From contig OMYF01000001.1 of the NCBI GenBank assembly GCA_900315205.1, forward strand, positions 1-64,000: a stretch of DNA of 64,000 nucleotides. Reading direction: 5' to 3'. The notes under the pieces were generated by a model that saw only the letters and a program-made list of their open reading frames with translations, did no database searches and was not told the DNA's origin. Every line of letters begins with the position of its first letter. Position 1 is the first letter of the stretch. The stretch is from an uncultured Acidaminococcus sp. Its GTDB lineage: Bacteria > Bacillota > Negativicutes > Acidaminococcales > Acidaminococcaceae. A program made the translations under genes and the position numbers. Below are positions 1 to 64,000 of this stretch, piece by piece.

Positions 1-75
1 CTGCGGGAACAGATTGTTCAAGCAAACACTGCGCATATCTTATTGGTGAATAACTATTCGATGAAAAGGTCTTGA
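1..75 (+). CDS. C-terminal end of a gene cut by the window edge
   Basis: Frame 1 is open from the first base to a TGA at 73-75 and gives 24 residues ending in NNYSMKRS. The other two forward frames close earlier or overlap the same stretch. I do not recognise the family from so short a tail. It could equally be chance read-through of non-coding DNA. Confidence 0.35.
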   Translation: MREQIVQANTAHILLVNNYSMKRS

Positions 76-134
76 CCGAGAACTTGTTGACACATACGGC
101 CGCTGCACAGGCGTCGCTTTCCCGGATCGATTTG

Positions 135-143
135 TGCTATACT
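135..143 (+). promoter_or_regulatory. Extended -10 promoter for the small membrane protein gene
   Basis: TG at 135-136 is followed after one base by TATACT at 138-143, an extended -10 box. No good -35 is seen. A start site near 150 would leave about 30 bases of leader before the ribosome binding site at 167-173. Confidence 0.5.
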
Positions 144-182
144 GTCAGTATAAGACCGATCCGGCAAAGGAGGGAAAACGCG

Positions 183-326
183 TTGCTGCTTACGGATTAT
201 CTGATGATCATCATGGCCCTGCTTGCTGCCATGCGGTATTACGATTCAAGGAGTTATGCCGTCTGGGCATGCTGTGCCATTTATGTGCTCATCCGCATTT
301 ACCAGATCCGGAAAAAGAAAAAATAA
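183..326 (+). CDS. Small membrane protein, 47 aa, function unknown
   Basis: A TTG start at 183 lies nine bases after a strong AAAGGAGGG ribosome binding site (167-173). An in-frame ATG at 72 lacks such a site, so I chose the TTG. The product has two hydrophobic stretches (about residues 3-17 and 24-38) separated by a short charged turn, and ends in a basic RKKKK tail. This suggests a two-helix inner-membrane hairpin with a cytoplasmic C-terminus. No family is recognised. The next small gene begins 43 bases later and may be co-transcribed, since the terminator at 633 follows both. Confidence 0.55.
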   Translation: MLLTDYLMIIMALLAAMRYYDSRSYAVWACCAIYVLIRIYQIRKKKK

Positions 327-369
327 GACCGCTGCCGGGCCAGCCTCTCAGATGAAAGAAGGTACTGTC

Positions 370-558
370 ATGGATCAAAAAGAGATCCTCCGTTTTGCCC
401 GTGCAAACGGGTTTGACGGCATCATCCATATCAGCAGCCGGGATGGCTGTGATATCTATGAGCCCTACTGCCTGGGCGGTCCGGAGTGTTCCCTGATCCG
501 GGCGCCCGGGCAGATCCTTGTGCAGGGCAGCAGCATCCGGCTGGAAAGAGGGAAATGA
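370..558 (+). CDS. Small hypothetical protein, 62 aa
   Basis: The ATG at 370 is preceded by AGAAGG at 357-362 with seven bases of spacing. An in-frame ATG at 352 has no comparable site. The protein is soluble, with an N-terminal acidic/basic helix-like segment (MDQKEILRFARANGF) followed by a strand-rich part with two cysteines (about residues 32 and 41). I do not recognise it. It lies between the 47-aa membrane protein and a strong terminator, which supports a small two-gene transcript. Confidence 0.5.
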   Translation: MDQKEILRFARANGFDGIIHISSRDGCDIYEPYCLGGPECSLIRAPGQILVQGSSIRLERGK

Positions 559-632
559 CTGATCCTTCCGGGGCGGGGAATTTCCTTTTTTTCGGAAAAA
601 CTGAAAAATGGACGGGACCGGTGTATGGACAG

Positions 633-684
633 AGTCCGCAAAGGGGCACCCCGACGGGTGCTGACCTTCTGCGGACTTTTTTTT
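633..684 (+). terminator. Rho-independent terminator
   Basis: AGTCCGCA at 633-640 pairs with TGCGGACT at 670-677, with an inner GCACCC/GGGTGC hairpin inside the loop. The stem runs straight into eight T residues. It ends the transcript of the two small genes. Confidence 0.85.
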
Positions 685-1184
685 GCTTTTTTCAGGGTTT
701 CCACACGATTTTAAAAGTGCCTGATCAAGAGAGCTTTTTAAGACTCGATATACTGAAAACGGTTTTTCGGGAGACATGATGCTGCAGGAAAAGAGAAAAA
801 TAGTTCTATATTATAAGAACTATTTTTGAAAAATTACAAATGTTTATTTAGAACGAATCGGTTGAAATAATACAGTAAAATACGAACATTAAAATAGTAA
901 AATCAATATATTATTAGAATAAATGCTGAAAAAATGGAAAAATAATAGAAAATGATAAAGAATAAACATATTTAAACATTTTCTGCATATAAAAAATCAT
1001 GATGCATTCTTGAACAGAAAAGAAGAAAAATGGATACAAAAAGCAATAAAAAACATAATACATGTAAAAAACATTTCAAATATTTAACGGTTTTTACTAT
1101 AATAATGAATAACTGTACCTCAATTACAAATAAAAGTATGTAATTTAAATACAAACAATAAACAAAAAATGCAAGATAATTTTA
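685..1184. other. AT-rich stretch without a gene
   Basis: From about 785 to 1180 the DNA is markedly richer in A and T than the surrounding genes, with many A and T runs and stops in all frames. I see no coding potential, DnaA-box cluster or tandem repeat. A TATAAT at 1098-1103 with TTCAAA at 1075-1080 could be an upstream promoter for the TAXI operon in addition to the one at 1185. Confidence 0.6.
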
Positions 1185-1213
1185 TTGACGGGAAAAAGCG
1201 AACATGATATGCT
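1185..1213 (+). promoter_or_regulatory. Promoter of the TAXI TRAP transporter operon
   Basis: TTGACG (1185-1190), a 17-base spacer and TATGCT (1208-1213), with TG at 1205-1206, form a good sigma-70 promoter. It leaves a leader of about 125 bases before the ribosome binding site of the gene at 1348. Confidence 0.7.
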
Positions 1214-1347
1214 TTATACATCGATTACGTTTCACTTTTTAGAGGATTCGGACGATTCCATGTTTGCTGCAAAAAAGTCTGGAAGGACGAAGCCTTTGAG
1301 AGAATGGACGAAACAGGATCACTATTTATCAGAGGAGGGATTTCAGT

Positions 1348-2358
1348 ATGAAAGCTGCAAAGGTAATGGGTTCGGTAATGGCTCTCCTGGTTGCCGGTTC
1401 GCTTTTGGCCGGCTGCGGAGGCGGCGGTTCAAAGAGCGCCAGTGAAGGGGGCAAGCTCGACCGCAGCAAACAGTTCGTGACAGTATTGACCGGGCCTACG
1501 AGCGGTATTTATTTCCCGATTGGCGGTGCCTTCTCCAAGGTCGCCGGGGAGATGGGCTATAAGACATCTTCGACAGCTACCGGTGCAACGGTCGAGAACA
1601 TCAACGGGATCCTGACGGGAAAAGGGGAAATGGCCATTGCCATGAGTGACTCCGTCATCCAGTGCCAGGAGGCCTTTGGTGCTTTCGAAGGCAAGAAGAA
1701 GGAAGAAGACCTGCGGGTCATGATGGGCCTGTGGCCGAATGTCGTACAGATCGTGACGACGGAAGATACGGGCATCAAGAAATTCTCCGACCTCAAGGGC
1801 AGAAAAGTGGGCGTGGGCGCACCGAACTCCGGCGTGGAACTGAATGCGCGCATGATCTTTGAAGCAAACAACATGAGCTATCAGGATGCCAAGGTCGACT
1901 ACCTGTCTTACGGCGAAGCCATCGACCAGATCAAGAACGGGCAGTGTGATGTGGCATTCGTAACGAGCGGACTTGGCAATGCGACGATCAAGGAACTGGG
2001 AACGATGAAGAAGATCCGCTTCATCCCCATTGAAAAAGATGCGATGGACAGACTGACAAAGAAGTATCCGTTCTACATGCCGTACAAGATCCCCAAAGAA
2101 TCGTATGATACGGATGTCGATACGCCGACCGCTGCCGTCATGAACGTCATGCTTGTCGACAAGAAGCTGCCGGATGATGTGGTGTATGACCTCTTGACCG
2201 GTATCTATTCGGAAAAGGGCCTGGAGACGATCGGCGCCTCCCATGCTACGGCAAAACGTGAAATCAAGCTTGACACGGGCCTCCGCGGCATCAAGGGAAC
2301 GAGCCTGAAACTCCATCCGGGTGCTGAAAAATTCTGGAAGGAAAAAGGAATGCTGTAA
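1348..2358 (+). CDS. TAXI-family TRAP transporter solute-binding lipoprotein
   Basis: This is the extracytoplasmic binding subunit of a TRAP transporter of the TAXI class. The 336-residue product starts with a signal peptide ending in a lipobox (LLAGC, Cys about residue 23) and a Gly/Ser linker. The mature part has the TAXI pattern: a GPTSGIYFPIGGAF segment at the start, a conserved region around IAMSDSVIQCQ, and KGRKVGVGAPNSGVELNA in the middle. An AGAGGAGGGA ribosome binding site precedes the ATG. Two genes for the other components follow directly. The substrate cannot be read from sequence. Characterised TAXI proteins bind glutamate or other dicarboxylates, which would suit a glutamate fermenter, but that is inference. 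Confidence 0.93.
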   Translation: MKAAKVMGSVMALLVAGSLLAGCGGGGSKSASEGGKLDRSKQFVTVLTGPTSGIYFPIGGAFSKVAGEMGYKTSSTATGATVENINGILTGKGEMAIAMSDSVIQCQEAFGAFEGKKKEEDLRVMMGLWPNVVQIVTTEDTGIKKFSDLKGRKVGVGAPNSGVELNARMIFEANNMSYQDAKVDYLSYGEAIDQIKNGQCDVAFVTSGLGNATIKELGTMKKIRFIPIEKDAMDRLTKKYPFYMPYKIPKESYDTDVDTPTAAVMNVMLVDKKLPDDVVYDLLTGIYSEKGLETIGASHATAKREIKLDTGLRGIKGTSLKLHPGAEKFWKEKGML

Positions 2359-2363
2359 GCCCG

Positions 2364-2900
2364 ATGCTCAAAGGCAGAAAACGCATTGCCTTTTATCTGG
2401 TCCTGGTACCGGCTGCCATCGGAATGCTTTTCTGGTGGCACTGGGCCAGCCAGACTGTGCTTCGCATCAAAGATTTCAAAACGGGTCATATATATGTGGA
2501 ATTCCCGGCAAAAAAAGGGGATACATTATTTTTTGGCTGGATTCATTCACTGGAACATATTCACTGGCATGAGTATTTCCACATAGGCGCGGACAACACG
2601 CTGATCCTTGATACAATTTCCTTCCCGGCCTTCGGAGCCGGCATCCCGGAGAAACGGGGTACCAGGACCTGGATCGACGGGAAGGGAAATATATTTATGG
2701 GCGGAATCGATCAGAAATTTCCACAGATTGACTGGCTCAACTCTCATTATGCGACGCGGGAAATCAAACTGAACGATGTGCTCATCACAAGCGGGCGTCT
2801 GCTGCCGGAACACACAAGGCTCAGGCTGGTCATAGAAAAGAGGGGATTCACAGATGGACGATTTGAAGAAAAAAACGGGAACGGTGGAAACGCCCATTAA
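2364..2900 (+). CDS. DUF1850 protein of TAXI TRAP operon
   Basis: The 178-residue product has one N-terminal transmembrane segment (about residues 8-27) and an extracytoplasmic domain typical of DUF1850, including the KGDTLFFGWIHSLEHIHWHE stretch where the family has its conserved HS-x-E type motif. DUF1850 proteins are regularly encoded between or beside TAXI TRAP subunits, and their role is unknown. The gene starts five bases after the binding protein and overlaps the permease gene by 47 bases, so translation is probably coupled. This may be an accessory assembly or gating subunit, which is inference from location. Confidence 0.85.
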   Translation: MLKGRKRIAFYLVLVPAAIGMLFWWHWASQTVLRIKDFKTGHIYVEFPAKKGDTLFFGWIHSLEHIHWHEYFHIGADNTLILDTISFPAFGAGIPEKRGTRTWIDGKGNIFMGGIDQKFPQIDWLNSHYATREIKLNDVLITSGRLLPEHTRLRLVIEKRGFTDGRFEEKNGNGGNAH

Positions 2901-4881
2901 TGATTCTTTTGCCGACGTCCCTGCGAACAAAGACGGTGTCATTACGGGCGATATGACCGATGAGATGGCAGCCAAGACAAATGCCATCATCGAAAAGGTG
3001 GACAAGGAATCGGCAACCCGTAAGTTCACCGGTGTCATGCAATCTTTCTTTTATATTTTCTGTATCATTGTTTCGCTGTACCATTTATACACGGCAATCT
3101 TCGGGCCTCCTGTCACGCTCGTCCACAGAAGCCTGCATGTGGCCATGATGAGTGCCCTGTGTTTCCTGATGTATCCGATGCGGAAAAAGTCGAGCCGGAC
3201 GAAACCCAGCATCCTTGACTGGATCCTGGCCCTGGCTTCCTTCGCGATCCCGATTTACATCTATACGGATTATCTGGGTGTTGTCGAGCGGGCAGGTCGC
3301 GCCAGCCAGACCGATATGATCATGGCGACCCTGCTCGTGGTCCTCGTCCTGGAAGCGACGCGCCGCTGCAGCGGCAAAGCGCTGCCGCTGCTGTCCATCG
3401 GCTTCATCCTGTACGGGATCTTCGGCCGTGAATTCCCGGGGATGTTCATGCACCGCGGGTATGACTGGCTCAGCCTGAGCAACCATTTCTTCGCCAATAC
3501 GGAAGGGATCTACGGTACGTCCGTCAACGTGTCCGCAAGTTATATCTTCCTCTTCATCCTCTTTGGCTGCGTCATGACAAGGTCCGGCATGGGCAAGTTC
3601 TTCAATGATATTTCCCTTGCCGTGGCAGGGCACACCAAGGGCGGTCCTGCGAAGGTATCCGTCGTGGCTGCAGGCCTTCTCGGCTCCATCAACGGTTCTG
3701 CCGTGGCAAACGTTGTGACGACGGGTTCCTTTACGATCCCGCTCATGAAGAAGACGGGCTATTCTGCTGAATTTGCCGGCGCCGTATCGGCTGCCGCTTC
3801 CGTCGGAGGCCAGCTGCTGCCGCCGATCATGGGCGCTGCTGCCTTCATCATGGCGGAAATCCTGGGGGTTAAGTATTCTGAGATCATCGTGTGGGCTGCC
3901 ATTCCGGCACTGCTGTACTACATGGGCATCCTGATCCAGGTCCAGCTCCGTGCCTCCAAGGACGGACTGGTCGGCGTTCCCCGTTCCCAGCTGCCGAAGG
4001 CTTCGGCTGTGCTGAAAGCGCAGGGGCACCTGATCATCCCGATCCTGTTCCTGCTCTACATGCTGTTCTTCTCCGGTTCCACCGTCGTCTATGCTGCCGT
4101 GCTGACCATCGGTGTGACGATTGTCGTGGCAGCTTTAAAAAAGGCTACGCGGATGAGCTTCCGGCAGATCGTCGATGCCCTGGCTGACGGTGCCCGTCAG
4201 ACTGTGAGCGTGGCCATGGCCTGCGCCTGTGTGGGCATCGTGGTCGGCGTTTCTTCCAAGACCGGTTTCGGCCTGACGATGGCTAATACGATCATCAGCC
4301 TGGGCAATACGTCCATCATGTTCACGCTGGTCTTCACCATGATCACCTGTATGATCCTGGGCATGGGCCTGCCGTCCATCCCTTCCTATATCATCACGTC
4401 TTCGATTGCGGCTCCGGCTCTGTTCAAGCTGGGTATCCCGAATGCTTCGGCGCATATGTTCAGCTTCTACTTTGCCATGTTCGCAAATCTGACGCCGCCG
4501 GTCGCCCTCGCTGCCTTTGCCGCTGCCGGTGTCTCGGGCGGTGATCCGATGAGGACGGGCTGGATGTCCGTGCGGCTTGCCATTGCAGGCTTCATCATCC
4601 CGTACATCTTCGTGCTGTCCCCGCAGCTGATGCTGATCAATACGACGCTGGCAGAAGGCGTGCTGACGACGGTCACCGCCGGCCTGGGCGTATTCCTGCT
4701 CGCTGTGGTCTGCGAAGGGTATCTGTATGCACCGGTCAATATCCCGTTCCGGGTGATCGCGCTTGTCGGGGCGCTGGCACTGATGGTCCCGGGTATCCAG
4801 AGCGATATCGTGGGCGCTGTGATCCTCGTGGCACTTGTGGTCCTGCAGAAGAGAAAGGGCGCAAGCCTGAAAGTGGCATAA
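2854..4881 (+). CDS. TRAP transporter fused 4TM/12TM permease (TAXI type)
   Basis: The 675-residue membrane protein fuses the small DctQ-like subunit and the large DctM-like transport subunit, as is normal for TAXI systems. After a soluble N-terminus of about 50 residues come about four helices (residues 60-190), then the DctM part with the conserved GSINGSAVANVVTTGSFTIP and GGQLLPPIMGAAAFIMAE segments (about 270-335) that form the substrate and Na+ sites, and a second repeat with GMGLPSIPSY (about 505-515). The start at 2854 follows GAGGGG with suitable spacing. Transport is expected to be Na+-driven uptake using the binding protein at 1348. Confidence 0.93.
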   Translation: MDDLKKKTGTVETPINDSFADVPANKDGVITGDMTDEMAAKTNAIIEKVDKESATRKFTGVMQSFFYIFCIIVSLYHLYTAIFGPPVTLVHRSLHVAMMSALCFLMYPMRKKSSRTKPSILDWILALASFAIPIYIYTDYLGVVERAGRASQTDMIMATLLVVLVLEATRRCSGKALPLLSIGFILYGIFGREFPGMFMHRGYDWLSLSNHFFANTEGIYGTSVNVSASYIFLFILFGCVMTRSGMGKFFNDISLAVAGHTKGGPAKVSVVAAGLLGSINGSAVANVVTTGSFTIPLMKKTGYSAEFAGAVSAAASVGGQLLPPIMGAAAFIMAEILGVKYSEIIVWAAIPALLYYMGILIQVQLRASKDGLVGVPRSQLPKASAVLKAQGHLIIPILFLLYMLFFSGSTVVYAAVLTIGVTIVVAALKKATRMSFRQIVDALADGARQTVSVAMACACVGIVVGVSSKTGFGLTMANTIISLGNTSIMFTLVFTMITCMILGMGLPSIPSYIITSSIAAPALFKLGIPNASAHMFSFYFAMFANLTPPVALAAFAAAGVSGGDPMRTGWMSVRLAIAGFIIPYIFVLSPQLMLINTTLAEGVLTTVTAGLGVFLLAVVCEGYLYAPVNIPFRVIALVGALALMVPGIQSDIVGAVILVALVVLQKRKGASLKVA

Positions 4882-4901
4882 CACGGATTGTTCCAACTGC
4901 A

Positions 4902-4948
4902 AGAAGGGGCTGTGAAAGATGCGCGTCATTTTTCGCAGCTCCTTTTCT
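4902..4948 (+). terminator. Terminator of the TAXI operon
   Basis: AGAAGGGGCTGTGAAA (4902-4917) pairs with TTTCGCAGCTCCTTTTCT (4931-4948) apart from small mismatches. The 3' arm is T-rich. It lies 20 bases after the permease stop codon. Confidence 0.65.
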
Positions 4949-5090
4949 GATAATCATGGGCCCTGGTCTCCGCGGCAGCCCGGCTGCAGGGCTGGATGCC
5001 GCAGCAGTGGAAGAAGAGCCTCACAGCATCAAAGCATCAAAGCACCACGGCTCTTTCCTTGTCTGCCGGATGCGGATGGCAGATAAAAAC

Positions 5091-5134
5091 GGAGCGCCGG
5101 GAAATGTTCATCCATTTCCCGGCGCTCCATTTTT
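5091..5134. terminator. Bidirectional terminator, perfect 16-bp stem
   Basis: 5091-5106 and 5113-5128 are perfect inverted repeats around a six-base loop. The stem is flanked by an A-run on the left and a T-run (5130-5134) on the right, so it can act in both directions. It serves the convergent minus-strand gene at 5146 and backs up the TAXI terminator. Confidence 0.85.
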
Positions 5135-5145
5135 ATGGCTCTGAT

Positions 5146-5499
5146 TTAAAATGCATCCTTATGTTCCAGCAGGAAAGAACCGGCCGTGCAGGCAGGGCAG
5201 AAACAGTATTTTGCACCCTGGGCCTTCAGTTCACGGCCCTTCCTGGCAAATTGTGCGGCTGTCTCTTTGCCCAGTACGGCTTCGCCGGCAGGGGATTCAA
5301 AGAAAGGAATGACGTGGTCGAGCGTGCACACATCTTCCTCCAGTTCCTTTATCAGAGCTGCTGTCTTTGCTTTCTGATCCGGTGTACCGATGCTCTTCAG
5401 GAAAGCATCGCAGGCGGCCTTAAGTTCCGGGCAGCAGCTGGGAGCTTCCATCGTTTCCTTTACTTTTGCTTTCATCATTTCAAATGTCACTTCAGCCAT
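5146..5499 (-). CDS. Small Cys-rich helical protein, often mislabelled Hsp90
   Basis: The 117-residue product is mostly helical and carries two cysteine motifs, SCCPELKAA near the N-terminus (about residue 20) and KYCFCPACTAG near the C-terminus (about residue 103). The four or five cysteines suggest a metal site. It resembles a family of about 110 residues common in anaerobic Firmicutes that pipelines often name heat-shock protein Hsp90, although nothing of the Hsp90 fold is present. The start at 5499 was chosen because GGAGG sits eight bases upstream. An earlier in-frame ATG at 5514 overlaps that site. The function is unknown. Confidence 0.8.
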   Translation of the reverse strand: MAEVTFEMMKAKVKETMEAPSCCPELKAACDAFLKSIGTPDQKAKTAALIKELEEDVCTLDHVIPFFESPAGEAVLGKETAAQFARKGRELKAQGAKYCFCPACTAGSFLLEHKDAF

Positions 5500-5637
5500 G
5501 AAGCATACCTCCATCCATGTACCATCTCAAGTGTCCGTGGAGTGCAGCAGGTGCTGCACCTCCGCCTTTCCTATTATACTGTAAAATACCACTTTTGATA
5601 AGCAATGTGTAACCGGCAGCAGTCCTCCAATCAGTGC

Positions 5638-6216
5638 TTACAGCGGGAGCCGGCAGCGGTCGAGCGAATCTATGAGGGAGAGGACGCGGCAGATCTCAAC
5701 CCGTTTCTGCACGCGTTTTGCGGCTTTCTTTTCTTTCCGCCAGCGTTTCGAACCTTTGACCGCTGCCGGTTTCGGCATTGCTGCAGCCGGCAGGGGATGC
5801 TGCCGGCGGTACCGGTCATGGGCGGAGATATACCGGATCAGCTCCGGAATGCCAGAACGGACCGTGCACTGGACATGACAGGCATCCGTTTTTCCCAGGG
5901 TATTGCGGTGGAACAGTGTGCGTTTCCCGTCATCTGCAGGAAGGACGTACCACTGGCTGTGCGGTGAATGGATGTGCAGCTGTCCCTTCCGGACAAAACA
6001 GGAGATGCCCAGCTCCTGGCTGAGCGTCTGCAGCTCCCTTTTCCTTTCCCGCATTTCCCTGACCAGGGGACTGCAGAAATGGCAGAGGTGATAACCTTTC
6101 CGGAAGGCTTCCTCGATGGAGTAAAAGAATACCCTGTTTTCCGGGTGGAGCCGGATGGCAGCGTAATGGCAGTCCTGGTAATGGATTGTTTTCGTTTTGC
6201 AGTTGCCGACGAACAT
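5638..6216 (-). CDS. Protein with N-terminal Ada-type zinc-binding motif
   Basis: The 192-residue product begins with a segment like the metal-binding module of Ada and of some secreted nucleases: VGNCKTKTIHYQDC, then ENRVFFYSIEEAFRKGY, then CHFC. This supplies the Cys/His ligands in the first 45 residues. The remainder has no recognised domain and ends in a very basic stretch (KRWRKEKKAAKRVQKR, about residues 160-177), consistent with nucleic acid binding. The start at 6216 follows GAGGGATC. Longer in-frame starts up to 6348 run into the divergent promoter region. The gene diverges from the moxR-like gene. Function unknown; a DNA or RNA binding role is inferred. Confidence 0.72.
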   Translation of the reverse strand: MFVGNCKTKTIHYQDCHYAAIRLHPENRVFFYSIEEAFRKGYHLCHFCSPLVREMRERKRELQTLSQELGISCFVRKGQLHIHSPHSQWYVLPADDGKRTLFHRNTLGKTDACHVQCTVRSGIPELIRYISAHDRYRRQHPLPAAAMPKPAAVKGSKRWRKEKKAAKRVQKRVEICRVLSLIDSLDRCRLPL

Positions 6217-6380
6217 GGTATGATCCCTCTTTCCTGATTTGCTGCCTCCAGCATAGCACGATGGGAAGCGGCAGACGGGGAAGAAATCCGCCCTGCATTT
6301 AAAAGGGAAGAAAATCGGACAGTAATACAAAAAACATTTTGCCGGCACAGCCCGATCCAGAAGAAATTTCTTTTGCTCTG

Positions 6381-6389
6381 TGCTATAAT
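6381..6389 (+). promoter_or_regulatory. Extended -10 promoter for the MoxR/VWA operon
   Basis: TG at 6381-6382, one base, then TATAAT at 6384-6389 form a strong extended -10 box. No clear -35 is seen. The start codon of the ATPase gene is about 43 bases downstream. Confidence 0.65.
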
Positions 6390-6431
6390 GGCACTGTATT
6401 GGATAGTATTTTGATAAGGATGGATCACATC

Positions 6432-7349
6432 ATGTCAATTGATTTTTTACGTAAGGAAGGGGTCAGTGAAGACCTCATAGAGGGTGTTGAAAAGTACCGG
6501 CAGCAGTATCCCGTTGCCGAAGAAGACCGGCAGAGGATCCCGGTACCGCATTTTCCTTTTTTTGGCAGAGAGATCTGGGAGGACGCGCTGTCTGCGCTGC
6601 TGTGCGGGCAGAACCTGATGCTTGTGGGACCAAAAGCCACGGGGAAGAACGTCCTTGCCGAAAATCTTGCTCAGACGTTCGGGCGGCCGCTGTGGAACGT
6701 TTCCTTCCATATCAATATGGATGCCGCTGCCATGCTGGGAACGGATACGTTCAAACATGGCCAGGTGGAATTCCGGCCCGGCCCCGTCCACCAGTGCGCG
6801 TCCCATGGCGGGTTCGCCGTTTTCGATGAGATCAACATGGCACGGAACGAAGCCATGGCCGTGCTCCATTCCCTCCTGGACTACCGCCGGACCATCGATA
6901 TCCCCGGATACGATGTCCTGAAAGTCCATCCGGCCTGCCGCTTCATTGCGACGATGAACTATGGCTATGCCGGTACGCGCGAAATGAATGAAGCGCTCAT
7001 GTCACGTTTTGCCGTGATCAAGATGGAACCGATCCAGGAAGGCCCCCTGACGCGGCTCATCCAGGGTGAATTCCCGTCCATGAAGGAAAAAGCCGTCACA
7101 GCCTTCGTCCAGATCTTCCTGGATCTCGAAAAAAAGTGCAAGGAAGCGGAAATCTCGGATAAGGCCCTGGACCTGCGGGGACTGCTGGATGCGCTGCAGC
7201 TCATGCATTCCGGCCTGGAAGCCCACAGAGCCCTTGCCATGGGCATTACGAACAAGTCTTTCGATGAATATGAGCCGGCTCTCATTACGGACGTCATCAA
7301 TCTCCATATTCCGGGAGACTTCCTGCGCAAGGATATTTTTGAGGACTGA
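6432..7349 (+). CDS. MoxR-family AAA+ ATPase
   Basis: The 305-residue product has a Walker A motif GPKATGKN (about residues 64-71), a Walker B FAVFDEIN (about 130-137) and a sensor/arginine region FIATMNYGYAGT followed by NEALMSRF, all typical of the MoxR branch of AAA+ ATPases. Such proteins act as chaperones that load metals or activate partner enzymes together with a VWA protein, which here is the next gene, five bases away. The ATG at 6432 is used because AAGGA lies at 6416-6420. An ATG at 6420 overlaps that site. The client enzyme is not visible in the window. Confidence 0.9.
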   Translation: MSIDFLRKEGVSEDLIEGVEKYRQQYPVAEEDRQRIPVPHFPFFGREIWEDALSALLCGQNLMLVGPKATGKNVLAENLAQTFGRPLWNVSFHINMDAAAMLGTDTFKHGQVEFRPGPVHQCASHGGFAVFDEINMARNEAMAVLHSLLDYRRTIDIPGYDVLKVHPACRFIATMNYGYAGTREMNEALMSRFAVIKMEPIQEGPLTRLIQGEFPSMKEKAVTAFVQIFLDLEKKCKEAEISDKALDLRGLLDALQLMHSGLEAHRALAMGITNKSFDEYEPALITDVINLHIPGDFLRKDIFED

Positions 7350-7354
7350 GCGGC

Positions 7355-9082
7355 ATGGCCAAGCGGAAATACGATTACAAAAGAAGAAGGGCCCTGAATA
7401 TCGTCTGGGATGTTTCAGGGGACTATCGTTGTGATCCGGATTTTCTGTCCTTCACGCCGGCCCGGGAGCCCAACCTGTATCTCAATGCCATTGTCGGTCT
7501 TTCGTACAAATATTATGATGCAAAACTCCTGAAGCAGCTCTTCGATGAGCTGGCCCGGTCGGCTATGGCGGATCTTTTTTCAGATCTGCTCTGGCTGGGC
7601 CTGGAAGGGGTCATCTATCAGAAAGAACTGCCGCACCGGCCCGTCATGGCCTATCTGCGCCGGCAGCAGGCCCTTGCTTATTTCAGCGGACCCCTTTCTG
7701 TCCGGCACGGCGTGGCTCAGGAGATGCAGGCAGCGCGCTGGCACGAGGTACTGGGACAGAAACCGGGGCTGAGCGATCCCTGGGCAAAGGGACTGTATGC
7801 GGGTCTTGCTTTTGATCCGGCCTGGACGACACAGCAGATCTGCGACCACTTCCGGGCATTGACCAAAAAGTATTTTGTTTCCCGTTTCCTTGTCCGCGAA
7901 AGCCTGGAAAAGGTCATAATCGGCAAGGGACTTGGAAAATTCCTGTCCTTTCTGGTACCGCAGTTCAAACGGTTCAATGAAGCGGACCTCAATTTCCAGG
8001 TGCGCAAACGGAACGATGCCGACGTCATAGCCGGCAAGGAAGCACACGACGGACTGATGGCGCATCTTACGGGCGAAACAGCGCAAAAGAATTACCAGTA
8101 CATCGTGTCCTGCTTCGGGTCTTCCATCTACAGTGCTTCCCAGATGCTGGATATTGAACGGACATTCTGCACGGGCCCTCATGAAGGCTGCCATCTGCAC
8201 TTTACACGGGGACGCCTGGGCAGCAAAGGAGCTACGGGGGAAGCATCGCGCTGGCTCATCAATGCGGCCAAACAGCGGGCCCGAAACCTCAATTATTATA
8301 AAGAGAACAGTGAAGCCTACCGCAAGAGCATTGCCCGGCTGACGACGCAGATCCGCAGTGCTCTCCAGCAGACCTATATGAAACTGCAGGTCCCTGCCAA
8401 GGAAGGGGAAATCGTGCCGGGCCTCATCTGGCGCGGTCTCTATCTGGATGACGATAGAGTCTTCTATGGCCGGGAAGTGCAGTATACACCGGATTTCACG
8501 GTCGACATCATGCTCGATGGCTCAGCTTCCCGCGGGGAGTACCAGCGTGTGATCGCGGCCCAGGCTTATGTGATTGCCGAAGCCCTGCGGCAGTGCGGGA
8601 TCCCTTATCAGATTTATTCGTTCTGTACCATCCGCGGCTATACGGTCATGACCATTTACCAGACCTACGGGGAGAAAAAGCGCAGCCAGAACGTGTTCAA
8701 CTACTGTGCCACCGGCTGGAACCGGGATGGCCTGGCCCTGCGCGGAGCTAGGCAGCTCATGGGGGATCTGACGTCGAGCCGGAAGATCCTCATGATGCTG
8801 ACGGACGCATCGCCGAATGATGACAGGCCGCTTCGGGATGGCGGGAATCTGCTGCATCAGCATGAGTACAACAATGAACGCGCCATCGCCGATACGGCGG
8901 CAGAAGCGGCAGCCCTGCGGCGGGACGGCGTGCGCATCATCGGCCTCATCAATGATGAGATTTCTGGCGGCCTTGCAGAAGCAGAGAAAATCTTTGGCAA
9001 AGACCTTGTCCGCGTCAAGAAAATCGATAAGATGGCCGAAGGCGTGGGAAAGGCGCTGTGCCATCAGATTTCCACATTGTAA
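7355..9082 (+). CDS. VWA-domain protein partnered with MoxR ATPase (NorD/CobT-like)
   Basis: The 575-residue product has an N-terminal helical region without recognised domains and a C-terminal von Willebrand A domain (about residues 370-570) with an intact MIDAS: DGSAS (DxSxS), the Thr of CATGWNRDG, and the Asp of MLTDASPND. This layout is that of the NorD/CobT-type partners of MoxR ATPases used in metal insertion or enzyme activation. It forms a tight two-gene operon with the ATPase and is followed by a terminator. No nitric oxide reductase, chelatase or dehydrogenase target lies nearby, so the client is unknown. Confidence 0.88.
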   Translation: MAKRKYDYKRRRALNIVWDVSGDYRCDPDFLSFTPAREPNLYLNAIVGLSYKYYDAKLLKQLFDELARSAMADLFSDLLWLGLEGVIYQKELPHRPVMAYLRRQQALAYFSGPLSVRHGVAQEMQAARWHEVLGQKPGLSDPWAKGLYAGLAFDPAWTTQQICDHFRALTKKYFVSRFLVRESLEKVIIGKGLGKFLSFLVPQFKRFNEADLNFQVRKRNDADVIAGKEAHDGLMAHLTGETAQKNYQYIVSCFGSSIYSASQMLDIERTFCTGPHEGCHLHFTRGRLGSKGATGEASRWLINAAKQRARNLNYYKENSEAYRKSIARLTTQIRSALQQTYMKLQVPAKEGEIVPGLIWRGLYLDDDRVFYGREVQYTPDFTVDIMLDGSASRGEYQRVIAAQAYVIAEALRQCGIPYQIYSFCTIRGYTVMTIYQTYGEKKRSQNVFNYCATGWNRDGLALRGARQLMGDLTSSRKILMMLTDASPNDDRPLRDGGNLLHQHEYNNERAIADTAAEAAALRRDGVRIIGLINDEISGGLAEAEKIFGKDLVRVKKIDKMAEGVGKALCHQISTL

Positions 9083-9093
9083 AAAAGGCTTCT

Positions 9094-9140
9094 CTGCCCG
9101 GAAGCGGCAGCCTGACGCAAATCCGGGCAGCCTGTCTTTT
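9094..9140 (+). terminator. Probable terminator after the MoxR/VWA operon
   Basis: CTGCCCGG (9094-9101) pairs with CCGGGCAG (9123-9130), followed by a T-rich CCTGTCTTTT. The loop of 21 bases is long but contains its own short pairing. Confidence 0.5.
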
Positions 9141-9150
9141 CCAGAAAGAA

Positions 9151-9179
9151 TGGGCAAAAAGATGTGGATATGGTATAAT
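9151..9179 (+). promoter_or_regulatory. Promoter of the flavin reductase-like gene
   Basis: TGGGCA (9151-9156), 17 bases, then TATAAT (9174-9179) preceded by TGG, giving an extended -10. Its -35 is only a partial match. Confidence 0.6.
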
Positions 9180-9237
9180 ATCAATAATAAATATTAATTG
9201 ATAAATGTCAGCTTGTCGAAACCGGGGGAGGTGCCGT

Positions 9238-9933
9238 ATGCAGTTCTATCAAACGCGTCTGAAACAGACTGTACAGGAAACGAGCAGCATCTACAGTTAT
9301 ATCATGGATATTCCCGCAGGGTATGCCTGGCAGGCGGGACAGCATGCCGCCTGGCAGTTCCGGGGCTTTGATCTGGCTCCGGATGACCGGGAGATCCGTG
9401 TCTTTACGATCGCTTCTGCGCCGGAGGACGGATACCTGATGTTCACGACCCGTATCGGAGAAAAACATACGAGCCTCAAGGAGGCGCTGCTCCATCAGAT
9501 CAGACCGGGGCATCCCATCGGGGTCGCGGATCCTCTGGGCGGATTCGGCTTCCATCCGGAAACGCACCGCCATACCCTCATGATTGCCGGCGGCGTCGGC
9601 GTGACACCCATCCGTTCTGTGCTGCGCCACTATCTGGAGAAGCCGAAAGAAGGTCACAAGATCACGGTCCTGTATTCGGACAGCGACAGAGAATATGCCT
9701 ATCCGGCATTCTGGGAAGAAGTGCGGAAACGGCTTCCCGGCGCGGAACTGTTCTTTGTTTCCGAACGGGATTCCTTTGTGGGGCGGGCGGACGCGTTTGC
9801 CCGTACCCATGGCAATGCGGCAGAATATCTGCTTGCCGGATCCCCCGGGATGAACGATGCCTTTACAAAGCAGCTCACAGCCCTGGGTATTGCGGCAGAA
9901 AATATCTGCAAAGATGTTTTCATGGGATACTGA
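9238..9933 (+). CDS. FAD-binding oxidoreductase of the ferredoxin-NADP+ reductase family
   Basis: The 231-residue product has the two domains of flavodoxin/ferredoxin reductases. The N-terminal barrel carries FTIASAPEDGYL (about residues 57-68), the flavin-binding segment, and the C-terminal nucleotide-binding domain carries IAGGVGVTPIRSVLRHYL (about 118-135). It ends in CKDVFMGY, close to the usual C-terminal CxxxxF-x-GY pattern of this superfamily. No 2Fe-2S domain is attached. The ATG at 9238 lies just after GGGGAGGTG. An upstream in-frame ATG at 9205 has no binding site. It is expected to move electrons between NAD(P)H and a small acceptor, partner unknown. Confidence 0.85.
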   Translation: MQFYQTRLKQTVQETSSIYSYIMDIPAGYAWQAGQHAAWQFRGFDLAPDDREIRVFTIASAPEDGYLMFTTRIGEKHTSLKEALLHQIRPGHPIGVADPLGGFGFHPETHRHTLMIAGGVGVTPIRSVLRHYLEKPKEGHKITVLYSDSDREYAYPAFWEEVRKRLPGAELFFVSERDSFVGRADAFARTHGNAAEYLLAGSPGMNDAFTKQLTALGIAAENICKDVFMGY

Positions 9934-9995
9934 CAGGGGAGCCTGGCGTAAAACAGTTCCCGGTGGGCTGGATAATCCCTTATAAAAGTGCAAAA

Positions 9996-10060
9996 AAGGA
10001 AGACCTTCATCTTAAAACAGTTTTTTCCACAAAACTTAACAAAGAGAGAAGGTCTTCCTT
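9996..10060. repeat. 13-bp inverted repeat, possible IS-remnant or attenuator
   Basis: AAGGAAGACCTTC (9996-10008) is exactly inverted at 10048-10060, separated by 39 bases of AT-rich DNA. No T-run follows, so it is not an ordinary terminator. It sits immediately before a short ORF that ends abruptly at a terminator. Confidence 0.5.
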
Positions 10061-10064
10061 AACC

Positions 10065-10172
10065 ATGATTTTAGCGAAGTTTTTCGATTTAATGAAGGAT
10101 TGTCAGGATTTTTTGACGCTGGAGCAGGAACTCATGCGCCCTGTGGCAGCCGAAGGCTGTCCTTTTTATTGA
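10065..10172 (+). pseudogene. Short ORF, 35 aa, possible truncated transposase start
   Basis: ATG at 10065 opens 35 codons (MILAKFFDLMKDCQDFLTLE and onward) that read like the beginning of a longer helical protein and then run into a hairpin terminator. The style recalls N-termini of ISLre2/UPF0236-type proteins, but I cannot confirm this from sequence alone. There is no good ribosome binding site. It may simply be part of the untranslated region before valS. Confidence 0.3.
10145..10169 (+). terminator. Hairpin with T-run upstream of the T-box
   Basis: GGCAGCC (10145-10151), loop GAA, GGCTGTC (10155-10161), then CTTTTTATT. This would isolate the valS leader from transcription coming from the flavin reductase gene. 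Confidence 0.65.
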
Positions 10173-10211
10173 CTTTCTTTTCCGCACTTGCTAAAATTGT
10201 ACCGTATATGG

Positions 10212-10432
10212 AAAAAGCGAAGAACGGAAGCAGTACAGCCGGCCGCGTCGCAGAGAGAATGCGCGGGGTGGAAGCATTTACGCAGGCAGCTGGAAGTCGT
10301 CCGGGAGCTGACAGAGTGAAATCATGAACTTTGTCCGTCGCAGGCTCGTTACGCCGGTTGAGTGCCCAGTGGACTGGGAAAATAGGTGGTACCGCGAACA
10401 ACTCGTCCTATCCAAGAGGACGGGTTTATTTT
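10212..10432 (+). promoter_or_regulatory. T-box riboswitch, valine specifier GUC, controlling valS
   Basis: The conserved T-box AGGTGGTACCGCG is at 10384-10396 and is followed by a terminator hairpin CGTCCT/AGGACG (10404-10409 with 10417-10422) and a T-run. In stem I, CGGA (10225-10228) pairs with TCCG (10300-10303), and CAGC (10236-10239) pairs with GCTG (10289-10292). Between them lie the loop-E elements AGTA (10232-10235) and GAA (10293-10295). The triplet after GAA is GTC (10296-10298), a valine codon, which agrees with valS downstream. Uncharged tRNA-Val should stabilise the antiterminator and raise valS expression. Confidence 0.92.
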
Positions 10433-10456
10433 TTTAAGGAGGTCTTTTGAGAAATC

Positions 10457-13111
10457 ATGGCAGCAGAAAATAATATTCCAAAGGTCTATAATCCGGCGGA
10501 AGTTGAAAAGAAATGGTATGCATACTGGATTGAACATGGCTATTTCCATCAGCCCGTGGATAAGAGCCGCAAACCGTTCAGTGTGGTCATTCCGCCGCCG
10601 AACATCACGGGCAAGCTCCATATGGGCCATGCCCTGGACAACACCCTGCAGGATATCCTGGTCCGCTGGCACCGCATGATGGGCGATAACACATGCTGGC
10701 TGCCCGGGTACGACCATGCAGGTCTGGCCACGCAGATCAAGGTGGAAGAGGAACTGAAGAAAAAAGAAGGACTGACCCGCTTTGATCTGGGCCGGGAAAA
10801 ATTCCTGGAGCGGGTCTGGGCCTGGAAAGAAGAGTATGGGGACCGGATCGTGACGCAGCTGAAGTCCCTGGGGATTTCCTGTGACTGGGACCGGCAGCGG
10901 TTCACCATGGATGAGGGTCTGTCCCGCGCTGTCCGGGAAGCCTTTGTGAGCCTCTATGAAAAGGGACTCATCTACAAGGGGACCCGCATCATCAACTGGT
11001 GCGTCAACTGCCGTACGGCCCTGTCCGACGTCGAAGTGGAACACCAGGATGATCCGGGACATCTGTGGTACGTAAAGTACCCCATCGAGGGTGAACCGGG
11101 CCGCTTCCTGACCATTGCCACCTCCCGTCCGGAGACCATCCCCGGCGATACGGCCGTGGCCGTCAATCCCAAAGATGAGCGCTACCGTGATCTCGTAGGC
11201 AAGCAGATCCGCCTGCCCATCATGGACAGACTGATCCCCATCGTGGCGGATGATTATGTGGACCTTGAATTCGGTACCGGTGCCGTGAAGATCACGCCGG
11301 CCCACGACCCCAACGACTATGAGGTCGGCCAGCGCCAGCACCTGCCTTCCATCACCGTCATCGGCCTGGACGGCAAAATGACGAAGGAATCCGGCAAGTA
11401 TGAAGGCGAAGACCGTTATGAATGCCGTGAGCATATCGTCAGGGATCTGGATGATCTGGGTCTTCTCGTCAAGATCGAGGATGCGCCTCACGCGGTGGGA
11501 CACTGTCAGCGCTGCCATCATGTCGTGGAACCTCTGATTTCGACCCAGTGGTTCGTCAAGATGAAACCGCTGGCCAAAGCGGCCATCGAATGCGTGGAGG
11601 ACGGACGCGTCCAGTTCGTGCCGCCCCGCTTTACCAAAACGTATACGACCTGGCTTGAGAATATCCATGACTGGTGCATTTCCCGTCAGATCTGGTGGGG
11701 CCACCGGATCCCGGTCTGGTACTGTGACGACTGCGGTGCCCAGATGGCTTCCCGCACGGATCTCACGACCTGTCCGAAGTGCGGCAGCAGCCATATCCAT
11801 CAGGACGAGGATGCCCTGGATACCTGGTTCAGCTCCGGCCTGTGGCCGTTTTCGACGTTCGGCTGGCCCGACAGGACACCTGAACTGGAACAGTGGTATC
11901 CGACGAGTGTCCTTGTGACAGGCTATGACATCATCTTCTTCTGGGTTGCCCGCATGATCACCATGGGTATGGAATTCATGAAGGACATCCCGTTCCATCA
12001 TGTGTTCATCCATGGCCTTGTCCGGGATGATCAGGGCCGTAAGATGAGCAAGTCCCTGGGCAACGGCATCGATCCTCTGGAAGTTGTCGGCAAGTATGGC
12101 GCGGATACGCTCCGCTTCATGCTGATCACAGGGAATACGCCGGGCAATGATATGCGTTTCTACTGGAACCGCATCGAATCGACGCGGAACTTTGCCAATA
12201 AGATCTGGAATGCCTCCCGTTTCGCCCTGATGAATCTGGACGGATATGATCCGCAAGCGGAAAAGGCACCCTATACCCTGGCGGACAAGTGGATCCTGTC
12301 CCGCCTGCAGCATACGATCGAAGACGTGACAGCTTATCTCGGCAAATTTGAACTGGGCGAAGCCGGCCGTCTGATCTATGATTTCATCTGGGGTGAGGTC
12401 TGTGACTGGTATATCGAGCTGATCAAACCCCGCCTGTACGGGAAAGTCAGCGAAGCAAGCCGGGCGACGGCGCAGGCTGTCCTGTGCCGTGTCCTGGGTG
12501 ACGCGATGAAGCTGCTCCATCCGTTCATGCCTTTCATTACAGAAGAAATCTGGCAGCATCTGCCTCACGAAGGCAGCAGCATCATGATCGCTCCCTGGCC
12601 GCAGGCTGACGAGAGCCTCTTTGACGACACTGCAGAAAAAGGCATGACGGTCATGATGGATGTCATCAAGGCCATCCGGAATATGCGGGCCGAGGTCAAT
12701 GCGGCACCGGGCAGGAAGGCGCCTGCCATCGTCCTCATCGACGATGCGCTGCGCGGCGTCGTGGCCGCCAACGAAGACTACATCAAACTCCTGGGCACAG
12801 TGGATACGCTGACGCTGGGCAGCCTGGATGATCCGGTCCCGGAGAACGCCATGACGGCTGTGGTCAATGGTGCCAAGGTCTATCTGCCGCTCAAGGGACT
12901 CATTGATGTGGACAAGGAACTGGCCCGTCTCCAGAAGGAAGTCGACGGGGCTGAACGGGAACTGAAGCGGGTGGAAGGCAAGCTGAGCAATGCAGGCTTC
13001 CTCGCCAAGGCTCCGGCCGAAGTCGTCGAAAGAGAAAAGACCAAAAAGACGGAAATCACTGCCCGCCTGGAGGGCCTGAAGGAACGGCTCGAAACGCTCC
13101 GCAAACTCTGA
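10457..13111 (+). CDS. valS: Valyl-tRNA synthetase
   Basis: The 884-residue protein charges tRNA-Val. It shows the class I HIGH-type motif in PPPNITGKLHMGHALDN (about residues 46-62), the ATP-binding KMSKSLGN (about 526-533), a CP1 editing domain with TSRPETIPGDTAVAV, zinc-type Cys clusters (CDDCGAQ, CPKCGS, about 425-447), and a C-terminal coiled coil rich in Leu, Lys and Glu (about 815-884). Its length is normal. The ribosome binding site AAGGAGG (10436-10442) is 14 bases from the ATG, longer than usual. Expression is controlled by the T-box. folC follows after 19 bases. Confidence 0.98.
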   Translation: MAAENNIPKVYNPAEVEKKWYAYWIEHGYFHQPVDKSRKPFSVVIPPPNITGKLHMGHALDNTLQDILVRWHRMMGDNTCWLPGYDHAGLATQIKVEEELKKKEGLTRFDLGREKFLERVWAWKEEYGDRIVTQLKSLGISCDWDRQRFTMDEGLSRAVREAFVSLYEKGLIYKGTRIINWCVNCRTALSDVEVEHQDDPGHLWYVKYPIEGEPGRFLTIATSRPETIPGDTAVAVNPKDERYRDLVGKQIRLPIMDRLIPIVADDYVDLEFGTGAVKITPAHDPNDYEVGQRQHLPSITVIGLDGKMTKESGKYEGEDRYECREHIVRDLDDLGLLVKIEDAPHAVGHCQRCHHVVEPLISTQWFVKMKPLAKAAIECVEDGRVQFVPPRFTKTYTTWLENIHDWCISRQIWWGHRIPVWYCDDCGAQMASRTDLTTCPKCGSSHIHQDEDALDTWFSSGLWPFSTFGWPDRTPELEQWYPTSVLVTGYDIIFFWVARMITMGMEFMKDIPFHHVFIHGLVRDDQGRKMSKSLGNGIDPLEVVGKYGADTLRFMLITGNTPGNDMRFYWNRIESTRNFANKIWNASRFALMNLDGYDPQAEKAPYTLADKWILSRLQHTIEDVTAYLGKFELGEAGRLIYDFIWGEVCDWYIELIKPRLYGKVSEASRATAQAVLCRVLGDAMKLLHPFMPFITEEIWQHLPHEGSSIMIAPWPQADESLFDDTAEKGMTVMMDVIKAIRNMRAEVNAAPGRKAPAIVLIDDALRGVVAANEDYIKLLGTVDTLTLGSLDDPVPENAMTAVVNGAKVYLPLKGLIDVDKELARLQKEVDGAERELKRVEGKLSNAGFLAKAPAEVVEREKTKKTEITARLEGLKERLETLRKL

Positions 13112-13130
13112 GAAAGAGGAGGAAAGCAGT

Positions 13131-14426
13131 ATGGCTATGGATTATGCAGCGGCGCTGCAGTATGTGCAGAGCCTCGGCAAATTCGGGATCAATCTGGGAA
13201 TGGAGCGGATTGCAGGCCTGGCTGAACGGCTGGGGCATCCGGAACGCAAGATCAGGACGATCCATATTACCGGGACAAATGGTAAGGGCAGTGTCGCTTC
13301 TTATCTGAGTCATATCCTTACCGCTGCCGGCAGGAAAACGGGCTGCTATACATCGCCGCATTTTGTCCGCTATAACGAACGGATGACACTGGATGGAAAG
13401 GAAATCACGGATGCGGATTTTGCCTCCGTGACGGAGACCGTCAAAGAGGCTGTGGAAGCATTCATGGCTGACGGGGGCGAGCAGCCCACGCAGTTTGAAG
13501 TGCTGACCGCAATGGGGTTCCTGTATTTTGCCCAAAAAGCAGTGGATTACGCTGTGATCGAAGTGGGGATGGGCGGCCTCTGGGATTCGACGAATATCAT
13601 CATCCCGGAAGTCTCCATCATCACCAACGTCACGCTGGAACATACGGAACGGCTGGGCAGGACCATTGCAGCCATTGCGCAGCAAAAAGCCGGGATCATC
13701 AAGGAAGGCATCCCCGTGGTCACTTCCTGTGAAGGGGAGGCCCTCAGGGTCATCCGGGAGACCGCGGCAGCAAAACACTGCGCTCTGTATGAACTGGGAC
13801 GGGATTTTTCCTGCACACCGCTGCAGAGCACGATGGCCGCACAGACCTTTGCCTATGGATCCGACGGCCACCGTACGGAGGTGACGATCCATCTTGCCGG
13901 GGCGCATCAGCTGCTCAACGGAGCCGTGGCACTCAAAGCGGCAGAAGTGCTGGCCGGGAAGGATGCAGCCATCACCCGGGAAGCCATGCTGCGGGGGATG
14001 GCTGAAACGACCTGGCCGGGCCGCCTGGAACTGATCCATCAGCACCCCGATATCATCCTTGACGGGGCTCATAACCCTTCCGGCGTAACGGTGCTGAGGA
14101 AGGCACTGGATGCATATTACCCAAAGGCCAGGCGGATCTTTGTCTTCGGCATGATGGGGGATAAGGATGTCAGTCAGGTCTCCGATATCCTTTTCCGTGA
14201 CAGTGATACGATCTATACGGTACAGGCGGATGCCACGGCGCGCGCTGAAAAACCGGAAAGACTGGCCGCCAGGCTCCATAAGAACGCCGTACCCATGGCT
14301 GATCTTGCAGCTGCTTTCAGACGTGCCGTTTCGGAAGCAGGGCCCGATGATGCCGTCATTGTCTGCGGTTCCCTGTATTTGATTGGGACTTTCAAGGGAA
14401 TGGGCCTTGATCAGGTGATGACATGA
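13131..14426 (+). CDS. folC: Bifunctional folylpolyglutamate/dihydrofolate synthase
   Basis: The 431-residue protein adds glutamate to dihydropteroate and folates. It has the P-loop ITGTNGKGSVASYL (about residues 45-58), a Mur-ligase-like core with the GMGGLWDSTNI region (about 146-156), NVTLEHTERLG, and DGAHNPSG near the C-terminal domain. An AAGAGGAGGAAAG site precedes the ATG at 13131. The stop overlaps the next gene's start in ATGA, implying coupled translation. A valS-folC gene order is common in Firmicutes. Confidence 0.95.
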   Translation: MAMDYAAALQYVQSLGKFGINLGMERIAGLAERLGHPERKIRTIHITGTNGKGSVASYLSHILTAAGRKTGCYTSPHFVRYNERMTLDGKEITDADFASVTETVKEAVEAFMADGGEQPTQFEVLTAMGFLYFAQKAVDYAVIEVGMGGLWDSTNIIIPEVSIITNVTLEHTERLGRTIAAIAQQKAGIIKEGIPVVTSCEGEALRVIRETAAAKHCALYELGRDFSCTPLQSTMAAQTFAYGSDGHRTEVTIHLAGAHQLLNGAVALKAAEVLAGKDAAITREAMLRGMAETTWPGRLELIHQHPDIILDGAHNPSGVTVLRKALDAYYPKARRIFVFGMMGDKDVSQVSDILFRDSDTIYTVQADATARAEKPERLAARLHKNAVPMADLAAAFRRAVSEAGPDDAVIVCGSLYLIGTFKGMGLDQVMT

Positions 14427-15679
14427 CCAATAAACAAATTTTCCCCGCATCGTGGAATCTGAACCAGGTCCTTTACGGGCTGCTGGCACTGTATATGTTT
14501 GCGCTGCCTCTTTACCTGAAGGCGGCTCAGGCGGTCTTTGCGGCCATGCTCGTGCTGAATCTCATCAATGTGATCCGGACAAGGCAGTTCTGGCCCGATG
14601 TCCATATTTCAAAAAAAATCAGCCGGCCCCTGTGGGCACTCTTTATCCTGAGCGGACTCAGCGTGCTCTGGTCGCCCGAACCGGCTTTGTGCGGCTTCAA
14701 CTGGATCTATGTCGTGGGCCAGGAAGTCGGGATGTTCTATTTTATGCTGCGCTATGGCAGTACGGGACGGCGCTCCCTGTTCCTTGTCAAGGTCTTTATG
14801 GTTTCGGCGGGACTGGTGGCCCTTATCGGCATCTGGCAGTATTTTTACGGTGCCACCGTCCAGGATATCGAATGGATCGATCATGTGGCTTTCCCGACCA
14901 TGACGCGGCGGGCTTTTTCCACACTGGAAAACCCCAATATCCTGGCCAGCTTCCTCGTCCTCACCGTGGCCTACAGTGAAGGGCTCTTTGCACCGATCAC
15001 CGGAGGCAAGCGGCGGCTCTCCCTCGTGATCATCTTTGCTTCTTCCGTCATCTGCCTGATGCTGACATTTTCCCGCGGGAACTGGATCGCCCTGTTCTTC
15101 GTACTTTTCGTTTTTGCCGGAGCTTTTTACCATAAGGCTTTCCTGCCTTTTATCGGCGGCGGCCTGGGGGTGCTCTACCTGGGGTGGGATCAGATCGCAA
15201 GCCGGATGATGTCCATTTTCTCGATCGAAGATACTTCAGCGGAACTGCGGCTCATGTATCTTGAGAGCGCAGCTTCCATGATCGAGGAACATCCTTTTGG
15301 AGTGGGCTGGTATGGCTACCAGTTCGAATTCCCGGATTATAACTGGGGGTATGTCGATCCCGATGTGATCATGTACCACAGCCACAATATCCTGACCAAT
15401 GTGGCAGCTGAACTGGGTATCCCCGGTCTTGTCATTTTCCTGTATGTCATGTGGCAGCTGATCAGGACCGCCCGTCACATCCGCCACCGCAGGGTGGATC
15501 CCTGGATCCGCGGCATGGCCTGCGGGTATATGGCTTCCCTGGTGGGCATCTTCGTCGCAGGCATGACGGACTACACACTTTTTAATTTGCAGCTTGGTGT
15601 CCTGTTCTGGATCTTCAATGCGATGATCATCGCCCTGGAAAGCCTGACAAAGGACAATGAACTGCTGGAAGAACGCTGA
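14423..15679 (+). CDS. O-antigen ligase family membrane protein
   Basis: The 418-residue protein has about ten to twelve membrane segments and the Wzy/WaaL signature region: LTFSRGNWIALFFV (about residues 212-225), then an extended periplasmic loop with EEHPFGVGWYGYQF and the conserved YHSHNILTNVAAELGIPG (about 318-335). Members either ligate O-antigen to lipid A core, polymerise it, or glycosylate proteins, and sequence alone does not decide which. No other polysaccharide genes are in the window. It shares a four-base overlap with folC and ends the valS transcript. Confidence 0.85.
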   Translation: MTNKQIFPASWNLNQVLYGLLALYMFALPLYLKAAQAVFAAMLVLNLINVIRTRQFWPDVHISKKISRPLWALFILSGLSVLWSPEPALCGFNWIYVVGQEVGMFYFMLRYGSTGRRSLFLVKVFMVSAGLVALIGIWQYFYGATVQDIEWIDHVAFPTMTRRAFSTLENPNILASFLVLTVAYSEGLFAPITGGKRRLSLVIIFASSVICLMLTFSRGNWIALFFVLFVFAGAFYHKAFLPFIGGGLGVLYLGWDQIASRMMSIFSIEDTSAELRLMYLESAASMIEEHPFGVGWYGYQFEFPDYNWGYVDPDVIMYHSHNILTNVAAELGIPGLVIFLYVMWQLIRTARHIRHRRVDPWIRGMACGYMASLVGIFVAGMTDYTLFNLQLGVLFWIFNAMIIALESLTKDNELLEER

Positions 15680-15791
15680 AACTGAGTTTCGCGCAGGCGG
15701 CTCTTCTGTACGGGCGGGTTCCGTGCGGCGGAGCCGCTTTTGCTATGCTTCGGCCGCTTTGGGCAGCACAGGAGGCTGTCCCGGCATCTAA

Positions 15792-15831
15792 AAAACTCCC
15801 CGGAAGTCCCTAAGGACTTTCGGGGAGTTTT
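15792..15831. terminator. Bidirectional terminator between the ligase gene and citF
   Basis: 15792-15809 pairs with 15814-15831 apart from one weak pair around a four-base loop. A-rich and T-rich ends allow action on both strands, as needed between convergent genes. Confidence 0.85.
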
Positions 15832-15860
15832 CATCAGCTGACTGTCTGCAGCACAGAAAG

Positions 15861-17426
15861 TCAGATCTCTACATCTTTCTTGACCTGTCTTACGACATCC
15901 ATGATGGAGCCGTCACGGGCTTCGATGATGCCGACGACGCGGTCTTCGAACTGGACAGGATCCGGTTTGCCGACGATATTGTATGCCGTGTCACGGAGTT
16001 CTTCGATGGTAACGATCGGCAAATCGCAGCCTTTGGCAGCTTCGATGATATCCTGCCGCTTCGGGTTGATGGCAATGCCGTAGTCGGTCACGACGACATC
16101 GACCGTTTCGCCCGGCGTGGTGACAGTCGTGCAGTCCGTGCAGATGGCGGGGCTGCGGCCCTGCAGCAGCGGAGCGATGACGATAGTGCACTTGGCGCCG
16201 GCAGCCGTATCCGGATGACCGCCCTGGGCCCCGGTGATGACACCGTCGGAACCTACGACGACGTTGACGTTGAAATGGGTATCTACTTCGAGAGCGCCCA
16301 GGATCACGAAGTCCAGTTTGTTGACATAGGCGCCCTTGTTGAACGGATCGGCATACTGGGAGGTCGTGATTTCGTAGTGGTTCGGGTTCGTCTTGATGTC
16401 TTCGATGGCAGCCGTGTCAAAATCCTGGGTATCGGCGATCTTGTTGATCAGGCCTTCATGCTGCAGTTCGCAGATGGTCTGGGCAATACCGCCCATGGCC
16501 ACGCCGATGTGGATATTGTCGTTCCTCAGATGTTCAGCCAGGTATTTGGTGGAGGCGATGGAAGCGCCGCCGACACCGGTCTGATAGATGAAACCGTCTT
16601 TGTACCAGGGCATATGGACCATGAAATCAGCCGCATATTTGGCCATCAGGAGCTTTCTCTGGTCCGTGGTCGGCTTGGCAGCACCCGTGGCGATCTTGTT
16701 CGGATCACCGATGTCATCCACTTTGACGACATAGTCGACATTCGTCATATCGATGGAAGCCGGGACATTCGGGAACGGGACCAGCGTATCAGTGATGACG
16801 ACGACCTTGTCCGCATACTGGGCATCGACGGCAGCATAGCCGAGGACGCCGCAGTCACTGCCGGACTGGCTGCCGACGGCACGGGCGTTGCCCATGTCAT
16901 CGGAGCAGGGAGCGCCGATGAAAGCGATGTCGATATGGGTCTCGCCGGTTTCGATGGCACGGACGCGGGCGCCGTGGCCGCGCATGATGGCGAGGCCTTT
17001 CAGTTTGCCGTTGGAGATGGCTTCACCGATCGGGCCGCGCACGCCGGAAGCCTGGATATTGATGACCGTACCGTCTTCGATCATCGGTACGAGGGAAGCC
17101 TGAGCCTTGCCGAGGGAAGAAGCGCAGATCGTCAGATCCTTGATGCCCATCTTGTGGACGGCTTCCATGACCATGCTGCAGACATGGTCCCCTTCACGGA
17201 AATGATGGTGGAAAGAAAGGGTCATACCGTCATGGATGCCGCATTTCTTCAGCACGTCCTCGATGGAGCCGACCAGCTTGCTGTAATTTGGATCGATGAC
17301 AGGAGCCACCGTGTGGGTAGCTGCTTTATAAGCCACCTGATGCATGGCAAAACTGCCCTTGAAGACGTCTTTGCCGGTTGCTTTCAGGATTTCTTCAGGA
17401 ATTTCTCTACCTACTGCGTTCTTCAT
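15861..17426 (-). CDS. citF: Citrate lyase alpha subunit (citrate:acetyl-ACP transferase)
   Basis: The 521-residue CitF transfers the acyl group between acetyl-ACP and citrate, the first step of citrate cleavage. Family hallmarks are the N-terminal NAVGREIPEEI, HTVAPVIDPNYSKLVGSIEDVL, SFHHHFREGDHVC, SGVRGPIGEAISNGKL and the C-terminal GETVDVVVTDYGIAINP. I start the gene at 17426 (MKNAVGR) because AAGGGGGAT lies just upstream and earlier in-frame starts fall within citE. Its ATG begins one base after the citE stop, so the subunits are made in tight stoichiometry. A terminator follows at 15792. Confidence 0.97.
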   Translation of the reverse strand: MKNAVGREIPEEILKATGKDVFKGSFAMHQVAYKAATHTVAPVIDPNYSKLVGSIEDVLKKCGIHDGMTLSFHHHFREGDHVCSMVMEAVHKMGIKDLTICASSLGKAQASLVPMIEDGTVINIQASGVRGPIGEAISNGKLKGLAIMRGHGARVRAIETGETHIDIAFIGAPCSDDMGNARAVGSQSGSDCGVLGYAAVDAQYADKVVVITDTLVPFPNVPASIDMTNVDYVVKVDDIGDPNKIATGAAKPTTDQRKLLMAKYAADFMVHMPWYKDGFIYQTGVGGASIASTKYLAEHLRNDNIHIGVAMGGIAQTICELQHEGLINKIADTQDFDTAAIEDIKTNPNHYEITTSQYADPFNKGAYVNKLDFVILGALEVDTHFNVNVVVGSDGVITGAQGGHPDTAAGAKCTIVIAPLLQGRSPAICTDCTTVTTPGETVDVVVTDYGIAINPKRQDIIEAAKGCDLPIVTIEELRDTAYNIVGKPDPVQFEDRVVGIIEARDGSIMDVVRQVKKDVEI

Positions 17427-17427
17427 C

Positions 17428-18336
17428 TTATAAATCCCCCTTATAGACACCAGCTGCTTTAGCCAGGGCGATTGTTCTCTTGGCACCGTCATAGAAAGCA
17501 ACGTCGAGCATCTTGCCGTTCAGCGTGAAGACACCGATACCCATGGCTTTCTTGGTATCGATTTCGCGGACAACAGCTTCGGCCCAGCGGATTTGTTTTT
17601 CAGTCGGAGTGAACACTTCATGGCAGACCGGGATCTGGCGCGGGTTGATGATGGATTTGCCGTCAAAGCCCATTTGTTTGATGGTTTCCACATCCTTGCG
17701 GAAGCCTTCCATGTCATCCAGGTCGGTGTAGACCGTATCGAAGCACATCTTGCCGGTAGCACGGGCTGCGATGACCATTTGCTGCCGGGCACCCATCAGT
17801 TCCACACCGGTCTTGGAAATGCTGGTCTGCAGATCCCGGGTGTAGTCGCCGCCGGAAAGGGCCACGCCGAACAGACGGTCAGAAGCCTTGCAGATATCAT
17901 AGACATTCAGGATGCCTTTGGTGGATTCGATGGCAGCCATGATGAGGGTGGAACCCACTTCACGGTGGAATTCTTTTTCAGCAGCCGTAATGGCTTCTTC
18001 AACGATCTTGACGTCCTGAGCGGATTCAGTCTTGGAGATACGGATCGTGTCGGCACCGCCTGCGACGCAGACACGGATATCTTCCTTCCAGTGCGGGGTT
18101 TCCAGACCATTGATGCGGACGACGCGTTCGCAGCCATGATAATCGATTTCCTTCAGGGCATGGAACAGGGAATAGCGGGCTGCATCCTTCTGGTTTTCAG
18201 CAACGGCGTCTTCCAGGTCCAGCATGATGGAATCGGGCTTATATACATACGGATCTTTGATCAGGCTCGGTTTTTGTGCGTTCAGGAACATCATGGATCT
18301 TCTGAGACGCTTGAAGTTAGGATTTGTGTTTGCCAT
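17428..18336 (-). CDS. citE: Citrate lyase beta subunit (citryl-ACP lyase)
   Basis: The 302-residue CitE cleaves citryl-ACP to acetyl-ACP and oxaloacetate. It starts RLRRSMMFLNAQKPSLI and shows SIMLDLEDAVAENQKDAARY (about residues 37-56), the acidic metal-binding segment of the HpcH/CitE family, a VRINGLETPHW region and IESTKGILN (Glu ligand, about 140-148). The start at 18336 follows GGGAGGTC with good spacing. Its ATG is one base after the citD stop, mirroring the citE-citF junction. Confidence 0.97.
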   Translation of the reverse strand: MANTNPNFKRLRRSMMFLNAQKPSLIKDPYVYKPDSIMLDLEDAVAENQKDAARYSLFHALKEIDYHGCERVVRINGLETPHWKEDIRVCVAGGADTIRISKTESAQDVKIVEEAITAAEKEFHREVGSTLIMAAIESTKGILNVYDICKASDRLFGVALSGGDYTRDLQTSISKTGVELMGARQQMVIAARATGKMCFDTVYTDLDDMEGFRKDVETIKQMGFDGKSIINPRQIPVCHEVFTPTEKQIRWAEAVVREIDTKKAMGIGVFTLNGKMLDVAFYDGAKRTIALAKAAGVYKGDL

Positions 18337-18337
18337 A

Positions 18338-18637
18338 TTATAAGACCTCCCAGGGATTCGGAGTATCCGGGTCCTCATTGATAGAACGGAACACAGCGCC
18401 TTCCACACGTGCTTTCAGTGTGCAGTCCAGAGCGCCCTTATCCACAACGGAAACCTTGGCGTTCTTGACGTCGAGCTTCTTCAGAGTATCCAGGACAACA
18501 GCCTTGATCTGTCTGCCGTACTGATGGATGACACTGCTTTCGATAGTGAGCTCGATGCCGTTCGTGCCGGGTTCTACGGTTATCTGGGCATCAGAGGATT
18601 CGACAGTGCCAGCCATGGCTGCCTTCTTTAATTCCAT
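18338..18637 (-). CDS. citD: Citrate lyase acyl carrier protein (gamma subunit)
   Basis: The 99-residue CitD carries the 2'-(5''-phosphoribosyl)-3'-dephospho-CoA arm. The conserved GTVESSD motif at residues 10-16 contains the attachment serine (Ser14 in known CitD proteins). The ribosome binding site AAGGAGG precedes the ATG. It is the first gene of citDEF. The usual citC (acetyl ligase) gene that precedes citD in other bacteria is not here. Expression starts in the intergenic region shared with lysR. Confidence 0.96.
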   Translation of the reverse strand: MELKKAAMAGTVESSDAQITVEPGTNGIELTIESSVIHQYGRQIKAVVLDTLKKLDVKNAKVSVVDKGALDCTLKARVEGAVFRSINEDPDTPNPWEVL

Positions 18638-18692
18638 GAAAATTCCTCCTTACATAACAAACAAGAACTGTTTACATTCTTACACACTGATG

Positions 18693-18745
18693 GTATCACA
18701 GGAAAAAATGGAAAACTAATATAAATAATGGTATAATCAACATAA
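18693..18745 (-). promoter_or_regulatory. citDEF promoter/operator, shared with the CitMHS gene
   Basis: Read on the minus strand this region ends in TGATACC (a possible -10, GATACC), 18 bases upstream of which is a weak -35 TATTAG. Immediately upstream is an AT-rich block. The same block with the same spacing occurs before the citrate transporter (23582-23635): GTATCA and GAAAACTAATATAAATAATG are identical and 18 bases apart in both, and AACATAAG follows. The likely ligand is the LysR protein encoded next door. Confidence 0.7.
18709..18737 (+). promoter_or_regulatory. lysR promoter overlapping the citD operator
   Basis: TGGAAA (18709-18714), 17 bases and TATAAT (18732-18737) form a plus-strand promoter that lies inside the conserved operator. 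A LysR protein bound there would repress its own gene while activating citDEF, the usual arrangement for this family. Confidence 0.6.
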
Positions 18746-18885
18746 GTGTGGACTTATCAAGAGGCGGAGAGCGCCTTGTGGTGCGGGGTTTGTCCCTCTG
18801 CTATATTTTCGTAAAAATTCAGCAATTGAAATATCTATAAAATCCAACTGGAAATGCGGACCGCTGGGTAGGAAGGAGTTACTGG

Positions 18886-19818
18886 ATGAACCTGAAACAT
18901 GCGCAGTATATTATGGAAATCATCAAGGAAGGAAGCATCACCAATGCTTCCAAGACCATGCATGTATCTCAGCCTGCTCTGAGTCAGACGATCAAAGCTG
19001 TGGAAAAATATCTGGGAGCACCCATATTTCTGCGCAATACCAAGCCCATTGTCCTGACGGAAGCAGGTAAAAAATATATTGCTGCAGTGAAGAAGATCAT
19101 CACTATCAGCACGAACCTGCTGCATGAAGTTTCGGACATCCAGTACGAAGGCTACGGCACGCTGCGCCTGGGAATCCCCATCCAGCGGGCCATGCAGATG
19201 CTGCCCCGGGTCATGCCCGTATTCCGGCAGCGGTATCCCCATATCAAGCTCGAAATCAAGGAAGCGGGCAGCAACACCACCGAGAAGGCCGTCCTCAACG
19301 GGGATGTGGACATCGCTGTGCTGACGACGACCCCGAACAATGATGAACTGAACTACGATCTGGTGGAAACGGAGGATGTCGTCCTGGTGGCCAACAAGAT
19401 GACCATGCTGGCCCAGCGCATCGAACCGGGAACGGCCATCCATATCACGGAAGCCAAGAATGAGTCTTTCATTTCCATCACGGAAGGTCATAATGTGCGC
19501 CGCGTGCAGGAAACGCTGTTCGATGTATACGAGATGAAGCCCCACATCATCCTGGAAACATCCAGCATCGAAGTGGGAAAGCGCCTCGTCAACAGCATGG
19601 AATCCGTGTTCATCTGTCCCGACGTCTATCTGGATCCGTATTTCCTGAGCCAGGACCGCTGCGTCCTCTACCCCCTGCTGGGAGTGGCCAATAAGCGGTA
19701 CTGTTATGTCTGCAGCCGCCGGGATGCGTATCTCAGCCCGTATGCGAGGGCTTTCATCGAACTGATCAAGACGCGGGGCGTAAAGGAAAGGATTCAGGAT
19801 GACTATGAAAAAAAATGA
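18886..19818 (+). CDS. LysR-family regulator of citrate genes
   Basis: The 310-residue protein has an N-terminal winged helix-turn-helix (residues 1-60: ITNASKTMHVSQPALSQTIKAVE) and a C-terminal substrate-binding domain of the periplasmic-binding type. It is transcribed away from citDEF, and its stop overlaps the citXG start by 20 bases. Position and the repeated operator suggest control of citrate lyase and transporter genes, with citrate or a related metabolite as effector; both are inferred. An AGGAAGGAG site precedes the ATG. Confidence 0.9.
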   Translation: MNLKHAQYIMEIIKEGSITNASKTMHVSQPALSQTIKAVEKYLGAPIFLRNTKPIVLTEAGKKYIAAVKKIITISTNLLHEVSDIQYEGYGTLRLGIPIQRAMQMLPRVMPVFRQRYPHIKLEIKEAGSNTTEKAVLNGDVDIAVLTTTPNNDELNYDLVETEDVVLVANKMTMLAQRIEPGTAIHITEAKNESFISITEGHNVRRVQETLFDVYEMKPHIILETSSIEVGKRLVNSMESVFICPDVYLDPYFLSQDRCVLYPLLGVANKRYCYVCSRRDAYLSPYARAFIELIKTRGVKERIQDDYEKK

Positions 19819-21190
19819 TCCCGTGCCGCCGGAACTTGCGGTGGAAGTGGAGGATATGCTCCGGGCAAGGGACGGGCGCGTCCTGGCTCAGCGGAAACTC
19901 CTGGAAAGATATCATAAACCGCTTCTCTTTTTTACGATGAATATCCCGGGTCCCCGGAAAGTCTCGCCTCTGGTCCGGATCGGATTCGAGGAAGGCGTCA
20001 GACGGGTGGAGCTTGCCCTGGACGAAGCATCGGTTCCTGTACTGTTCACGAAGGTCATCGCTTACAAGACGGGATATGAAAAATATTATGTCCTGGACGG
20101 TGACGTGAAAAAGATCAAGGCCCTCACATCGGCGCTGGAGAATGCTGACCGTCTGGGAAGGCTCTTCGACATGGATGTCCTGGATGTGGACGGCCGCAAG
20201 CTCTCCCGGCAGGAGCTGGGACTTCCCGGACGGACCTGCCTTGTTTGCGGCGAGCCCGCCCAGGCCTGCGCGCGCAGCAGGAAGCACAGCGTACCTGTCC
20301 TGGTACGGAATGTACATCGGATCCTGGAAAATTTTGTCCTCGATTCTGCGGAAATCTTCATGCGGGACGCACTGGAGGGTGAGGTGGCGGCGACCCCGAA
20401 ACCGGGACTCGTGGATCTGGACAATTCCGGTGCCCACAGGGACATGGACTGTCATACTTTTGCTCTCAGTACGGATGCCATCCTGCCCCACCTGCGTCTC
20501 ATGGCGGAAAAAGGCTGGCGCTGGAACGGGGACGGGGAGTCCCTTTTCGTGGCGCTGCGCCCCATGGGTGCTGCCGCGGAGAAGGCCATGTTCCAGGCTA
20601 CGGGAAATGTCAATACGCATAAGGGGATCATCTTTTCCCTGGGGCTCGTCACGGCTTTTACACTGTGGCATGTGGCCCGTCACGGCTATGTGGACAGCGG
20701 AGCTATCCTCAGGGAAATCGGAAGTGTCGTGACACCGCTCCTGGAGCGGGATTTTGCAAAGATCGATCCCTATCACCCGCACACGCACGGAGAGATCCTT
20801 TACGTGCGGGATGGCTGCCGCGGGATCCGCGGCGAGGCGATGGACGGATTTCCTGCTGTGGCGGATATAGGGCTTCCGGCCCTGCGGAAATTTTCACAGG
20901 AACGGCGGCCGGCAAACGAAGCCTGCATCCAGACGCTGCTGCTGCTCATGAGCCAGGTGGAGGATACGAACATCCTGAGCCGGTCGGACCGGGATACGCT
21001 CAGCTATGCACAGGCACAGGCCGGCGCCGTCCTCCGGAAGGGCGGCGCCTTTACCCCCGAGGGGATCCGGGCCGTGTGGGCACTGAACGACGAATTCGTC
21101 GCCCGCAATATCAGCCCCGGAGGCTGCGCCGATCTGCTGATCCTCTCTCTCTACCTTGTGCGGATGGAAGATCGTTTCGGCAAAAAATAA
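19799..21190 (+). CDS. citXG: CitX-CitG fusion: citrate lyase prosthetic group synthesis and transfer
   Basis: The 463-residue protein joins two enzymes. Residues about 1-175 are CitX, apo-citrate lyase phosphoribosyl-dephospho-CoA transferase, recognised by GRLFDMDVLD, SRQELG and the Cys-rich RTCLVCGEPAQACARS. Residues about 180-463 are CitG, triphosphoribosyl-dephospho-CoA synthase, with TPKPGLVDLDNSGAHRDMD, TGNVNTHKG and SPGGCADLL. CitG makes the precursor and CitX loads it on CitD. Fusions of this kind are known in some bacteria. The start ATG at 19799 follows AAAGGA and overlaps lysR. The coordination with the divergent citDEF operon is clear from the shared control region. Confidence 0.93.
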   Translation: MTMKKNDPVPPELAVEVEDMLRARDGRVLAQRKLLERYHKPLLFFTMNIPGPRKVSPLVRIGFEEGVRRVELALDEASVPVLFTKVIAYKTGYEKYYVLDGDVKKIKALTSALENADRLGRLFDMDVLDVDGRKLSRQELGLPGRTCLVCGEPAQACARSRKHSVPVLVRNVHRILENFVLDSAEIFMRDALEGEVAATPKPGLVDLDNSGAHRDMDCHTFALSTDAILPHLRLMAEKGWRWNGDGESLFVALRPMGAAAEKAMFQATGNVNTHKGIIFSLGLVTAFTLWHVARHGYVDSGAILREIGSVVTPLLERDFAKIDPYHPHTHGEILYVRDGCRGIRGEAMDGFPAVADIGLPALRKFSQERRPANEACIQTLLLLMSQVEDTNILSRSDRDTLSYAQAQAGAVLRKGGAFTPEGIRAVWALNDEFVARNISPGGCADLLILSLYLVRMEDRFGKK

Positions 21191-21199
21191 AGTCTTTCG

Positions 21200-21282
21200 T
21201 GACCCTGTGGATCTGCTGCGAACCTGTCTTGCCGGCCATTCCGCAAGACGGATATGCAGCAGTGGGGCAGGGTCATATTTTG
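21200..21282 (+). terminator. Long stem-loop after citXG, probable terminator
   Basis: Three nested pairings are seen: TGACCCTG (21200-21207) with CAGGGTCA (21268-21275), CTGCTGC with GCAGCAG, and GTCTTGC with GCAAGAC. The hairpin is followed by TATTTTG, a weak T-run. Confidence 0.5.
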
Positions 21283-21466
21283 TGATAAGAAAAAAACAAA
21301 GAGTCATATAAGCAGTCCATACTAAAATAATAGGATATATGAAAAAATTGAATCACAGACCCCTTCCAGCCGAATCATCCTGTTTTCCCTGATGGGCTGG
21401 GGCGTGGAGGCATTCCAGCCCGTTTTGGAAGCTGCTGCCGGCAGTAAAAAAAGTGGGGTGGGCCCC

Positions 21467-21495
21467 TTGAGAAATGGAAAAAAGGAGACTACAAT
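21467..21495 (+). promoter_or_regulatory. Promoter for the 80-aa hypothetical gene
   Basis: TTGAGA (21467-21472), exactly 17 bases, then TACAAT (21490-21495): a near-consensus sigma-70 promoter. The rest of 21283-21466 shows nothing recognisable. Confidence 0.7.
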
Positions 21496-21595
21496 AGGGA
21501 ACGGCTCAGGGAGGATGACTGCCGGACTTTTCCGTCCGCAGCTTTCTGGAGCCGATCTCATCTTATTGATACTTGATCGAGGGAAGGGTTTTACT

Positions 21596-21838
21596 ATGAC
21601 GGAAAGAGAATACGAAACCGAAGCCAACCGCATGGCTGAAAAAGCCAATTATGATTCTGCTGAGAAAACAGGTATTGCCTATAAGGGCATGGATGTATAT
21701 GAAGGCACAGGCCATCAGGGCGATGTCCCGGGCTACCCGATGTTCCTCCTTGCAGGAGCCGGCAGGGTCAGGAGAGCGGATATCCACGAAACCTGTGATA
21801 TCATGGGAATCATGACCAAAAAGGCCAGCTGCAGGTAA
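21596..21838 (+). CDS. Hypothetical protein, 80 aa
   Basis: The ATG at 21596 follows GGGAAGGG (21581-21588) and lies 100 bases after a near-consensus promoter, with a strong terminator 30 bases after the stop. These three signals make it a plausible small gene although I recognise no family. The N-terminal half is charged and helical (MTEREYETEANRMAEKANYD), the middle has a GTGHQGDVPGYP turn-rich region, and the tail is basic with two cysteines. No membrane segment is seen. Confidence 0.55.
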   Translation: MTEREYETEANRMAEKANYDSAEKTGIAYKGMDVYEGTGHQGDVPGYPMFLLAGAGRVRRADIHETCDIMGIMTKKASCR

Positions 21839-21867
21839 TCCGGCATTTTCCTGGTATACAGCTGCAG

Positions 21868-21921
21868 CGCAAAAAGCACGCCGCCGCGTCGTTGTTCGAC
21901 TGCGTCGGCGTGCTTTTTGCG
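21868..21921. terminator. Strong hairpin terminator
   Basis: CGCAAAAAGCACGCCG (21868-21883) is exactly inverted at 21906-21921, with the T-run inside the 3' arm. The 22-base loop contains a second short pairing. It ends the 80-aa gene and could also work on the other strand. Confidence 0.7.
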
Positions 21922-22072
21922 TGTCCGAATGGCAAATCCTGGAACGTAAAAAAAGCTGTGATGCGTTGCTGCTGTGTGGCCGGGAGCGGTGCAGATCTCC
22001 TTCTATTGCCACGGGCCCTATCCTTTTGGCAGGGGCTGCCATAAAGACATTGGTCTGTAAGCATATCAGAAA

Positions 22073-22102
22073 AAAACTCCACCCGCGCACGGGTGGAGTT
22101 TT
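22073..22102 (-). terminator. Terminator of the citrate transporter gene
   Basis: AAAACTCCACCCG (22073-22085) pairs perfectly with CGGGTGGAGTTTT (22090-22102) around a four-base loop. On the minus strand the arm continues into a run of T. The transporter stop is 11 bases upstream. Confidence 0.85.
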
Positions 22103-22113
22103 GTAAAATCCGG

Positions 22114-23445
22114 TCAGATGTGGAACAGGCCGAGGATGGCACCGCAGAGCAGGGAAATCCAGGAGAGGACCCACAGTCTCGGAGCACAGAACTTCAGCAG
22201 TTCCTTGATTTCGATACCGGCAAGGCCGCAGGCCAGGAAGGTCGTGGCAGCATGCGGGGTTACGAGCACGCCGTAGTTCTTGCCGATCAGCATGGCCATG
22301 GCCATGTCATGAGCATCGACGCCGAACTGGTTGCCGACGCTGATGGCCAGAGGCAGCAGGCCGAAGAAGTAGGAGTCCGTGCCGAGCATCATGCCGATAG
22401 GCACTGCAAAGAATCCGAAGATGTCCTGCAGATGGCCGCCCAGTGCCTGAGGAACGATGTAAATCAGCATTTGAGCCATAGCCTTCATCATGCCGGTCTT
22501 GGACAGCACGCCCAGGAATACGCCGGAAGCCAGCAGGATCATCGGCATGGTCAGAGCGGTAGCAGCGTGCATCTTGATGGCTCTTGCCTGATCAGCTGCA
22601 GAATGGAAGTTGGCGATCAGGGCTACAGCCAGGCCGAACATGAAAGCTGCATACAGAGGGATCTTGGTGAAGCAGAGGAGACCGATGACAATCAGCGTCA
22701 GGATCCCGTTGAACCAGATCATCTTGGGGCGGGCCATGAATTTCTTGTCTTCATCGTTCAGATCGTCATCGCTGGTGTTGGAGTTTTCATCGGACAGTTC
22801 AGCAGCTTTGCCCGTGGGGACAAGGCCGGCGCCGCGGCGCTTTTCCATAACGCCCATGTAAGCGGCAAAGATGACCAGGATAATCAGGCCGACACCCTGC
22901 AGGGGCAGCAGTTCTTTCCACAGTTCATTGACGTCCGCGTTCAGGACGACACCGGTACGGGCTACAGGACCGCCCCAGGGGAGCAGGTTCATGATGGACA
23001 TGGCAGCACCGATGATGCAGACCAGGACGACCGGGCGCATATGCAGTTTCTTATAAATAGGAAGCATAGCCGGGATGGTGATCAGCAGGGTGGAAGCCAG
23101 AGCACCGTCGAGGTGGGAAATGACAGCAATCAGAGAAGTGGCGACCGTAACCATGACGATGTTGGAACCGGCTTTTTTAACCAGCCAGTTTACCATCGGA
23201 TCGAACAGTCCCATATCGCCCATCATGGAGAAGTAAACGATGGAGAAAATGAAGAGGACGGCTGTCGACCAGGTCTTGCTGACACCTTCCTTGATGAACC
23301 CGAAGATCTGGTTCGGTCCGAATCCGCAGATCAGGGCTGCGATGATCGGAACAATGACGAACAGAGGGACCGGGTTGGCTTTGGAGCGGATCAGGGCTGC
23401 GACGATGATGATGACCATCGCGAAACCGACAATACCTAAAAACAT
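22114..23445 (-). CDS. CitMHS-family citrate transporter
   Basis: The 443-residue membrane protein has about 12 hydrophobic segments and conserved features of the CitM/CitH citrate-metal symporters: FLGIVGFAMVIIIVAALI at the start, HLDGALASTLLITIPAMLP (about residues 113-131), NLLPWGGPVARTGVVL (about 155-170) and near the end LIGKNYGVLVTPHAATTFL. CitM-type proteins take up citrate complexed with a divalent cation using protons. The start at 23445 follows AAGGAGGTAG. Upstream in-frame codons cross the promoter. The promoter element matches that of citDEF, which ties the function to citrate fermentation. Confidence 0.9.
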   Translation of the reverse strand: MFLGIVGFAMVIIIVAALIRSKANPVPLFVIVPIIAALICGFGPNQIFGFIKEGVSKTWSTAVLFIFSIVYFSMMGDMGLFDPMVNWLVKKAGSNIVMVTVATSLIAVISHLDGALASTLLITIPAMLPIYKKLHMRPVVLVCIIGAAMSIMNLLPWGGPVARTGVVLNADVNELWKELLPLQGVGLIILVIFAAYMGVMEKRRGAGLVPTGKAAELSDENSNTSDDDLNDEDKKFMARPKMIWFNGILTLIVIGLLCFTKIPLYAAFMFGLAVALIANFHSAADQARAIKMHAATALTMPMILLASGVFLGVLSKTGMMKAMAQMLIYIVPQALGGHLQDIFGFFAVPIGMMLGTDSYFFGLLPLAISVGNQFGVDAHDMAMAMLIGKNYGVLVTPHAATTFLACGLAGIEIKELLKFCAPRLWVLSWISLLCGAILGLFHI

Positions 23446-23581
23446 GTTTCTACCTCCTTGTAGATCTTTGCCGGGAAATGGGGCGGCTTCCCGGAACAAT
23501 GAATAATGATGAAATGAAACTCCCGCCGTCGCTTCTTTCAGCATTTCCGGCGATGCCCCGCACTTCTTTCTACAGCAAATA

Positions 23582-23635
23582 GTATCATATGGCATTGTTG
23601 AAAACTAATATAAATAATGATATAGAAAACATAAG
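23582..23635 (-). promoter_or_regulatory. Promoter/operator of the citrate transporter gene
   Basis: On the minus strand ATGATACT supplies a -10 (GATACT), with TATTAG 18 bases upstream. The adjacent block is shared with the citD control region at 18693-18745, including 20 identical bases GAAAACTAATATAAATAATG (23600-23619). This leaves a leader of about 135 bases without an evident riboswitch. The rest of 23636-23749 is AT-rich with nothing recognised. Confidence 0.7.
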
Positions 23636-23749
23636 ATAAGAATTATAGAAATCCTCTTATTCCAGTATCCATGCGCTTTTCCGGACACGCCTCAATTATT
23701 GTAATTATAGGTATTTTAAGATAACTTTAAAAGCCACACGGTCCCGGAC

Positions 23750-23785
23750 AGAAAAACACCATCAAAACAGAGCGTTTTGATGGTG
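23750..23785 (-). terminator. Terminator of the potABCD operon
   Basis: CACCATCAAAAC (23757-23768) and GTTTTGATGGTG (23774-23785) are perfect inverted repeats with a five-base loop. On the minus strand the hairpin is followed by TTTTTCTG. Confidence 0.9.
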
Positions 23786-23812
23786 CCTGACATGTAACAA
23801 ACGATATATTTT

Positions 23813-24877
23813 TTATTTAATAGTCTTCAGTTCCGTCCAGTCCTTATCATAAATCGTAATGGCATCGCCGATATCCGTCAGCCATTCGCCCTTGCTGACC
23901 TCATCCACGGCCGTCCTGAGCATCGGGTCGTCCAGATATTCTTTCGTATGGAATTCGGCTGCCTTCGTATTCGGGTCATTGTAGCCGATGTATTCATAGT
24001 TTTTGGCACTGACCTGGGGGTCATAGAGATAGTCGATGAATTTTTCGGCCAGTTCCTTGTGCTTGGCTCCTTTGGGGATGGCGAGCGTATCTGCCCAGAC
24101 AGTGGTGCCTTCTTTCGGGATCACAAAGGCTACGTCGGGATTATCCTTGTGGGTAAAGTACGCATCGCCGGACCACATGGTACCGATCCAGGCTTCTTCG
24201 GCGATGAATTTCTGCTTGATGCTGTCCGTATCATAGGCAAGGACATTGGGCGCCAGCTTCTTCAGATCTTCGAAGGCTTCGCTGATCTGTCCCGGGTCCG
24301 TGGAATTATTGGAGTAACCATGTTTCTTGAGCGCCATGCCAAAGACTTCCCTCGTGTCGTTCAGCAGGATGACACGTCCTTTGTATTCAGGATTCCACAA
24401 GTCGTTCCAGGATGTGGGAGCCGTCTTGATGTATTTGGGATTGTAGACGATGCCCGTGATGCCCCATGTGTAGACGACGGAATATTCTCCTTTGGGATCA
24501 TAGGCAGGAGTCTGCAGGTTCTGCATGATGTTGGCCGTATTCGGCATTTTGCTTTTATCGAGTTTCTCCAGCAGGTCCAGCTTGGTCATGGTGGAGACCA
24601 TGTAATCGGAAGGCTGGATCACATCGTACTGGGCACCGCCGGCCTGGATCTTGGCGAGGAGTTCTTCATTGTTGGCAAATACGTCATAGTTGATCTTGCA
24701 GTTATACTTTTTTTCAAAATCTTTGAGGACGTCCGGATTGAAGTTATCGGCCCAGCTGAATATATTCAGGACCTGGGGTGCATCTTTTTTTGCTTCTTTC
24801 TGGCCGCCTCCGCATCCTGCGGCAAGGAGGAAGAGGAGGGAGAGGGACACTGTAACAAGGGACCGCCATTTTTTCAT
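23813..24877 (-). CDS. potD: Spermidine/putrescine ABC transporter substrate-binding lipoprotein
   Basis: The 354-residue product starts with a lipoprotein signal peptide (lipobox LAAGC, about residue 22) and matches PotD/PotF: VLNIFSWADNFNPDVLKDFEKKY, VIQPSDYMVSTM, VVYTWGITGIVYNPK and the ELAEKFIDYL tail region. It captures polyamines outside the membrane for PotABC. The start at 24877 was chosen from three closely spaced ATGs because AAAGGA then lies nine bases upstream. It is last in the operon and is followed by a strong terminator. Confidence 0.93.
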   Translation of the reverse strand: MKKWRSLVTVSLSLLFLLAAGCGGGQKEAKKDAPQVLNIFSWADNFNPDVLKDFEKKYNCKINYDVFANNEELLAKIQAGGAQYDVIQPSDYMVSTMTKLDLLEKLDKSKMPNTANIMQNLQTPAYDPKGEYSVVYTWGITGIVYNPKYIKTAPTSWNDLWNPEYKGRVILLNDTREVFGMALKKHGYSNNSTDPGQISEAFEDLKKLAPNVLAYDTDSIKQKFIAEEAWIGTMWSGDAYFTHKDNPDVAFVIPKEGTTVWADTLAIPKGAKHKELAEKFIDYLYDPQVSAKNYEYIGYNDPNTKAAEFHTKEYLDDPMLRTAVDEVSKGEWLTDIGDAITIYDKDWTELKTIK

Positions 24878-24882
24878 CGACA

Positions 24883-25680
24883 TCATTCCTTTCTTTGTGA
24901 ATGATAGCCCTTCGTCTGCAGGAGCTCGGAAACGACTATCAGTGAAACCGTAACAACCATCAGGCATGTGGAAAGGGCATTGATCTGCGGGGAAATGCCC
25001 CGTTTTACCATGGCATAGATGTAGAGCGGCAGGGTCGTGGAATCGGGCCCGGCCACAAAGAAGCTGATGACAAAGTCATCGATGGAGAGGGTGAAGGCCA
25101 TGAGGGCTCCGGCGATGATGCCGGGAAGGATCATGGGAAGGGTTACATACCTGAAGGCCTGCCAGGGAGTGGCATACAGATCGCCCGCCGCCTCCTCCAG
25201 ATCGGAGCGGCTGCCTTCCAGACGGGCTCCCACGGTGATGATCACAAAGGACAGGCAGAAGGTGATATGGGCAATGATGAGCGTCGGTTTGCCCAGCGGG
25301 ATCCCTGTCTGGGAAAAAAGGATCAGCAGGGACAGACCCATGACGATTTCCGGGATCAGGATGGGAAGGTAGAGCAGACTGTTCAGGAAAAGCCTGCAGC
25401 GGTACTGGTAACGATGGAGCGCCAGTGCCGCGAAGGTGCCCATGACTGTCGAGACCACCGTCGTGATGGAGGCGATAATCAGGCTGTTGGTCAGGGCTTC
25501 TATCACGCGGTCGTTGCTGAGCAGGGAAATATACCATTTGAAGGTGAAGCCCGTCCAGACCGCATTGATCCGGGAAGCATTGAAGGAATACAGGGACAGG
25601 ATCAGGAGGGGCAGGTACAGGAAGGCGATCACGCAGAGCGTGTAGCCTCCGAGGACGCGGCTACGCCAGGTGTTCTTCAT
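24883..25680 (-). CDS. potC: Polyamine ABC transporter permease PotC
   Basis: The 265-residue protein has six membrane helices and the ABC permease EAA loop (LEEAAGDLYATPWQAFRYVTLP, about residues 160-180, shown here by its key residues E, A and G), the site that docks with PotA. It has the short N-terminus typical of PotC/PotI. The ribosome binding site AAAGGAGG is inside the end of potB, and the genes overlap by 20 bases. potD starts five bases after its stop. Confidence 0.92.
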   Translation of the reverse strand: MKNTWRSRVLGGYTLCVIAFLYLPLLILSLYSFNASRINAVWTGFTFKWYISLLSNDRVIEALTNSLIIASITTVVSTVMGTFAALALHRYQYRCRLFLNSLLYLPILIPEIVMGLSLLILFSQTGIPLGKPTLIIAHITFCLSFVIITVGARLEGSRSDLEEAAGDLYATPWQAFRYVTLPMILPGIIAGALMAFTLSIDDFVISFFVAGPDSTTLPLYIYAMVKRGISPQINALSTCLMVVTVSLIVVSELLQTKGYHSQRKE

Positions 25681-26521
25681 GGGTCCGGCCTCCTTTCTGT
25701 GCTTTCAGGGCCCGGTAGTAGAGCAGGATCATGATAAGGGCCAGGAAGGCCAGGATGATGGAAAGGGCACTGCCGAAGGGCCAGTCCCGGGCTGACAGGA
25801 ACTGGTTCTGGATGATATTGCCGATGAGGGCGCTCTTGGCGCCGCCCATGATGTCAGGGACGACGAACATCCCCAGGGACGAGATGAAGACCAGGATGGA
25901 GCCCGCAGCCACGCCCGGCATGGTGAGCGGCAGGGTGATCCTGCGGAAGGACACGAGCGGTGTCGCACCCAGGTCGCTGGACGCCTCAAGGAGACGTTTG
26001 TCCATCTGTTCCAGGGATACGTAAATCGGCAGTACCATGAACGGGAGCAGGGCGTACACCATGCCCAGGAGTACGGCGGCGTCGTTGTAGAGCAGCGTCA
26101 GAGGTTTCTGGATAAGTCCCAGATGGAGCAGCAGGGTGTTGACGACGCCCTGGGAGCGCAGGATGATGACCCAGGCGAAGGAACGGATCAGGAAATTGAT
26201 CCAGAACGGGATCATGACAATGATGATGCCCGCCTGCTGCCACCGTTTGGGCAGCAGCATGGCAATCGTATACGCTACGGGATAGCCCAGAGCAAAGGTC
26301 ACTGCCGTCGTCAGAAGGGCCGTCAGGATGGTCGTGGCGAAAATGGTCAGGTAGAGCGGCTCAAAGAACCGCAGATAGTTGTTCAGGGTCCATTGGAACA
26401 CAACCTGACCGTAGGCGGTACGGGAGGCGAAGGAGACCGCCACGACGATGAGCAGGGGCAGGGCAAAAAAGAGCGTCAGCCAGCCCATGGCCGGCAGGAC
26501 CAGCAGCTTGCCCCGTTTCAT
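25661..26521 (-). CDS. potB: Polyamine ABC transporter permease PotB
   Basis: The 286-residue protein has six membrane helices and the EAA loop [19 protein letters not shown] in its second half. Together with PotC it forms the channel. The ATG at 26521 overlaps the potA stop in ATGA, and GAAGGTG upstream serves as ribosome binding site. A longer reading frame to 26584 would lie wholly within potA and is not needed. Confidence 0.92.
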
Positions 26522-27525
26522 TTCGTCACCTTCACGGCTTCGGCCGCTTGCCAGCTGATGCCGACACGGTCGTCCGCCTTCCACCGCTTCGTGTCGTCAT
26601 AGAACTGGTAGGCTGTGACCATCTGATTCGTATTGTCCAGCCGGATATAGACCTTGTCGATGGTCCCTGTGAAAAGGACTTCCACGACGGTCCCGAAATA
26701 GAACGGTTTCTCCGGCCCGTCCTCCGGAGCTTCCGCTTCGCCGGTCACCTGGATGTACTGGGGACGCACCGCCAGGGCATGGTCCGGATCGCCGGCAATA
26801 TCAAAGAAATTGTTCTCTCCGATGAAATTGGCCGCAAACTCGCTCTTGGGCGACTGGTAGATCCTGGCAGGCGGATCATCCTGCTCGATGCGGCCTTTGT
26901 TGACGATGATGACACGGTCGCTCATGGTCAGGGCTTCTTCCTGATCATGGGTGACGTAGATGAAAGTGATGCCCAGTCCGCGCTGCAGGTTCTTCAGTTC
27001 GAGCTGCATCTTCTTCCTTAATTTGTAGTCGAGGGCTCCCAGGGGCTCGTCCAGCAGGAGCACTTTGGGATTGTTGACCACCGCCCGGGCAATGGCTACC
27101 CGCTGCTGCTGTCCGCCGCTCATCTGCTGGGGCCGGCGGTAACGGAACTCCTCCAGCTGCGTCAGGTACAGGACCTGGCTGACCCGTTCGTCCTGTTCAT
27201 TTTTGGGGACTTTCTTCATCATCAGGCCGAAACGGATATTCTCTTCGACAGTCATGTGCGGGAAGAGGGCATAGTGCTGAAAGACCATATTGACATTCCG
27301 CTTGTAGGGAGGCAGGCCGGTTACATCTTCGTTGTCCAGGAAAATCTGTCCTGAAGTGGGCGTTTCCAGCCCGGCAATCATCCTCAGGATCGTTGTCTTC
27401 CCGCAGCCCGAAGGACCGAGCAGTGTTACGAACTCTCCGTCGTTGATGGTGAGGTCCAGAGGGGGGATGATCAGATTGTGGTCAAACTCCTTTGTTATGC
27501 CCGCCAGACGTATCATTTCTTTCAT
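26518..27525 (-). CDS. potA: Polyamine ABC transporter ATP-binding protein PotA
   Basis: The 335-residue ATPase has Walker [10 protein letters not shown] (about residues 37-45), the Q-loop, signature [14 protein letters not shown] (about 135-148), Walker B VLLLDEP (about 155-161) and a C-terminal TOBE-type regulatory domain (about 240-335), as in PotA and related importers. It powers polyamine uptake through PotB and PotC. It is first in the operon. Several ABC importers share this architecture, but the potD-like binding protein supports polyamines. Confidence 0.94.
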
Positions 27526-27607
27526 CTTTGGTGTGTCACGACCTTTCTTTGAGGGGGTATGCTCCAGACCGGAGAGGGCCTGATTTTTGAAAACAATTTT
27601 TCAGCCT

Positions 27608-27636
27608 ATTATATCATGTTTCGCTCCTGTACTGAA
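27608..27636 (-). promoter_or_regulatory. Promoter of potABCD
   Basis: On the minus strand TATAAT (27613 to 27608) is preceded by TG plus one base, an extended -10. The -35 TTCAGT (27636 to 27631) is a poor match at 17 bases. Confidence 0.55.
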
Positions 27637-27759
27637 TGATTTCTCTTCCATAAAAAAAGGATTTTCGAAAAAATGGCGAATATAGATAACAGGGCGATCG
27701 GCATCCGGTCCAGACCGGCCGGATCCCGTCCAATATCTTAGAGGGAAAGGGATGATGCC

Positions 27760-28983
27760 ATGAGTCAACTGCAGGAACTGGCATTGCCAAAGGATCTGAT
27801 CCAGTTCATTTTCGAAGCTGCGTATATCCAGCGGTGGAATGACCACATCCGCCCGCAGGGATTTACGGAGCTGGACAAACAGGCCCACAAGATGATGATC
27901 ATGTACGTCCTTGCCCGCTGTGAGGAACAGGACCACAAAGTACAGCTGGACTGGCTGGCCCTTGTGGAAGGCGCTATCTTTGAATTCCTGCACCGGGTCG
28001 TCCTGACGGATATCAAACCGCCCGTGTATCACGAACTCATGCGGGAGCAGGGCCCACAGCTGAATGCCTGGGTCTACAAGGAACTCGTAAGGCGGATCCC
28101 GTCTCTGCAGGACAGCGCCTTCATGGAAAAATTCCGGGCCTATTTCGACGGCGACGGGTTCCCCCTGGAAAAACAGATCATCCGCGCGGCTCATTACCTG
28201 GCTACGGAATGGGAATTCCGCATCATCTACCGGATGAACGAGGGCATTTTCGGCGTGGAAGAGATCAAGAGTGCCATCAGTGATGAAATCGAGGAACATT
28301 ATAATCTTGCCGGGGTCCAGAAGATCGCCATGAACGGCAAGACCCGAAAATTCATCGACCTGATCGGCAAACTGCGTTTCCAGAAACGCTGGTCCCAGTC
28401 GCCGCGCGTGCCGGAGACATCAGTGATGGGCCATGTCCTTGTCGTCGCCGTGATGGGGTATTTCTGCGCGTCCGCCCGGGGCGCCTGCCGGCAGCGGATC
28501 ATCAATGATTTCCTGGGCGGCCTCTGGCATGATCTGCCGGAAGTCCTCACGCGGGATATCATCTCGCCGATCAAACGGTCCATCGAAGGACTGGATAATC
28601 TGATCAAGGAAATCGAAGAACGTCAGATGCGGGAAATCCTGCTGCCGCTCCTTCCCGACAGCTGGCAGAAAGATATCCTGAACTTCACCATCCATGAATT
28701 CAGCAATCGGATCCGTCTGGGCGACCGCCTGCAGCTCCTGGAAGGCGACATACCGGAACGCTATAACCGCGATGAATTCGAACCGATCGATGGAGAAATG
28801 CTGAAAGGATGTGATCATCTGGCGGCATTCATGGAGGCATGGCTCAGCATCCAGTGCGGGATCACCTCTTCCCATCTGACAAGCGTCATTGCGACGCTCC
28901 CGCAGAAATATAAGGGGAAAGTCATTGGAGGGATCCCATTTGGCGCCATTTACGAACAATTCAGAAAAAAGGAAGAGCCTTGA
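27760..28983 (+). CDS. HD-domain phosphohydrolase-like protein
   Basis: The 407-residue protein contains metal-binding HD-superfamily signatures: a GHVLVVAVMGYF helix with the first His (about residue 226) and GLWHDLPEVLTRDIISPIK (about 251-269) with the HD pair and downstream Asp. The N-terminal half has a related RWNDHIRP ... DKQAHKMMI segment, so the protein may be a two-part version. Similar proteins (COG1896-like) include YfbR-type 5'-nucleotidases, but the substrate here is unknown. It stands alone between divergent pot genes and gdh. AAAGGGATG precedes the ATG. Confidence 0.8.
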   Translation: MSQLQELALPKDLIQFIFEAAYIQRWNDHIRPQGFTELDKQAHKMMIMYVLARCEEQDHKVQLDWLALVEGAIFEFLHRVVLTDIKPPVYHELMREQGPQLNAWVYKELVRRIPSLQDSAFMEKFRAYFDGDGFPLEKQIIRAAHYLATEWEFRIIYRMNEGIFGVEEIKSAISDEIEEHYNLAGVQKIAMNGKTRKFIDLIGKLRFQKRWSQSPRVPETSVMGHVLVVAVMGYFCASARGACRQRIINDFLGGLWHDLPEVLTRDIISPIKRSIEGLDNLIKEIEERQMREILLPLLPDSWQKDILNFTIHEFSNRIRLGDRLQLLEGDIPERYNRDEFEPIDGEMLKGCDHLAAFMEAWLSIQCGITSSHLTSVIATLPQKYKGKVIGGIPFGAIYEQFRKKEEP

Positions 28984-29058
28984 TGATCCGGGCATATTTG
29001 CCCGGAAAAAGCAAATTGTATACAAAATACAAAAAAATAAACTGTTAATTATGAATCA

Positions 29059-29067
29059 TGTTATAAT
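29059..29067 (+). promoter_or_regulatory. Promoter of glutamate dehydrogenase gene
   Basis: TG at 29059-29060, one base and TATAAT at 29062-29067 form an extended -10. No consensus -35 is present in the AT-rich DNA upstream. The start codon is 43 bases downstream. Confidence 0.65.
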
Positions 29068-29109
29068 GCAGTCGTAAGGGTTCAATACTCAATTTTAGGA
29101 GGCGCAACA

Positions 29110-30348
29110 ATGAGCTTATTTGAAATGGCAAAAATCCCGATGGAAAAAGCAAGCAAACTGATCAACCTTGATCCGAATGCTGAGGCAGTGATTTCCCAGC
29201 CTGAACGTACGGTGGAAGTCAGTATCCCTGTCAAGATGGATGATGGCCATGTACAGGTATTCACGGGCTATCGTTCCCAGAACAGCACGATCCTCGGACC
29301 GGGCAAGGGCGGCGTCCGTTATCATCAGAACGTGACCCTCGATGAAGTGAAGACCCTGGGCTTCTGGATGACCACGAAATGCGCTGTTGCCGGCCTGCCG
29401 TACGGCGGTGCCAAGGGCGGCGTCATTGTGGATCCCAGAAAGGTTTCCAAGACCGAACTCGAAAAGATTACCCGCGGCTACATCGACAAGATCGCACCGC
29501 TGATCGGTGAAAAGAAGGATGTCCCGGCTCCTGATATGAACACCAACGCTCAGATCATGGCCTGGATGTGCGATGAATTCTCCAAGATCAACTGCCAGTA
29601 TGAACCGGCCTTCATCACCGGCAAGGCTGTCAGCATGGGAGGCTCCCTGGGCCGTAACTCCGCTACGGGCCGCGGCGTCATCACGGCTACGCTGGAAATC
29701 CTGAAACGGGAAGGCATTAAACCGGAAGATGCCACCGTCGCCATCCAGGGCTTCGGCAACGTGGGTTCCTGGACTGCCAAGATTGCCAAGGAAAAGGGCC
29801 TGAAGATCGTTGCCCTCTCCGATATCTCCGGCGGTATCTATGATGAAAATGGTCTGGATCCGTACAAGGTCGAAGCGTATGCCAAGGAACATGAAGGTCT
29901 GATCAAAGGCTATCCCGGCGCAACGGCCATCAGCGGTGAAGCTGTCCTCGAACAGAAAGTCACCGTGCTGATCCCGGCTGCTATGGAACTGCAGATCACT
30001 GCCAAGAATGCAGATAAGATCCAGGCTAAGATCATCGTCGAAGCTGCCAACGGCCCGACCGATGCTGATGCCGATGCCATCCTGGAAAAGAAGGGCATCC
30101 CTGTAGTGCCTGACGTGCTGGCCAACGGCGGCGGCGTAACCGTATCCTATTTCGAATGGGTACAGAACCTGTACAGATACTTCTGGACGGAAGAAGAAGT
30201 GGAAGAAAGACAGGAAAAGATGATGGTGAAGGCTTTCGCCAATGTATATGATGCAGCGAAGAAGTACAACACCACCCTGCGTGTAGGCGCATACATCGTT
30301 GCCCTGAATGCTCTTGTCGAACCGATGAAGCTGAGAGGCATTATCTGA
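29110..30348 (+). CDS. gdh: Glutamate dehydrogenase
   Basis: The 412-residue enzyme of the Glu/Leu/Phe/Val dehydrogenase family interconverts glutamate and 2-oxoglutarate. It has the substrate-binding and catalytic lysines at TTKCAVAGLPYGGAKGG (Lys90 and Lys102), the Rossmann GFGNVGS (about residues 215-221) and EAANGPTDADAD near the C-terminus. The size and the GAKGG-I-VDP form resemble the NAD-dependent enzymes of fermenters. In organisms such as Acidaminococcus this is the first step of the hydroxyglutarate pathway. The TTTTAGGAGGCGC site, own promoter and strong terminator indicate a single-gene, highly expressed unit. Coenzyme preference is not proven. Confidence 0.95.
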   Translation: MSLFEMAKIPMEKASKLINLDPNAEAVISQPERTVEVSIPVKMDDGHVQVFTGYRSQNSTILGPGKGGVRYHQNVTLDEVKTLGFWMTTKCAVAGLPYGGAKGGVIVDPRKVSKTELEKITRGYIDKIAPLIGEKKDVPAPDMNTNAQIMAWMCDEFSKINCQYEPAFITGKAVSMGGSLGRNSATGRGVITATLEILKREGIKPEDATVAIQGFGNVGSWTAKIAKEKGLKIVALSDISGGIYDENGLDPYKVEAYAKEHEGLIKGYPGATAISGEAVLEQKVTVLIPAAMELQITAKNADKIQAKIIVEAANGPTDADADAILEKKGIPVVPDVLANGGGVTVSYFEWVQNLYRYFWTEEEVEERQEKMMVKAFANVYDAAKKYNTTLRVGAYIVALNALVEPMKLRGII

Positions 30349-30386
30349 TTGAACCCTAAAACGGAACATGTGTCTGAATGACACAG

Positions 30387-30424
30387 CAAAGAGGCACTGC
30401 TCGTAAAAGAGCAGCGCCTCTTTG
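30387..30424 (+). terminator. Terminator of gdh
   Basis: CAAAGAGGC plus CTGCTC (30387-30402) pairs with GAGCAG plus GCCTCTTTG (30409-30424), with one small bulge. A U-rich end is within the 3' arm. Confidence 0.8.
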
Positions 30425-30502
30425 TATAATCGCAAAAAGGAACTCCCGGGATACGGCCGTTCCGGAAGGCAGCTGCACGTATCCGCAGCTCTTTCCCTGT
30501 CC

Positions 30503-30531
30503 TTGCAGAGCCGGGTGCGTCGTGCTACTAT
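30503..30531 (+). promoter_or_regulatory. Promoter of the MATE gene
   Basis: TTGCAG (30503-30508), 17 bases, TACTAT (30526-30531) with TG at 30523-30524. Confidence 0.6.
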
Positions 30532-30617
30532 TAAATCCTGCAGCTGCCCCGGCTTTGTGCGTCAGGCCGGCTGTATATATGGATTGCATCTGCATCCTGT
30601 AAGGAGGTTCTTTTTCG

Positions 30618-31964
30618 ATGTTCGAAATATCCCAGACGGCCTACCAGAAAAAATGGTCCGTTTTTGCGATGTCCGTACCGATCTTTGTGGAAATCGGGCT
30701 CCAGATGCTGGTGCCCAATATGGATCAGTTCATGCTGAGCCATTATTCCCAGCAGTCCGTGGCCGCAGTCGGCAACGACAATATGATCGTCAATATGATC
30801 ATCCTGACCTTGTCCGTCCTGTCCCAGGCGGCAACCATCCTGATTGCCCATTACCGGGGGAGCGGAGATATCCGGGGTGCCAGCAGGGTCTGTTCTGTTT
30901 CGCTGGCACTCAATCTGGTCCTGGGCGCTCTGATCAGCATCATCCTTTTTGCATGCCATGATTTTTTCCTCCGTCTGCTGGGAATCCCGGCTGAGATCTG
31001 GGAGGACGCGGCGCTTTATCTGCGCTGGATCGGACTGTTCATCGTGGTCCAGAGTGCCTATATGGCATTCATCTCTTTTCTGCGGGGATTCGGACTTTTG
31101 AAGGAAACCATGATCTGTTCATCCCTGATGAACGTGCTCAATATCTGCGGCAATATGATCCTGATCCATGGCCTGGGTCCGGTTCCTTCTTTAGGTGTGG
31201 CCGGCGTGTGCCTATCCACCAATACGGCAAAAGTGCTGGGCCTTTTGCTTGTCATCCATTTCCTGCATAAAAAAACGCCGCTGCGTCTGTCCCTGGCGCA
31301 TCTCCGCCCTTTTCCCAAAAAGACCCTGGGCAGGCTGCTGTATCTGGGCATTCCCTCCGCGGGGGAAACATTCTCCTATAATCTGTCCCAGACAACGCTG
31401 ATGACTTTTGTCAATCTGTTTGGCGTGGCCGTCATTACGACAAAGGTGTATGCATATATCATTGCCATGATCAGCTACCTTTATTCCCAGGCCCTGGCGA
31501 TGGCGACACAGATCCTTGTGAGCTATTTCAAGGGCGCCGGTGACAACGGGCAGGTGGACCGGCAGGTGAAATTCACGATTTTCGTGTCCATGATCCTTTC
31601 GGGGACCCTGGCCGTACTTGTATTCCTGCACAGTGACAGGATCTTTTCCATTTTTACGGAGGATCCCCAGGTCCATGCGCTGGGAAGGACCATCCTTTTC
31701 ATCGACATCTTCCTGGAAATCGGACGGGCCGTCAATATGTGCATGGTCATGGCTCTGAATGCGGCAGGGGATGTCAAGGCACCGATCACGGTGGGGGTCC
31801 TGTTCATGTGGTGTGTATCCGTCCTGGGCGGCTGGTTCTTCGGCGTCCATCTGCTGTGGGGGCTTGCCGGGATCTGGCTTGCCATGGCCCTTGATGAATG
31901 CAGCCGGGGCCTTGTGTTTTTCTGGCGCTGGCATCAGGGTGTCTGGCGGCGGGAGCTTATCTGA
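30618..31964 (+). CDS. MATE-family efflux transporter
   Basis: The 448-residue membrane protein has twelve hydrophobic segments in two repeats, beginning with SVPIFVEIGLQMLVPNMDQFMLSHYS, the common MATE N-terminal pattern, and GNDNMIVNMI in helix 2. Members export drugs or metabolites in exchange for H+ or Na+. The substrate is unknown. The ribosome binding site AAGGAGG is 11 bases before the ATG. The 155 bases after its stop show a GCTGCC/GGCAGC hairpin without a T-run. Confidence 0.9.
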   Translation: MFEISQTAYQKKWSVFAMSVPIFVEIGLQMLVPNMDQFMLSHYSQQSVAAVGNDNMIVNMIILTLSVLSQAATILIAHYRGSGDIRGASRVCSVSLALNLVLGALISIILFACHDFFLRLLGIPAEIWEDAALYLRWIGLFIVVQSAYMAFISFLRGFGLLKETMICSSLMNVLNICGNMILIHGLGPVPSLGVAGVCLSTNTAKVLGLLLVIHFLHKKTPLRLSLAHLRPFPKKTLGRLLYLGIPSAGETFSYNLSQTTLMTFVNLFGVAVITTKVYAYIIAMISYLYSQALAMATQILVSYFKGAGDNGQVDRQVKFTIFVSMILSGTLAVLVFLHSDRIFSIFTEDPQVHALGRTILFIDIFLEIGRAVNMCMVMALNAAGDVKAPITVGVLFMWCVSVLGGWFFGVHLLWGLAGIWLAMALDECSRGLVFFWRWHQGVWRRELI

Positions 31965-32119
31965 TACAGAGGGGACATCCGGGCTTTTGATGCATGGCTG
32001 CCTGCGGCAGCAGCATCTGCCATATATTTCCGGTCTGTTTTGTGTTTTGACAGCACTGCCTGTCTGCCGGGATCCCTGCAGGATTTCCGGCCTTGAAAAT
32101 CATGTGGGAGGGATTTGAA

Positions 32120-33610
32120 ATGGAGGAAAACAACGAAAAAAAAGGAAATACCGCAGCTTTGGCAGAAGATCCTGTCTTTCGGCATTTCCTGGGAATCTGC
32201 CGGATCCCGCATCCTTCTTTTAAGGAAAAGGCATTGAGTGATGCAATCCTTGCCTGGGCGGAAGCACGCGGGATTCCCTGCCGGCAGGACAAGTTCCATA
32301 ACCTGTACCTCCGGAAAAAAGCTTCTCCGGGACGGGAACAGGAGCCGGGCTTCCTGCTGCAGGCCCATCTTGATATGGTATGCCAGAAGGCACCCCATGT
32401 GACGCACGATTTTGACAAAGATCCGATCCGGACTGTCCAGGAGGGGGATCTGGTCACGACGGGCGGAAAGACGACCCTGGGCGCTGACGACGGGATCGGG
32501 GTGGCCCTTGCCATGGCGCTCCTGGAGGCGGATGACCTGTCCCATCCTGAGCTGGAGGTGCTTTTTACGACGGCTGAAGAAGATGACTTCAGCGGTGCGC
32601 TCAATGCCGATATCGGCTGGTTCCATTCCAGGCGCGTCATCAATCTGGACAATGCCACGGAGACGCATGCGACGACGGGCAGTGCCGGCGGCTGCTGCGT
32701 CCGCAGCGAACGTCCCGTAACCTTTGCAGCAAAGACGGAAGACCTGTGCTTCATGCACTGCCGTGTGGGCGGCATGCTGGGCGGACACTCCGGCGAGGAT
32801 ATCCATCGCGGCCGGGGCAGTGCCATCATGCTTCTGAGCCGGCTGCTGCAGGCGGCGGGGACCCGGATACCGCTGCAGCTTGCCCGCCTGAGCGGCGGGA
32901 ATTTCCGGATCGCGATTGCCCGCGACGCCGAGGCTGTCGTCGCTTTCCCCCGTTCAGAGGAGGAACGGTTCCTTGCTCTCTGGCAAAAGACGGGCCAGGA
33001 GTTGCGCGAAGAGTATGGCAGCGTCAATCCGGAGCTCTTTATGACGGCGGAGAAAATCGAAAAGCTGCAGGAACCGGAAAAAGTGCTGTGTCCTTCCGAG
33101 ACCGGGGAAATCCTGCAGTTCCTGTTCCTTCTGCCCCAGGGCATCCAGGAAATGAACGGCAAGGTACCCGGTATCGTACTGACTTCCATCAATGTGGGTG
33201 AACTTTATCTTGATACGAAAAAAGGACGGTTCGCAACGGTTGCGGAAGTCCGCTCGGCTATTGCCTCCCAGCGGGATGCGGTGGCTGAGAAAGTGAAGCT
33301 TCTGGGCCGGCGCTTCGGTATGGAAACCGGCATTTCCTGCGTTTATCCCGGATGGCGTGACAACCCGGATTCACCGCTTACAGCCCTGCTCCAGGAACGC
33401 TATCAGGCACTCTTTGGCAGACCGCTCGAAGCTACCCCCGTCCACGTGGGACTCGAATGCGGGTTCTTCCTGGCAAAACGGCCGGAACTCGACTGCATTT
33501 CCATCGGGCCCGATGCGGGGAACCTCCATTCTCCTCAGGAATATGTCAGCATTGCATCGACGCGCCGTATGTATCGTTTCCTGCGGGAGCTGCTTTCTTT
33601 CCGGAACTGA
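32120..33610 (+). CDS. pepD: Aminoacyl-histidine dipeptidase (M20 family, PepD type)
   Basis: The 496-residue cytosolic metallopeptidase hydrolyses Xaa-His and other dipeptides. Zinc ligands are in QAHLDMV (about residues 78-84), TTLGADDGIG (Asp, about 118-127) and TTAEEDDFSGA (Glu pair, about 150-160), and the lid/dimer region carries GGHSGEDIHRGRGSA (about 219-233). The length is typical for PepD. The ATG at 32120 follows GGGAGGG. An upstream ATG at 32093 lacks a binding site. Peptide hydrolysis would feed amino acid fermentation. Confidence 0.92.
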   Translation: MEENNEKKGNTAALAEDPVFRHFLGICRIPHPSFKEKALSDAILAWAEARGIPCRQDKFHNLYLRKKASPGREQEPGFLLQAHLDMVCQKAPHVTHDFDKDPIRTVQEGDLVTTGGKTTLGADDGIGVALAMALLEADDLSHPELEVLFTTAEEDDFSGALNADIGWFHSRRVINLDNATETHATTGSAGGCCVRSERPVTFAAKTEDLCFMHCRVGGMLGGHSGEDIHRGRGSAIMLLSRLLQAAGTRIPLQLARLSGGNFRIAIARDAEAVVAFPRSEEERFLALWQKTGQELREEYGSVNPELFMTAEKIEKLQEPEKVLCPSETGEILQFLFLLPQGIQEMNGKVPGIVLTSINVGELYLDTKKGRFATVAEVRSAIASQRDAVAEKVKLLGRRFGMETGISCVYPGWRDNPDSPLTALLQERYQALFGRPLEATPVHVGLECGFFLAKRPELDCISIGPDAGNLHSPQEYVSIASTRRMYRFLRELLSFRN

Positions 33611-33617
33611 TCGTTTC

Positions 33618-33663
33618 TATACAAATTGCCCCCGGACCGGCCGGTCCGGGGGCAATTTGTATA
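33618..33663. terminator. 46-bp perfect palindrome, bidirectional terminator
   Basis: 33618-33640 and 33641-33663 are exact reverse complements with no spacer. The GC-rich centre is flanked by AATTTGTATA-type arms. It lies between the convergent pepD and hydG and can terminate both. Confidence 0.75.
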
Positions 33664-33683
33664 AAGCGGGGGAGCTTCGGACT

Positions 33684-35105
33684 TCAGAAACGGAAATCTC
33701 TCTCGCCCTGATCGATTTTCTGCAGATACGTCTCACAGGTCCTGCGGGCAGCCGGATTCGGGATGTGCTGCAGTTCACGCCGGATCGCTTCCATGCCCTT
33801 TTTACGCGTATCCTCGGAAGCATAATCATCCAGGTACTCGCGCAGTGTGAGCAGGGCATTGGGCTGGCAGCAGTTGGAAATCTGACCGGTTTTGGCAAGG
33901 CTCATGAAACGGTCGCCCGTCCTTCCTGCGCGGTAGCATGCCGTGCAGAAACTGGGGATGTATCCGTCAGTCAGGAGCCAGTTGACGACCTGATCCAGAG
34001 TCCGGTTGTCATTGACTTCAAACTGGGATGAGTCTTCTTTTTCTTCTTCGGCATAACCGCCGACACTTGTACGGGAAGCTCCGCTGATCTGGGAAACGCC
34101 GACTTCCAGCACGGCTTTCCGGGTCGCTGCGGATTCCCGGGTAGAAATGATGATGCCCGTATAGGGCACTGTGATCCGCAGGATGGCCGTGATTTTCTTG
34201 AAACGGTCATCGGAGATCGCATCCGGGAAGGACTGGACGGAGATATCGTCCGCCGGGCGGATACGGGGAACGCTGATCGTATGCGGCCCTACGCCAAACA
34301 TTGCTTCCAGGTGCTCCTTGTGCATCAGCAGGCCTGCAAAGTCGTAGCGGTGCATGTTCAGACCGAAGAGGACGCCGACGCCCACATCATCGATCCCGCC
34401 CTGCATGGCCCGGTCCATAGCCTCCGTATGGTAAGCGTAATCGTGTTTGGGTCCCGTAGGATGGAGTGTTTCGTAATTTTTGCGGTGATATGTTTCCTGA
34501 AAGAGGATGTACGTGCCGATGCCGGCTTCTTTAAGCCTGCGGTAATTCTCCACGGTCGTGGCGGCGATGTTCACATTTACCCTTCGGATGGCACCGTTTT
34601 TGTGTTTGATGCTGTAAATGGTGTGGATGCTCTCCAGGATATATTCGATCGGATTGTGCTGCGGATCTTCCCCGGCTTCCAGGGCCAGCCGTTTATGTCC
34701 CATATCCTGCAGGGCGATGGTTTCTCTGCGGATTTCATCCTGGGTCAGCTTTTTGCGGGCAATGTGCTTGTTCTTCATATGGTAGGGGCAGTAGACGCAG
34801 CCGTTGACACAGTAATTGGAAAGATACAGGGGTGCAAAAAGGACGATGCGCTGGCCGTAGATCTTATCCTTGATTTCCCGGGCCAGGGCGTAGATCCCTT
34901 CCAGGATGGCCGGATCTTCGCAGGCAAGGAGAACGGAAGCTTCCCGGTGGGTGAGTCCCTGCAGGGTGCGGGCTTTGTCGAGGAGCTGCCGGCAGTAGGT
35001 CAGGTCGCTGCTGTGTTTGTCCGCAAAGGCCAGCGTATCCAGGATTTCCTGATGGTTGATGAATTCATCTGCTTTGGGTGATGCCGGATTGTACGGTATT
35101 TTCAT
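33684..35105 (-). CDS. hydG: [FeFe]-hydrogenase maturase HydG (tyrosine-cleaving radical SAM enzyme)
   Basis: The 473-residue enzyme lyses tyrosine to provide the CO and CN ligands of the hydrogenase H-cluster. The radical SAM CxxxCxxC is at Cys99, Cys103 and Cys106 (NYCVNGCVYCPYH), and the HydG-specific C-terminal cluster CxxC...C is at Cys387, Cys390 and Cys413 (FCTACYRAG, then SNCCQPN). This tail separates HydG from ThiH. The start at 35105 follows AAGGGAGGAAAA, and longer frames up to 35486 have no such site. hydE, hydF and the hydrogenase genes are not in the window. Confidence 0.94.
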   Translation of the reverse strand: MKIPYNPASPKADEFINHQEILDTLAFADKHSSDLTYCRQLLDKARTLQGLTHREASVLLACEDPAILEGIYALAREIKDKIYGQRIVLFAPLYLSNYCVNGCVYCPYHMKNKHIARKKLTQDEIRRETIALQDMGHKRLALEAGEDPQHNPIEYILESIHTIYSIKHKNGAIRRVNVNIAATTVENYRRLKEAGIGTYILFQETYHRKNYETLHPTGPKHDYAYHTEAMDRAMQGGIDDVGVGVLFGLNMHRYDFAGLLMHKEHLEAMFGVGPHTISVPRIRPADDISVQSFPDAISDDRFKKITAILRITVPYTGIIISTRESAATRKAVLEVGVSQISGASRTSVGGYAEEEKEDSSQFEVNDNRTLDQVVNWLLTDGYIPSFCTACYRAGRTGDRFMSLAKTGQISNCCQPNALLTLREYLDDYASEDTRKKGMEAIRRELQHIPNPAARRTCETYLQKIDQGERDFRF

Positions 35106-35141
35106 TTTTCCTCCCTTTTGCTCCCCGGAATTGGATAATTG

Positions 35142-35181
35142 TGGATAAAAGAAAGGAGCCGCTGCCAGAGGGCAGGGCTCC
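35142..35181 (-). promoter_or_regulatory. Hairpin in the hydG leader, possible attenuator
   Basis: On the minus strand GGAGCC-CTGCC and GGCAG-GGCTCC arms (35155-35181) form a stable hairpin followed by TTTCTTTTATCC, resembling an intrinsic terminator, about 50 bases before the hydG start codon. Nothing else is recognised between 35182 and 35407. Confidence 0.4.
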
Positions 35182-35407
35182 CGTTTTCGCTTGTGACGAC
35201 AGGGGTGGGACAAGACAGGATGTGTGCTGCTTGCGGGCACATTTCCTGCTGTTTCTCTTGTCTTTTTCCGTCTATACAGCCTTAGTACTCGGTACGCCTT
35301 GTACGCAGGGAGCAGAACTGATGGTATTATACACGCTGGAAAGAGGAAAAGGCAAGTTCCTGCAGCGGAAAAGGCGCATCGGCTTTTTGCATATCCTCTG
35401 TCCAGGA

Positions 35408-36034
35408 TCATTTTGTCAGATTTTCCAGCCGTCCCTGCTGCAGATCCTTGATATGGGCAGCCAGTTTCTCTTTCGGCCAGTCCCACCAGGCAAGAGCTTC
35501 CAGCTTCCTGCAGATTTCCCGGGGAAACCGCATACGCAGCAGTTTTGCAGGCACACCGCCGACAACTGCATAGGGCGGGACATCCTTTGTCACGACGGCC
35601 CGCGCGCCGATGACGGCGCCGTTCCCGATGGTCACGCCCTGGAGGATGACGGCCTCATAGCCGATCCACACGTCGTTGCCGAGGACGATATCCCCTTTAT
35701 TGTCCCATGAATCCCGGATTGCTTCCGGATCGAGGCCCCATTCTTCCGCAAAGATGGGAAAGGGATACGTGGCCAGGGAACCCATGGCATGATTGGCTGC
35801 TGTAAAGACGAACCGGGCTCCGCAGGCAATGGAACAGAATTTGCCCATGACAAGTTTTTCCTGGTTGAGGGAAGGATAGTGGTACAGGACATTGTTTTTT
35901 TCAAATTCCCGGGGGTCGCGGACAAAGTCGTTATAGATGGTATAATCCCCGATGACAAGGCTCGGATCCCTGACGACATTCTTCAGATAGACCGTTTCTT
36001 TATCCCAGGAACACGGATACACATTCTCCTTCAT
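35408..36034 (-). CDS. Xenobiotic acetyltransferase (Vat/CatB-like, left-handed beta helix)
   Basis: The 208-residue protein shows hexapeptide repeats ([55 protein letters not shown] split by a loop) and the catalytic histidine in AANHAMGS (about residues 80-87), with WIGYEAVI and [12 protein letters not shown] typical of the xenobiotic acyltransferase family. Members inactivate chloramphenicol or streptogramin A, but many chromosomal homologues have unknown substrates, so resistance should not be assumed. It is last in a three-gene minus-strand operon, 14 bases after the aldolase gene. Confidence 0.85.
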
Positions 36035-36048
36035 CGGAACCGGCCTCC

Positions 36049-37077
36049 CTACAGGAGTGCAATCAGGGCGTCCACGTCTTCTTCCCGCGTGGACCAGCTG
36101 ACGACGAAACGGATCACGGTATGGCCGGCATATGCTTTCTCCCAGTCTTCAAAAGCGACTTTTTCATGCAGGGACTGGACCTCATTGTCGGGCAGCACAA
36201 TGAACTGCTGATTAGTCGGTGAATCGAGATGGAAGCGGCAGCCTTTGGCAGCCAGCCCTTTTTTCAGTCTGTGAGCCAGTTCGATCCCGTGGCCGCCCAG
36301 CTTCACATAGAGGTCATCCGTAAAAAGCTCATCGAACTGCTCCGCTGTGACAAACCCTTTGGCGAGCATGGCGCCATGCTGTTTGGCATGGGTCGGGAAG
36401 AAGGCGGGCATCCCCTTCGGGAACACGATGGCTTCTCCAAAAAGGGCACCGAGCTTCGTCCCGCCGATATAGAACACGTCGGCCAGACGGCCCAGATCCT
36501 GCAGGGTGATTTCGTTTTCCGGTGCGGCCAGCGCATAGCCCAGACGGGCCCCATCCACGAAGAGGACCAGCCGGTAGGTATCGCAGACAGCCCGGAGGTC
36601 CTGCAGTTCCTGGAGCGTATACAGGCTGCCGTATTCCGTTGGATGGGAAATATAGACCATGCCGGGCTGGACCATGTGGTCACAGCTGCTGCCGGCATAG
36701 AAAGCCTTCAGGTATTCACGGAGTGCTCCGGCAGTGAGCTTATCCACTTCGCCCGGCACGGGCAGGACCTTGTGCCCCGTTGCTTCGATGGCGCCTGCTT
36801 CATGGCAGGTCACATGGCCCGTTTCGGCGGACACGACGCCTTCATAGGACTTCAGATAGGCAGAGATGACGATGGCGTTCGTCTGGGTCCCGCCTTCGGC
36901 AAAATACACATCTCCGCCGGGAGTCCCGGTCCGGGCGAGGATTTTGGCGGCTGCAGCTGCTGTGATTTCGTCAGTGCCATAGCCGGAACGGGAGTTCATA
37001 TTCTCTTTTTCCAGCCGTTTCAGGATCTGCGGGGCACAGCCGCAGTTATAATCGTTTTCAAAGAATAATTTTGTCAT
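36049..37077 (-). CDS. ltaE: Low-specificity L-threonine aldolase
   Basis: The 342-residue PLP enzyme (beta-eliminating lyase family) cleaves threonine and allo-threonine to glycine and acetaldehyde. Features are the N-terminal [31 protein letters not shown] (about residues 59-74), the PLP-binding Asp in [11 protein letters not shown] (about 173-183) and the Schiff-base lysine in [13 protein letters not shown] (about 203-215). It starts seven bases after the nitroreductase gene, in the same operon. The symbol reflects the family; strict substrate preference is not proven. Confidence 0.9.
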
Positions 37078-37084
37078 GAGTCTC

Positions 37085-37618
37085 TTACGCTTTCCCTTCC
37101 AGATAGAATACGCGGTTTTTGGCCCGCGGTGCTGCCTTGGGTGTTTCAGCGGGGTATCCTACGATACAGTGGCCCACACCCGTATACTCCTCTTTGATGC
37201 CGAGCTGACGGAGCAGATCCTGCCATTCAGGCATTTCGAACTCTTCGCGTGCCCGGTGGATCCAGCAGCTGCCCAGTCCCAGAGCATGGGCAGCGAGCAT
37301 GAGGTTGCCCAGGACAAGGCTGCCGTCGCAGGTCCCGGTCGGTACATCGCGCCGGGTCAGGACGATCAGCACGGCGGGGGCGCCGTAGAAAGGATCAAAA
37401 GATTTATCCCAGCCGCCGATCCGGCAGTTGGCTTCGGACAGTTTCCTGATCAGTGCCGGATCCGTGACGGCAAGGATCAGTGTCGCCTGCCGGCCCTTGC
37501 CGTTGGCAGCATAGAGACCGGCCTCGATGATCTGGTCGAGGATTTCCCGGGGCACAGGTTTCTTTTGGTATTTTCGCACGCTGCGGCGGTCCAGCATGGC
37601 TTGTATAACGGGATTCAT
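37085..37618 (-). CDS. Nitroreductase family FMN protein
   Basis: The 177-residue protein starts with the flavin-binding pattern MLDRRSVRKYQKKPVPREILDQIIEAGLYAANG (broken by the conserved RRSVRKY at residues 10-16) and has ALGLGSCWIHRA (about 112-123). These are hallmarks of small nitroreductases, which reduce nitro groups or other flavin-accessible substrates using NAD(P)H. It is first in the operon with ltaE and the acetyltransferase gene and has a well-formed promoter at 37681-37710. Confidence 0.9.
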   Translation of the reverse strand: MNPVIQAMLDRRSVRKYQKKPVPREILDQIIEAGLYAANGKGRQATLILAVTDPALIRKLSEANCRIGGWDKSFDPFYGAPAVLIVLTRRDVPTGTCDGSLVLGNLMLAAHALGLGSCWIHRAREEFEMPEWQDLLRQLGIKEEYTGVGHCIVGYPAETPKAAPRAKNRVFYLEGKA

Positions 37619-37680
37619 TCCAATCAGCTCCTGATATTTGCAATTTTTCCATAGGTATAGGATACTTATAGAGTACTCAT

Positions 37681-37710
37681 ACTATACCATGATTCCAGTG
37701 CGTATTCCAA
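37681..37710 (-). promoter_or_regulatory. Promoter of the nitroreductase operon
   Basis: On the minus strand TTGGAA (37710 to 37705), 18 bases and TATAGT (37686 to 37681), the latter preceded by TGG (extended -10). Confidence 0.65.
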
Positions 37711-37849
37711 CAGGATACAGAAAAACAGCGGCAGACGCAGTGGAATGTGCGGAATGGACGTTCCGCAGCGATGTTGTCCCCGGGATGTCTGAAAGGAGGG
37801 AAGGGCGGACTTTTTATGCGGCAGACCGCCGCATGGCCGCCTTGCGATA

Positions 37850-38725
37850 ATGAGACTTTTGAAAACCATTCTTTTTGTCCTGGCCGCGCTGATGCTGTCA
37901 GGATCCCCGGCCCGGGCTGCCCGGGCGGATACGGACAGAGCCGCCGTGGTGGACGCTTTTGTCAAACTGCACACAGCGCCCCGTGTCCAGATGACCGGGA
38001 AGGGCCGTTTCCACTCGTCCCTGTTCAACTGTACGCTGCAGTTCCGGGAACAGTATGCCCGGGACCCGGAGTATGCATGTGCCATCGAATTGTCCCTGGA
38101 CGGCAGGGAAACCGGAGGCAGGGTGATCAAACCGCAGAAAACGCGGGAATTCCTGGCCGGCTCGGGGCCCGTCCTGTACCGCTACCGAAAGGTCAATGAC
38201 CACCCCTGGTCCCGGGAAAGGGTGGAACGGGCAGATCCGGAAGAGGAGGATAAGATCCGTGCTGATTACGCCGGCCGGATCCTTGAAGTCATCCCGATTG
38301 CGTCGGATGAAAAAGAAGAGACTCTGGCTGCGATGACGGCCGTCGTGGCAGAAGCCGAATCTGATGATCTGCCGGGAAATGCCCGCAGACGGCAGATCGG
38401 TGAAAGCCTTTATATCCTGACGCTTGACAAGGCGACAGGCCGGCCGCTCCGGCTGATGTGGGATTATTCTCCGCTGATGCAGGAAATCATGAAACAGCAG
38501 CTTTCTCCCGGGAGCGGATCCGGAGAAGTCCCGGACCGGCAGGTCCTGGAAACGGATGCTTTCATCCATTCCATATCCATGCTCTGTACTGTCGATTTTG
38601 CTTATGACAGCAATACTGTCATCACTGTACCCGGAGAGGCCCTGCTTGCCCCGGAAAAAGAGGCGGAGACACCTTTCCTCAATCCTTTCGGGATGCATGA
38701 GGGATCCGTCCTGCAAAGTTTATGA
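37850..38725 (+). CDS. Exported LolA/LppX-like hypothetical protein (paralogue 1)
   Basis: The 291-residue product has a signal peptide (MRLLKTILFVLAALMLSGSP, cleavage near ARAA) and no further membrane segment. It is similar in order of motifs to the next gene: VVDAF, a TGKGRFHSS strand, ILTLDKATGRPLRLMWD in the middle and TVDFAYDSNTVITVP near the end. This pattern suggests the open beta-sheet fold of LolA/LppX lipid-binding proteins, which is inference. No good ribosome binding site precedes the ATG. An upstream short frame ends at 37850 in TAATG, so translation may be coupled to it. Confidence 0.7.
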   Translation: MRLLKTILFVLAALMLSGSPARAARADTDRAAVVDAFVKLHTAPRVQMTGKGRFHSSLFNCTLQFREQYARDPEYACAIELSLDGRETGGRVIKPQKTREFLAGSGPVLYRYRKVNDHPWSRERVERADPEEEDKIRADYAGRILEVIPIASDEKEETLAAMTAVVAEAESDDLPGNARRRQIGESLYILTLDKATGRPLRLMWDYSPLMQEIMKQQLSPGSGSGEVPDRQVLETDAFIHSISMLCTVDFAYDSNTVITVPGEALLAPEKEAETPFLNPFGMHEGSVLQSL

Positions 38726-38740
38726 GGGATGGAGAAGGCA

Positions 38741-38764
38741 AATCCGGCAGTCCTGCCGGGTTTC
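38741..38764 (+). terminator. Short terminator between the two paralogues
   Basis: TCCGGCA and TGCCGGG (38743-38749 with 38754-38760) pair around a four-base loop, then TTTCTTCC follows. Confidence 0.55.
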
Positions 38765-38844
38765 TTCCTGCAGGATGGTCCCTTGACTTTTTAAGGATTT
38801 GGGCTGATGATTACAATCATGAAGGATAAAGGAGGGCTGTATCC

Positions 38845-39792
38845 ATGATGCATTTTTCTCGCAAAATTGTGGGCAGCATAATGACTGCTTTCTGTCTTTT
38901 TTCTGCACCGGTGCTGGCAGCACCCCGGTCGGCCGCGGTTTCCAGGATCACCAGTGCTGTGGATGCTTTTGAAAATGTCAAAAACTATCAGTTTGACGGC
39001 AAAGTCGATTTTTCAAGTATCCTTGCAAACGGAGTACTATCCTTCAAGGGAGAGGGAACCCAGAAACCGGAGAGCCGGATAAAGCTGTCCGGCAGCGTCT
39101 CTGTCAGCAGCCTGCCGGGGAGTATCACGAAAGAAATTCCCTTCCAGGTCTATGCGACGCAGGATGATAAAAATGACACCGTATATATCAGGAAAAACAA
39201 TGAGGCCTGGGGCAAATACGTTTCTCCCCATGAACCGGGCACGGATCCGGCCAAAAAAGCAGAGATGCTGGTGAAGGCGATCCAGTCCCCCCATATCCTG
39301 TCCAGGGAGGGTGCCAGTGAAGTCATCCTCTTCCGTCTGGATCCGAATGTGATCGATGCTTACACAAAAAAGGCAGCGGCAGGCAGCACGAAAGCACAGG
39401 GAGCGGACCGCGGCTTCACGAAAGAAGAGGAAAAGATCATAAACGGGGCTCTCTATGAACAGGACTTCATGCTGACAGTCAATGCAAAGAGCAAACTGCC
39501 CACCCGTTATGAAATGGACCTCTCGAATCTGGTGCAGAAGACCGGCTCCATCCTGCTGGACCGTTTTTCCAAAGAGAAGGGACTGGACGATTCACAGAAG
39601 AAGATGGCTTCCCAGCTGCTGCAGACAGTCAGGATGAACATGGCCGTCAACCTGAGCTATCACAAAGGCAAGGAAATCATCCTGCCCGATGAAGTGAAAA
39701 AGGCCGCGGAGATCAAGGAACCGTCTCCGGTCGATCTGGCCGGTGCTGTTTCTGCGGAACCGGATGCGGAAGAAACGCAGGGAGCAGTCTGA
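38845..39792 (+). CDS. Exported LolA/LppX-like hypothetical protein (paralogue 2)
   Basis: The 315-residue product has a signal peptide ending near VLAAPRS (residue 25). The mature part begins with SAVDAFENVKNYQFDGKVDFSS-type strands (positions 36-57), has MLTVNAKSKLPTRYEMD in the middle and VNLSYHKGKEIILP near the end, matching the order in the preceding gene. Two lysine-rich stretches follow residue 170. A strong AAAGGAGGG precedes the ATG (a second ATG follows directly). A role in envelope lipid or lipoprotein handling is possible but only inferred from the predicted fold. Confidence 0.72.
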   Translation: MMHFSRKIVGSIMTAFCLFSAPVLAAPRSAAVSRITSAVDAFENVKNYQFDGKVDFSSILANGVLSFKGEGTQKPESRIKLSGSVSVSSLPGSITKEIPFQVYATQDDKNDTVYIRKNNEAWGKYVSPHEPGTDPAKKAEMLVKAIQSPHILSREGASEVILFRLDPNVIDAYTKKAAAGSTKAQGADRGFTKEEEKIINGALYEQDFMLTVNAKSKLPTRYEMDLSNLVQKTGSILLDRFSKEKGLDDSQKKMASQLLQTVRMNMAVNLSYHKGKEIILPDEVKKAAEIKEPSPVDLAGAVSAEPDAEETQGAV

Positions 39793-40041
39793 CCATACGG
39801 AATTTTGGGGAAAAGTCCGCTGGGCGCGTGGATTTCTCACGCGGCAGCGGCTTTTGTATTTTGCGGCAGAAGAGCGGCGGCCGGGTGGAAATCCGGAGGA
39901 CAATCCGTCATGGCGGGAGCAGCGCAGCCAGAGCGTCCGGATTTTCTGCAGTACTGGCATTGCCGGCCGCAGGAACAGTCCGGGATGCCTTTCCTTTGTA
40001 AAAAAAACGGTAAATCTTTCTGCACCGCCGCAATCTCCCCG
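39793..40041. other. Intergenic stretch with nothing recognised
   Basis: No ORF with a ribosome binding site, hairpin with T-run, or repeat is seen between the second exported protein and the promoter of the macrodomain gene. Confidence 0.5.
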
Positions 40042-40070
40042 TTGTCCGAATCCGGTCCATGGTATATGAT
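40042..40070 (+). promoter_or_regulatory. Promoter of the macrodomain gene
   Basis: TTGTCC (40042-40047), 17 bases, TATGAT (40065-40070). The leader to the start codon is about 120 bases. Confidence 0.6.
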
Positions 40071-40199
40071 AACAACGTATGAATATAGTTCGCTGCATTT
40101 TCTCAGGCGCGGGACGGGAGACGGGGGAACAGCCTGCCGGTATGGCGCTGATATGTTTCCCTTCCCGGCGTTTTCTGAAGTCCCTGAAAGGAGAATTAT

Positions 40200-40973
40200 A
40201 TGACGCAAGACGAGCGCCTCGAGTTTTTGATTTCCTGGCTGCTGAAGGAAAACCCTGAATATGATGCACTCCGTGTGCCGAAGTCTGCAAAGGGGAAAAA
40301 AGAGTTTCTCCGCAGTTTGATGAATGTCCGTACCCCGGCACCGGTAAGCGAAGAATTTCTGAAAATACAGGACGCATACCTGCAGGAAGACATGGCAGAA
40401 CGGGGCATCGTGACGCTTCAGGAACTGACACCTGTGGCTCCGGGACTGTATCTCCGGCGGGGAGATATTGTGCAGCTGGCTGTGGATGCCATCGTGGATG
40501 CCGCCGACAAGGAACTTTTGGGATGCTTCACACCCTGTCATGACTGTGTGGACAATGCTGTCCATTCCGCGGCAGGGGTCCAGCTGCGGCTGGAATGTGC
40601 ACTCCTGGCAGGTTCGCTCGGAGGCGAGGTGCCCCCGGCCCAGCCGGAGCTTACCCATGGCTGGAATCTGCCCGCCCGGTATGTGATCCACGTGGTGGGC
40701 CCGGTCGTGTACGGGGTCGCTTCCGAAACAGAGCGGGGTGTCCTCGCTTCCTGCTACAGGGCCTGCCTGGATCTTTGCAGGCAGCAGGGCCTGCACAGCA
40801 TCGCCTTCTGCTGTCTGGCAACGGGACAGAATGGTTTTGCGCCGGAGGAAGCAGCTGCAATCGCTGTCCGTACAGTGAAACAGTGGCAGCGGGAAAACCC
40901 TGATTCCGTGTCCGTGGTCTTTGATGTCATAAGCAGCAGTGACGAAGCGCTCTACAGGGATCTCCTCGTGTAA
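40200..40973 (+). CDS. Zinc macrodomain protein (protein-ADP-ribose hydrolase family)
   Basis: The 257-residue protein has an N-terminal helical part (1-70) and a macrodomain (about 80-257) of the zinc-containing class. The adenine-contacting Asp is in RRGDIV (Asp89), the zinc site reads GCFTPCHDC (Cys109, His114, Cys116), followed by the class motif DNAVHSAAGVQLRLEC, and the phosphate loop is FCCLATGQNGFAPEEAA. Zn-macrodomains remove ADP-ribose from proteins. Here the usual VNAAN has become VDAAD (Asp100, Asp103), an odd change at positions that contact the distal ribose. AAGGAG precedes the ATG. It is a single-gene unit. Confidence 0.9.
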   Translation: MTQDERLEFLISWLLKENPEYDALRVPKSAKGKKEFLRSLMNVRTPAPVSEEFLKIQDAYLQEDMAERGIVTLQELTPVAPGLYLRRGDIVQLAVDAIVDAADKELLGCFTPCHDCVDNAVHSAAGVQLRLECALLAGSLGGEVPPAQPELTHGWNLPARYVIHVVGPVVYGVASETERGVLASCYRACLDLCRQQGLHSIAFCCLATGQNGFAPEEAAAIAVRTVKQWQRENPDSVSVVFDVISSSDEALYRDLLV

Positions 40974-41050
40974 GAGGCACAGCTGCCCGTCTGCTGGCTT
41001 TGCCTTGCCTTTTTGCCGGAATCTGCGCAAAAAACGTGCCCCAAGAAAAA

Positions 41051-41094
41051 GAGCCTTCCATGGGAATTGCTATGTCCCTGGAGGCTCATTTTTT
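41051..41094 (+). terminator. Terminator of the macrodomain gene
   Basis: GAGCCTTCCA (41051-41060) pairs with TGGAGGCTC (41079-41087), with an inner GGGA/TCCC pairing, followed by ATTTTTT. Confidence 0.8.
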
Positions 41095-41120
41095 GTGCAG
41101 CGCGGCGGCTCATGACTTTT

Positions 41121-41149
41121 TTGAGTTTTTTCACAATTCGATATAAAAT
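41121..41149 (+). promoter_or_regulatory. Promoter of the EFR1-type gene
   Basis: TTGAGT (41121-41126), 17 bases, TAAAAT (41144-41149). Confidence 0.65.
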
Positions 41150-41206
41150 AGAAGAAACATGGATGTACATTGTCAAGGACAATGCTGATGATAGGAGGCT
41201 ATTGCG

Positions 41207-42028
41207 ATGATGATCAAAGAAGTAAGGACCGTTGTTTTCAGTCCCACGGGCAGTACGGCAGCCCTTGTTACGGAAGCCGGGGAGCGCCTGGCGCAGACCC
41301 TGGGCGTCCCTGTCAGCCATGATGATTTCACTCTGCCGCGGGGGCAGCAGGCCGTCCGCACGTATGGCCCGGAAACGCTGGTCGTTTTTGGCATGCCCAC
41401 ATATGCCGGGCGGATCCCCAACAAGGCACTTCCCTTTGTCCAGCAGCTGTTCCAGGGACATGACACCCCGGCGGCAGCGCTTGTGACTTTTGGCAACCGC
41501 AGCTATGACAGTTCCCTGACGGAACTGGCCCTGGAACTCCGCAGCCATGGCTTCCACGTCCTTGCGGCCGGAGCTTTCGCCACGCGGCATGCCTTTGCGG
41601 ATATCGGGATGGAGCATCCGACCAAAGCAGACGAAGCACTTTTGGCGAAACTGATTGCCGGGACCGCGGCACTGCTTAAAAAAGGCGTTTGCCCGGAAGC
41701 TCTCATCAAGGGAGGCGCGCCTGTGGCTCCTTATTATATCCCCAAAGGAGAGGATGGGCAGCCGGCCAAATTCCTCAAGGCCAAACCCAGGACGGATCTG
41801 TCCCGGTGCGATCACTGCGGCAAGTGCGCTGATGTCTGTCCCATGGGATCCATCAGCCGGGAACATACGGAGGAAGTGCCCGGTATCTGTATCAAGTGCC
41901 AGGCCTGCATCGTCTACTGTCCGCAGCATGCCAAATATTTTGATGATCCGCGCTTCCTGTCCCATAAAGCCATGCTGGAAAAGAATTTCCAGCGGACTGC
42001 TGCTTCTGAAATCTTTTTGGGCGTCTGA
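41207..42028 (+). CDS. EFR1-type protein: flavodoxin domain plus two 4Fe-4S clusters
   Basis: The 273-residue protein combines a flavodoxin-like domain (about residues 1-165; FMN phosphate loop FSPTGSTAALV, then GMPTYAGRIPN) with a C-terminal 8Fe ferredoxin domain: CDHCGKCADVCPMG (about 203-216) and CIKCQACIVYCPQHA (about 228-242), each CxxCxxCxxxCP. This architecture, seen widely in anaerobes, serves electron transfer between low-potential carriers. Redox partners are unknown. The gene has its own promoter and terminator. Confidence 0.92.
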   Translation: MMIKEVRTVVFSPTGSTAALVTEAGERLAQTLGVPVSHDDFTLPRGQQAVRTYGPETLVVFGMPTYAGRIPNKALPFVQQLFQGHDTPAAALVTFGNRSYDSSLTELALELRSHGFHVLAAGAFATRHAFADIGMEHPTKADEALLAKLIAGTAALLKKGVCPEALIKGGAPVAPYYIPKGEDGQPAKFLKAKPRTDLSRCDHCGKCADVCPMGSISREHTEEVPGICIKCQACIVYCPQHAKYFDDPRFLSHKAMLEKNFQRTAASEIFLGV

Positions 42029-42071
42029 AGGGGCCCGGCGCATGCAGCGGTACCTCCAAACAACATAATAT

Positions 42072-42122
42072 GACAGGGCCGTTCCTTCGGCGGATACACA
42101 GCCGAAGGAACTGTCCTCTTTT
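42072..42122 (+). terminator. Terminator of the EFR1-type gene
   Basis: GTTCCTTCGGC (42081-42091) pairs with GCCGAAGGAAC (42101-42111), with GACAG/TGTC extending the base, then CTCTTTT. Confidence 0.8.
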
Positions 42123-42451
42123 CGGATCCTCCCTGACTGCTGCAGAGGTTTGCAGAACCTGTGCCGTCCTGTCGGGGAGGATCTACTTTACATATTATAA
42201 ATATTCATACTATTGCAAACGTAAAATCCGTATCTTTTGACGGATGAGAACGAAGCATAAAACGAAAATACAGAAAAAAGATGAATGAATATAAGTAAAT
42301 TAACTAATATTTATAGGATAATGTTAATATTAATACAACATTTAGTCGTGTATACAGGATACTGTGAAAAAATTGTGAACTGACTTTACCCGAATAATAA
42401 AACGTGTAAGATAGTAATCGTTCATACCAATTATTTTAAGGAGGGGTAGCT
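42123..42451. other. AT-rich leader of the Nramp-like gene
   Basis: From about 42185 the DNA is AT-rich and non-coding. Candidate promoter parts are TGACTT (42381-42386) and TAAGAT (42407-42412), but the 20-base spacing is poor. AAGGAGGGG lies just before the ATG at 42452. No metal riboswitch or Mn/Fe operator is recognised. Confidence 0.4.
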
Positions 42452-43711
42452 ATGACAGCAACATCAACTAAAACGAAGAAGACGATGTGGCAAAGAATCA
42501 AAAGCATGGGACCCGGTGCAATCGTAACGGCGGCAGTAGTGGGGCCGGGGACAGTTACGACCTGCGGTCTGTCCGGGTATAATTTCGGGTACAGCCTGGC
42601 CTGGGCACTGCTGTTCAGTGTCATCGCCATGGTCATCATGCAGCTCATGACTTCCAAGATCGGTATCATCGGAGAGATGGGACTGGCAGATGCCATCCGC
42701 AAGGCATTCCTGAACAGTCCGGTCCGCGTCCCTTTGTTCCTGCTTCTTATTATTGCTATTTTCTGTGGTAACTGTGCTTATCAGGCAGGGAACGTAGTGG
42801 GTGCTTCCGTAGGTCTCGGCATTCTGTTCGGGCCGTACCGGACCGTCTTCTGCATCATCATTTCCGCGGTTGCTCTTGCTCTCGTACTGACCGGCAATAT
42901 CAAATATATCGCCAATGCCCTGACGGGCCTTGTCTTCATCATGGCCATCGTGTTCCTGCTGACCGCCATCATCGTGGGCGCGAATGTGGGCCATCTGCTG
43001 AGCGGCATGTTCATCCCCAGCATTCCTTCGGGCGCAATGCTGAATGCCATCGGCCTGATCGGCACGACGCTCGTCCCTTACTGCCTCTATCTGCATGCCT
43101 CCACAACGGCCAGCAATAAAGTGGCGGATAAGGACGATGCCCTGATCGATGCCAGATATGACTCCGTGACCAACGCAATCCTGACGGCCATCATTTCCAT
43201 CAGCATCATGGTTGTCGGGCACAGCCTGGCGCTGCGCGGCGAAACGGTAAAGGGCGTGGCTGAACTGGCCATGGGCCTGGAACCTCTTGCCGGTGCAGGA
43301 GCCAAGGCAATCTTCTCCATCGGTATCTTTGCAGCCGGCATCAGTTCTGCAACGACGGCCCCTCTGGCTGCTACCTATGTCATCACCGGTATCCTGGGCT
43401 GGTCCACTGATCTGAAGGATACAAAGTTCCGTACGATTACGACGATCGTGTTCATCCTTGGCTGCATCGTGGCCATCATGGGCGGCACGCCGACCAATAT
43501 CATCACCATTGCACAGGCTGTCAACGGTGTGGCTCTGCCTTTGAGCGTCTGCCTCGTGGTCTATGTGGCCAGCAGCTCCAAGCTTCTGGGGACCTATAAG
43601 AATTCCGGCATCCTGAACATTGCCGGCCTGGCAGTGCTTGTCATCACCCTCTTCATGGCTTACCGTACGTTTACCGTCTATGCACCGGCTCTGATGAAGA
43701 TGCTCGGCTGA
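42452..43711 (+). CDS. Nramp-related transporter lacking the metal-binding motifs (YcsG-like)
   Basis: The 419-residue protein has about 11 membrane helices and aligns with Nramp/SLC11 across helices 1, 2 and 6 (GYSLAWALLFSVIAMVIMQ, YLHAS). However, the helix 1 metal-binding DPGN is GPGT (residues 31-34), and helix 6 MPH is VPY (208-210), so the Asp, Asn, Met and His of metal transporters are all absent. It is followed by a DUF1445 gene. In Bacillus subtilis the Nramp-like YcsG is encoded with DUF1445 protein YcsI and the 5-oxoprolinase genes. A non-metal substrate such as 5-oxoproline or another small acid is a plausible inference. Confidence 0.85.
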   Translation: MTATSTKTKKTMWQRIKSMGPGAIVTAAVVGPGTVTTCGLSGYNFGYSLAWALLFSVIAMVIMQLMTSKIGIIGEMGLADAIRKAFLNSPVRVPLFLLLIIAIFCGNCAYQAGNVVGASVGLGILFGPYRTVFCIIISAVALALVLTGNIKYIANALTGLVFIMAIVFLLTAIIVGANVGHLLSGMFIPSIPSGAMLNAIGLIGTTLVPYCLYLHASTTASNKVADKDDALIDARYDSVTNAILTAIISISIMVVGHSLALRGETVKGVAELAMGLEPLAGAGAKAIFSIGIFAAGISSATTAPLAATYVITGILGWSTDLKDTKFRTITTIVFILGCIVAIMGGTPTNIITIAQAVNGVALPLSVCLVVYVASSSKLLGTYKNSGILNIAGLAVLVITLFMAYRTFTVYAPALMKMLG

Positions 43712-43729
43712 GAATCATCAAAATAAAGG

Positions 43730-43777
43730 AAAACTCCATGGGGTGTTGAAATGTAACCACATGGAGCTTTTCTTTTC
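43730..43777 (+). terminator. Hairpin with T-run after the Nramp-like gene
   Basis: CTCCATG (43734-43740) pairs with CATGGAG (43760-43766), with a GGT/ACC extension, followed by CTTTTCTTTT. It lies between the transporter and the DUF1445 gene, so read-through may set their ratio. Confidence 0.7.
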
Positions 43778-43807
43778 TGCTATCACGTTTACACAGGAGG
43801 AAAAAAC

Positions 43808-44617
43808 ATGGAAAATCAATATGCTCATTATACGCCTGCCCAGGTGCGGGAACTGATCCGCAAGGGTACCATCACTTCCAGTACGTCCGGGATGGCGGCA
43901 GGCTATGTGCAGGCGAACCTCATCTGCCTGCCCAGTGATTATGCGGATGAGTTCTACGAATTTGCCAAACTGAACTCCCAGCCCTGCCCCGTGCTTGAAG
44001 TCTTTAAGAAAGAACCGGTTTCCACTTTTCTGGCTCCCGGAGAAAATGTCCTGAGCAGCATTCCCTGGTACAATATCTATCGGGACGGCAAGCTGGAAAA
44101 AACGATTCCCGATGCCAATGAATACTGGAATGAAGATATGGTGGGCTTCCTGATCGGCTGCAGTTATTCCTTTGAAGAGGCACTGCTGAAAAACGGGATC
44201 GAGATCCGTCATATGACGCTGGGCACGCCCGTACCGATGTTCCGAACGACGATTGCCTGCAAGCCCTACGGACGCTTCCACGGCAATTACGTAGTCAGCA
44301 TGCGTCCCATGACGCCGGAAAATGCGGAAAAGGCAAAGGAGATCACGGAGAAATTCCCGCGGGTCCATGGCGGTCCCGTCCATATGGGTGATCCTGCAGC
44401 CATCGGCATCAAGGATGTGGCAAAGCCTGATTATGGCCAGCCCGTGCCGTTCCATGACGGCGAAATCCCTGTATTCTGGGCCTGCGGCGTGACGCCTCAG
44501 TTCGTTGTGGAAAACGTAAAGCCGCCCATTGCGATTTCGCATAAGCCCGGCTATATGTTCATCAGCGATATCCTGAACACGGAAATCGAACAAAAACTGG
44601 AAGAACGGGAAAAATAA
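43808..44617 (+). CDS. DUF1445 family protein (YcsI-like putative hydro-lyase)
   Basis: The 269-residue protein matches the DUF1445 family throughout: TPAQVRELIRKG and TSGMAAGYVQANL near the N-terminus, DMVGFLIGCSYSFEEALL (about residues 114-131), RHMTLGTPVPMFRTT and VRPMTPENAEKAKEIT-like MRPMTPENA (about 167-175), then HGGPVHMGDPAAIGI and FWACGVTPQ. DUF1445 also forms part of mammalian D-glutamate cyclase, which interconverts D-glutamate and 5-oxo-D-proline, while bacterial members are only annotated as putative hydro-lyases. CAGGAGGAAAAAAC precedes the ATG. Pairing with the Nramp-like gene is the main clue to its role. Confidence 0.88.
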   Translation: MENQYAHYTPAQVRELIRKGTITSSTSGMAAGYVQANLICLPSDYADEFYEFAKLNSQPCPVLEVFKKEPVSTFLAPGENVLSSIPWYNIYRDGKLEKTIPDANEYWNEDMVGFLIGCSYSFEEALLKNGIEIRHMTLGTPVPMFRTTIACKPYGRFHGNYVVSMRPMTPENAEKAKEITEKFPRVHGGPVHMGDPAAIGIKDVAKPDYGQPVPFHDGEIPVFWACGVTPQFVVENVKPPIAISHKPGYMFISDILNTEIEQKLEEREK

Positions 44618-44631
44618 GTCCGCAGCCACGC

Positions 44632-44676
44632 GGGGGTGTGAAGAAATGGAACGTCATTTCTCCACACCCCCTGTCT
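44632..44676 (+). terminator. Hairpin after the DUF1445 gene
   Basis: GGGGGTGTG (44632-44640) plus AGAAATG pairs with CATTTCT plus CACACCCCC (44663-44671) around a six-base loop. The T-run after it is weak, so termination is probable but not certain. Confidence 0.5.
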
Positions 44677-44776
44677 GTTCCTGATGGAATACGCCGGAAC
44701 CTTTCCTGTACAGACTCCGCATTCCGGAAGCGGAGGAGATGCACAGAAGCATGTCTCCTCTGCTTTGTCCGATACG

Positions 44777-45166
44777 TCACAGTCCCAGCTTCTTTTCCAG
44801 TGCGGCCGCGATCTCAAAGATAAGACCGTCACAGTGTTCTTTTTTGGGGATGCCCCGGGCGTGGGAACGGGCCAGCAGCTCCGCACACTGGATGGAACCA
44901 TGGGCTTTGACAAAGCTTTGCAGGAACTGATTCGCTTCCTGCTGCGGGATCCCGGCCGCTCCTAAAATCATGAGACCTGCACTGATGGTGCCGCAGACTG
45001 TGCCGCGGAGCATGCCTCCGCCGTAAAAAGCGGACATCCGTGCCGCCTGGTCCCCGCTGACTCCCAGCACGTCATGGAATCCCACAAGCAGAGCCTGGGC
45101 ACAGTTGTACTGGTGGGGTTCTTCCGGAGCACGCAGGGCCCGGATCCGGTTCATTCTGTCACTCAT
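44777..45166 (-). CDS. C_GCAxxG_C_C family redox protein
   Basis: The 129-residue helical protein carries conserved cysteines and glycines of the C_GCAxxG_C_C family: QYNCAQALLVGF (Cys about residue 24), GGGMLRGTVCGTISAGLMILG (core pattern) and a late Cys in SIQCAELL (about 93) and EHCDGLIF. Here the motif is CGTISAG where the family usually has CGA, a modest variation. Members are thought to be metal-binding or redox-active, and the function is unknown. GGAGGGAATGAT precedes the ATG at 45166, so I use this start and not 45184. Confidence 0.82.
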   Translation of the reverse strand: MSDRMNRIRALRAPEEPHQYNCAQALLVGFHDVLGVSGDQAARMSAFYGGGMLRGTVCGTISAGLMILGAAGIPQQEANQFLQSFVKAHGSIQCAELLARSHARGIPKKEHCDGLIFEIAAALEKKLGL

Positions 45167-45298
45167 ATCATTCCCTCCTGTCATCGTCTATATTTTATTC
45201 CTCCCGGCCGGTCCTGCCAAGCGTTCCTGCTGAAAATCCCGGAAACAGGAAGCAGGGCCTGAGTTTGCCGGCGGGGCTGTTCCTGCTCCGGGAAAACA

Positions 45299-45307
45299 TG
45301 ATATAAT
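45299..45307 (+). promoter_or_regulatory. Extended -10 promoter for the Tyr/Asp-rich small protein
   Basis: TG at 45299-45300, one base, TATAAT at 45302-45307. The -35 is weak. The ORF begins about 78 bases downstream. Confidence 0.55.
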
Positions 45308-45384
45308 GCGGTAACCGGCATCCGGCCCGGCAGAAAATGGAGTGCCGGAGCCGGTTCTGTTTCCTGGGAGGGGGGTGAAGTATC

Positions 45385-45576
45385 ATGCTGCCGCAGCTTT
45401 TTTATCGCCTGGATGATGGGCACGGTGATTACAACCGCAGCTATGAACGGGATTATGATGTGGATTATGCTGATTATTCCACGGATCACAGGGAAAATAA
45501 TTTCCGCAACTTTGAGGAAAAAGTCCCCAAGAGCAAAAAGGAACGGGTCCGCAATATCCTGAAGCATTACGAATGA
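45385..45576 (+). CDS. Tyr/Asp-rich small protein, 63 aa
   Basis: The ATG at 45385 follows GGGAGGGGGG, and an extended -10 promoter lies upstream. The 63 residues are very hydrophilic. The N-terminal two thirds is rich in Asp and Tyr (DYNRSYERDYDVDYADYSTD), followed by a basic tail KSKKERVRNILKHYE that looks helical. I recognise no family. An antisense frame over 45181-45567 lacks a binding site and is less likely. It may be a small surface, regulatory or nucleic-acid-mimicking protein, which is speculative. Confidence 0.55.
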   Translation: MLPQLFYRLDDGHGDYNRSYERDYDVDYADYSTDHRENNFRNFEEKVPKSKKERVRNILKHYE

Positions 45577-45708
45577 GCATCAGGAATGTGCGGGCAGGGT
45601 TTGTCGGGAATAAAGAATCGAGAAAATCGCCAATTTTCTGATAAATTTCTGGTAAATCGTTAAAAAACAGTGTAAAATAAAACATAAATCAGAAAAGGGG
45701 TGAGTCCT

Positions 45709-46569
45709 TTGAAAATTGTAACAATGCTGAACCATGGGGAACCACAGGTGGGGATCCTGTCCGAGGACGGGGCCTTTGTCGTTCCTGCCAATAAATATGC
45801 AACGGTCCCGGAACTGATGGAGCGTTCCAGCTTCGATGAGCTGCTGGCGATTACCCGGATGGGTGTGGCGGCAGTGCCGCTGTCCCAGGTCAAACTGCTG
45901 GCACCTATTCCGGAACCGGACAATGATATCATCTGCCTGGGCATCAATTATCGGGCCCATGATAAAGAACTGCCGAATGAATACGGCGAAGAGAAACTCG
46001 TCAAGCGGGATGTCCCCGTCTATTTCTCCAAGCGTGCCAGCCACTGTGTAGAACCGGAGGGCATCATCGACGGGCATTTCGACATCGTGAAGAAACTGGA
46101 CTATGAGTGTGAACTGGCTGTCATTATCGGCAGGACTGCCCGGAATGTAGCGCCGGAAGATGTCCAGGACTATATTTTCGGTTATACGATCATCAATGAC
46201 GTGACGGCCCGCGATGTCCAGATTGCCCATAAACAGTGGTATTTCGGGAAGAGCCTGGATTCTTTCGCCCCCATGGGACCATGGATCGTCACGGCAGAGG
46301 AAATCCCCTTTCCGCCGGCCCTGGACATTTCCACGCATGTCAATGGGGAACTCCGTCAGCATAACAACACGAAGAACCTGGTGCATGGGATCCCTTATAT
46401 CATCAGCGAACTGTCCCATGGCATGACCCTGAAATGCGGGACCATCATTGCAACGGGGACGCCCGACGGCACGGGGATCGGCATGGATCCTCCCCGGTAC
46501 CTGAAGAGCGGCGATGTGGTGGAATGTACAATTGAACATATCGGGACGCTGAGGAATACGGTGAAGTGA
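45709..46569 (+). CDS. Fumarylacetoacetate hydrolase (FAH) family protein
   Basis: The 286-residue enzyme contains the FAH fold: DIICLGINYRAHDKE (about residues 70-84), KLDYECELAVIIGR with the first metal-binding Glu pair (about 129-142), YTIINDVTARDVQ (about 162-174), and GTIIATGTPDGTGIGMDPPRYL near the end. Members are Mg2+-dependent hydrolases, isomerases or oxaloacetate decarboxylases/tautomerases. The citrate fermentation genes make an oxaloacetate role worth considering, but nothing in the sequence proves it. I use a TTG start at 45709 because GGGGTGA is placed well for it and it gives the usual MKIV N-terminus. A GTG at 45700 is the alternative. Confidence 0.85.
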   Translation: MKIVTMLNHGEPQVGILSEDGAFVVPANKYATVPELMERSSFDELLAITRMGVAAVPLSQVKLLAPIPEPDNDIICLGINYRAHDKELPNEYGEEKLVKRDVPVYFSKRASHCVEPEGIIDGHFDIVKKLDYECELAVIIGRTARNVAPEDVQDYIFGYTIINDVTARDVQIAHKQWYFGKSLDSFAPMGPWIVTAEEIPFPPALDISTHVNGELRQHNNTKNLVHGIPYIISELSHGMTLKCGTIIATGTPDGTGIGMDPPRYLKSGDVVECTIEHIGTLRNTVK

Positions 46570-46634
46570 CCGGGTCGCCGGCTCCTTTGTCTGAGAGTCT
46601 GATATGAGCGGCTGACCGGATTGCGGATTTGTAA

Positions 46635-46688
46635 AAAAGGCTGTAAATGATACCTTTTGTGAAGGGCGGTATCCATTTACAGCCTTTT
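46635..46688 (+). terminator. Terminator of the FAH-family gene
   Basis: AAAAGGCTGTAAATG-ATACC and GGTAT-CCATTTACAGCCTTTT form a long stem (about 46635-46654 with 46668-46688) ending in TTTT. Confidence 0.8.
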
Positions 46689-46738
46689 CGATATTCCGGG
46701 ACCGCGGCAGCGGACCGGCGGCAAGAAAGTACGGGCAA

Positions 46739-46766
46739 TAAAAAAACAGCTGCCGAAGCAGCTGTT
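46739..46766 (-). terminator. Terminator of the tRNA-Val gene
   Basis: AACAGCTGC (46745-46753) pairs with GCAGCTGTT (46758-46766) around a TTCG tetraloop (minus strand), followed on the minus strand by a run of T. Confidence 0.85.
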
Positions 46767-46777
46767 CTGTTTTTAAT

Positions 46778-46854
46778 TGGTGGAACTAACTGGACTCGAA
46801 CCAGTGACCCCCACGATGTCAACGTGGTACTCTAACCATCTGAGCTATAGTTCC
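46778..46854 (-). tRNA. tRNA-Val (GAC)
   Basis: Read on the minus strand, the 77-base sequence begins GGAACTATAGCTCAGATGGT and ends AGTTCCACCA with encoded CCA. The acceptor arms GGAACTA and TAGTTCC pair, the D-arm has GCTC/GAGT, the anticodon stem CCACG/CGTGG encloses loop TTGACAT with anticodon GAC, and the T-arm carries GGTTCGAGTCC. It reads GUC and GUU codons and is the expected ligand of the valS T-box. Confidence 0.97.
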
Positions 46855-46932
46855 GACAGCTTCTTTATTCTACATGAAAGCCAAATTAATGTCAAGCCTT
46901 TTATGAGTATTTCTTTTTTCGGGGGGAAACAG

Positions 46933-46938
46933 TATAAT
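46933..46938 (+). promoter_or_regulatory. -10 element for the PPIase gene
   Basis: TATAAT at 46933-46938, only 27 bases before the start codon. The -35 region (TTTCTT) is poor. AAGGAGGATATGGC with the start codon follows. Confidence 0.5.
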
Positions 46939-46964
46939 AAATGGACGTATAAGGAGGATATGGC

Positions 46965-47540
46965 ATGTTTAAAAAATTTACCCTTGTCCTGTTCGTCATC
47001 TGTGCCTTCGTGGCCGCAGCATGCGGCAGCAGCCAGAAAAAGGCAGCTGCCGAGAAAGAACTGCTGAAAGGACCTGTCAGGGCCCGCTTCGAAACTTCTT
47101 TAGGGGATTTCACTGCCCGCCTTGCGGTGGAGCAGGCACCCAATACGTGTGCAAATTTTGTAAAGCTTGCGGAATCTGGCTTTTATGATGGGCTGACGTT
47201 CCATCGGGTCATCGACGGATTCATGATCCAGGGAGGCGATCCGAAAGGGGATGGCACCGGAGGTCCGGGCTACACGATCAAGGATGAATTCTCATCTTCC
47301 CTGCGCCATGACGGGCCGGGCATCCTGTCCATGGCCAATGCGGGACCGGATACGGGCGGCAGCCAGTTCTTCATCACCCTTGCCGCCACCCCCTGGCTGG
47401 ACGGGCATCATGCCGTGTTCGGCCGGATCGTGGAAGGTCTGGACGTGGTCCGGAAGATCGGCAAGGTGAAGACGGATGCCAATGATAAACCACTGGTCCC
47501 GGTTACCATCAAAAAAGTGACCATCGTCCGCGGCAGCTGA
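46965..47540 (+). CDS. Cyclophilin-type peptidyl-prolyl isomerase lipoprotein
   Basis: The 191-residue product has a lipoprotein signal (VAAACGSS, Cys about residue 21) and a compact cyclophilin domain: [26 protein letters not shown] (the FHR catalytic Arg and QGGD, about residues 77-102), [17 protein letters not shown] and [12 protein letters not shown]. It should catalyse proline isomerisation of exported proteins at the outer face of the cytoplasmic membrane. Lipoprotein attachment depends on Lgt, encoded at 58548. AAGGAGG precedes the ATG. Confidence 0.94.
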
Positions 47541-47624
47541 TATGCGGAAACCCGGTCCTGGGGAATACAAGACTGCATACAACGAATGATTCTGTGATAA
47601 AGAAATAACGGGAGGGGTGTTAGG

Positions 47625-48656
47625 TTGCCTGAAAGTATCGAAAGCCATGTGACTTTCCAGGATTCGCGGGAAATGGTGGCAGTCCTGGGCCATAATGATG
47701 AATTCCTGAAAATCATGCAGGGACTTCCCTGCCAGCTCATTGCCCGTGGCAATGAACTCATCATCAAGGGTGCCCGGACGGATGTGGAACTTGTCGAAAA
47801 AGAAGTGGGCGAGCTGCTCTACCTGTATCGGCAGGGACTGCCCATCACGGCCCACGATGTGACATACAGCCTGCAGCTGATGCAAAGTGGACAGGAGGAA
47901 GCCCTCCACAGGCTCTATACGGATACGGTGCTGACAACGTACCGGGGGAAACAGGTCAAGGCCAAGACGCTCGGACAGTTGAACTATCTGCGCACGATCG
48001 CGGAGAATCACATCACTATTGCCATCGGCCCTGCCGGAACGGGCAAGACGTATCTGGCTGTTGCCATGGCCGTCAAAGCACTGAAGAACCGTGAAGTGGA
48101 ACGGATCATCCTCACCCGCCCTGCTGTGGAAGCGGGAGAAAAACTGGGCTTTTTGCCCGGGGATCTGCAGGATAAAGTGGATCCGTATCTGCGTCCTCTT
48201 TATGACGCTCTTTATGAGATGCTGGGCATGGAAGTCTTCCAGAAATATCTGACCCGCGGGACGATCGAAGTGGCTCCCCTCGCTTATATGCGCGGACGGA
48301 CACTGAACGATGCCTTCATCATCCTCGATGAGGCGCAGAATACGACGGCCGAACAGATGCGGATGGCACTTACCCGTTTCGGATTCGGTTCCCGTCTTGT
48401 CGTGACGGGCGATGCGACCCAGATCGACCTGCCGGCGGGGAAACAGTCCGGCCTGACAAATGCGGCCATGGTCCTGAAAGATATTCCCGGGATCGGGATT
48501 GTCCATTTTACGGAACGGGATGTCATCAGGCATGAAATCGTAGCTGCCATCATCAAAGCCTATCAGAAATATGATGACCTGCAAAAGAAAGAAAAAAAGG
48601 AACGGAGGGAAGAACGGCATGATCGTCACACTGGCAAACAATCAAGACGCAGTTGA
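47625..48656 (+). CDS. phoH: PhoH family ATPase (YbeZ)
   Basis: The 343-residue cytosolic protein carries Walker A GPAGTGKTYLAVAMAV (about residues 130-145), RPAVEAGEKLGFLPGDL (about 160-176) and Walker B IILDEAQNTT (about 229-238), the usual PhoH pattern, preceded by a KH-like N-terminal region (about 20-60). It begins with TTG after GGAGGGGTG. The gene overlaps ybeY by 38 bases. PhoH/YbeZ works with YbeY in RNA metabolism in organisms studied; the exact role is unsettled. Confidence 0.94.
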   Translation: MPESIESHVTFQDSREMVAVLGHNDEFLKIMQGLPCQLIARGNELIIKGARTDVELVEKEVGELLYLYRQGLPITAHDVTYSLQLMQSGQEEALHRLYTDTVLTTYRGKQVKAKTLGQLNYLRTIAENHITIAIGPAGTGKTYLAVAMAVKALKNREVERIILTRPAVEAGEKLGFLPGDLQDKVDPYLRPLYDALYEMLGMEVFQKYLTRGTIEVAPLAYMRGRTLNDAFIILDEAQNTTAEQMRMALTRFGFGSRLVVTGDATQIDLPAGKQSGLTNAAMVLKDIPGIGIVHFTERDVIRHEIVAAIIKAYQKYDDLQKKEKKERREERHDRHTGKQSRRS

Positions 48657-49098
48657 AATCCCCGGGGAACTGGAACAGATCCTGAAACAGGCCATGGAAG
48701 CAGCAGCCAGGCTGGAACAGATCCCGGAGCGTACAGAAGTCGATATCACCATCGTGGATGATGCGGAGATCCATGAACTGAACCGGACCTACCGCGGGAT
48801 CGACAGACCGACGGACGTGCTGTCCTTTGCTCTGGATGAAGGGGAAGAACCGGAAGAGGAAGACGATACGGCAGAGCATCTGCTCGGCGGGATCGTCATC
48901 TCGGCGCCCCGTGCCGTGGAGCAGGGAAACGAGTTCGGCCACGGCCTGACAAGGGAAATGACCTACCTTGCCGTTCATGGGATCCTGCATCTGTTGGGCT
49001 ACGATCATATGGAACCGGAAGACAAAAAAGTGATGCGGGCGCATGAAGAAGCCATCATGCGTGAGCTGGACCTGGCAGAGGAAAAATTTGGAGGTTGA
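48619..49098 (+). CDS. ybeY: Endoribonuclease YbeY
   Basis: The 159-residue metalloprotein matures 16S rRNA 3' ends and takes part in ribosome quality control. The zinc-binding signature HGILHLLGYDH (HxxxHxxGYDH, about residues 122-132) is intact, and RPTDVLSFAL (about 65-74) is conserved. The start at 48619 follows GGAGGGAAGAAC. An earlier in-frame ATG lies within phoH and has no binding site. A short gap and then cdd follow. Confidence 0.96.
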   Translation: MIVTLANNQDAVEIPGELEQILKQAMEAAARLEQIPERTEVDITIVDDAEIHELNRTYRGIDRPTDVLSFALDEGEEPEEEDDTAEHLLGGIVISAPRAVEQGNEFGHGLTREMTYLAVHGILHLLGYDHMEPEDKKVMRAHEEAIMRELDLAEEKFGG

Positions 49099-49099
49099 C

Positions 49100-49498
49100 G
49101 TGGACCAGGAACTATTTGAGGCTGCTGTCAGGGCACGCAGCCATGCCTATATCCCCTACTCGCATTTTGCCGTGGGAGCGGCTGTCCGTGCGGTGGACGG
49201 ACGCATTTTTACGGGCTGCAACATCGAAAACAGCTCTTATGGACTGACTGTCTGTGCAGAGCGCAATGCCATCTTCGCCGCAGTCAAGGAAGGCGTCCGG
49301 GAGTTCGCAATGCTGTGTGTGACAGCGGATACGCCGGCACCTGTTTCGCCCTGCGGTGCCTGCCGGCAGGTGATGGCGGAATTCCATATCCCCGTCATTT
49401 CCCTGACCAATTTGAAAGGGCAGGAAAAGAGAGTGAAGCTGGAGGAACTGCTGCCGTACGCGTTTGATCTGGAGGGACAGGAAAATGGCCAATCTTGA
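49100..49498 (+). CDS. cdd: Cytidine deaminase
   Basis: The 132-residue homotetramer-type enzyme deaminates cytidine and deoxycytidine. The zinc and catalytic residues are in CAERNAI (Cys and Glu, about residues 53-59) and PCGACRQ (two Cys, about 84-90), with GCNIENSSYGLT upstream. It starts at GTG 49100, after GGAGGTTGAC. The frame to 49043 lies inside ybeY. The gene overlaps era by 14 bases. The dgkA gene that often sits between ybeY and cdd in Firmicutes is absent. Confidence 0.95.
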   Translation: MDQELFEAAVRARSHAYIPYSHFAVGAAVRAVDGRIFTGCNIENSSYGLTVCAERNAIFAAVKEGVREFAMLCVTADTPAPVSPCGACRQVMAEFHIPVISLTNLKGQEKRVKLEELLPYAFDLEGQENGQS

Positions 49499-50396
49499 AT
49501 CACATATACATCATTCCGGATACGTTGCGGTCGTCGGCCGGCCCAATGCAGGCAAGTCGACCCTGATCAACCGTCTTGTAGGAGAAAAGGTCGCCATTGT
49601 TTCCGACCGGCCGCAGACGACCAGGAACCGGATCCTGTCCATAGTGACCATGGCGGATGTCCAGATCATTTTCCTGGATACGCCCGGCCTCCACAAACCC
49701 ATGGACAAGCTGGGAGAACATATGATCAAGGCTGCCGAAGATGCCCTGAAGGATGTGGACCTGATCCTGTATCTGGCCGACGTGACGGAAAAATCCATGA
49801 AGGCGGAGATGCATATCCTGGAACGGCTGCGCGAAGTGTCCGTCCCTGTATTCCTTGTCCTGAACAAGGTGGATCAGGTACCTGACGAAGCATCCCTGCT
49901 GCCAAAGATCGATGCGTTCCGCAAAGCCTATCCCTTCCGTGAAATCTTTCCGCTTTCGGCGCTGCAGGATGCGGATTTTTCCGGTCTCGTATCTTCCATC
50001 GTCAGCATGCTGCCGGAGGGCCCCTGTTTCTATCCGGAAGATATGTATACGGATCAGACCGAACGGATCATGGCTGCCGAAATCATCCGGGAGAAGATCC
50101 TGCAGCTCACCCGCGAGGAAGTGCCGCACGCCGTGGCTGTCCAGGTCAAGGAAATGAAAACCCGTGAAAACGGGACGGTCTATGTCCTTGGCGACATCTA
50201 TGTCGAAAGGGATTCTCAGAAGGCCATCCTGATCGGCCGCAAGGGGAGCATGCTGAAAAAGATCAGCTCCGAGGCCCGGATGGATATCGAAAAACTTACG
50301 GACAGCCATGTTTATCTTGAACTCTGGGTCAAGGTCCGTCCCAAATGGCGGGAAAAAGAAAGCGATCTCAGGGCACTGGGCCTGGTGGACCGGTGA
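49485..50396 (+). CDS. era: GTPase Era
   Basis: The 303-residue essential GTPase binds 16S rRNA and assists 30S assembly. G1 is GRPNAGKST (about residues 18-26), G3 DTPG (about 65-68), G4 NKVD (about 127-130), and a C-terminal KH domain contains the AVQVKEMK strand and IGRKGSMLKKIS GxxG loop (about 255-266). The start at 49485 follows GGAGGGACAGG. Era after ybeY and cdd and before recO is the typical gene order. Confidence 0.97.
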   Translation: MANLESHIHHSGYVAVVGRPNAGKSTLINRLVGEKVAIVSDRPQTTRNRILSIVTMADVQIIFLDTPGLHKPMDKLGEHMIKAAEDALKDVDLILYLADVTEKSMKAEMHILERLREVSVPVFLVLNKVDQVPDEASLLPKIDAFRKAYPFREIFPLSALQDADFSGLVSSIVSMLPEGPCFYPEDMYTDQTERIMAAEIIREKILQLTREEVPHAVAVQVKEMKTRENGTVYVLGDIYVERDSQKAILIGRKGSMLKKISSEARMDIEKLTDSHVYLELWVKVRPKWREKESDLRALGLVDR

Positions 50397-50417
50397 ATCT
50401 TCCTGAGGGGGCAAATA

Positions 50418-50447
50418 TTGACCCCCACGGAAGAGGTATTGTATAAT
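50418..50447 (+). promoter_or_regulatory. Internal promoter for ybeX/recO part of the operon
   Basis: TTGACC (50418-50423), 18 bases, TATAAT (50442-50447). A GGGGG/CCCCC hairpin (50407-50411 with 50422-50426) overlaps the -35. The leader to the next gene is about 80 bases. Confidence 0.7.
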
Positions 50448-50536
50448 AATCTTTAATGATTCCAATTTATTTTTTTGAGAAAACGCTGGTGCCGCCGGCA
50501 TTTCCTCAACTGTGGTTGTATAAGGAGAGATGACTT

Positions 50537-51451
50537 ATTGACGCGGGATCTGCGATTGGCCGATTGTTAAAGCCAATTCTTTATCCGTTTGCCTATATTT
50601 TCTGGCACGTTGGCCGGGGACTGTACCACTTCATCGGTGTGGAACCCCATGATCCGGATGTCAAACATTCGGAGGACGATATCCGTAAGATGGTCAGTGA
50701 CAGTGAGAAGGGCGGAGGCATTGATCCGGTGGAAAGCCGGCTCATTGATAATGTATTCGATTTTGCCGACCGGGTAGCCAGAGAAGTCATGGTGCCCCGC
50801 CAGGATATGATATGCCTTTTTGTGGATGATCCGCTTGAGAAAAATCTCAAGGTCGTGCATGATTCGGGCCATACCCGCTATCCCTTATGCGAAGAAGACC
50901 GTGACCATATTTTGGGCATGATCCATATCCGCGAACTGATGAACTTTGATACCCGGGATCCGCATGCGGATCTGCGCTCCATCATGCGTGAAATCGATGT
51001 CGTGCCGGAGAGCATGTCCATCGTCAAGATCCTTCAGCTCATGCAGCACAAACATGTGCAGATGGCTGCGGTTGCCGATGAATATGGAGGGACGGCCGGT
51101 CTCGTCACGATGGAGGACCTGCTTGAGGAAATCGTGGGCGACATCCAGGATGAACATGACTCGGAAATGCCGGAAATCAACAAGATGCCTGACGGCTCCT
51201 ATATTTTTGACGGACTGGTGCTCCTTGACGAAGTATCGGAGACGATGGGTATCCAGTTCGATGATCCTGAAGAGGATACAATCGGGGGGTACGTGTTCGG
51301 CCTGATCGGGCGGCAGCCCGAGGTGGGAGACAGTGTGGATGAACGGGGCTACCGTTTTGAAGTGCTGGACTGCTCCGGTTTCCGGGTACTCAAGGTCCGG
51401 GTCATTCCGTTGAAAAAGGACAAAGGGGCTGCGGAAGGCGATGAACGCTGA
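50537..51451 (+). CDS. ybeX: CBS-pair/CorC_HlyC domain protein (YbeX/CorC type)
   Basis: The 304-residue protein has a short hydrophobic N-terminus ([21 protein letters not shown]), then [32 protein letters not shown], typical of this family, two CBS domains (about residues 90-210) and a C-terminal CorC_HlyC domain ending [12 protein letters not shown]. The large DUF21 membrane domain of CNNM relatives is missing, as in E. coli YbeX/CorC, which also neighbours ybeZ and ybeY. An ATT at 50537 sits seven bases after AAGGAGAG and is the likely start. The alternative TTG at 50564 has no binding site, and TGA at 50531 excludes anything further upstream. Confidence 0.85.
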
Positions 51452-52184
51452 ACTCATTCAGGACGAAGCTGTAATTTTGGAAGTCAGGAACTGGCAGACT
51501 GCAGATAAATATGCAGTCTGCTTTTGTCGTGACCATGGAAAAATCCCTTTCATCGCCTATGGCGCTGCCTATCCCAAGAGTGTCAGCGGGCGTCTGGTAC
51601 AGCCTTTTGCTCATGTCCGTCTGTCCCTTGCCAGGGGACGGCGCGTAGCAGCGCTCAAAAGCTGTGAATTTGTCGAGATACCCAGGACGCCCGATGTAGA
51701 AGTCATGGCCTATGGTTCCATCATCAGCGAAGCAGCAGATCAGCTGATGGGAGAAGAGGAGCCTCAGCCGGGGATCTTTGAGCTTCTGGTCGAGGCCTAC
51801 AGACTGCTTTATGAGCGGAACAAGCGCCTTGTGGCGGACAGTACGATTGTAAAGCTCCTGGCGCTGTGCGGCTTTGAACCGTATCTGGATGCCTGCACGA
51901 CCTGCGGCAAACCCTTTGCGGAAGACGGTTACTTCAGTCTTGTCCAGGGCGGTTATCTCTGCAGGGACTGTGCCATGGGAGACGAACTGACTTTTTCGCT
52001 TTCGGAACGGGATCTGATGGAAAAGCTGCTGCACCTTGATTTTGCCGATCCGGAACATTTTGTCGTACGGGGAGGGGATCTCATGCAGGTTGAAAAAATC
52101 CTGTACCGGTTCCTCCTGTACCAGACGGACCGTCCGCTCCGGAGCCTTCAGTTCCTGTCCCAGCTGGAAAGTGTGAAATCATGA
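51441..52184 (+). CDS. recO: DNA repair protein RecO
   Basis: The 247-residue protein has an N-terminal OB fold (residues 1-80) and a helical C-terminal part with a zinc-type cluster CTTCGKPF (Cys about residue 153) and YLCRDC (about 174-179). RecO loads RecA on SSB-coated single-stranded DNA in the RecFOR pathway. The gene overlaps the end of ybeX by 11 bases and the next membrane protein gene by four (ATGA). Confidence 0.93.
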   Translation: MNAELIQDEAVILEVRNWQTADKYAVCFCRDHGKIPFIAYGAAYPKSVSGRLVQPFAHVRLSLARGRRVAALKSCEFVEIPRTPDVEVMAYGSIISEAADQLMGEEEPQPGIFELLVEAYRLLYERNKRLVADSTIVKLLALCGFEPYLDACTTCGKPFAEDGYFSLVQGGYLCRDCAMGDELTFSLSERDLMEKLLHLDFADPEHFVVRGGDLMQVEKILYRFLLYQTDRPLRSLQFLSQLESVKS

Positions 52185-52870
52185 AGGCTGTCTGGACACG
52201 CATCCGTGCATCCCGGCGGCTCTGGCTCATTACAGGCTTCTGGCTTTTGGCCTTCGGCCTTGTATGTTACGGGATCTGCGGCCCCCGGTACGACTATTAT
52301 TTTCCTTTCAAGCTGGCCGGCCTTATTTGGGTTTCCCTGGGAATGATCCCATTTTACAGAGGCGGGGATAGCCCCTTTTTCGGTTTTCCCGCCAGTTTTT
52401 CCTTCGGTCTGTGGATCCATTTCCCGCTTCTCTTTACCTGGAGCTGGCCTCTCAAGGACGAAGCTGACGGGCTTCTGACAGGATACGGTCTCTGCCTTGC
52501 AGCGCTGCAGCTTTTCTGGCTCGGCCAGTGGAAAAAGCGGAGCCTCACTCCTTCGGGCCTGTGGTGGCTGCTTCTGCCCTGGCTGCTCCTTGCGGGGACC
52601 TGCTGGTCCGTGACGGATATCGACTTCGGTCCTTTGGGGGCGCCCTTTATTTTCCAGCTTTTCTGGATCCTGAACGGGCTTATTGCGGCCAGTCAGGGCC
52701 TTTCACGCAAAAGCCGCGGTCTTTTTCTGAATGGACTGATCATGGGTTTTACCGCTTTTGCGGTCATGCTCTGTTCTTATCTCTGGATCCTGCCGGATCC
52801 TGTCTATCTTCCGATCCTGCTCTTTTTCCTGATTGTTTGTGCCAGACTGTTCCCCCTTATGGCGGGGTGA
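52181..52870 (+). CDS. Hypothetical membrane protein, 229 aa, seven helices
   Basis: The product has about seven hydrophobic helices with short, Arg- and Lys-bearing loops and many Trp residues, for example in [14 protein letters not shown] recognise no family. The ATGA overlap with recO and the 14-base gap to xth place it inside the DNA-repair part of the operon, but a functional link is not evident. It has no visible catalytic motif. Confidence 0.75.
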
Positions 52871-52884
52871 AGGAGAAAATCCCA

Positions 52885-53640
52885 ATGAAACTTGTGACAT
52901 GGAACGTAAATGGTTTGCGGGCGTGTATGAATAAAGGTTTTGCCGATTTCATGAAGGCCTCTGATGCGGATGTGTATTGCCTCCAGGAAACAAAGATGCA
53001 GCGGGAACAGGCAAATTTTGAGTTTCCCGGATATCATGAATACTGGAACAGTGCCGAACGCAAGGGCTATTCCGGCACGGCGCTTTTTTCCAAAACAGAA
53101 CCGCTCGACGTGACCTTTGGACTGGGTCTTCCCGAACATGATCAGGAAGGCCGGGTCATCACAGCGGAATATCCGGAGTTTTATCTGATTACATGCTATA
53201 CCCCCAATTCTCAGAAGGAACTTGCCCGCCTGCCGTACCGTATGCAGTGGGAGGATGCATTCCAGGCCTATGCGGCCGGCCTGGCTGCAAAGAAAACAGT
53301 TGTGGTATGCGGTGATCTCAACGTGGCGGCGCAGCCCATCGATCTGAAAAATCCTGAAGCCAACCGCCGGAATGCAGGATTTTCCGATGAAGAACGGGCC
53401 AAGTTCCAGCAGTTCCTGAAGCGGGGATTCATTGATGCCTTCCGCTATCTGTATCCGGACAGGACGGGTGCCTACACATGGTGGTCCTATATGTTCAAGG
53501 CCCGCAGCCGGAATGCCGGATGGCGGATCGACTATTTCCTTGTCTCGGAAAACGGCAAAGATCTGATCCGGGATGTCACCATCTGTTCTGATGTCATGGG
53601 CAGCGATCACTGCCCGGTCATGCTTGATTTCGGCAAGTGA
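52885..53640 (+). CDS. xth: Exodeoxyribonuclease III
   Basis: The 251-residue endonuclease/exonuclease/phosphatase-fold enzyme cuts at abasic sites and degrades 3' ends. Motifs are [10 protein letters not shown] (Asn7 region), LQETKMQ (metal Glu, about residue 35), [21 protein letters not shown] (about 147-157), [14 protein letters not shown] and the catalytic GSDHCPV (Asp-His near the C-terminus). An AAGGAG precedes the ATG at 52885. The longer frame reaching back to 52528 is inside the membrane protein gene. Confidence 0.96.
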
Positions 53641-53653
53641 GCGGAGGCGCGCA

Positions 53654-54460
53654 ATGAAAGGTGCTTTTGTGGGAGATATCATCGGATCTGCATATGAATG
53701 GTCGGGCATGAAGTCGTCTGTATTCCCGCTCCATGTGCCGCGTTCCCATGCTACGGACGATTCTTTTATGACGGCTGCCGTGGCGCTGGCTTTTGGCAGA
53801 GCGCGTAAGGAAGGTCTGCCGGAAACACAGGAAGTCCTGGCACCCCTGCTCTGCAGGGAAATGCGGACAATCGGGCGGCGCCACATCAATGCCGGGTACG
53901 GCCATATTTTTAAAAAATGGCTGTTAAGTGATGCTGCCGGGCCCTATGGAAGTTTCGGCAACGGCGCTCCCATGCGGGTTTCCCCGGCTGCATGGTACGG
54001 CCGGAGCATGGAGGAAACGAAAAAGCTGGCACTGATTTCGGCAAGCGTTTCGCATAATCATCCAAGTGCTGAAAAGGCAGCGGAATGTGTAGCCGGCTGT
54101 ATCTTCATGGCACGGCAGAAGGCTTCAAAAGCAGAGATCGAAGCGTATCTCAGACGGTTTTACACCCTTCCCGACAGCCTTGAAGCGGCAAGGGACAAAG
54201 AACCGAAGGACGCGACCTGTGACGGGACCGTCCCGGATGCGCTGCTCTGCTTCCTTGCTGCCGGCAGTTACGAGGAAACGGTCAGGAATGCGGTTTCCCT
54301 TGGCGGGGACAGTGATACACTTGCGGCGATGGCGGGAAGTATCGCGGAACCCTTCTTTGGGATCCCGCAGCACATCCTCGCCTGGGCAGAGCCTCTTTTT
54401 ACGCAGGAAATGAAAGCTGCTCTGGCTCTTTATGCAGAAAATACGGCAGGAGACAAGTAA
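53654..54460 (+). CDS. ADP-ribosylglycohydrolase (DraG/ARH) family protein
   Basis: The 268-residue helical protein matches the ADP-ribosylglycohydrolase family: GAFVGDIIGSAYEWSG at the start, the Mg2+-binding ATDDSFMT (TDD, about residues 34-41), GNGAPMRVSP (about 104-113), SHNHPSAEKAAE, and the second metal site GGDSDTLAAMAGSI (about 216-229). These enzymes remove ADP-ribose from arginine or other residues, and some relatives act on DNA or small molecules. It begins 13 bases after xth and overlaps the Nudix gene by one base (TAATG), so the three are co-translated. Confidence 0.92.
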   Translation: MKGAFVGDIIGSAYEWSGMKSSVFPLHVPRSHATDDSFMTAAVALAFGRARKEGLPETQEVLAPLLCREMRTIGRRHINAGYGHIFKKWLLSDAAGPYGSFGNGAPMRVSPAAWYGRSMEETKKLALISASVSHNHPSAEKAAECVAGCIFMARQKASKAEIEAYLRRFYTLPDSLEAARDKEPKDATCDGTVPDALLCFLAAGSYEETVRNAVSLGGDSDTLAAMAGSIAEPFFGIPQHILAWAEPLFTQEMKAALALYAENTAGDK

Positions 54461-54957
54461 TGGAATACTGGGATATCTATGATATAAATAAAAAAAAGAC
54501 AGGGCGCACCATGCTCCGCAATGACTGGCACATGCAGCCCGGTGAGTACCATCTGACCGTGCTGGCCCTTGTCAGGGACATGGCGGGCCGCACGCTCATC
54601 ACCCGGCGCCAGCTCGACAAGGAATGGGCCGCCGGAAAATGGGAGATCCCGGGCGGCGGAGTCCGGGCGGGCGAAACTTCGGAAGAGGCCGTCCTGCGGG
54701 AGGTCCGGGAGGAGACGGGCCTCGTATTCCACACCGGCGAGGGCAGGCTGATCCATACGTACCGGAATGATTCGCCGGAAGAGCACAATAACTATTTCGT
54801 CGATATCTATGAATTTACGGCGCCTGTCACGGCAGCTGATGTCCGGGTGCAGAAAGAGGAAGTCCTCGATTTCCGCTTTGCCCGGCCGGACGAGGTCCAT
54901 CGTCTGGGCGATGCGGGGGATTTCCTGCATTATTCCCATCTGGAAGCATTTCTGTAA
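54460..54957 (+). CDS. Nudix hydrolase
   Basis: The 165-residue protein has a full Nudix box GGVRAGETSEEAVLREVREETG (G-x5-E-x7-REVREETG, about residues 65-86, motif given by its key residues). The N-terminus MEYWDIYDINKKKTGR resembles isopentenyl-diphosphate isomerase-like Nudix proteins. Substrates in this family include NDP-sugars, dinucleotides and ADP-ribose. Its coupling to the ADP-ribosylglycohydrolase gene makes ADP-ribose an attractive but unproven substrate. It is the last gene of the long operon and precedes a terminator. Confidence 0.92.
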   Translation: MEYWDIYDINKKKTGRTMLRNDWHMQPGEYHLTVLALVRDMAGRTLITRRQLDKEWAAGKWEIPGGGVRAGETSEEAVLREVREETGLVFHTGEGRLIHTYRNDSPEEHNNYFVDIYEFTAPVTAADVRVQKEEVLDFRFARPDEVHRLGDAGDFLHYSHLEAFL

Positions 54958-54961
54958 TGGC

Positions 54962-55004
54962 AAGACCGTCCGTTCCCGCAGCAGGGAGCGGACGGTCTTT
55001 CTTT
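54962..55004 (+). terminator. Terminator of the phoH-to-Nudix operon
   Basis: AAGACCGTCCG (54962-54972) pairs with CGGACGGTCTT (54989-54999), with an inner TTCCC/GGGAG pairing and TTCTTT after it. Confidence 0.9.
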
Positions 55005-55206
55005 ACCGGCGAAAAAAATCCGTACCGTCCTGGAACAGGATGGTCTGCAGGGACGATTCCATTGCCGGAATTCATTTTTCATATCTGCTTATATCGGAAA
55101 AAACCTGTATAAATACCAAAAGACACTGTTTTACTTTGTGACAATTCTGTGATATGGTGTATCCATATCCAGTTCGGATGAAAAAGCTGAAGGGAGGGGA
55201 AGGCAC

Positions 55207-56124
55207 ATGTCCGTCTGGGAAACATTCAGCCTGCAGGGCTCTCTTTTTATCATGATCCTGGCCGGACTTGTCCTGAAGAAACTGGGCATCCTGGATGCAC
55301 AGGGACGCAGGACGCTGACGGATCTCTGCATCGATATCGTAATCCCGTGCAATATCCTGAAGTCTTTCCTCGTTCCTCTGGACCGCTCCGTCCTGACAGC
55401 GGCAGCCGCGGTCCTGGCTGTCGGCTTCCTGATCCAGTTCCTGTGTCTGCTGCTGAATCAGTTCCTGTACAGACGCTGCCCCGATGCCCAGAAGAAAGTC
55501 CTGCAGTACTGCACGCTTGTCTCAAACGGCGGTTTTTTGGGAAATCCCGTGGCCGAGGGGATCTATGGACTGGAGGGGCTGATGTATGCTTCGGTCTATC
55601 TGATCCCGATGCGTATCGTCATGTGGAGTGCCGGGACCACGTACTTTGTGGCGGATAAAAAAACAGACAGGAGGCAGGTCATCAAAAACGTCCTGACCCA
55701 TCCCTGCCTGGTCGCTGTTTATCTGGGGCTTGTCCTGATGCTGACGGAACTGCCGCTTCCCCAAATGGTTACAGTGGCGGTGAAATCCATTGGCAGCTGC
55801 AATTCAGCGCTTACGATGTTCATTATCGGGATGATCCTGGATGATGTCCCCCTTCGCACGCTGCTTGGCAAAACGACGGGTCTTTACAGTGTACTGAGGT
55901 TGGGGCTGCTGCCGCTTCTGGCTTACCTTGTCTGCCTGCCTTTCGGCCTGAGCGGAGCGGCCCGCGGCGTGTCCGTACTGCTGACAGGGATGCCGGCCGG
56001 TGCGACGGCTGCTATTTTTGCGGCGCGGTACGGGAGCGATGCTCCTTTTGCCACAAGATGTGTCGTGCTTTCAACGCTGCTTTCCATGGTCACACTTCCT
56101 CTGTGGAGCGCCTTCCTTGCCTGA
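55207..56124 (+). CDS. AEC-family transporter (auxin efflux carrier type)
   Basis: The 305-residue membrane protein has ten hydrophobic segments in two halves, with the conserved LTDLCIDIVIPCNILKSF (about residues 38-55) and SNGGFLGNPVAEGIYG (about 108-123), typical of bacterial AEC proteins such as malate or malonate permeases. The substrate is unknown. GGGAGGGGAAGGCAC precedes the ATG. A LysR gene starts nine bases downstream, so the regulator probably controls this operon. Confidence 0.88.
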   Translation: MSVWETFSLQGSLFIMILAGLVLKKLGILDAQGRRTLTDLCIDIVIPCNILKSFLVPLDRSVLTAAAAVLAVGFLIQFLCLLLNQFLYRRCPDAQKKVLQYCTLVSNGGFLGNPVAEGIYGLEGLMYASVYLIPMRIVMWSAGTTYFVADKKTDRRQVIKNVLTHPCLVAVYLGLVLMLTELPLPQMVTVAVKSIGSCNSALTMFIIGMILDDVPLRTLLGKTTGLYSVLRLGLLPLLAYLVCLPFGLSGAARGVSVLLTGMPAGATAAIFAARYGSDAPFATRCVVLSTLLSMVTLPLWSAFLA

Positions 56125-56132
56125 GGTGGACT

Positions 56133-57056
56133 ATGAATTTTACATCTGTTGAATACTTTCTGATGCTTGAACACGAACGCAGTTTCAGCCGGGCTGCGGA
56201 GAGACTGAATATTTCGCAGCAGACTCTGTCCGGGCACATTGCGGGGGTGGAAAAAGAGCTGGGCTGCCGTCTCTTTCTCCGCCATATCCCTTTGGAGCTG
56301 ACATATGCGGGAGAAGTCTTTTTACAATATGCGCGGCGCATCCATCGGGATGATGTGGACCTGCGCCAGACGATGCTGGAAATCAGGCAGGAACGGAAAG
56401 GGCGCCTGACCATTGGGATTGCTTCGACCCGAGGACGCACTGTTTTGCCGGATATCATTGCAGCTTACCAGAAAAAATGGCCCCATATCTCGATCGTCAT
56501 TCGGGAAATGGATAACGAGGCAGCTCCGGAGCTTGTCCTGTCAGGTGAGGTCGATCTGGCGGTTGCGGCTTTCTCAGGCAGTGCCGGAGCGCCGCTTGTC
56601 CTGACGGATTTTTACACGGAAGAACTGATCCTCCTGATGCAGCCCGAACTGTATGTCGCCCGTTTTCTGCTCCGGCGGCTCGATTCTCGCCACATCCTGT
56701 TAAAGGACAAACGTGATTTTTCACTCTTTGCTGACTGTCCGCTCCTTGTCAGTCCGGAAGGAGATATTACGGGCCGCTTTATCCGGAAACTCATCCGGGT
56801 GAGCGGGATTTCTCCTGAAATCAAGGTCGAATCCTCCAATATTGAAACCCTGCTGGAACTGTGCGCCCGCGGCGTGGGAGCCTGTCTCACCCCGGTAAAT
56901 CTTGCCAAAGCTGTTTTTACAAAGGCACAGTTCGAACAAATGATACAGGTCCATTTTGCAGGGGGTGCAGCCTGCAGGATCTGTTTTGCCAGCCTGAGGG
57001 AGCGGAGCAAATGGAAGATGTCTCAGGATTTCATTGAAACAGCCAGAATGGTATAG
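56133..57056 (+). CDS. LysR-family transcriptional regulator
   Basis: The 307-residue protein has an N-terminal helix-turn-helix (residues 1-60: FSRAAERLNISQQTLSGHIAGVE) and a C-terminal effector domain with NIETLLELCARGVGACLTP. It lies between an AEC transporter and an NhaC-type antiporter in the same direction with short gaps, so it likely regulates one or both. GAGGTGGACT precedes the ATG at 56133. The effector is unknown. Confidence 0.9.
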   Translation: MNFTSVEYFLMLEHERSFSRAAERLNISQQTLSGHIAGVEKELGCRLFLRHIPLELTYAGEVFLQYARRIHRDDVDLRQTMLEIRQERKGRLTIGIASTRGRTVLPDIIAAYQKKWPHISIVIREMDNEAAPELVLSGEVDLAVAAFSGSAGAPLVLTDFYTEELILLMQPELYVARFLLRRLDSRHILLKDKRDFSLFADCPLLVSPEGDITGRFIRKLIRVSGISPEIKVESSNIETLLELCARGVGACLTPVNLAKAVFTKAQFEQMIQVHFAGGAACRICFASLRERSKWKMSQDFIETARMV

Positions 57057-57084
57057 GGAGCAGAAGGGAGTTAAGAGAACGGAT

Positions 57085-58395
57085 ATGGAAAATCTTGCAT
57101 TACTGTCTTTTGCAGCGGTCCTTCTGATTTTTTTGCTCCAGGGCTGGCCGCTCATTGCAGCTCTTTTGATCGGACTTCTGATCTTTAGTGCTTATGCGCT
57201 GAAACAGGGCTTTAGCGTGAAAGAAACCGTATGGATGTGGCGGGACGGCGTGCTGACGGCAAAAAACGTCCTGCTCACTTTTTGCTTCATCGGGGCTCTG
57301 ACCGGGATCTGGCGCGCCTGCGGGACGATCCCGGCAATCGTGTACTATGCGGCCGGACTGATTCGGCCGTCCCTCATCATATTCCTGACGTTTTTCCTGA
57401 ACTGTCTGATTTCCTTTCTGATGGGGACTTCTTTTGGTGCAGCTGCCACCATGGGACTCATTTGCATGACCATGGCAAGGACCATGGGTGTCAGTCCGGC
57501 AGTGGCGGGCGGTGCCGTCCTGTCAGGCATTTATTTCGGCGACCGCTGCTCACCTGTATCGACGAGTGCCCTGCTGACGGCAGAAATCACGGGAACCGGT
57601 CTTTACGGGAATATCCGGCGGATGCTGGAGAGTGCTTTCATGCCCGTCCTGTTTTGCGGGGCTGTCTACTTTTTGCTGGGGCTGGGCGGCAGCTCAGAAA
57701 CGGCGGCTGCTGCTTCTTCCGTCAGGACCATTTTGGCGGAGCATTTTGATGTCTCCTGGCCCATGCTTCTTCCTGCGGTGAGCATCCTCATCCTGGCCGG
57801 ATGCCGCGTGCCTGTCCGGAAGACACTTTTTGTCAGCATCGTGCTGGGTGTTTTCTGTGCTGTTTATTATCAAGACCTGGGCGCTGCGGAAATCCTGGAG
57901 GATATCCTGCGGGGATTCCAGCCGGAGGCTCCGGAACTTCGCAGGATGCTGGCTGGCGGGGGCATCGCTTCCATGTTCAATACCGCTGCGGTCGTCCTGC
58001 TCGGGGCCTGCTATTCAGGGATCTTTGAAAAAGCTGACCTGCTGAGCGGGCTGCAGGGCTTCTTTGAAAAGATCGGCCGCCGTTTTACGCCTGCTGCCGG
58101 TGTCCTTGGCGCGGGCATCCTGAGTGCCCTCATTTCCTGCAATCAGACCCTGGCCATCATGATGACAAAAAGTCTCTGCCAGGACATGGGGCTTTCCAAA
58201 GAGGATCTGGCCCTCGCCATCGAAGATACGGCCGTCGTCATCGCGGGGCTCGTTCCCTGGTCCATTGCCTGTGCTGCTCCGCTTGCTTTTATCGACGGGA
58301 CTGCTTCGAGCATTCCTTTTGCCTTTTATCTGTATACGCTGCCCGCGTGGCACGTCGGGGTGTCATACTGGAGGAAGAGGCAGGAAAAAATCTGA
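57085..58395 (+). CDS. NhaC-family Na+/H+ antiporter or amino/organic acid exchanger
   Basis: The 436-residue membrane protein has about 11 helices. Family features are GTSFGAAATMGLICMTMA (about residues 115-132), SGIYFGDRCSPVSTSALLTAEITG (about 147-170, motif FGDRCSP) and NQTLAIMMTKSLCQDMG in the second repeat. NhaC proteins exchange Na+ for H+, and some relatives swap organic anions such as malate and lactate. I start at ATG 57085; the best upstream site GGGAG is rather distant, so the true start could differ. It may work with the AEC transporter under the LysR gene. Confidence 0.86.
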   Translation: MENLALLSFAAVLLIFLLQGWPLIAALLIGLLIFSAYALKQGFSVKETVWMWRDGVLTAKNVLLTFCFIGALTGIWRACGTIPAIVYYAAGLIRPSLIIFLTFFLNCLISFLMGTSFGAAATMGLICMTMARTMGVSPAVAGGAVLSGIYFGDRCSPVSTSALLTAEITGTGLYGNIRRMLESAFMPVLFCGAVYFLLGLGGSSETAAAASSVRTILAEHFDVSWPMLLPAVSILILAGCRVPVRKTLFVSIVLGVFCAVYYQDLGAAEILEDILRGFQPEAPELRRMLAGGGIASMFNTAAVVLLGACYSGIFEKADLLSGLQGFFEKIGRRFTPAAGVLGAGILSALISCNQTLAIMMTKSLCQDMGLSKEDLALAIEDTAVVIAGLVPWSIACAAPLAFIDGTASSIPFAFYLYTLPAWHVGVSYWRKRQEKI

Positions 58396-58440
58396 CAGCC
58401 GGCGCGCGCCCGGCGGGCCGTGGTCTTTGCTGAAACACGC

Positions 58441-58490
58441 AGCAGGGAGGGGATGCCGCAGCAAGCGGCATCCCCTCCCTGCTGATTTTG
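58441..58490 (+). terminator. Terminator of the NhaC operon
   Basis: A perfect 19-bp stem, 58441-58459 with 58465-58483, around a five-base loop AGCAA, followed by GATTTTG. It lies between convergent genes. Confidence 0.8.
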
Positions 58491-58547
58491 TCCCGCTTGC
58501 CGGCAGGACGGGTGCTGCGGCAGCGGCCGGAAGGAACGGGAGAACGT

Positions 58548-59366
58548 TCAGGAACGGGTTCCCGGCTGTTTTTTCTTTTTTGTTTTTGCAGCTTCCGGTT
58601 CTTTCCTGAAACCGCAGTACAGGAAACCGCACAGTGCGATGAGGAAGAAAACGAGACTTGTGGCCTGGGCAGATTTGAGGCCGAAGAGGAAAGGTTCCGT
58701 ATAGTCGCCGCGGAGAAATTCCAGAAAGAAGCGCAGCACTGAATACATCATGACGTACAGGCAGCAGCACTGGCCTTTTTTGTAATGAGTGGTCTGAAAG
58801 AGCAGGAGCAGGGCAAAGAGGATGATATCGATCTGTCCTTCCCAGACTTCGGCAGGCCAGAGCGGGGCACTGCCGTAAGTGGCGTGGGCGAGTGTCCCTT
58901 CCGGGTAAAGGATCCCGAAATTCCCGCCGGTGGGAGCACCAAAGGCGTCGCCGTTCAGGAGGTTCGCCATGCGGCCGATGGACTGGCCGATAAAGAGGGC
59001 CGGGCAGATGACATCCAGCATATCCACCCAGTCGACGTGTCTGCGGTGACAGTAGATGGCACCGGCGAGGACGCCGCCGATGATGCCTCCCTGCACGGCC
59101 ATGCCGCCCTGCCAGACGAAGGGGATTTCCATCAGATGCTCACTGTAATATTCCCAGTCAAAGAAAAAGACATCCCACAGACGCGCCCCGACGAGACCGG
59201 CAAAGCCGCCGTAGATGCCGATGTCGGGCAGCAGTTTTTCCCAGCCCCGTCCGTCTTTGCAGGCGAGGAAATAGGCTGTCGCCGTCGCAAGGAAAATCGC
59301 CGTGCACAGCATGATGCCGTACATCCGGATCGGGAAATTCCCGATAAAAAACAGATACTGATGCAC
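58548..59366 (-). CDS. lgt: Prolipoprotein diacylglyceryl transferase
   Basis: The 272-residue membrane enzyme adds diacylglycerol to the lipobox Cys of prolipoproteins. The arginine signature IGQSIGRMANLLNGDAFG (Arg132) is intact, and the seven-helix layout is normal. Two changes are noted. The WQGGMAVQGGIIG segment has Gln92 where E. coli has His103 (FHGG), and the usual HPxQLYE is WPAEVWE. The start is GTG at 59366 after AAAGGAACTATT. Lipoproteins encoded in this window (1348, 23813, 46965) are its expected substrates. Confidence 0.92.
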   Translation of the reverse strand: MHQYLFFIGNFPIRMYGIMLCTAIFLATATAYFLACKDGRGWEKLLPDIGIYGGFAGLVGARLWDVFFFDWEYYSEHLMEIPFVWQGGMAVQGGIIGGVLAGAIYCHRRHVDWVDMLDVICPALFIGQSIGRMANLLNGDAFGAPTGGNFGILYPEGTLAHATYGSAPLWPAEVWEGQIDIILFALLLLFQTTHYKKGQCCCLYVMMYSVLRFFLEFLRGDYTEPFLFGLKSAQATSLVFFLIALCGFLYCGFRKEPEAAKTKKKKQPGTRS

Positions 59367-59384
59367 AATAGTTCCTTTCTCCGG

Positions 59385-60089
59385 TCAGTCAAGCAGCTTG
59401 ACCGGCGTAAAATCGATATAGTCGGAAGCGACAAGGCGGTACTGCGTACCATCCCGCACGCCCTGGAAAAGATTGAGGAAATGAGCCGCATCGCCATGGA
59501 CGTGCCCGTAGACACAGATATCCACATGATGCGTACGGCACAGTTCCGTAAAGCCTGTGACTTCATCGGCATGGAAGAGCGGAGGATAATGGAGGGCTGC
59601 GATCTTGTACTGACAGCCGGCCTTCTCCGCTTCAATCAGGGAGCGTTCCAGACGCTGGACTTCCCGGTTGTAGATGAGAGCATCGTGTTCCTGGAAATTG
59701 GGCAGCGACGGCAGATTCCATCCCCGGGTGCCGCAGATCCCCGTATTTCCTGAGATATAGCAGGAGTTGTGCAGAAAATGGAACCCTTCCGGCATGGCCG
59801 CTTTCATTTTGGCCGCAGAAGACCACCAGTAATCGTGGTTGCCTTTCAGCACGACTTTTTTGCCGGGCAGAGCAGCCAGAAAGCAGAAATCCTTTTCTAT
59901 GGCGTCTTCGAGAGTCATGGACCAGGATATGTCACCGCATAAAATGATGGTATCCGACTCGGAAACAGTGGCCCGCCAGGCTTCGGCAATTTTCTGCCTG
60001 TGGTTCAGCCACTGCGGCCCGAAGACTTCCATGGGTTTGGTGGGCACCGGACCGGACAGGTGCAGGTCTCCTATTGCGTAGATTGCCAT
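59385..60089 (-). CDS. Metallophosphoesterase
   Basis: The 234-residue protein of the calcineurin-like phosphoesterase fold shows the metal-ligand motifs GDLHLS (about residues 6-11), CGDISWS (about 52-58), KGNHDYWW (GNHD, about 84-91) and YGHVHGDA (GHxH, about 205-212). The substrate may be a nucleotide, nucleic acid or phosphoprotein; it cannot be told. The ATG at 60089 follows GGAAGGGG. The gene diverges from leuS, and lgt follows 18 bases after its stop, so both share a transcript. Confidence 0.9.
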   Translation of the reverse strand: MAIYAIGDLHLSGPVPTKPMEVFGPQWLNHRQKIAEAWRATVSESDTIILCGDISWSMTLEDAIEKDFCFLAALPGKKVVLKGNHDYWWSSAAKMKAAMPEGFHFLHNSCYISGNTGICGTRGWNLPSLPNFQEHDALIYNREVQRLERSLIEAEKAGCQYKIAALHYPPLFHADEVTGFTELCRTHHVDICVYGHVHGDAAHFLNLFQGVRDGTQYRLVASDYIDFTPVKLLD

Positions 60090-60108
60090 GATAGCGCCCC
60101 TTCCTGCG

Positions 60109-60137
60109 TTGACTTTATGGATAGTCAACTATATAAT
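60109..60137 (+). promoter_or_regulatory. Promoter of leuS with overlapping dyads
   Basis: TTGACT (60109-60114), 17 bases, TATAAT (60132-60137) is a near-perfect sigma-70 promoter. GTTGACT (60108-60114) is inverted at 60123-60129, and TAGTCAACTATATAATTAACTA (60122-60143) is an imperfect palindrome over the -10, so a regulator may bind here. An AACGGCAT/ATGCCGTT hairpin lies at about 60148-60169 in the leader. No T-box is present. Confidence 0.8.
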
Positions 60138-60237
60138 TAACTAATACGGCATCAAAAATGCCGTTACATATTATGTTACTGAATCGCGCTCTTGATTGCA
60201 AGCTGTTGAGGCGTGTTTTCTTCCGGGAGGGTATGGA

Positions 60238-62739
60238 ATGATCAAAGAAAAGTATGAACCGCATGAAATAGAAGCGCGGTGGCAAAAGTATTGGGAAGAC
60301 CATAAAGTCTACAAAGTAAACAATTCGGATCCGAGACCGAAGTACTATGTACTGGAAATGTTCCCATATCCATCCGGCAACCTGCACATGGGGCACGTGC
60401 GGAACTACTCCATCGGCGATGTCGTGGCCCGCTTCCGTACGATGAACGGCTACAATGTGCTGCATCCGATGGGGTTCGACTCTTTCGGCATGCCGGCTGA
60501 AAATGCGGCGATCAAGCACAACATCCCTCCTGCCAAGTGGACCCTGGAAAATATCGCCAATATGGAAAAGCAGCAGAAGCGCATGGGCCTGTCCTATGAC
60601 TGGGACCGTGAAGTCAAGACCTGCATGCCCGATTATTACAAGTGGACCCAGTGGTTCTTTGAACTCATGTACAAACGGGGCCTGGCTGTCAAGAAAAAGG
60701 CTTCCGTAAACTGGTGCAGCAAGTGCAACACCGTACTGGCCAACGAACAGGTCATCGACGGCAAGTGCTGGCGCTGCGACACCCCTGTGGAAAAGAAGGA
60801 ACTGTCCCAGTGGTTCCTGAAGATCACGGATTATGCCGATGAGCTCCTGAAGGATCTCGATCTGCTGAAGGGCTGGCCGGAACGCGTCAAGACCATGCAG
60901 CGCAACTGGATCGGACGCAGCGAAGGTCTGGAATTCAGCTTCGATATCCCGTCCCTCGGAGCCAAGCTGCCTGTTTATACGACCCGTCCTGATACGGTCT
61001 ACGGCGTCACCTATGTCGTTATTCCGCCGGAACATCCGCTCGTACCGAAGCTGCTGGCGAACAATCCGAAAAAGGCAGAACTTGAAGCCTTCTGTGAGAA
61101 GATCAAGAATACGTCCGATATCGAAAGGACGTCCAGTGAATCGGAAAAGCTCGGCATGTATACGGGCGTGGATGCCGTCCATCCTCTGACGGGGCGGCGC
61201 GTCCAGATCTGGATCACCAACTATGTCCTGGTGGATTATGGTACGGGCGCCGTCATGGGCGTGCCGACGGGCGACCAGCGTGACTGGATGTTCGCCACTA
61301 AGTATGGTCTGGAGAAGATCATTACCCTGCAGCCCAAAGACAAGGTGCTGAAACTGGAGGAGATGACCGAAGCCTACACCGAAAAGGAAGGTGTCCTCGT
61401 CAATTCCGGGAAATTCACGGGCATGGAAATGCACGAGGCCATGAAGGCCATCATCGATTATTTCGAGGAAAAGGGCCTGGGCAAGCGCCGCGTCAATTAC
61501 CGTCTGCGTGACTGGCTGATCAGCCGGCAGCGCTACTGGGGTGCTCCGATCCCCGTCATCTACTGCCCGCACTGCGGAGAAGTGCTCGTCCCGGAGAAGG
61601 ACCTGCCCGTGCTCCTGCCGACGGATGTGAAGTTCACTGCCGGAGCCAGTTCCCCGCTTGCCACGAGCGAAAGCTTTGTCCACTGCAAGTGCCCGAAATG
61701 CGGCGCTGATGCCACCCGTGAGCTCGATACGATGGATACGTTCATCTGCTCCTCCTGGTACTACATGCGCTACACGGATCCCCATAATGACAAGGCTCCC
61801 TTCAGCCCTGAGGCTGTGAACGAGTGGATGCCCGTCGACCAGTACATCGGCGGCATCGAACATGCCATCCTGCATCTGCTCTACTCCCGCTTCTTTGTCA
61901 AAGTCCTGCGTGATGCCGGCCTTGTCAAGTGCGATGAACCGTTTACGAACCTGCTGACTCAGGGCATGGTCATCAAGGACGGCGCCAAGATGAGCAAATC
62001 CATCGGCAATGTCGTTTCGCCGGAAGAAATCATCGGCAAATACGGTGCTGACACGGCCCGTCTCTTCATCATGTTCGCAGCTCCTGTGGAACGGGAACTG
62101 GAATGGAGCGACAAGGGCGTGGAAGGATCTTTCCGTTTCCTGAGCCGCGTCTGGCGTATCGTGTATCATTTCCAGGATGTCCTGGCCAAAAAGGTCACGT
62201 CCTATGATCCGGCAACCCTTGACGAAGAGGGCAGGGAAATGCGTCATGTCCTGCACAGCAGCGTGAAGAAGATCACGGACGATATCAATACGCGCTTCAA
62301 TTTCAATACGGCCATCAGTACCATGATGGAACTGGTCAACGCACTTTATCAGTACAGTGACAAGGCCAGAGATCACATCAGCGACGGCCTGATCTATGAA
62401 ACGATTTCCAAGCTGCTCCTCGTGATGGCTCCTTTCGTACCCCATATTACGGAAGAACTGTGGCACGGCGTCATCGATTCCGATCCGGACTGCAGCATCC
62501 ACAAGCAGCCCTGGCCGACATATGATCCGGAAGCGGTCAAAGTCGCCGAAGCAGAAATCCTGGTCCAGGTCAACGGCAAACCGAAGGCCCGGATGATGGT
62601 TTCGACGGAAATCGGCAAAGAAGAACTGGGCAAACTTGCCCTGGAGCAGGCGGAAGTCAAAGCCGCCATCGGTGACGGCAGCGTGGTGCGTGTCATTGCC
62701 GTACCGGGCCGTCTGGTCAACGTGGTCGTCAAAAAATAA
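60238..62739 (+). CDS. leuS: Leucyl-tRNA synthetase
   Basis: The 833-residue class I synthetase charges tRNA-Leu. The HIGH-type motif is in [17 protein letters not shown] (about residues 41-57), the CP1 editing domain carries [14 protein letters not shown] (about 247-260), the KMSKS loop is [11 protein letters not shown] (about 581-591), and the zinc-type insertion has CSKCN and CWRCD as well as CPHCGE and CPKCGA pairs. The length is normal. The ATG at 60238 follows GGGAGGGTATGG. An earlier in-frame ATG at 60196 lacks a binding site. It is monocistronic, with its own promoter and terminator. Confidence 0.98.
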
Positions 62740-62797
62740 CAACTTCATAAAAAGTTCACCCCACCCCATCCTGGTTTCACTACATATTTGCAACCCA

Positions 62798-62843
62798 AAG
62801 CAGATTCTCTCCTGCAGCACGCAGGAGAAAGTCTGCTTTTTTT
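62798..62843 (+). terminator. Terminator of leuS
   Basis: AAAGCAGA-TTCTCCTGC-type 5' arm (62798-62815) pairs with GCAGGAGA-AGTCTGCTTT (62821-62840), followed by TTTTTT. Confidence 0.9.
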
Positions 62844-62864
62844 GTATTACGAAAGGAGTTTGTC

Positions 62865-63506
62865 ATGGATCTGTGGGAAAAGAAAAAATGGCTTGCCGCG
62901 GCTGTCATCACCTGTCTCTGTCTGGGTCTCAGTTTCTTTCTTTCCCGGCCTGCCCCGGCGGAAGAGGGGACGCTGCGGAAAGTGGATGCGGTGGAAGAAA
63001 GGAGACAAAAGAAAGAACCGGATGGCCTGTGCGTCTATGTGAGCGGGGCTGTGCAGGCACCGGGACTGTACCGGATCCCGCCGGGAGAACGGTTCGATTA
63101 TGCAATCCGCAAAGCCGGAGGGGTCACGGAAGATGCGGATATCGACCGGGTCAATCTGGCTAAAAAATGCAGGGACGGCAGCCATGTCAATGTCCCTTTC
63201 CTGAGTGCGGCCAAACGCAGGAAAAAAGCTGCTATGATCAAAGAAGGTCAATCAGCAGGGAAAACGGCCCTGCCGGATGAACGGGAGTCCGGAACGGGAG
63301 AGCCGGGAAAAGGCGCAGGGCCCGTCAATGTGAATACAGCTTCCGTGGAGGAACTGAAGACACTTCCCGGTGTGGGCGATGCCCTGGCGCTGCGCATTGT
63401 CCAGACCCGTCAGCAGGGAGCCTTCCGCAGCATCGCTGATCTGGAGCGGGTCAGGGGAATCGGGCCCGCTCTGCTTAAAAGGCTCCGGAATCGGGTGGAG
63501 GTGTAA
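62865..63506 (+). CDS. comEA: Competence protein ComEA, helix-hairpin-helix DNA-binding protein
   Basis: The 213-residue protein has an N-terminal membrane anchor (about residues 9-24), an SLBB-type domain (CVYVSGAVQAPGLYRIPPG, about 57-75) and a C-terminal double helix-hairpin-helix (VNVNTASVEELKTLPGVGD, about 147-165, and IADLERVRGIGPALLKRL). It binds incoming double-stranded DNA at the cell surface during transformation. CGAAAGGAG precedes the ATG. comEC starts two bases after its stop. Confidence 0.95.
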   Translation: MDLWEKKKWLAAAVITCLCLGLSFFLSRPAPAEEGTLRKVDAVEERRQKKEPDGLCVYVSGAVQAPGLYRIPPGERFDYAIRKAGGVTEDADIDRVNLAKKCRDGSHVNVPFLSAAKRRKKAAMIKEGQSAGKTALPDERESGTGEPGKGAGPVNVNTASVEELKTLPGVGDALALRIVQTRQQGAFRSIADLERVRGIGPALLKRLRNRVEV

Positions 63507-63507
63507 G

Positions 63508-64000
63508 ATGCCGCCGCTCTTTGCCGCGGGCAGCTGCCTGATGCTCGGCGTGCTTGCGGGGATCCGGCTCGAAAGCGGACTTCTGTGGCGGTGGCTTGCC
63601 CTTGCGGCCGCGGCAGGTGCTGCCGGACTGTGTTTCTTCCTCCGCCGGGACAGCAGGTTCTTTCGGGGCTCGCTCTGCTTTGTCTTTTTCTTCCTGGGCA
63701 TGCTGCAGCCCGTCCTGCGTCCGTCCGCTCCGGCCCGGGCTGCAGCACTGCTGGGACGGCCCGTGACTGTGGAGGGGAGGATCGTCCCCGGGAGCTACCG
63801 CTATGATCCGGAAACCCGTTATGCTTCCTTCCTCCTTGCAGCCCCTCCGGGCAGGATCAGGGTGGGCCTTGTCAGGGCAGAACCCTGGCCGCTGCCCTAT
63901 GGCAGTGTTTCTGTCCGGGGCGTCCTGAAAGCGGTTCCCGCCTTCTATAATTTCGGGCTTCCCCGGACGGAGGAGCGGACTGCGGCAGCAGGCATCTGCG
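63508..64000 (+). CDS. comEC: ComEC/Rec2 DNA-uptake channel, N-terminal part (runs off the window)
   Basis: The frame from ATG 63508 stays open to the last base (164 codons). It has two or three N-terminal hydrophobic helices (PPLFAAGSCLMLGVLAGI, WRWLALAAAAGAAGLCFFL, GSLCFVFFFLGMLQPVL) followed by a soluble strand-rich segment RPVTVEGRIVPGSYRYD and the family pattern FYNFGLPR near the end. This is the DUF4131 part typical of ComEC. Position directly behind comEA supports the call. A longer frame start is not excluded, but no better binding site is seen. Confidence 0.9.
   Translation, partial: MPPLFAAGSCLMLGVLAGIRLESGLLWRWLALAAAAGAAGLCFFLRRDSRFFRGSLCFVFFFLGMLQPVLRPSAPARAAALLGRPVTVEGRIVPGSYRYDPETRYASFLLAAPPGRIRVGLVRAEPWPLPYGSVSVRGVLKAVPAFYNFGLPRTEERTAAAGIC

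Follow-up and report, generated by a model that had tools for sequence, protein, structure and literature searches.

The window, a 64,000-nucleotide stretch of an uncultured Acidaminococcus genome (contig C82 of genome G000), carries an Nramp-fold transporter gene followed by a DUF1445 gene, and this pair is probably the transporter-plus-accessory half of a 5-oxoproline (pyroglutamate) utilization module, in which the transporter would import 5-oxoproline or a closely related cyclic amide. Import of 5-oxoproline rather than manganese is the most likely function because the metal-gripping residues of Nramps have been lost and close relatives lie in gene clusters for the conversion of 5-oxoproline to glutamate. 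Membership of an operon is better evidence for the pathway than for the precise compound. The features of the pair are as follows.

42438–42444, + strand: ribosome-binding site of the transporter gene (AAGGAGG; direct reading)
42452–43711, + strand: Nramp-fold transporter gene of the GPGT/VPY clade (419 amino acids; PF01566, E = 8e-75; AlphaFold2 model; motifs)
42542–42553, + strand: codons for GPGT (residues 31–34), in place of metal-binding DPGN in helix 1
43073–43081, + strand: codons for VPY (residues 208–210), in place of MPH in helix 6
43725–43776, + strand: hairpin with a T-rich stretch behind it, resembling a terminator or attenuator (fold energy −21.6 kcal/mol, z = −2.5)
43795–43800, + strand: ribosome-binding site of the DUF1445 gene (AGGAGG; direct reading)
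43808–44617, + strand: gene for a DUF1445/D-Glu_cyclase-family protein related to YcsI (269 amino acids; PF07286, E = 1e-64; NF003969 above cut-off)

Antisense open reading frames over both genes (for example, 43718–44629 on the − strand) were rejected as by-products of GC-rich coding sequence.

An Nramp fold without metal ligands

Alignment to solved Nramps placed GPGT and VPY on the DPGN and MPH positions, in agreement with the original prediction that the metal ligands are gone. Residues D56, N59, M230 and H232 (DraNramp numbering) are replaced by G, T, V and Y, and the acidic residue of TM3 (E134 in DraNramp) by N114, a neutral asparagine in all four window-type proteins. The window protein thus has none of the canonical Nramp/SLC11 signatures (DPGN in TM1, MPH in TM6 and the TM3 acid), and none of the five site positions compared is acidic. 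Judged from the aligned sequences, the replacement is a conserved change and no sequence error, because a wider alignment shows the same G, T, V and Y in all four window-type proteins and few departures from them across the GPGT clade. The protein scored below the cut-off of the NCBIfam MntH model NF001923 (159 versus 430 bits) and passed the broad model NF037982 (76 versus a cut-off of 50). The database annotation as a metal transporter was rejected, given the absence of the ligands.

The fold itself is retained, as had been predicted. An AlphaFold2 model built from 16 sequences (pLDDT 89.5, pTM 0.87) has the Nramp fold and is nearest to DraNramp (6d91; Z = 50.7, r.m.s.d. 2.3 Å over 386 residues), with Z scores of 46–51 against the canonical Nramps DraNramp and BfraNramp and 46 against EleNRMT.

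A second clade in the operon slot of YcsG

We placed the protein in a tree of 80 Nramp-fold proteins, built by a quick method with SH-aLRT support and containing several long branches; the deep joins between its clades are not firm. The tree separates canonical (DPGN), NRMT-like (DNDAGG) and YcsG-type proteins, a third type (VVVGPG[ST]), and GPGAIT and GPGT/VPY subclades. A single branch (SH-aLRT 100) sets all 30 YcsG-type rows (GPGFxTQ/GGxxGGYxxF) apart as a group from the window protein, and the GPGT/VPY set that includes the window type likewise has a support of 100. The NRMT motifs (DNDAGG-type TM1 and TPW-type TM6) are absent from the window protein, and NRMT-like rows form a clade of their own. 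The YcsG type was read through a Bacillus badius plasmid relative in place of B. subtilis YcsG (PDB 9A52), and the mumT-type locus from an Acinetobacter baumannii record of the same gene order (L182) in place of mumT of ATCC 17978. Metal ligands are absent from every YcsG-type protein read, including that of A. baumannii L182, and a GPG at the helix-1 break together with a Tyr at the helix-6 break is common to the window protein and the YcsG clade.

The original prediction likened the pair to YcsG–YcsI of B. subtilis. The parallel holds for operon context, which homologues of the pair share, but not for descent—the window protein is only 17–21% identical to YcsG-type proteins, does not carry their GPGFxTQ/GGxxGGYxxF signature and lies in a separate clade. 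Orthology with YcsG–YcsI was accordingly rejected on motifs and tree. As far as sequence comparison goes, the window protein is one of a second clade, likewise devoid of metal ligands, that occupies the same operon slot as the YcsG type.

Two further records deserve mention. A Klebsiella plasmid (L140, 6992–13171) carries an Nramp–PxpA–DUF1445–PxpBC–biotin carboxylase operon that is partly annotated as metal transporter/urea amidolyase, and relatives of its Nramp-like gene occur in 93 Klebsiella plasmid records. The A. baumannii record L182 is listed as a plasmid (pDETAB15) in PLSDB and appears to be a chromosome given its size of 3.66 Mb.

Gene neighbourhoods of the homologues

Neighbours were counted from profile matches; automatic picking of open reading frames was misled by antisense frames at several loci. 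The counts link the transporter strongly to both DUF1445 and the 5-oxoprolinase genes pxpABC, as the original prediction had anticipated. In a phylum sample of 249 genomes, all seven homologues of at least 40% identity have DUF1445 within 10 kb and pxp genes next to them, compared with 0 of the 61 other Nramp-family matches near DUF1445 (Fisher P = 1e-9, a guide only as the genomes are related). Two further orders added five such homologues, all beside pxpABC and four with DUF1445. Overall, a homologue of at least 40% identity sits beside pxpABC in 13 of 16 genomes; the three exceptions without adjoining pxp genes are the window genome, its sister genome (G001) and L071, in which a 73–75% identical homologue has neither DUF1445 nor pxp nearby. 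In an Oscillospiraceae genome (L183), the two window genes both have orthologues (73.4% and 73.6% identity), which stand in one Nramp–pxpB–pxpC–DUF1445 cluster; Fournierella (L184) retains pxpB–pxpC–DUF1445 without the transporter. This linkage makes 5-oxoproline, the compound originally proposed, the best-supported and a probable substrate.

The slot for a transporter in pxp clusters is filled by the window clade, by the YcsG type, by the third Nramp-related type (in DUF1445–Nramp–pxpB–pxpC–pxpA clusters; L188, L189) or by TRAP systems. At one DUF1445–TRAP–pxpABC locus (L162), the nearest PDB entries to the binding protein are 2PFY (E = 4e-90) and 2PFZ (E = 4e-75), the structures of DctP7 and DctP6 in complex with pyroglutamic acid (PMC3454389). 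One catabolic operon slot is therefore filled by at least two diverged Nramp clades, a third type and TRAP transporters.

Other members of the clade stand in other settings. Downstream of the haloarchaeal GPGT genes lie those for hydantoinase/oxoprolinase A and B, at two of three loci together with one for a racemase-like protein, and an acidobacterial member (L085) comes after a fused oxoprolinase. A subclade at 34–37% identity has an arginase-family gene downstream in all ten loci, a divergent IclR regulator and, at several loci, ATC-hydrolase (PF14196) and M20 genes. These IclR–Nramp–arginase-family clusters (L054, L064, L072–L074, L077–L081) occur in Acidaminococcus, Oscillospiraceae, Lachnospiraceae and Treponema, and the substrates of this subclade are likely to be other small molecules, either cyclic or guanidino compounds. 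Substrates probably differ within the clade, because subclades at 33–37% identity lie with the arginase family, ATC hydrolase and AllG.

The same neighbourhoods bear on an alternative in which the window protein, by the same mechanism, imports a related cyclic amide or ureide (hydantoin, thiazoline carboxylate, 5-oxo-D-proline or another lactam) and the DUF1445 protein is the first enzyme. The haloarchaeal loci, the ten-locus subclade, a member beside AllG and amino-acid-kinase-family genes (L192) and the separation of the window pair from pxp genes are all consistent with it. We nevertheless consider it unlikely, given that orthologues from the window subclade itself stand in a pxp cluster (L183), that homologues of at least 40% identity are pxp-linked in 13 of 16 genomes and that PxpABC is reported to be a 5-oxoprolinase (PMC13274462).

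The IclR–Nramp–arginase-family cluster may encode the breakdown of a cyclic or guanidino compound, and at L192 (225–9261) a 34%-identical GPGT relative stands among genes for AllG (oxamate carbamoyltransferase), an amino-acid-kinase-family protein and a CoA-ligase-like protein.

The pair in its own genome

No pxp genes were found adjoining the window pair in its own genome or adjoining its counterpart in G001, the only two of the Acidaminococcus genomes searched in which the pair is present. One pxpABC set was found in the window genome (contig C43, L052); it has neither transporter nor DUF1445 and is closest to a transporterless set of G001 (90, 72 and 72% identity). The window pair thus looks like the detached half of a pxp operon, a reading drawn from two genomes, the window genome being 90% complete. 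In G001, a gene for pyroglutamyl peptidase (PF01470) faces the pair in convergent orientation, and a YcsG-type gene sits in another pxp operon, so the GPGT/VPY protein may have a different job there. These observations weigh against the 5-oxoproline reading: both Acidaminococcus pairs lie away from pxp genes and the L071 homologue is without DUF1445 and pxp, to which must be added the manganese data discussed below for MntG and MumT, the other enzymes encoded beside the subclades at 33–37% identity and the hairpin between the two window genes.

The window genome also encodes a second Nramp-related protein, a relative of the third type (L051, 9046–14221, contig C42; motifs VVVGPGTVTTAS and MIYD), in the order ornithine-cyclodeaminase-family gene, Nramp-related gene, DUF1445 and sodium:dicarboxylate symporter; kin of this gene lie in pxp operons (L188, L189). 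Nramp-related proteins with GPGAITTAS occur at L053 (234–1499) and L059, in tandem in G004; no clear partner gene was found for them.

The DUF1445 gene and the intergenic hairpin

The adjacent gene is, as predicted, a DUF1445 gene, and the neighbour counts mark it as a likely functional partner of the transporter. Its product scores 217 bits (cut-off 25) against PF07286, the DUF1445 family now named 'D-Glu_cyclase', and keeps all 50 positions that are conserved in at least 95% of 99 relatives. Besides the G001 copy, its closest kin are the pxp-linked copies of L183 and L184 (L089 and L090 in the comparison). Across the phylum, a pxp gene lies within 7.5 kb of DUF1445 in 32 of 39 loci, 15 of the 39 also having an Nramp-like gene, and among 36 DUF1445 loci of Pseudomonadota (the phylum of L082) a pxp gene is present in 12 and an Nramp-like gene as well in 4. 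Other DUF1445 genes have TRAP or branched-chain-type ABC genes downstream.

We propose, because of the operon context and by analogy with the mammalian two-domain enzyme, that the DUF1445 protein may act on D-glutamate/5-oxo-D-proline or on 5-oxoproline. The original prediction invoked mammalian D-glutamate cyclase, which does contain DUF1445; however, activity has been shown only for the two-domain mammalian protein, in which either domain may be the catalytic one (PMC5339696). GLUCM-like_C (DUF4392), the other half of the mammalian enzyme, is paired with DUF1445 at at least five loci. A planctomycete locus (L190, 3–5442) combines a hydantoinase/oxoprolinase A/B fusion, a fusion of DUF4392 (GLUCM-like_C) with a Mur-ligase-like domain and then DUF1445, hinting at D-glutamate and peptidoglycan recycling.

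Co-transcription of the two genes is not assured, because the hairpin at 43725–43776 separates them and may uncouple them. It may be an attenuator. Alignment showed that it is also present in the sister genome (L055), with changed stem letters and the changes paired.

Proposed mechanism

The 42452 protein would be a secondary transporter of the Nramp (LeuT) fold in which the five replacements described above have neutralized the cation site. A central cavity without acidic ligands could admit an organic anion. LeuT-fold amino acid transporters can hold a carboxylate at the break in their helix 1; similarly, the carboxylate of the substrate would find free backbone amides and helix dipoles at the GPG break of the window protein, and the lactam could be bound by T34, Y210 and N114. 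PxpABC, encoded on contig C43, would then convert the imported 5-oxoproline to glutamate, which would feed the fermentation that Acidaminococcus is known to carry out. The description of the host as a glutamate fermenter in the original prediction fits what is known of the genus.

We infer the direction and coupling of transport, and since direction cannot be read from sequence, the protein could also export or exchange 5-oxoproline/glutamate, or serve as an Nramp-derived sensor that transports nothing. Spontaneous formation of 5-oxoproline inside cells (PMC13274462) and the detachment of the pair from pxpABC in its own genome would suit such a role, but the fold and helix-break motifs are intact and growth on external 5-oxoproline depends on the homologue PxpT (PMC13274462), which makes this reading highly improbable.

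Manganese or 5-oxoproline

Published work on the YcsG type is in conflict. Growth of Corynebacterium glutamicum on 5-oxoproline depends on PxpT, a protein with 50% identity to YcsG, as confirmed by complementation (PMC13274462), and an earlier study, as cited in PMC13274462 and PMC10448178, found that deletion of ycsG blocked 5-oxoproline use in B. subtilis. On the other hand, YcsG has been reported as the manganese importer MntG, overexpression of which raised cellular Mn (PMC10448178), and MumT of A. baumannii as a manganese importer in a 'urea' operon, deletion of which lowered cellular Mn and raised Mn tolerance (PMC5050338). The mumT operon is annotated as Nramp, LamB/YcsF (PxpA), DUF1445, allophanate hydrolase subunits 1 and 2 (PxpBC) and carboxylase (PMC2848557); by its gene content, this 'urea' operon reads as a 5-oxoprolinase operon. 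A 2026 preprint named the Nramp-related groups without metal motifs, with MntG in 'G-motif 3', and in January 2026 called them entirely uncharacterized except for NRMT and the hypothesized Mn importer MntG (PMC12873925). Use of YcsG as a precedent therefore stands for the 5-oxoproline link and is incomplete, as the same protein is reported as MntG. The original prediction's 'new role for the Nramp fold' had been anticipated: YcsG and PxpT already tie the fold to 5-oxoproline, and what is new is a second clade that probably shares this role.

The manganese data stand against a simple no-metal reading, though they were obtained in vivo and in another clade. They would suit a window protein that imports divalent metal (Mn2+) without canonical ligands and is co-expressed with 5-oxoprolinase because the pathway or its regulation needs the metal, as would the location of both mntG and mumT in pxp operons (PMC10448178; PMC2848557) and the finding of no DPGN-type Nramp in nine Acidaminococcus genomes. 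This we regard as very unlikely: the side-chain ligands and the TM3 acid are all replaced in the GPGT and YcsG clades (with D for E in one GPGT subclade), TRAP systems resembling 5-oxoproline binders occur in the operon slot as well, the window genome encodes a Fur-family protein next to a permease of the ABC-3 (Zn/Mn) type, and the Mn studies are indirect. A broader reading, which we put forward tentatively and at somewhat less than even chances, is that the clades with Gly for Asp in helix 1 (window GPGT, YcsG and third VVVGPG) are importers of small cyclic amides and ureides, chiefly 5-oxoproline, MumT and MntG included, and that their metal effects are indirect.

Nramp-related proteins without DPGN/MPH are widespread and annotated as divalent metal transporters. 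Genomic context assigns them a specific, testable candidate substrate, and the conflict between 5-oxoproline and Mn import becomes directly testable.

Comparison with known systems

PxpT (C. glutamicum), YcsG/MntG (B. subtilis) and PxpG (C. difficile) belong to the 'G-motif 3' Nramp-related group and share the Nramp fold with the window protein. As in the window protein, YcsG-type proteins have G for the metal-binding D and Y for the conserved H, and they occur in pxp operons with or without DUF1445; their motifs (GPGFxTQ/GGxxGGYxxF, as opposed to GPGT/VPY) set them apart as a separate clade. MumT of A. baumannii (mumTLUHC), published as a Mn importer in a 'urea' operon, shares the Nramp–pxpA–DUF1445–pxpBC arrangement of a 5-oxoprolinase operon with DUF1445, and its counterpart in L182 has the YcsG-type motifs GPGFLTQ/GGTVGGY, unlike the window protein. 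Canonical Nramp/MntH proteins (DraNramp, BfraNramp) have the same fold, but their metal-coordinating side chains in TM1 and TM6 are all replaced in the window protein. The NRMT Mg2+ transporters (EleNRMT) are also Nramp-related, and NRMT-like relatives keep acidic residues (DNDAGG/TPW versus GPGT/VPY). TRAP kin of Bordetella pertussis DctP6/DctP7 take the same operon slot beside DUF1445 and pxpABC (L162) but are an unrelated type of transporter. As for the partner gene, mammalian D-glutamate cyclase has a DUF1445 domain like the window protein and DUF4392 in addition, and the UPF0317/DUF1445 structures 2PIF and 3DB9, whose records give no enzymatic function, represent the same domain.
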